A DNA stretch of 20,559 nt from Spirogloea muscicola. Taxonomy: Eukaryota > Streptophyta > Zygnematophyceae > Spirogloeales > Spirogloeaceae. Below the pieces are notes generated by a model. That model was not told the DNA's origin. It did no database searches and saw only the letters and a program-made list of their open reading frames with translations. Shown here piece after piece: positions 1-20,559 of this stretch. The stretch covers positions 444,214-464,772 of the forward strand of contig WELB01000029.1 in assembly GCA_009602725.1 (NCBI GenBank), read 5' to 3'. Made by a program: the position numbers and the translations under genes. Within the stretch, counting starts at the first letter, position 1. Each line of letters starts with the position of its first letter.

Positions 1-36
1 CCGCCGCCGCCGGCGGCGGCGGCGGCGGCGGCGGCG
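1..36. repeat. GCC/GGC trinucleotide run at the window edge
   Basis: A CCG run switches to a GGC run and forms a GC-only inverted repeat. It is read as Ala then Gly codons at the start of the visible flavoenzyme frame. It may be the contig edge. Confidence 0.8.
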
Positions 37-3000
37 TGCTGGTGCTGGAGCGGCACGGGCTGCTGCACCGGCGGGGGTCGAGCCATGGGGAGTCGCGCAT
101 TATCCGGCGCACGTACCCCGAGGACTGCTACGCCGCGCTCATGGCGCCCGCCTACGCCCTCTGGGCCGCCGCCCACGCCGACGCCGGCTACTCCACGCTC
201 GCCACGTAAGAGCTCCGCCGCCAATCTGTTGGTCGCAGGTTCAAGCCCTCGGAACGCACGTGAGACACCGACGCCGGCCTTGCCTTGGATTCTTATCCTA
301 GTGGTCACAGGTTCAAGCCCTCGGAACACACATGAGATAAGACGAGACCGCTAAACCCATCCGCGGTGCCCCTGCTTCGACTCATTGGCGCCGCCGCTCC
401 TGCCGCTGCCGCTGGCCTTGCCTTTGGCTTTCGACCTGACGGTCGCAGGTTCAAGCCCTGGGGACACACATGAGATAAGAAGTGGCCCAAGAGAACATCT
501 GCGGTGCCCCTGCTTCACGTTCTTGACGCTCGCATATAAAGGCAGGAGTGGAAGATTGGGATTTTACTGAAGGTCAGGGCTAGGCTGTGCCCTCGAGCTT
601 TCTGGGTTTCTGGGGCCTGAGCTCGTGGAGCTCGTGGCTGGAGCTCCACCGGCGCCGCCGCTGTGGGCTTGCTACGGCTCTGGCTGGGCCTCCGGTGTGC
701 CGCTGCTGCAGGTGTTCGGTTGGCCTAGGAGCTGCCAGCCGACGGCAATCCTGACCTCGCCGGCTCTGCTGGGCAGCACAGGACCGCCGGCCTGGACTTT
801 GGCCCGCCGGACAACGCGGACCTGCAGGCCGTGCTTGATGGTTGCCGCCGGCACGGGGTTCCGCATGAAGGTGCTGCTCTTCTTCATGGGCTTGCCATTT
901 CTGTGGTCGATCGCAGGCCCCCCATCGCCTTTGACCCTCGTGACATTGCTGACACCTGCGCTGGAAAACGAAAGGAAAGAAAGTTGATTTGACTATTCTT
1001 TATTGATTGCATTAGTACTTTGGCAGAGTCCTGAACACCCTCTTTTCACCAACATAAGTAATAATACCCGCGTTGCCAGTCGCAGTGCTCACGGCAAGCC
1101 AGGTGGCCGAGCGCTTCCCGGCCTTTCACCTGCCGGAGCATCACGTGGCGGTCTTCTGCCCAGAGGCCGGCGTGCTGGCCGCCACACGCGCTGTGGCCAT
1201 GTTCCAGGCCCTCGCTGCCAAGCACGGCGCCATTCTGAACGACCAAACCACTGTCACCGGCATCCAAGGTGCGCTCATCGGTTCCGCGTGCGAAATCATG
1301 TTGTACATGTCGGTACTGGGCGCTCCACTTTGGCCGGCTTCTTGTGCCACCTGATGCCAACCTTGCGAGTGAGCTTCTTCGGTGGCAGAAAGCACGGGCG
1401 CCGACGGGCGGCTGTATGTCATCATCACCACCAACCACGGGACCTTCACAACAGGTATTGGCCAGCAGTGCTGCACTTGGTTGCCGCTCTCAACCAGGTC
1501 CGAAGTGCTAGCTTGCGACGGTGGAAGCAGTGTGCCGGCCTGACCGCCGGCGCGGCGGCGAGTGGGCAAGCCGCAGACAAGTGCGTGGTTACTGCTGGCG
1601 CCTGGACCGCAGAGCTCCTCAAGAGAGTCACAGGTGCGGATTGCACGTCCTGTCCATGAGTGCCCTTGCGCGCAAGCGGCTAGGACGGCGCGGTCATACA
1701 TGCACTTGAGGGTTGAGTTTGACTTGTAAGTAAGGTGGTTATTCACATGAAGACTGGCTTTAGAAGCACTTCGCTTGACAATAGTCAGCTAATCTAAAGC
1801 TTAGAAGGCAGAGTCAAACCCCTAGCCAATTTGCAGGCAATGTTTTGCTATTCTGCAATCTTGGGTGGTGGACAGGCGTTCACCTCCCCATTCAGCCGCT
1901 GCACACAACGGTCGCGTACTGGCGAACGCTTCAGGTGGGCGATCCATGACGAGCTCTGCTCATTCGAAACTTGAGCTAAGTAGTCGCCTTGTGTTCAATC
2001 TCACCTGCAGGTTGTTACAATTGCGGCTTCGAAGTCAATGACCAGAACGCATTCAAGACATAGGGCTAGGGAGTCTTCACGAACACTTGCATAAATCTGA
2101 CATAAACGATACTTGCACGAGAGCTCTATGATCCCATCATGACATCTGGTCAAGAGTTTGAGCCGCATTCAAGAGGGCTACTTCGCTGCTTTTTCTGCAG
2201 CCGGAGCTCTTCAGTGCAGCACGCGGTTTTCCAGTCTTCATCAGCTACGATGAGCCGTATATCTATGGCTGCCATGCAGATGAATACCCTGGTCTCATCA
2301 AAGTGCGAACTATCCCATGCCCTTTTTGCATGCCTGGTCATCATACTGCAGTACATTCACTGTCTGCATTCAGGTTCAATATCTGAGACGGTCGCTCACG
2401 CAGCGGGCAGGTTTCCGTCCACGGCGGCCCACCCTGCGACCCAGAGGCGCGGCCTGCTGTGGCCGACCCGACCGGCGCGCTGGCCTCCGCCGTGGGCCCC
2501 TGGCTGGAGCGCGTCTTTGCTGGGCGCGTGGCATCGGCTGCACCTGCGCTCGCTGAGTCCTGCCTCTACTCCATGACGCCCGATCAGGACTTCATCCTCG
2601 ACTTCCTGCCCTCCCCATCTGATGTATGGCCCGCTTGCTAAGACCCTCCTTGACTCAGTGGCTTCAACTGTTCAATCGTGATGGGGCGTTGAGACTTGAT
2701 ATTAGTGGGTTAAGGACATGAGGTGGATCACATGTGGCTGTTAATGGGAGGAGGAAGACTCTTCCAGTAGAGGGCGATGGCTATGATTGGCCAGCCCAGA
2801 TCGAAAGGTACAGCTAAAGTTTCAATTACTGTGCATGGGTTCAGGTCACAGCTGCTGCAACATTACCTAATCAAGACGCCCTCCGATCTGTGCGCACGCT
2901 GCACAGGGGGCGCCACCGAGCACCTGCATCGTCGTTGGTGCAGGTTTCTCGGGCCATGGCTTCAAGTTTGGCCCGCTGGTGGGACGGGTGCTCGCAGATC

Positions 3001-3152
3001 TCGCCACAACGGGTTGCTGCGAGACCGTTGCTGGGACCGAGGTGCCGCTGCATCTGTTCTCGGTTGCGCGCTTCCGCAGCTCGCCGCAGGGCAACGCCAA
3101 GGCCATCAGGCCACAGGTCCGACCACTCGCCCAACCGACCGCCCACCTCTGA
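1..3152 (+). CDS. PIPOX: Sarcosine/pipecolate oxidase-like FAD enzyme, 5'-partial
   Basis: Exons: 1-205, 782-870, 1086-1268, 1389-1454, 1577-1633, 1876-1934, 2201-2302, 2411-2623, 2907-3152 (TGA). All introns are GT-AG, phases agree, and 405 residues are visible. Family knowledge: these monomeric FAD oxidases oxidise N-methyl or cyclic amino acids (sarcosine, L-pipecolate), releasing H2O2. Seen: VLVLERHG, the end of the Rossmann beta-alpha-beta; [55 protein letters not shown] with the cysteine that binds flavin covalently in this family (visible residue 304, codon 2561-2563); [16 protein letters not shown] near the C terminus. The protein ends in AHL, a peroxisomal targeting (PTS1) variant known from animal pipecolate oxidase, so peroxisomal location is likely. 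The start codon and GxGxxG motif lie upstream; the visible start is an Ala/Gly run. Substrate cannot be decided. Intron 1 (576 b) holds tRNA-like repeats and intron 8 a hairpin repeat. It converges on the glutathione peroxidase gene. Confidence 0.9.
231..520 (+). repeat. Three tRNA-like (SINE-like) repeat copies in oxidase intron 1
   Basis: The core GGTCGCAGGTTCAAGCCCT or a close variant starts near 231, 303 and 441. The second and third copies also share a CGGAACACACATGAGATAAG-like stretch and a CGGTGCCCCTGCTTC stretch, giving a unit of about 138 bases; the first copy lacks the second part. GTTCAAGCC fits the RNA polymerase III B box (GWTCRANNC) and can form a tRNA-like T arm. I found no convincing A box, so a tRNA-derived SINE fragment or an unrelated tandem repeat both remain possible. 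Confidence 0.5.
2758..2799 (+). repeat. Hairpin repeat module in oxidase intron 8
   Basis: ACTCTTCCAGTAGAGGGCG followed by a GGCTATGATTGGCCAGCC hairpin. It matches the copies at 7279-7320 and 12816-12857, so the interspersed family has entered a spliced intron (2624-2906). Confidence 0.75.
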
Positions 3153-4198
3153 CAGCCAGTCAATTCCCGCCATTTTGGCCACGGCAAGGCATCTCAAGCC
3201 TATTGTTTTCTAAAAGTCATGCATTATAGACCTGACTGAACACCCAAGCTTCACTTCCTGTGTGAAATACCGTGCTACTTGCGAGTTGCTGTGCTACTTG
3301 GAAGAGTTTCACTGCCTGTTCACTTGATTGGCTGCCTGACTTTACCCCCCCCGGAACAATCAATCTTGGAATCGTGTCATTGTTTCGAGAACATGTCGTG
3401 TTGAATGCGAGCACATTGGTATGCTATGCGAGCACATTGGTACATGGACAATCTCAACCATCATGACCAGGACGTCTTTGACAGGGTCCTCCAACCAAAC
3501 CCCAGCCCTGGTCCCTTGGTCCCTCACACTCCTTGGCACCTGGCAAAGTTGCAGCTTTTGCTGGACTTGCTAGTTCAAAGGCAGCCCAGTACAAGTCATT
3601 GACTACTCCTAGACTAAGTCAGAGCTGGCTATGCATGAGATGTCATGAAAATCCCCAGAGGCAATAAGAGTTTCCACCAGCCACTGCTGCTACGGCATGG
3701 TACAAACAGCTACTGAGATGCCAGGGTTTGGAACTTAGGTGTTCAGATGGTTTGTCGCACACTGCTACTGCTATCGGTGCACACAGCCGCCGGTATACCA
3801 GTCTCAAAAACATCAAGGAAGGTTATCTTATCCGGTGGTAGAAGTATCTGTTAACTCGGCGTTTGTGCTGAAGAACAGTGTGAGAAGTTATACTATATGT
3901 GCTGCTAAACTCTAGTATCAATGCGGCAATTCGAAGAAGCTACTAACGCTGTACAGTGACAGAGGTGGTGGATGCTGCAAGAAACGAGATGCAGGGACAA
4001 TGATGATCTTGGCGGGCTTTAGTTTGCCTTGAGCTTGAGCAACATTCTCTGTTACCCCCCAGACGTTGTGATGATAGTATCAACATATTGTAAAATGGTC
4101 GCAATCAGAGCGTCCAAGGGCTGGTCAACCCAAGTAGGCCAAAAAGTAGCCCTCAACACCCTATACAGAAAAGTTGCTCAACCTCAGCTTGACCCAGG
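3153..4198. other. Intergenic region between converging 3' ends
   Basis: Holds the 3' untranslated regions of the oxidase (+) and the glutathione peroxidase (-). I see no coding exon, no RNA gene and no clear AATAAA on either strand. Short open frames have no protein-like composition. The only structure noted is a direct repeat at 3405-3442. Confidence 0.6.
3405..3442 (+). repeat. 17-bp direct repeat, two copies
   Basis: ATGCGAGCACATTGGTA occurs at 3405-3421 and again at 3426-3442, separated by 4 bases. It is a short local duplication with no assigned function. Confidence 0.85.
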
Positions 4199-6485
4199 TC
4201 AAAGCAGCTTGTCTATGTCCTTCTGCAATCACAAAACACACTCACAGTGCTCCATCAGCAGGTGAGACAAGACCTTGTAAGTACTGGCAGCTCTCTGCTA
4301 CAGCATCCTGCCCCAGCAGCATCGCAACACTCTTCAAAGGTAGGGGTGACCATGTGGATGCTTCTGGATCTTTGCCTGTTGTGCAGACCAGAATTAGATG
4401 CTTCAATCTGCCCACCGTCAATCTTGGGAAGGTATTGCTCTGTCCAGTAACATACACAACACTATAGCTGCTACGCTTTGTACATCATTAGTGGGTTTCT
4501 CTATGTCCTTTCACAATACAACGACAACTTGGTGAAGGATCCTGACAATTATGACCTACCACAATTGATGAAGGTGAAGTGGTGGGAGCATAGCGTTCAA
4601 CAACATTGCCCTCCTTATCAACAAGAAACTTTCCAAAGTTCCACTTGATGCCCTCTCCAAGGATGCCCCCTCCCTTCTGCGACTTCAAGAACTTGTACAG
4701 TGGAGCCGCATTCTCTCCATTCACATCAATCTGTGAGCCATTTGTCAATCAGAATGGATCAGTCCTTGTTTTCTTCATTCTGGCAAGACAAGGAGGTTTG
4801 AGGTGTTCTCAACCTGCATCATAAGGATGTATCGACAGGTCAATCTTTGCTTGGGCGGGGGAATTTTCCGAGTCTCCATATGTGTTCTCAACCTGCTAAT
4901 CAGTCTTTGTACAGATATGTTGCGGTGGGCAGATGTATGCGCAAGGCTAGCAAAGTAGTGTTGCACAAGTCAATGACTTGTAACACCAGTGGTCCTACTG
5001 GACACAGCAACGTACTTTGCTGTGTGCTATAACTCATCATACATGACTTGCCCAATATGTTTGCAGAGACAAACACCATAGAGAGAGGTCAATTACGGAA
5101 AAGGACTTTAGGAGTTCTTGGGAGAAAGGTGCAGTTGTCGTGCTAACCTTAGCGAAGAGCGGAAACTCGGCCTTGTATCGAGAGCAAGCAAATTCTTTGA
5201 TCTCCTGTGGTCCACCAGGCTCTTGACCCCCAAATTGGTTGCATGGAAAGGCAAGAATCTCAAAATCTGCAGCACAATAATCAAGCTATCAGGTCATACA
5301 TGACAGCTGCACAGAGGGAGTGAAGGCCTACGAACAGCCAAAGTAAGAGCAGCTTGTAACTTTGGGAAAGTGATCCAAAAGCCAGGATTCTATAAAGACC
5401 AATTCGTCTTTAGTGACATCTTCCAAAGGAATGCCAAGTCTTGTTATATACTTCAGGCTGGCACAATACAAATACTATCCGCCAGAGCACAACAGATGCT
5501 TGAACAGCCCAGACCTTTGCCTTTATATTTGTTGTAGAGCTCAGTCAATTCCGTGTAGTTGCTCTTAGTCAATCCACTACAAACATGTGCTTAGAAAGTG
5601 TGTCAGCGATAAGCTCAAACTTGCTCATTGATCAACGACGTCGAATCCTCCAAGTCAGGTACTGTAAGCTCGAGCTTTAGCTATTACTGCAGATGTCGTC
5701 GTGCTTTGTTCCTTGACTAATCGAACGCATTCATTTTAAAATCACGCAGCCTACTCGTATCACACACAAGGTGGTCAATTGCAAGGGGCCTCTTTCTTGC
5801 CAGAGGCCCTGACAATTCTCTCTTATGATTTAGGTTTACGCTGCATCTCAGGGGCCTCATGTGCATATCATACCAGGCTGATGCGACATTGACAATGAGC
5901 AACACCTTGCCCTTGTAGTCACCAAGAGTCACTTCCTTGTCGTCAATGTTCTGCACGCTCAGATGACAAATCAGCTTATGCACATCTAATAACAAGGACA
6001 TGCTAGCTGGCTTAAGGCGAAGTCGATCGCACCTTCTGTGTTCCAATCAGGCCAACACAGTCTCTAAGATCAATGTACAGAATAAGTAACCGCTGGCTTC
6101 GGCAGATTCACAAGCAATTGGCTTTCAGTTGTTCCTCATTTTCCAACAAACGCGCATCATTGGCCCCGATTTGGCTCTCGGAGATCAGTAGTTCGGATTG
6201 AGATTGCGCGCGGCTGACCTTGACAGTAAACTCGTGGACCTTCTTCTCGGCGACTGCTGAGGATGACGCGCGGGCGCCAAGGCCGAACACCATCCTCTCG
6301 GCGGCGCTGCGCCGGGGTTTCGCCGCTGAGGCGGCTGGGGCCAGGAAGCACGCGGCGCCGGGGAAGAGCGCGCTGCGGCGGGCCCGGACGAGCGGCGAGG
6401 GCGGGAGGAGGGGCGCGGCGGCGGCGGCGGCGGCGGCGACAGACAATCGGACGGCGGCGGCGGCGGAGCAGCGATTGACAGCCAT
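4199..6485 (-). CDS. GPX: Plant-type glutathione peroxidase (Cys form), likely plastid-targeted
   Basis: Exons in gene order: 6485-6219, 5950-5874, 5576-5515, 5266-5148, 4730-4560, 4222-4199; 239 aa. It reduces H2O2 and lipid hydroperoxides; plant-type members use thioredoxin. Residues 1 to about 80 are Ala/Arg/Ser-rich, with an eight-Ala run and no acidic residue before E63, as in a chloroplast transit peptide. The catalytic site is complete: C115 (NVASACGLTKSNY), Q150 (FGGQEPG), W205 and N206 (IKWNF). C163 ([11 protein letters not shown]) sits at the resolving-cysteine position, 48 residues on. The C115 codon is TG|T, split by intron 2, so this is a cysteine and not a selenocysteine. The usual plant GSNEEI reads GGPQEI here. 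The start ATG lies in a CGCCATGG context. The last exon encodes only KDIDKLL plus stop, matching the family ending. It is head-to-head with the RHL1 homologue. Plastid targeting is inferred from composition. Confidence 0.93.
4490..4522 (-). other. Possible relic copy of the peroxidase last exon
   Basis: Inside the last intron (4223-4559), the minus strand reads TTGTATTGTGAAAGGACATA, resembling the acceptor and start of the true last exon, TTGTGATTGCAGAAGGACAT. The AG acceptor is absent in the relic. It may be a small internal duplication or chance. Confidence 0.3.
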
Positions 6486-6783
6486 GGCGACTGCCAGCTG
6501 CGGGGGGCGACTGGTGGTTGCCTGGAAGCTTCCGCGGGGCAGCTTCCCGGCCACCCGTAATTCGACAGCCTGCAGATTCTGCCACACATAGCAGACCTTC
6601 AGTCTCCCGAACTGTTGATGCTCCGAGCTCCCGGTGTGGGTAACCGCGGCCTGATTGCATCTGCAGATTGTCGTATCTCTAGCACTGTCGTAAGTACGAA
6701 ACATGTGGTGCGCTCGCGTGTGACGTCACTCGCCTCCTCGTACAATCTGCACGAGTGGTCTTCTAATCTTGCTTCTTGCGCCA
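6486..6783. other. Upstream region of the glutathione peroxidase gene
   Basis: About 300 bases of 5' flank for the minus-strand peroxidase. No clear TATA box was found. A frame open upstream of the chosen ATG gives no transit- or domain-like sequence, so the start at 6485 is preferred. Confidence 0.4.
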
Positions 6784-7137
6784 TTTGGCCCTTTCGGACC
6801 TTCCCAATCTTTGGGCTGGCCTCTCACAGCTACTGCTCTTTACTTGGACGCGCGTTCTCCGCGCGCTGCACCTGCGTGCCGGCAGAGCCCTCGCTGCTGC
6901 CTCTGGCTCTGGCCACGCCACGGGACCCACTTCCAGGAGCCTAGCTTCTCTGACCTGAGGCTGCTTAGCAGGGGTTACTGAGTAATACGTAGCTGCTTTG
7001 TTTCTTGTTGTGCTTGTTTTTCTTAACGCTTCACCTGGCCCCCTTCTCGTACTTTGTTCATTCTTTATAGGGCTGGCTTTTCCAGCCCCTATTCTCAATG
7101 GGCGAGCCCTTCCTTTCTCCTCTAATTGGGGGAAGGC
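6784..7137 (+). mobile_element. Interspersed repeat, copy 1 (family not recognised)
   Basis: A GGGCTGG hairpin near 6814, then a segment encoding RAGRALAAASG (about 6876-6908), a stretch ending SDLRLLSRGY before a stop (about 6950-6981), then a segment at 7000-7120 that is inverted-repeated at 8332-8452. A second hairpin (GGGCTGGCTTTTCCAGCCC) lies at 7070-7088. Segment order matches copy 3 at 8205-8735 in the opposite orientation. It looks like a decayed copy. The family is unknown and I see no reverse transcriptase, transposase or capsid motif that would name it. Confidence 0.6.
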
Positions 7138-7189
7138 CTTGGGGTTAATAAGCTCCCCTCCGCTGTATTCTCGTGCGTAGCTGTGTGGG

Positions 7190-7560
7190 TTAATGTTTTC
7201 CACAGCCCTTGCCCCCTTTGGGAGAACCACTTCTTGTTTAGGCGCCTCTGGACCCTGTCCATTCTTCTATTTAAGAGGATTCTTCCAGTAGAGGGCGCTG
7301 GCTGTGCTTGGCCAGCCCAGACAAAGGTTAGAACAAGTTTCGAAGGGGGCCAGAAAAGCGCCAAAGCACACAGCGACTCAAGTGGCCACTGGGTGCTCAA
7401 ATTCCCTGTGAGCAGCCGCAGGTCTGAGAAAGTAGTCTCCGGGTAGCGGATTCCCTGTCTATAGCCAGAGGCTGCAGCCAAAGCGCGACCAGCACGCAGA
7501 TGCAGCGCATGTGCCATCGCCCGCTGCAGCGATACTGACAGGCGCATGCGATACACCTAA
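7190..7560 (-). mobile_element. Interspersed repeat, copy 2
   Basis: Holds a minus-oriented hairpin module near 7190-7232 (CACAGCCCTTGCCCCC), a plus-oriented module TTCTTCCAGTAGAGGGCG with GGCCAGCCCAG at 7280-7320, and then, on the minus strand, the segment encoding ALHLRAGRALAAASG and GYRQG (about 7450-7510). Hairpin modules flank the longer segment. Confidence 0.6.
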
Positions 7561-8204
7561 GCGAGGGAGTTCGCCAGCAAAAGTGGGATGATGTATGCGT
7601 ATGCAGCCTCGCAAAGCGGTCCCTATCGAAAGCTCAAAGCTTCTACTACGTTACCATTAAGAGTAGGACACTATCACAAGTTTCCACTTCCTGCAGCGCC
7701 TCGTCACTGTGGAAAGTTCCTCTTATCCTGATCCAGCTTGGCGCTACTACGTAAGACATACGGGACATGCCTGTCTGCTGAATTGTGGCATTGCAATGAC
7801 AATAAAGACGACCGTAGAGGTAGACTGGCAACAACCCTAGTGCTTGTGAGATGACCACAGATGTTAGATGTTTGAGTGCGCCATTGTCACTAGAAGGTAA
7901 CTAGCGAAATGCCAAAACATCTGACGACCAATTGTTTCTCCATTCATGACAAAAGATCCCCGTCGTCAAGAGTCTATATAGTTTACATTCGTCACTTTGC
8001 GACTTCTAGATAGCCATGATTCTGTAATCAACGTTTTGCACTACACTGTTAAATGCTCTGCTTGCCACATGCAGCAAGTGCAAATTATTGACTTGACATT
8101 TATGGAACAAGGCGAACAATCTGCAGAGCCATCTCAAAGGCGACATGGGGCCTTTGGCGCACCTCACTGTCCGCATCTCAATGACCGCATCTCAGTTGTC
8201 CAAG
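7561..8204. other. Intergenic, nothing recognised
   Basis: Moderate-GC unique-looking sequence between repeat copies. Short frames on both strands show no domain or biased composition, and no RNA gene was seen. Confidence 0.5.
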
Positions 8205-8735
8205 ATAGGGGGAGGGGATACAAGATAGGGCTGTATAAAGCCAGCCCGCAAAAGGAAACGAATCAATGGAAAGCTGCCAAGCTGCCAAGCTCGTGCAGAG
8301 CTGCCAAGACGAGCTACAGTGGCCCACTTGTAGAAAGAGAAAGGGCTCGCCCATGGAGGATAGGGGCTGGAAAAGGCCAGCCCAAAAAGGATGAACAAAG
8401 TACGAGAACGGGGCCAGGGGAAGCGCTAAGAAAAACAAGCACAAGAAGAAACTAAGAAGAATGCGGCTGCTGATATTAAAATAGCGGCTGTGAAAGCCAG
8501 CCAGATGCATACAGGTGTTCATGACGGAGCAACAGGCTAGGCAGCCAGGGCGCTCTTAGTAACCCCGTGTCAGCAGGAGGAAGTCAGATGAGCTGAGGGG
8601 AGGACGAGCAACCCCGCTGCGCAAGCCAGAGGCTGCTGCAAGGGCGCGACCAGCGCGGCGATGCAAAGCAAGCGCTTGGGAACGCTGTAGCGACATAGAC
8701 AAACGCATGCGGTAGCAGGAGACAAGACCCGAAGA
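8205..8735 (-). mobile_element. Interspersed repeat, copy 3
   Basis: Hairpin modules lie at 8222-8252, 8343-8383 (GGGCTGGAAAAGGCCAGCCC) and 8484-8502. Segment 8332-8452 is the inverted counterpart of 7000-7120, about 85-90% identical by eye. Further on, the minus strand encodes RAGRALAAASG (about 8626-8659) and MRLSMSLQR. The two long segments stand in the same order as in copy 1, with roughly 100 extra bases between them. Confidence 0.65.
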
Positions 8736-9000
8736 AACCGAGCCACCGGGAAGGGCACCCTGTTCCCGGCGCCGCTGGTCAGCTTGAGATGCCAGCAGCG
8801 AAAGTAACGAGGACCAGCGACCCCCGTAACACCCATGGATGTCCATGGCCAGGGGGGAAAAGGTATCACCCGCCGGGTGGTCCTTGTGCCCGTGCAACTT
8901 CTTCTGGTTCGGCCACCTTCACGGCATAGCCGGTCTCAGAAGTTACGGGGCCCTTCGTCCGGAAGCTGCCGGTTAGGACGACGTCCATGAGAAACTAAGC
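8736..9000. other. Intergenic, no gene seen
   Basis: No coding signal. A small palindrome, CCATGGATGTCCATGG, lies near 8833-8848. The rest is featureless to the eye. Confidence 0.4.
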
Positions 9001-9165
9001 AGCTACGAAGCACTCAGTAACCCTGCTAACAAGGAAGTGGCTCTCCCAATGGGGGCAAGGGCTGTGAGAAGCCAGCCCGAAAAGAAATGACAAGGTTCGA
9101 AGGGGCCGAACCACGAGCTAAGCAGCGACTGCGAACAGCCTCAGGTCAGAGAGACTGGGTTGTAG
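9001..9165 (-). mobile_element. Interspersed repeat, copy 4
   Basis: GCTCTCCCAATGGGGGCAAG followed by GGGCTGTGAGAAGCCAGCCC (9039-9079), then AAGGTTCGAAGGGGCC, which resembles 7326-7355. The minus-strand reading SLSDLRLF matches the SDLRLL stretch of other copies. It lies about 260 bases upstream of the RHL1 homologue start. Confidence 0.55.
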
Positions 9166-9424
9166 AAAGGCCTGAAGGCGCATCTAGTCAGTGTCCATCC
9201 CGCCGTGCTCGCACAGTTATCACGAGTCCTCGCAGCTGCGTGCTGCATCGCCTCTTGCAAGCCTGTGCGAGCTTCCGGTGGCGGCGCCGCTCTCTGCTGG
9301 CGCCTAGCAGCCAGCCTCCATCTCGTAAGAGCCGAAGACTAGTCTCTGGCTGGCGCTATACAGCCAAAGCCAGGCGGCGACGTGGGCGACGAGCTTGGCG
9401 GAGCTTCGTGCCGTACTCGCCGCC

Positions 9425-11535
9425 ATGGTGGCCAAGGAGAGGGCGCCCAAGGCGAGGCAGCGGGAGCCGGAGGCGCCGGCGAGCGCCGAGGCGGCAGAGG
9501 GCGCGCGGCTCCGGCAGGCCGCCTTCCGCCACGGCCTGCTGGCTCGGCAGAGGGCCGAGCCCGCTGCGCCGCTCCGCCCCTCCAAAGGTGCCGCCGCTGC
9601 TGCCCGTCACTCACCTTACCCGAACCCCCGACCTGTTGATCTGAAGGCTCCAGGCGTGACTTGGTCTGAGTGGCTGGACTCCATTTATGCGCATGAGAAA
9701 GCTCACCTCCTAAGTCCTGCCATGGTGGTGGAGGCTCACAGCCTGAGCCCGCAGGCTGCTCGAGTACTCCTGCCCAAATACCTCACCCCTTGCTGTCAGT
9801 CCTTTACAAAGCTCGCTTTCAACCTTGGCATTTGTATCTTCGATGTGTTATCTGGGCTGTCGGCAACTCATGGGTACGGCATTTATGAGTCTAGCTGCGG
9901 GGGCCGCCACCTCCTTATGCTGTCGGGTTCGTGATTTATATATGTCTTTTATGGCCGGCAAGCCAGCCGTGCTCAGGTGCGACGGCCGGGACGTGGCCCG
10001 CAAGGCCGGAAATCGCCGCAGCAGCAAGTACCTATTCGCCTTCCCGGGCCGCATCGCCCCTGCGGCATCTGGTGGCGGCCGGCTCGGGGAGCTCACATGC
10101 CTCGACTCGCAGACACCGATGCTTTACATGGACTTCCCCCAGGTGCGCCCACAGCTGCCTCTCTAACTTCCTGTTCCCAGCCATGTACCGCTAAAGTAGA
10201 ATCCGCACATTAGCCCCAAGTGATTTAGATGCAAGGCTAACCGGCTAAGAACTTTTACATTGTACTTGGCCTTTGTCCTCTCTGGCTGTGAAGTATAAGC
10301 CCAGACCACAGACCCAGTATGGTACCCTGCAATGTAGCCTACAAGACAGCAGCAATGCATGCCGCAGCAGCCCATGGTGATCTGATGTTGTCACCATCGC
10401 AACCAGGCCCACCAGTGCCTATGCTGCCGAGATGGTCAGCTGGTCCGATTCTTCTGGTTCACATACTCAGGGCTTACGCCTTCACAATTGTAGGTAGCTG
10501 GGCGTCAACAAGCAGCTCACTCATGGTGCACTTTGCCTCTTGATCCAGCAGGGCCGCCTGAAACTTCTTGGCACGATTGTGCACCCCCGGAACAAGTACC
10601 TTACGCTGCAGTTCCCTAAAGGAGCTGGCAACATAGCATGCGACGACATTTTTGAGAGCCTGGTCAGTGCCACCAAAGAACTGCACGCCCCAGAGGCCAC
10701 GACCAGGCTGGCAGTCTGTGCAGTCTGCTCCTAGTCATTGATGAAAGTCTTCAGGTACAGGAAACTTTCCTGAATTTGAGTGCACCTGCGTATCTCGAGT
10801 TGTTCGGTAGGTGGTTTTCTCGGAGGCCCACTGGGTAGGACGCAACGAGGACAATCCGGACGAACGGCCGCTCGATCTGCCACTGGATTTGCAGGATGTA
10901 AGAAGGGCGCCACGGTGGAAGTTGATCTTGCTTGCAGTATGCGCTGACTGTTTACCCGCTATACTTTGCTGACACAGAAGCGAGCAATTTGGACTTGCTG
11001 CCCCTTGCTGCGCAGGGCCCACCACTGTCTAACTGCGTCTTCAGTGGCGGCGCTGGTCGAGCAAAAGAAGCTGCCTGCAGACGGCCAGCATCACCAGAAG
11101 CAAGCCAGCCTGGCGACTTGAACTGCGCTGCAGATGGTGCCGCTGGCGAGCCTGCTTCGCTCCATGCAGAGAAGGGCGACGCTGACGACGCTGGCGCAGG
11201 GACCAGCGCGGCTGTGGTGCCGCGGCAGTCATTGCGCATGCGAGGGAAGAGCTTCAAGTGGGGCTCGCTTGCTTCCTGGGTCTTGATAGTGACTATCAAT
11301 CGCCTGTATCCCTGACCGCAAGTTGCATAGCTCAAACCAGCTGCTATTGCCACCATATTGACTGTTATTCAGGCAGAGCAACTTTTCCAGTCAGCTTCTC
11401 TGCCATGAACATGAACCATTGATCCACGGCACATGAAGCAGGTTCACTGAGTTGGACGAAGATGACGAGGAAGATGAGGTGGAGGGTGAGGAGAGTGCTG
11501 AAGAGCCGGAGGCTGACAATGGCGACAGCAACTGA
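9425..11535 (+). CDS. RHL1: RHL1 homologue, plant topoisomerase VI accessory subunit
   Basis: Exons: 9425-9587, 9967-10142, 10552-10662, 10811-10897, 11016-11257, 11442-11535 (TGA); 290 aa. Family: RHL1 is a DNA-binding nuclear subunit of the plant topoisomerase VI complex, needed for endoreduplication. Seen, in the order of Arabidopsis RHL1 as I recall it: PLRPSKAVLRCDGRD; SSKYLFAFPGRIAP; LYMDFPQGRLKLLG; HPRNKYLTLQFPKGAGNIAC; VVFSEAHWVGRNEDNPDE; FSGGAGRAKEAA with SPEASQP; RQSLRMRGKSFKFTELDED; then an acidic tail to the stop. It lacks the roughly 60-residue basic C-terminal tail of the land-plant protein. The start ATG has a CGCCATGG context. The exon 3 acceptor is a tandem CAGCAG (10546-10551); the downstream AG best fits family spacing. 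The exon 5 acceptor (11015) was chosen by phase and alignment and is the least certain. An isolated TGTAA lies 71 bases past the stop. Confidence 0.88.
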
Positions 11536-11605
11536 TGACATGTTTACCCAGGTCGGGAAAGATTGCTTGACACCCTCCGCCACCCTCTATAAGTCACATA
11601 TCTAC

Positions 11606-11610
11606 TGTAA
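11606..11610 (+). promoter_or_regulatory. Possible green-algal polyadenylation signal TGTAA
   Basis: TGTAA lies 71 bases after the RHL1-homologue stop codon. This pentamer is the usual signal in chlorophyte algae, but it is short and may be chance. The LIM gene here appears to use AATAAA. Confidence 0.25.
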
Positions 11611-11701
11611 GTGATTCTTTCATCATTGGCAAGTGCACCAGTGCTCATACCTCTATTGAGCCGTGAGTCTTACCCATGTTGCACAGGATGCGTCATCGTG
11701 A

Positions 11702-12487
11702 ATGCAGCTGCAAGCATGGAGCAGCGTCTTGCAGGCGGGCACAGAGTATGGGTCCAACGACTGCATGCAGAAGGTGGGTACCAGGGGGAGCATGGGGCTG
11801 CATCCTGCAAGGCCAAAGGCAGCCTGTACTGCTATCTTCTCCCGAACTCCGCTGATGCTTTCAACGTGCCGACCTTGGCTATACTACATGCACGCACCTG
11901 CATCTGTTAGCAGCAGCGATAAGCGTCTGCAGAACGCCTATGACTGCGAAATCTGAATCCTACAGGAAGCTGTTTACTTCATCTACATACTCATCAGTAA
12001 GGACAGCCCGCCCGTCCTTGCAGGCCTTGCGGCAGACCTCCCGCACCAGCAGCCTCAGGTGCAACCTTGCTTCAGTTGCCATGGGATAATTGACTGGGCA
12101 AGGGAGGACCGCACAGGAAATGTAGCAGAGGTGACTGCGAATACAGAGTTTGTGCTTGCTGCCATGCACGAGGTGCTGGAGCTTGAGTTGCTTAGGGATT
12201 GAAAGACTGGAAACTGCAGGAAGTAAAGCGGCCAGCCCAGTGTGGAGTATTGATGCAGGAAACTAAGGAATGAACTCCAGCATTGGCAGGCCTTTGAGGA
12301 GTACCACTTGGTGGCTCCACCATCGGCAAATGGCTGCAAGAGAACAGCACCGGAAGACGTGGCGAGCCAGTTGAGAAGGGCAGCGGACGACCTGGACCCT
12401 TGTCGCGGGGCCGCTTGGCAGCCGGCCTTGTCGACGGCGCAAATCCTAATCAAGGCGCAAGGATGGACGACTTGTACATCGGCAGTG
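11702..12487 (+). CDS. Unidentified multi-exon gene candidate
   Basis: I do not recognise this. Three GC-rich open segments join in phase 0 with GT-AG borders. Segment 11702-11773 reads LQAWSSVLQAGTEYGSNDC then MQK. Segment 11966-12172 begins EAVYFIYILISKDSPPVLAG and later reads IIDWAREDRTGNVAEVTAN and TEFVLAAMHE. Segment 12290-12487 begins AFEEYHLVAPPSANG and reads EDVASQLRRAADDLDP. Composition is protein-like, with amphipathic stretches. The true start, further exons and the end are unknown; ATG 11702 is only a candidate, since AG 11706-11707 could instead be an acceptor. The minus strand of the middle segment is also open and ends in a stop at 11960, so orientation is not certain. It lies 166 bases after the RHL1 homologue on the same strand, so it could also be unannotated 3' sequence of that locus. 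Confidence 0.35.
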
Positions 12488-12514
12488 GTGAGAAGGATGT
12501 GGCGTCCAAGCAGG

Positions 12515-12783
12515 TGGCAGTCGCCGGCCAGCCCAGCTTTCTCTTCAATGTAAGGCAAATTGCTGTGCGAGGCCAGCCCAGAGGAATATACAATCAGCGC
12601 TTTCCGGCCCCTTCGGACCTTGGGCAATATTTCTGGGCTGGCTTTTCACAGCCCTCGCCCCCTTAGTTGAATGAGTTCCTTTGTCTGTCGTCTCGAGTAC
12701 ACAAGGTCTGGTAAGCAACTTGCAGCTGAAGAGAACACAGAAGTGAGCTCTTCCAAAGTGGGCGGGGGCTGTGGAAAACCAGC
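12515..12783. repeat. Cluster of hairpin repeat modules
   Basis: GGCCAGCCCAG occurs near 12524 and 12571. A minus-oriented module (GGCCCCTTCGGACCTTGGGC, then CTGGGCTGGCTTTTCACAGCCC) spans 12606-12665. A plus-oriented variant, GAGCTCTTCCAAAGTGGGCG with GGGGCTGTGGAAAACCAGC, spans 12746-12783. A further GGCCAGCCCAG lies near 12230. Confidence 0.6.
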
Positions 12784-12815
12784 GAGTGAAGAGGTAGGGA
12801 GAGAGACGCAAAGGG

Positions 12816-13310
<495 letters not shown>

Positions 13311-13315
13311 GTCCG

Positions 13316-13592
13316 CTTGCTGCTGTCTCAGACCTCAGCACTCCGTCTCCTTCAGACCTTGTCCATTCCTTTGGGCTGGCCTGTCCCAGCCACCAGTCAA
13401 TCTGGCCGCGCTTGCTTTAAACGAGACGAGTGGGAGAGGTTGGGAGGGTCTCTTGTCTGAGGGAGAGCCCCACGCCCCCTCCAGCGGCCCCTCCCCGGAC
13501 TCACCCCAACGGCTTACCGGCCACCTCGCCTCCGCCACGCTCCCCCCCCCCCCCACTGGTCCCTGTTCTATGCACCTGGCTGGCTTTTACAG
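13316..13592 (+). mobile_element. Further partial copies of the hairpin repeat
   Basis: TTTGGGCTGGCCTGTCCCAGCC lies near 13371-13392, preceded by CAGACCTTGTCCATTCC, which resembles the left part of copy 1 (6788-6830). A second GGCTGGCTTTTACAGCC lies near 13579-13595. Between them are an unrelated C-rich stretch and a homopolymer of C near 13542-13553. Confidence 0.45.
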
Positions 13593-13705
13593 CCGCTCTC
13601 TCAAGTAATAATCTGCGATATGACTATATTCTTCTTCATTGACATCAGCAGCCGCGTTCTTCGGTGGGTGCAGCAGACGTGACCTTCCCCTGCACTCCCG
13701 GAGCT

Positions 13706-13812
13706 CGCGGCGGCGGCGGCCATGGCGGCGCCGTAGCCGGCGGCGGCGGGGCCGGGGGCGGCGGANCCGCCGCCGCCGCCCCCGCCGCCGCCGCCGCCGC
13801 CGCCGGGGGATT
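13706..13812. repeat. GGC/GCC inverted repeat with one undetermined base
   Basis: A CGG-rich arm (13706-13765) is followed by an N at 13766 and a CCG/CCGCC arm (13767-13805). The arms can pair into a long GC hairpin. The N and the symmetry suggest a sequencing or consensus problem; real length and content are uncertain. It lies where the missing first exon of the LIM gene could be. Confidence 0.85.
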
Positions 13813-13912
13813 ATGGGTGGCGGCAACGAAGCCCGCATTGCGCGGAGCCGGTCCCGCCGCGGCCTGGGCTGGCTGTCTCACCGAGACCCAACCAAGGCAA
13901 GGCTGAGACAGC

Positions 13913-13936
13913 GCCGCCGCCGCCGCCGCCGCCGCC
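13913..13936 (+). repeat. (GCC)8 tract abutting a splice acceptor
   Basis: Eight GCC units run directly into GCAG (13937-13940), the proposed acceptor of LIM exon 2. The repeat therefore stands where a pyrimidine tract normally lies. Read as coding, it would give poly-Ala joined in frame to the LIM domain from a second possible acceptor upstream (CTGAG). Confidence 0.7.
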
Positions 13937-13940
13937 GCAG

Positions 13941-15486
<1,546 letters not shown>

Positions 15487-16629
15487 TGGACATTGTTTGC
15501 AATATTTTCCGATGCAAAATTTGCAGTGGTTGCCAAGAGCAGCCTGTCCTGCATTATACCATATAGCGGGAATCATAATTGGTTGGAACCAAGGTTTCTT
15601 ATCATGATATTCGTCCAATTGACATTTATCATTTAAGGCAGTCCACTTTAGAGGATATTTGTTGAAGCACAAGTGCGTGACACGGAATAGGCAGTGGCAG
15701 GGCTGCTAGGTTTGTCTTTGTGAAGCATGTAGTGATGCAATTCTTATAACAGTGGCATGCTCCTTGCGTGCACTGGTGGTTGGTTGCTACATACATGCTC
15801 TGGTGGTTTCATGGAGAAGAACGTTAAGCTTTCCTAGTGGTGAAGCAGACTGCTTGCTAAGGTTTGACCTTATGGAGCAGCTTCTTTAATAAAATGAGCC
15901 ACTCTTTAAAAGAACAGAGGCCTGGAGAGGCGCAACGAGCTACAAGGGTTTGCCCAGACCGTGGAATTGCCTGTACGATGAGTAGGTTGAGATTGCTAAC
16001 TCTCCTTCAGTTGCTATGTACAGTTGCCTCTTGCAGTATGTCCCGTACTTGGTGACACACCCTCCTTCATAAACGCAATCTCCTTTGCTGGCTGTCTGCA
16101 CTAAGAGCCAGGCTCGTCTGAGAGCTCGCATCTGTATCCTAGCTGCCACAGCCATCGCTCCTCTGCTGTCCTTCAGTAAAGTAAAGCCCCCTATTCAGGT
16201 GCAGTAAGTACTATGACCAGATGCACAACGAATTTGCATTTCAGCCACGCTTCTCAAAATTATGACCTGCAATCTCCGCCTGTAAGCTGAAGTCTGTGTT
16301 GAAGGGGGGCTGCTATACTACCAGGCGAATCGCTCTTGAGCAGGTGGTACAAGCACTCATCCACCCAAAAAAGATAATAAAATATCCGTGACCAGCGCAT
16401 GTTGCCAACGCCATTTGAGACACCGTCAAATGCGCTTTTCCCTTTTACTTGTGTTAGGCAAACCCTACTCAGGATGTCCGTTACAGACAAGGCAACTCCC
16501 TGCCAGCGAGGGGCATGGCTGGAGTGGCTGCTTGAGCAGCCTGGCCTGGCCCAAGCCCCACAAATTGTCACCTAGACCATGGGCTGTCCTGGATGAGGAA
16601 GCAAGGCTGAACGAAAATGCTCGCAGAGA
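15487..16629. other. Intergenic region between converging LIM and WARS genes
   Basis: Holds the 3' UTR of the LIM gene (to about 15.9 kb) and, from the other side, that of the tryptophanyl-tRNA synthetase. Short frames on both strands look random. No hairpin repeat module, RNA gene or minus-strand AATAAA was seen. Confidence 0.55.
15888..15893 (+). promoter_or_regulatory. Likely poly(A) signal AATAAA of the LIM gene
   Basis: AATAAA lies 402 bases after the LIM stop codon, on the coding strand and before the converging synthetase gene ends. The 3' UTR would be about 420 bases. Confidence 0.5.
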
Positions 16630-19600
16630 TCAGCCAAACAAGTCGGGCATTTGCCTGACAGACATGAACATGTCCAACACCTGCAGCAGCAAAGGAGAGA
16701 TATATGATCTCAGAATTGAAATACACAGGTGATCTTGCCTTGCTGCAGAACCTCAAATTTTCTGCCAATTGTATAAGCAAGACCTCAATCACAAAGACTT
16801 GCAAGTGCTACACAGCAAAGCACAACTTGTTAAAGATATCAAACAAATTGCATAATTCTGCTGATGTTTCTCAGCAACGTACAACACACATAAGCCCTTT
16901 CGTGCATGATATGCTCTGACCTCGACATCAACACCTTAAGCAATAACAATCTGGTAATGACACTGTTGAGGACAGCCATTGACAATGAGATTCTCGCATT
17001 TGATACTTTTGTAGACTACTGTAATGTATTTGCAGATAGAGGAACCTTGAGGATCCTAACCTCGTCAGTCACATTGGCGCGGGCCTGTCTGTGGTTCTCA
17101 ATCATCTCAGTGAGCACGTCAATCAACCTCTTCTTTACCTCCCCTGTCAACATCCGGCCAGCACCATACTCCTGCCACGTGATAGCAGCCCAGCTTGTTC
17201 AGGCCTCAACTAATTGAACATCGTCTAAGGGCAGGATATAAATCACATTCACAATTCGATAAACGACAAATCAACGACGATCTTCGAGCATTATATTCTG
17301 GGCAGTACTAAGAGGTCGGGTTACTATGACAATTAAGTCCAAATCAAGCAAGCAGCAAGCGACAATCTATTTAGTAAGCAAGCTTTCTTTTGAACCTGCA
17401 GGAGGCCATCAAAGATTGGCAGCCTGACTAAGAAGTAAGCTCTTCCAAAGGAAGCGAGGGCTGTGAAAGGCCAGCTTGATAAGAATGGCCACGGTCCAGC
17501 TTGACCGAGCTTGCTTCTGCCCCCATCATTTATGTGTAATCAGGACCCAACAACTGTACGCAGCTCACAAATGGTGGTCTCTGCTTACCTGCTTGATATG
17601 CTCTAGCTCTGCATCATCATCAAGAAAGAATGAGAGATATTTGACTGGCACGTCCACCTGCAATACAGCCACAGACTTCAGTACGTTTCTGGAAGCCAGA
17701 GCCTAATTGTATTCCAGAAAGTTCTTCTATGATACGCTTTTGGTCAAAGAATGCGGTAGGACAATAACTAGGAGGCATGTCAGGACCTCAATATTGGCAC
17801 CCTTCTCACGGTGCTCCTCCACGGTCGCCCCCCCGCCCGAGAATGCGTACTTATTAATCTGCAGCAGCCAGGACAAAGCCTGAAGCAGCGGCTTGCCAAT
17901 CGCTGCTTACACACCAGAGGATCATGAGCTGCAACTGCAAGGTCAGCACAGGAGTATGGGGCAGACTGAAGGTCAGCACAGGAAAATGGGGCCGACTGAT
18001 TGATAACAATGATTCCTAAAACCGCCCCAAGACAAGCAGAACTGGTAAAGCCCCAGAGGTGCGAATTTGGGTTGGCACCTTCGTCTTGATCTGCTTCGCT
18101 GTGTCCGTGACATAGATAGCAGAGTTGGGATCGCTGGCCGACATCTTGCCGCTGTCACCCTGGCATGGCAGGGCTTCGTCAATTAGAACACATTTAGATT
18201 CTTGTGGCAGTGATGGTGCAGCCTACACCTAGGTACGGGATGGTCGACCATGCTTCATTGACCAATGGAGAGTCTTATCTCATTGTCCCCTATTTGACTC
18301 TTCAGGCCATATTGATCTACTGGGAAATAAGAAACTTAAGCTCAGGCAATAACCAGGGGGCTCACTTGCAGGGCAGGGAAGAAGCGACTCTCGATAAGCG
18401 CGGGCTTGTGGAAGCCGATCCGGGGTGCCACGTCGCGCGTCATCCGAAAGTAGGGATCCTGCAATGCTCTCACCCAGACAACTCGTCCAAAGTCAAGCGC
18501 AGCCCGTGTAAAACAACATTTGGAGTTGTCGCAAGAAAAAGGGAAACGCGACGTGACCTTTGTGGCCAGTGATGTCATGGCCTCAGAGATGACGTAAAGG
18601 CCAGAAAGAACAAAGCCACGGTAGGAAGAAGTGTATGACATCGCATTATATGCAACAATACATTTGGCAGTTGCTTTGCAGACGCAGTCTTCATATGCCT
18701 GCTTGCACACAGAGGCTCGCAGTCTGACCTGGTCAATGGCGCACGGTATGAGGCAACGGACGGTCTTGTTCTCGCCAAAGAGGTGGGGAAAGGAAGTCGG
18801 GAATGAGGGCGCCGCCTGAAAGAGACTCACTGCACTGTCAGCGCTGTATGATCAATGAGCAGTCTGCCAGATCAATCACGGAGCTGCCAGGCAAAGTGGG
18901 CTGGAGCACAAGGGGGGCCGCTGCACCTGAACAGGCGGGAAGCTGACTTTGCCAATGTTGTCTTCGCCGACGAAGCCGAACGTGCTGCGAGCCTGCGGAG
19001 CGTGACGGCGTTGCAGCCGGGCCCAGGCTGGGGCCCGCATGAGGCAAGCTCTCATCAGCAGCTGCGGCAGCGACAGCATTCGCGACAGTAGCACTTGCAC
19101 GAACGGGGACTAAGCAACATAGGTGAGGCTTCCCTCCCTCCCTCTACAAGTAGATCTCCCTGAGACTGTGGCGCTGTTGAGATCTATAAGCACGAGGGTT
19201 GATAAGGTGGCTCACCTGGTTCAGCGTCACGCACTTCGCAATGCGCACCATGTTCCGGTAGAACTCCCTGTACCCCATTGCGGCCGCGATCATGCTTCAG
19301 ATTGTGCATGATGAAGCTTTGCATGTAGACTGAGGAAGTGGAGAATCATGTCTTTCCTTACCGTTTGCAGCTCGGCCTGCACACACAGCAGCCAGCAATG
19401 AGGCACAGCAGACTTGAGTGTGCAACTATGGCGGCTCACCCGCCGACGTAGTCGAAGTCCGCAAAGATGAACGTGCGAGCTGGGTCGAAGCCGCAGGCAA
19501 TGATGTCACGCGCATTCTCGCGAGCGAGCCGCCGCGACTCCTCCACGCTCATGCCCTTCCAGATGCACTTCTCGTCGTCCGTCAGCTGCACCACCAGGGG

Positions 19601-20559
19601 CACCTTGAAAGCATCCTGCAGGTACCTGCCATGGCCATGCCGGCTCAGTCATGGAGCGGCTAGGTGTCTCAGAGTGTGCGCTGGGGCTCACTGCTCCTTC
19701 AGCCTAGGAACATGCTGCAGCCAGACCCCAATTCAGAACATCATGCCCTGCATCCGAATCCTGATCCATAAACCTTATGTTCAGAAGCAATGCATAGTGA
19801 TTCCTTCCACATTCAACCTACTGTGATGTACATACGAATTTCTGCTTGATGCCACATAATGCAGCGCACAAGAGGACTACAAGGCTGAGCTACTCTGCGC
19901 AGCGGCTGGTCTGTATTGCACAAGTTGCTCAAAGCCCAAAGCCCTGGGTTTGGAGAGCGTCATCGCTTCTTGGCACTTGTTTAGCACGGAGGTGCCTTTG
20001 TGGGGGCCGTGTCTCACTTGGTGAACATGAAGGGCACGAGGTGGCCGAGATGGAGCGCCTCCGACGACGGGCCGCGGCCAGTGTAGAGGTAGAACCGCTC
20101 GCCGCGCTCGTACGCGTCCAGGATCAGGTTGAACTCACTGCGTGCCGCAGCAGCATTTGCCGAACTGAGAGCTCGGGAGCGTGCCGCCGTCTCGAGAACC
20201 ACCAATGGTTAACGACGGGCCCATTGGCGCTGCGACGACGCAGAGCGGCCGCTCGTTTGCCGAGGCTCGGCATTGGACAACGGTTTCGATTTCGCCCCCG
20301 TCTGGGACACGGCTATGAGCCTCACCGGTGGGCGAAGAAGACGCCGCGGCGCAGGAAGGGATGCGGCGGCGCGCCGGTGAGCGCCGCGACGCGCGCCACC
20401 AGCGCGGCGTCCAGCGCCGCGCAACCGAACTGCTGGATGAGCTTCCCGTAGTCGATGCCGCCGCCGCCGGCGGCCGCCGTCACCTCCCACGGCGTCACCA
20501 CCTGCTCGCCGCCGTCATCGCCGCCGCCGTCGCCCTCCGCCACCGCCGCCGCCGCCGCC
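16630..20559 (-). CDS. WARS: Tryptophanyl-tRNA synthetase, cytosolic type, 5'-partial
   Basis: Exons in gene order: 20559-20326 (partial), 20137-20018, 19625-19440, 19267-19216, 18992-18927, 18815-18729, 18458-18366, 18159-18079, 17858-17787, 17657-17589, 17171-17061, 16680-16630 (TGA); 406 residues visible. The enzyme charges tRNA-Trp using ATP. Seen in order: [41 protein letters not shown] with the HIGH-type motif [72 protein letters not shown] with the KMSKS-type motif [57 protein letters not shown]; and the ending [16 protein letters not shown]. This is the eukaryotic/archaeal class I TrpRS, not the bacterial or organellar type. No WHEP domain is visible. The start codon lies beyond the window; the first visible residues are Ala/Gly-rich, encoded by GCN/GGN repeats. 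All introns are GT-AG and most are phase 0. Confidence 0.95.
17437..17478 (+). repeat. Hairpin repeat module in a WARS intron
   Basis: AAGCTCTTCCAAAGGAAGCG followed by GGGCTGTGAAAGGCCAGC. It closely matches the variant at 12746-12783 and lies in the intron 17172-17588. Confidence 0.7.
17939..17998 (+). repeat. 30-bp tandem duplication in a WARS intron
   Basis: Two adjacent 30-base units, each beginning AAGGTCAGCACAGGA, with 27 of 30 positions identical. The intron is 17859-18078. Confidence 0.9.
20541..20559. repeat. GCC run at the right window edge
   Basis: CCACCGCCGCCGCCGCCGC-type sequence, read on the minus strand as Ala codons of the synthetase first exon. Together with 1-36 it makes both window edges trinucleotide repeats. 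Confidence 0.8.

Follow-up and report, generated by a model that had tools for sequence, protein, structure and literature searches.

The window analyzed here, a 20,559-nucleotide stretch of contig C29 in a Spirogloea muscicola genome that was searched over 153 Mb and 471 contigs, contains two short peptides that recur. A sequence-only reading had reported both, and we found them at positions that for RAGRALAAASG lie 1 to 2 nt from those first given:

6875-6907, plus strand: RAGRALAAASG, first copy, inside a family A copy
7464-7496, minus strand: RAGRALAAASG, second copy, inside a fragment near families B and A
8625-8657, minus strand: RAGRALAAASG, third copy, inside a family C copy
7452-7469, minus strand, and 13234-13251, plus strand: SGYRQG

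RAGRALAAASG is just the best-conserved stretch, and the copies in the window reach beyond it. The copies were mapped as follows:

6784-6833, plus strand: tail-only fragment with a B/F-like hairpin
6859-7116, plus strand: 5'-truncated family A copy with C-terminal coding sequence, a stop codon at 6979-6981 and a 3' tail with hairpin
7201-7229, plus strand: family B tail-only fragment
7275-7321, minus strand (from a minus-strand hairpin near 7317): tail-like hairpin fragment of a further lineage
7404-7562, minus strand: C-terminal coding fragment of a lineage near B and A (identity 80% with B across 110 nt and 78% with A across 148 nt)
8332-8441, minus strand: family A 3' tail, interrupted by the C copy
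8456-8993, minus strand: 5'-truncated family C copy with the predicted endonuclease end, last helix, stop and tail; frame shifted
8990-9029, minus strand: piece of a family A copy that was probably split
9038-9131, minus strand: family B tail-only copy between family A pieces, 95.7% identical to B
9129-9161, minus strand: 5'-most piece of the same apparently split family A copy
12606-12662, plus strand: family B tail-only fragment
13230-13418, plus strand: 5'-truncated family F copy with SGYRQG, stop and tail
13569-13599, plus strand: family C tail-only fragment
17439-17495, minus strand: B-like tail-only fragment

In the family A copy at 6859-7116, the frame is broken by five additional bases downstream of the peptide and ahead of the stop (five gap columns against locus L003); its relatives elsewhere in the genome are about 94% identical, and several of them continue 5' into a long open frame. 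The family C copy is 95.7% identical to the intact element L078 over 541 nt and is flanked by the 10-bp direct repeat CTTAGTTTCT. Read along the minus strand from 9161 to 8332, the surrounding pieces appear to be one family A copy that was split twice, by the C copy (8456-8993) and by the B tail (9038-9131). No tail was matched for the fragment at 7404-7562. A further tail type, with a hairpin and a CCCTCTACTGGAAG-like end, occurs at 2754-2800, 7275-7321 and 12814-12857, and no parent ORF was found for it. Additionally, the window holds 363 bp of uninterrupted (GA)n repeat (12864-13226) whose end coincides with the start of the truncated family F copy, a LIM-domain open frame at 15076-15486 on the plus strand (E = 7e-9), which we take to be plant-like in appearance, and a candidate glutathione peroxidase exon at 5717-6046 on the minus strand (E = 2e-4, below the Pfam cutoff). 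The genome gave 68 matches to the chlorophyll a/b-binding family, which indicate a photosynthetic eukaryote, and the plant-like LIM frame suggests that it is a streptophyte.

The three 33-nt copies of RAGRALAAASG differ pairwise at 8, 8, and 5 sites, and all 10 variable columns (8 at third, 2 at first and none at second codon positions) are silent. None of the five other frames gave a single peptide common to all three copies. A wholly silent outcome arose in 3 of 200,000 simulated trials with 8 random changes and in 451 of 200,000 with 5, figures that apply to a frame and segment chosen by the sequence-only reading itself. Over the last 60 codons, 24 of 40, 21 of 46, and 27 of 49 differing codons were silent in the coding frame, compared with 0 to 4 in four other frames and 16 to 21 in one antisense frame that shares third positions. 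Between the ORFs, the differences of A1 and A2 over 757 codons were distributed 47/33/139 by codon position (chi-square P = 2e-20), and dN/dS was 0.13 to 0.21 where silent sites were unsaturated. Thus, the earlier interpretation of the silent differences as a mark of selection on a protein held up. The opposite explanation, a simple noncoding repeat with a coding look produced by chance, could appeal to two window copies whose changes are evenly spread against close relatives, but the high silent share in the coding frame and the rarity of eight all-silent changes refute it, and we consider its probability negligible.

The even spread was seen in the family C copy against the intact L078 (3/5/6 by codon position, with 8 of 14 changes nonsilent) and in the family F copy against L074 (2/4/3); the family A window copy had only one coding difference from its relative. 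The copy at 7404-7562 was compared with family B, which is not a close relative: the spread was 6/1/15, and 17 of the 22 changes were silent, a pattern typical of separate lineages and not of a single one. Pairs of copies within a family had a third-position share of 0.45 to 0.73, not 0.33. Differences among the copies are therefore not wholly neutral, and sub-lineages together with the choice of copies by tblastn may be the cause. These patterns fit best with selection having acted on the parent elements and with drift of the copies thereafter; the window copies would then differ by silent changes because they derive from different parents. The sequence-only reading had regarded an even spread over codon positions in a genome-wide alignment as fatal to a protein origin. 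An even spread does occur, in two window copies and not between ORFs, and, since selection would have acted on the parents, an even pattern among young copies would not count against the protein. In this sense, silent differences among broken repeats can preserve the mark of selection that acted on the parents and not on the copies.

Intact parent ORFs were found in three families: A (L080, 1,357 codons), C (L078, 1,434 codons), and F (L079, 1,521 codons). In the first protein search, open frames of 1,320 to 1,360 codons held 12 of the 150 matches listed. The three intact ORFs have a common layout of N-terminal C2HC-type motifs, a conserved HWxW block, a reverse transcriptase (RT), and a zinc knuckle, followed by a C-terminal domain in which the pattern R-R-x-D-L-V ... 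D-V-V occurs. By pattern search there are two N-terminal C2HC-type motifs in A, one in C, and two in F; Pfam gave only a weak zf-C2H2 match in the A ORF (E = 0.056, below its cutoff). The RT was recognized by Pfam as RVT_1 (E = 2.4e-16 in the A ORF of L069), and all three intact ORFs contain the [FY]ADD catalytic motif, in keeping with an RT of the non-LTR type. Searched against the PDB, the RT profile matched R2 retrotransposon proteins best (E = 5.7e-11), followed by 8c8j (8.3e-4), with LINE-1 chains at 0.0016 or above. A zinc knuckle of the form CX1CX12HX3C lies between the RT and the restriction-like endonuclease (RLE) in all four sequences checked.

The C-terminal domain is predicted, from a structure model, to be a restriction-like endonuclease with a fold similar to that of R2, and the model places RAGRALAAASG where the last long helix of this domain ends; mean pLDDT was 58.5, with residues 265 to 300, which hold the peptide, below 50. 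A larger model of 1,009 residues was discarded at a mean pLDDT of 37.9. A sequence profile of the C terminus matched no R2 chain in the PDB (its sole match, at E = 0.46, was a TetR regulator), neither Pfam nor NCBIfam reported a named domain in the endonuclease region, and Pfam reported neither RNase H nor an APE domain in the A ORF. An RVT_1 search yielded 30 loci, of which L039 was read as an ORF and set aside as a Ty3-like LTR retroelement. In that search, 9 of the 150 matches listed were in open frames of exactly 1,237 codons, L039 among them.

Overall, we conclude, with a probability of about 0.95, that the repeats are the 3' ends of an autonomous R2-like non-LTR retrotransposon that has one long ORF and is present as several related families. 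An ordinary host gene dispersed as a multigene family or as pseudogenes would also account for an open frame whose protein was selected between families. However, the frame itself carries an RT and an R2-like endonuclease, a coding content that refutes this reading, and the copies are 5' truncated with a fixed 3' tail, nested, in some cases flanked by direct repeats, and represented by a tail that occurs thousands of times; we judge a host gene to be very improbable. Of the earlier proposal of a decayed mobile element or dispersed gene of unknown type, the mobile element thus stands, the dispersed gene does not, and the unknown type gives way to an R2-like, RLE-encoding non-LTR retrotransposon, so that an unexplained peptide repeat is now assigned to a named kind of element.

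The tail comprises about 90 to 150 nt after the stop codon, with a hairpin (GGCTGG, loop, CAGCC) near its end, followed 3' by a brief segment particular to each family and then by a CT tract whose length varies. A 30-mer from the A tail occurred 6,175 times in the genome with up to 2 mismatches and the hairpin pattern 5,703 times, while reversed controls gave 0; a 30-mer from the A reverse transcriptase occurred 84 times. The ratio of tail to RT is only a guide to truncation, because the two 30-mers may be unequally conserved. By these counts, tail-end copies of the putative R2-like LINE number in the thousands across the genome. Among the stop-anchored ends listed, families A, B, C, E, and F all had tails with hairpins, and these ends had been taken without demanding a stem. 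In alignment A1 the stem is nearly invariant, which makes covariation uninformative, and this invariance is partly built in because the rows were chosen by a stem-demanding pattern. An outer stem around the hairpin was not supported, as the observed value was reached in 901 of 1,000 permutations in a first test, which included reverse-strand hairpins, and in 763 of 5,000 in a second. Single-sequence folding had pointed to this outer stem in families A (z scores of -1.6 and -2.7 in two tails) and E (-3.2); the scores for C, F, and B were -0.2, -1.1, and +1.45.

Among 98 truncated, 3'-complete copies, direct repeats of at least 7 bp flanked 17 (mean of 1.9 and maximum of 7 in 200 shuffles), and none was found at the other 81. 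The retained lengths ranged from 36 to 2,090 nt, dense from 36 to about 600 nt and thin thereafter, with 53 of the 98 at 120 nt or less; these lengths are not a random sample, because protein matches, chosen by strength, determined which loci were taken and some families lost their long copies. The list leaves out the references A1, A2, and A2up and matches that were below 88% identity or stopped short by more than 8 nt; of the remaining 125, 27 then fell out as duplicates or because of an N, a contig edge, or a 5' end beyond the reference, and long copies of B, E, and F2 are missing because their references are short. From a separate match set, 20 of 106 were dropped for gaps, for insufficient length, or for lying in L009, a locus that overlaps L008. 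In 85 distinct 3' flanks there was no target consensus beyond position 1, where a purine was forced by the search pattern. The 96 5' flanks were slightly pyrimidine-rich close to the element (0.66 at -1 to -4 and 0.64 at -5 to -8, against 0.49 to 0.57 farther out), perhaps from elements landing beside older CT-rich tails.

The abundance of short copies, and the excess of tail 30-mers over RT 30-mers, would also suit a SINE-like nonautonomous element, in which the short tail copies are separate units borrowing the tail of a LINE. Against this, no preferred 5' end is apparent in the length list, from which copies had been dropped when they ran to the start of a short reference, and searches of the window with Rfam and ARAGORN turned up neither an RNA family nor a tRNA. 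We regard such separate units as unlikely.

A comparison of three family A ORFs points to a mosaic element:

L069, 1831-5100: family A ORF
L010, 1-2271: family A ORF
L080, 691-4761: family A ORF

In the 5' half of the ORF, 13 consecutive 150-nt windows (about 2 kb) show 100% identity between L069 and L080; after a short transition, the 3' parts of L069 and L010 are mostly 82 to 93% identical to L080. In L010 (2275-2405) and L015, an E-type tail follows the end of an A-type ORF. These combinations probably arose by template switching or by recombination between families. A broader and quite tentative idea, which we think has a lesser chance of being right than wrong, is that RLE-type LINEs of the green lineage gave up site-specific insertion and that at least five diverged families keep one short hairpin tail in common, by which their RNAs are recognized. 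If so, the proteins of one family could copy the RNAs of another, and new elements could arise by swapping 3' halves and tails; such swapping would explain both the mosaic element and the A-type ORFs with E-type tails. The shared tail offers a testable case of cross-mobilization between LINE families.

For the R2-like retrotransposon itself, the element protein would bind the hairpin tail of its own RNA, its endonuclease would nick DNA at loosely chosen sites, and the RT would copy the RNA from its 3' end by target-primed reverse transcription. Copying would usually end early, leaving tail-end copies that land and then decay, so that the silent differences would predate landing and have been made in working parents. 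Many copies share identical scores or 30-mers, and these, with the intact ORFs in A, C, and F, are only indirect signs of possible current activity.

The closest known systems are the R2 elements of Bombyx mori, Taeniopygia guttata, and Platysternon megacephalum, which provide the best PDB matches to the RT and resemble the predicted fold of the endonuclease. R2 is described as inserting into 28S rRNA genes; here, in contrast, the 3' flanks point to no single 28S rRNA site, the window copies sit in other elements or in other sequence, with no RNA family reported there by Rfam, the knuckle spacing is different, short direct repeats flank some copies, and a short hairpin tail ends in a variable CT tract. 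LINE-1, an APE-type element, uses target-primed reverse transcription with frequent 5' truncation. The present elements show the truncation and would share the mechanism but differ in that LINE-1 chains match the RT far more weakly than R2 chains do and in that the predicted endonuclease is C-terminal and R2-like, with no APE reported by Pfam. RLE-encoding LINEs have been described in the clades CRE, R2, R4, NeSL, and HERO, with many nonspecific families in HERO, while in Utopia the central RT is described as preceded by one to three zinc fingers at the N terminus and followed by a zinc finger and an RLE at the C terminus (PMC4640811). The present ORFs resemble Utopia in layout and HERO in their apparently nonspecific insertion. 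Oomycete Utopia elements are described as carrying RNase H (PMC5348765), which Pfam did not report in the A ORF. The knuckle lies at the place expected for RLE LINEs, but its CX1CX12HX3C spacing departs from the CX2-3CX7-8HX4C described for them (PMC5678591). The repeats of one Zygnema genome are described as mostly simple repeats, MITE, Gypsy, and Copia (PMC11096116), and our searches of open-access papers listed no report of RLE-type LINEs in streptophyte algae. Judged by its sequence, the element is probably an R2-like RLE LINE, and, with a streptophyte alga as host, as the LIM frame suggests, it would place such a LINE among the abundant repeats of that alga.
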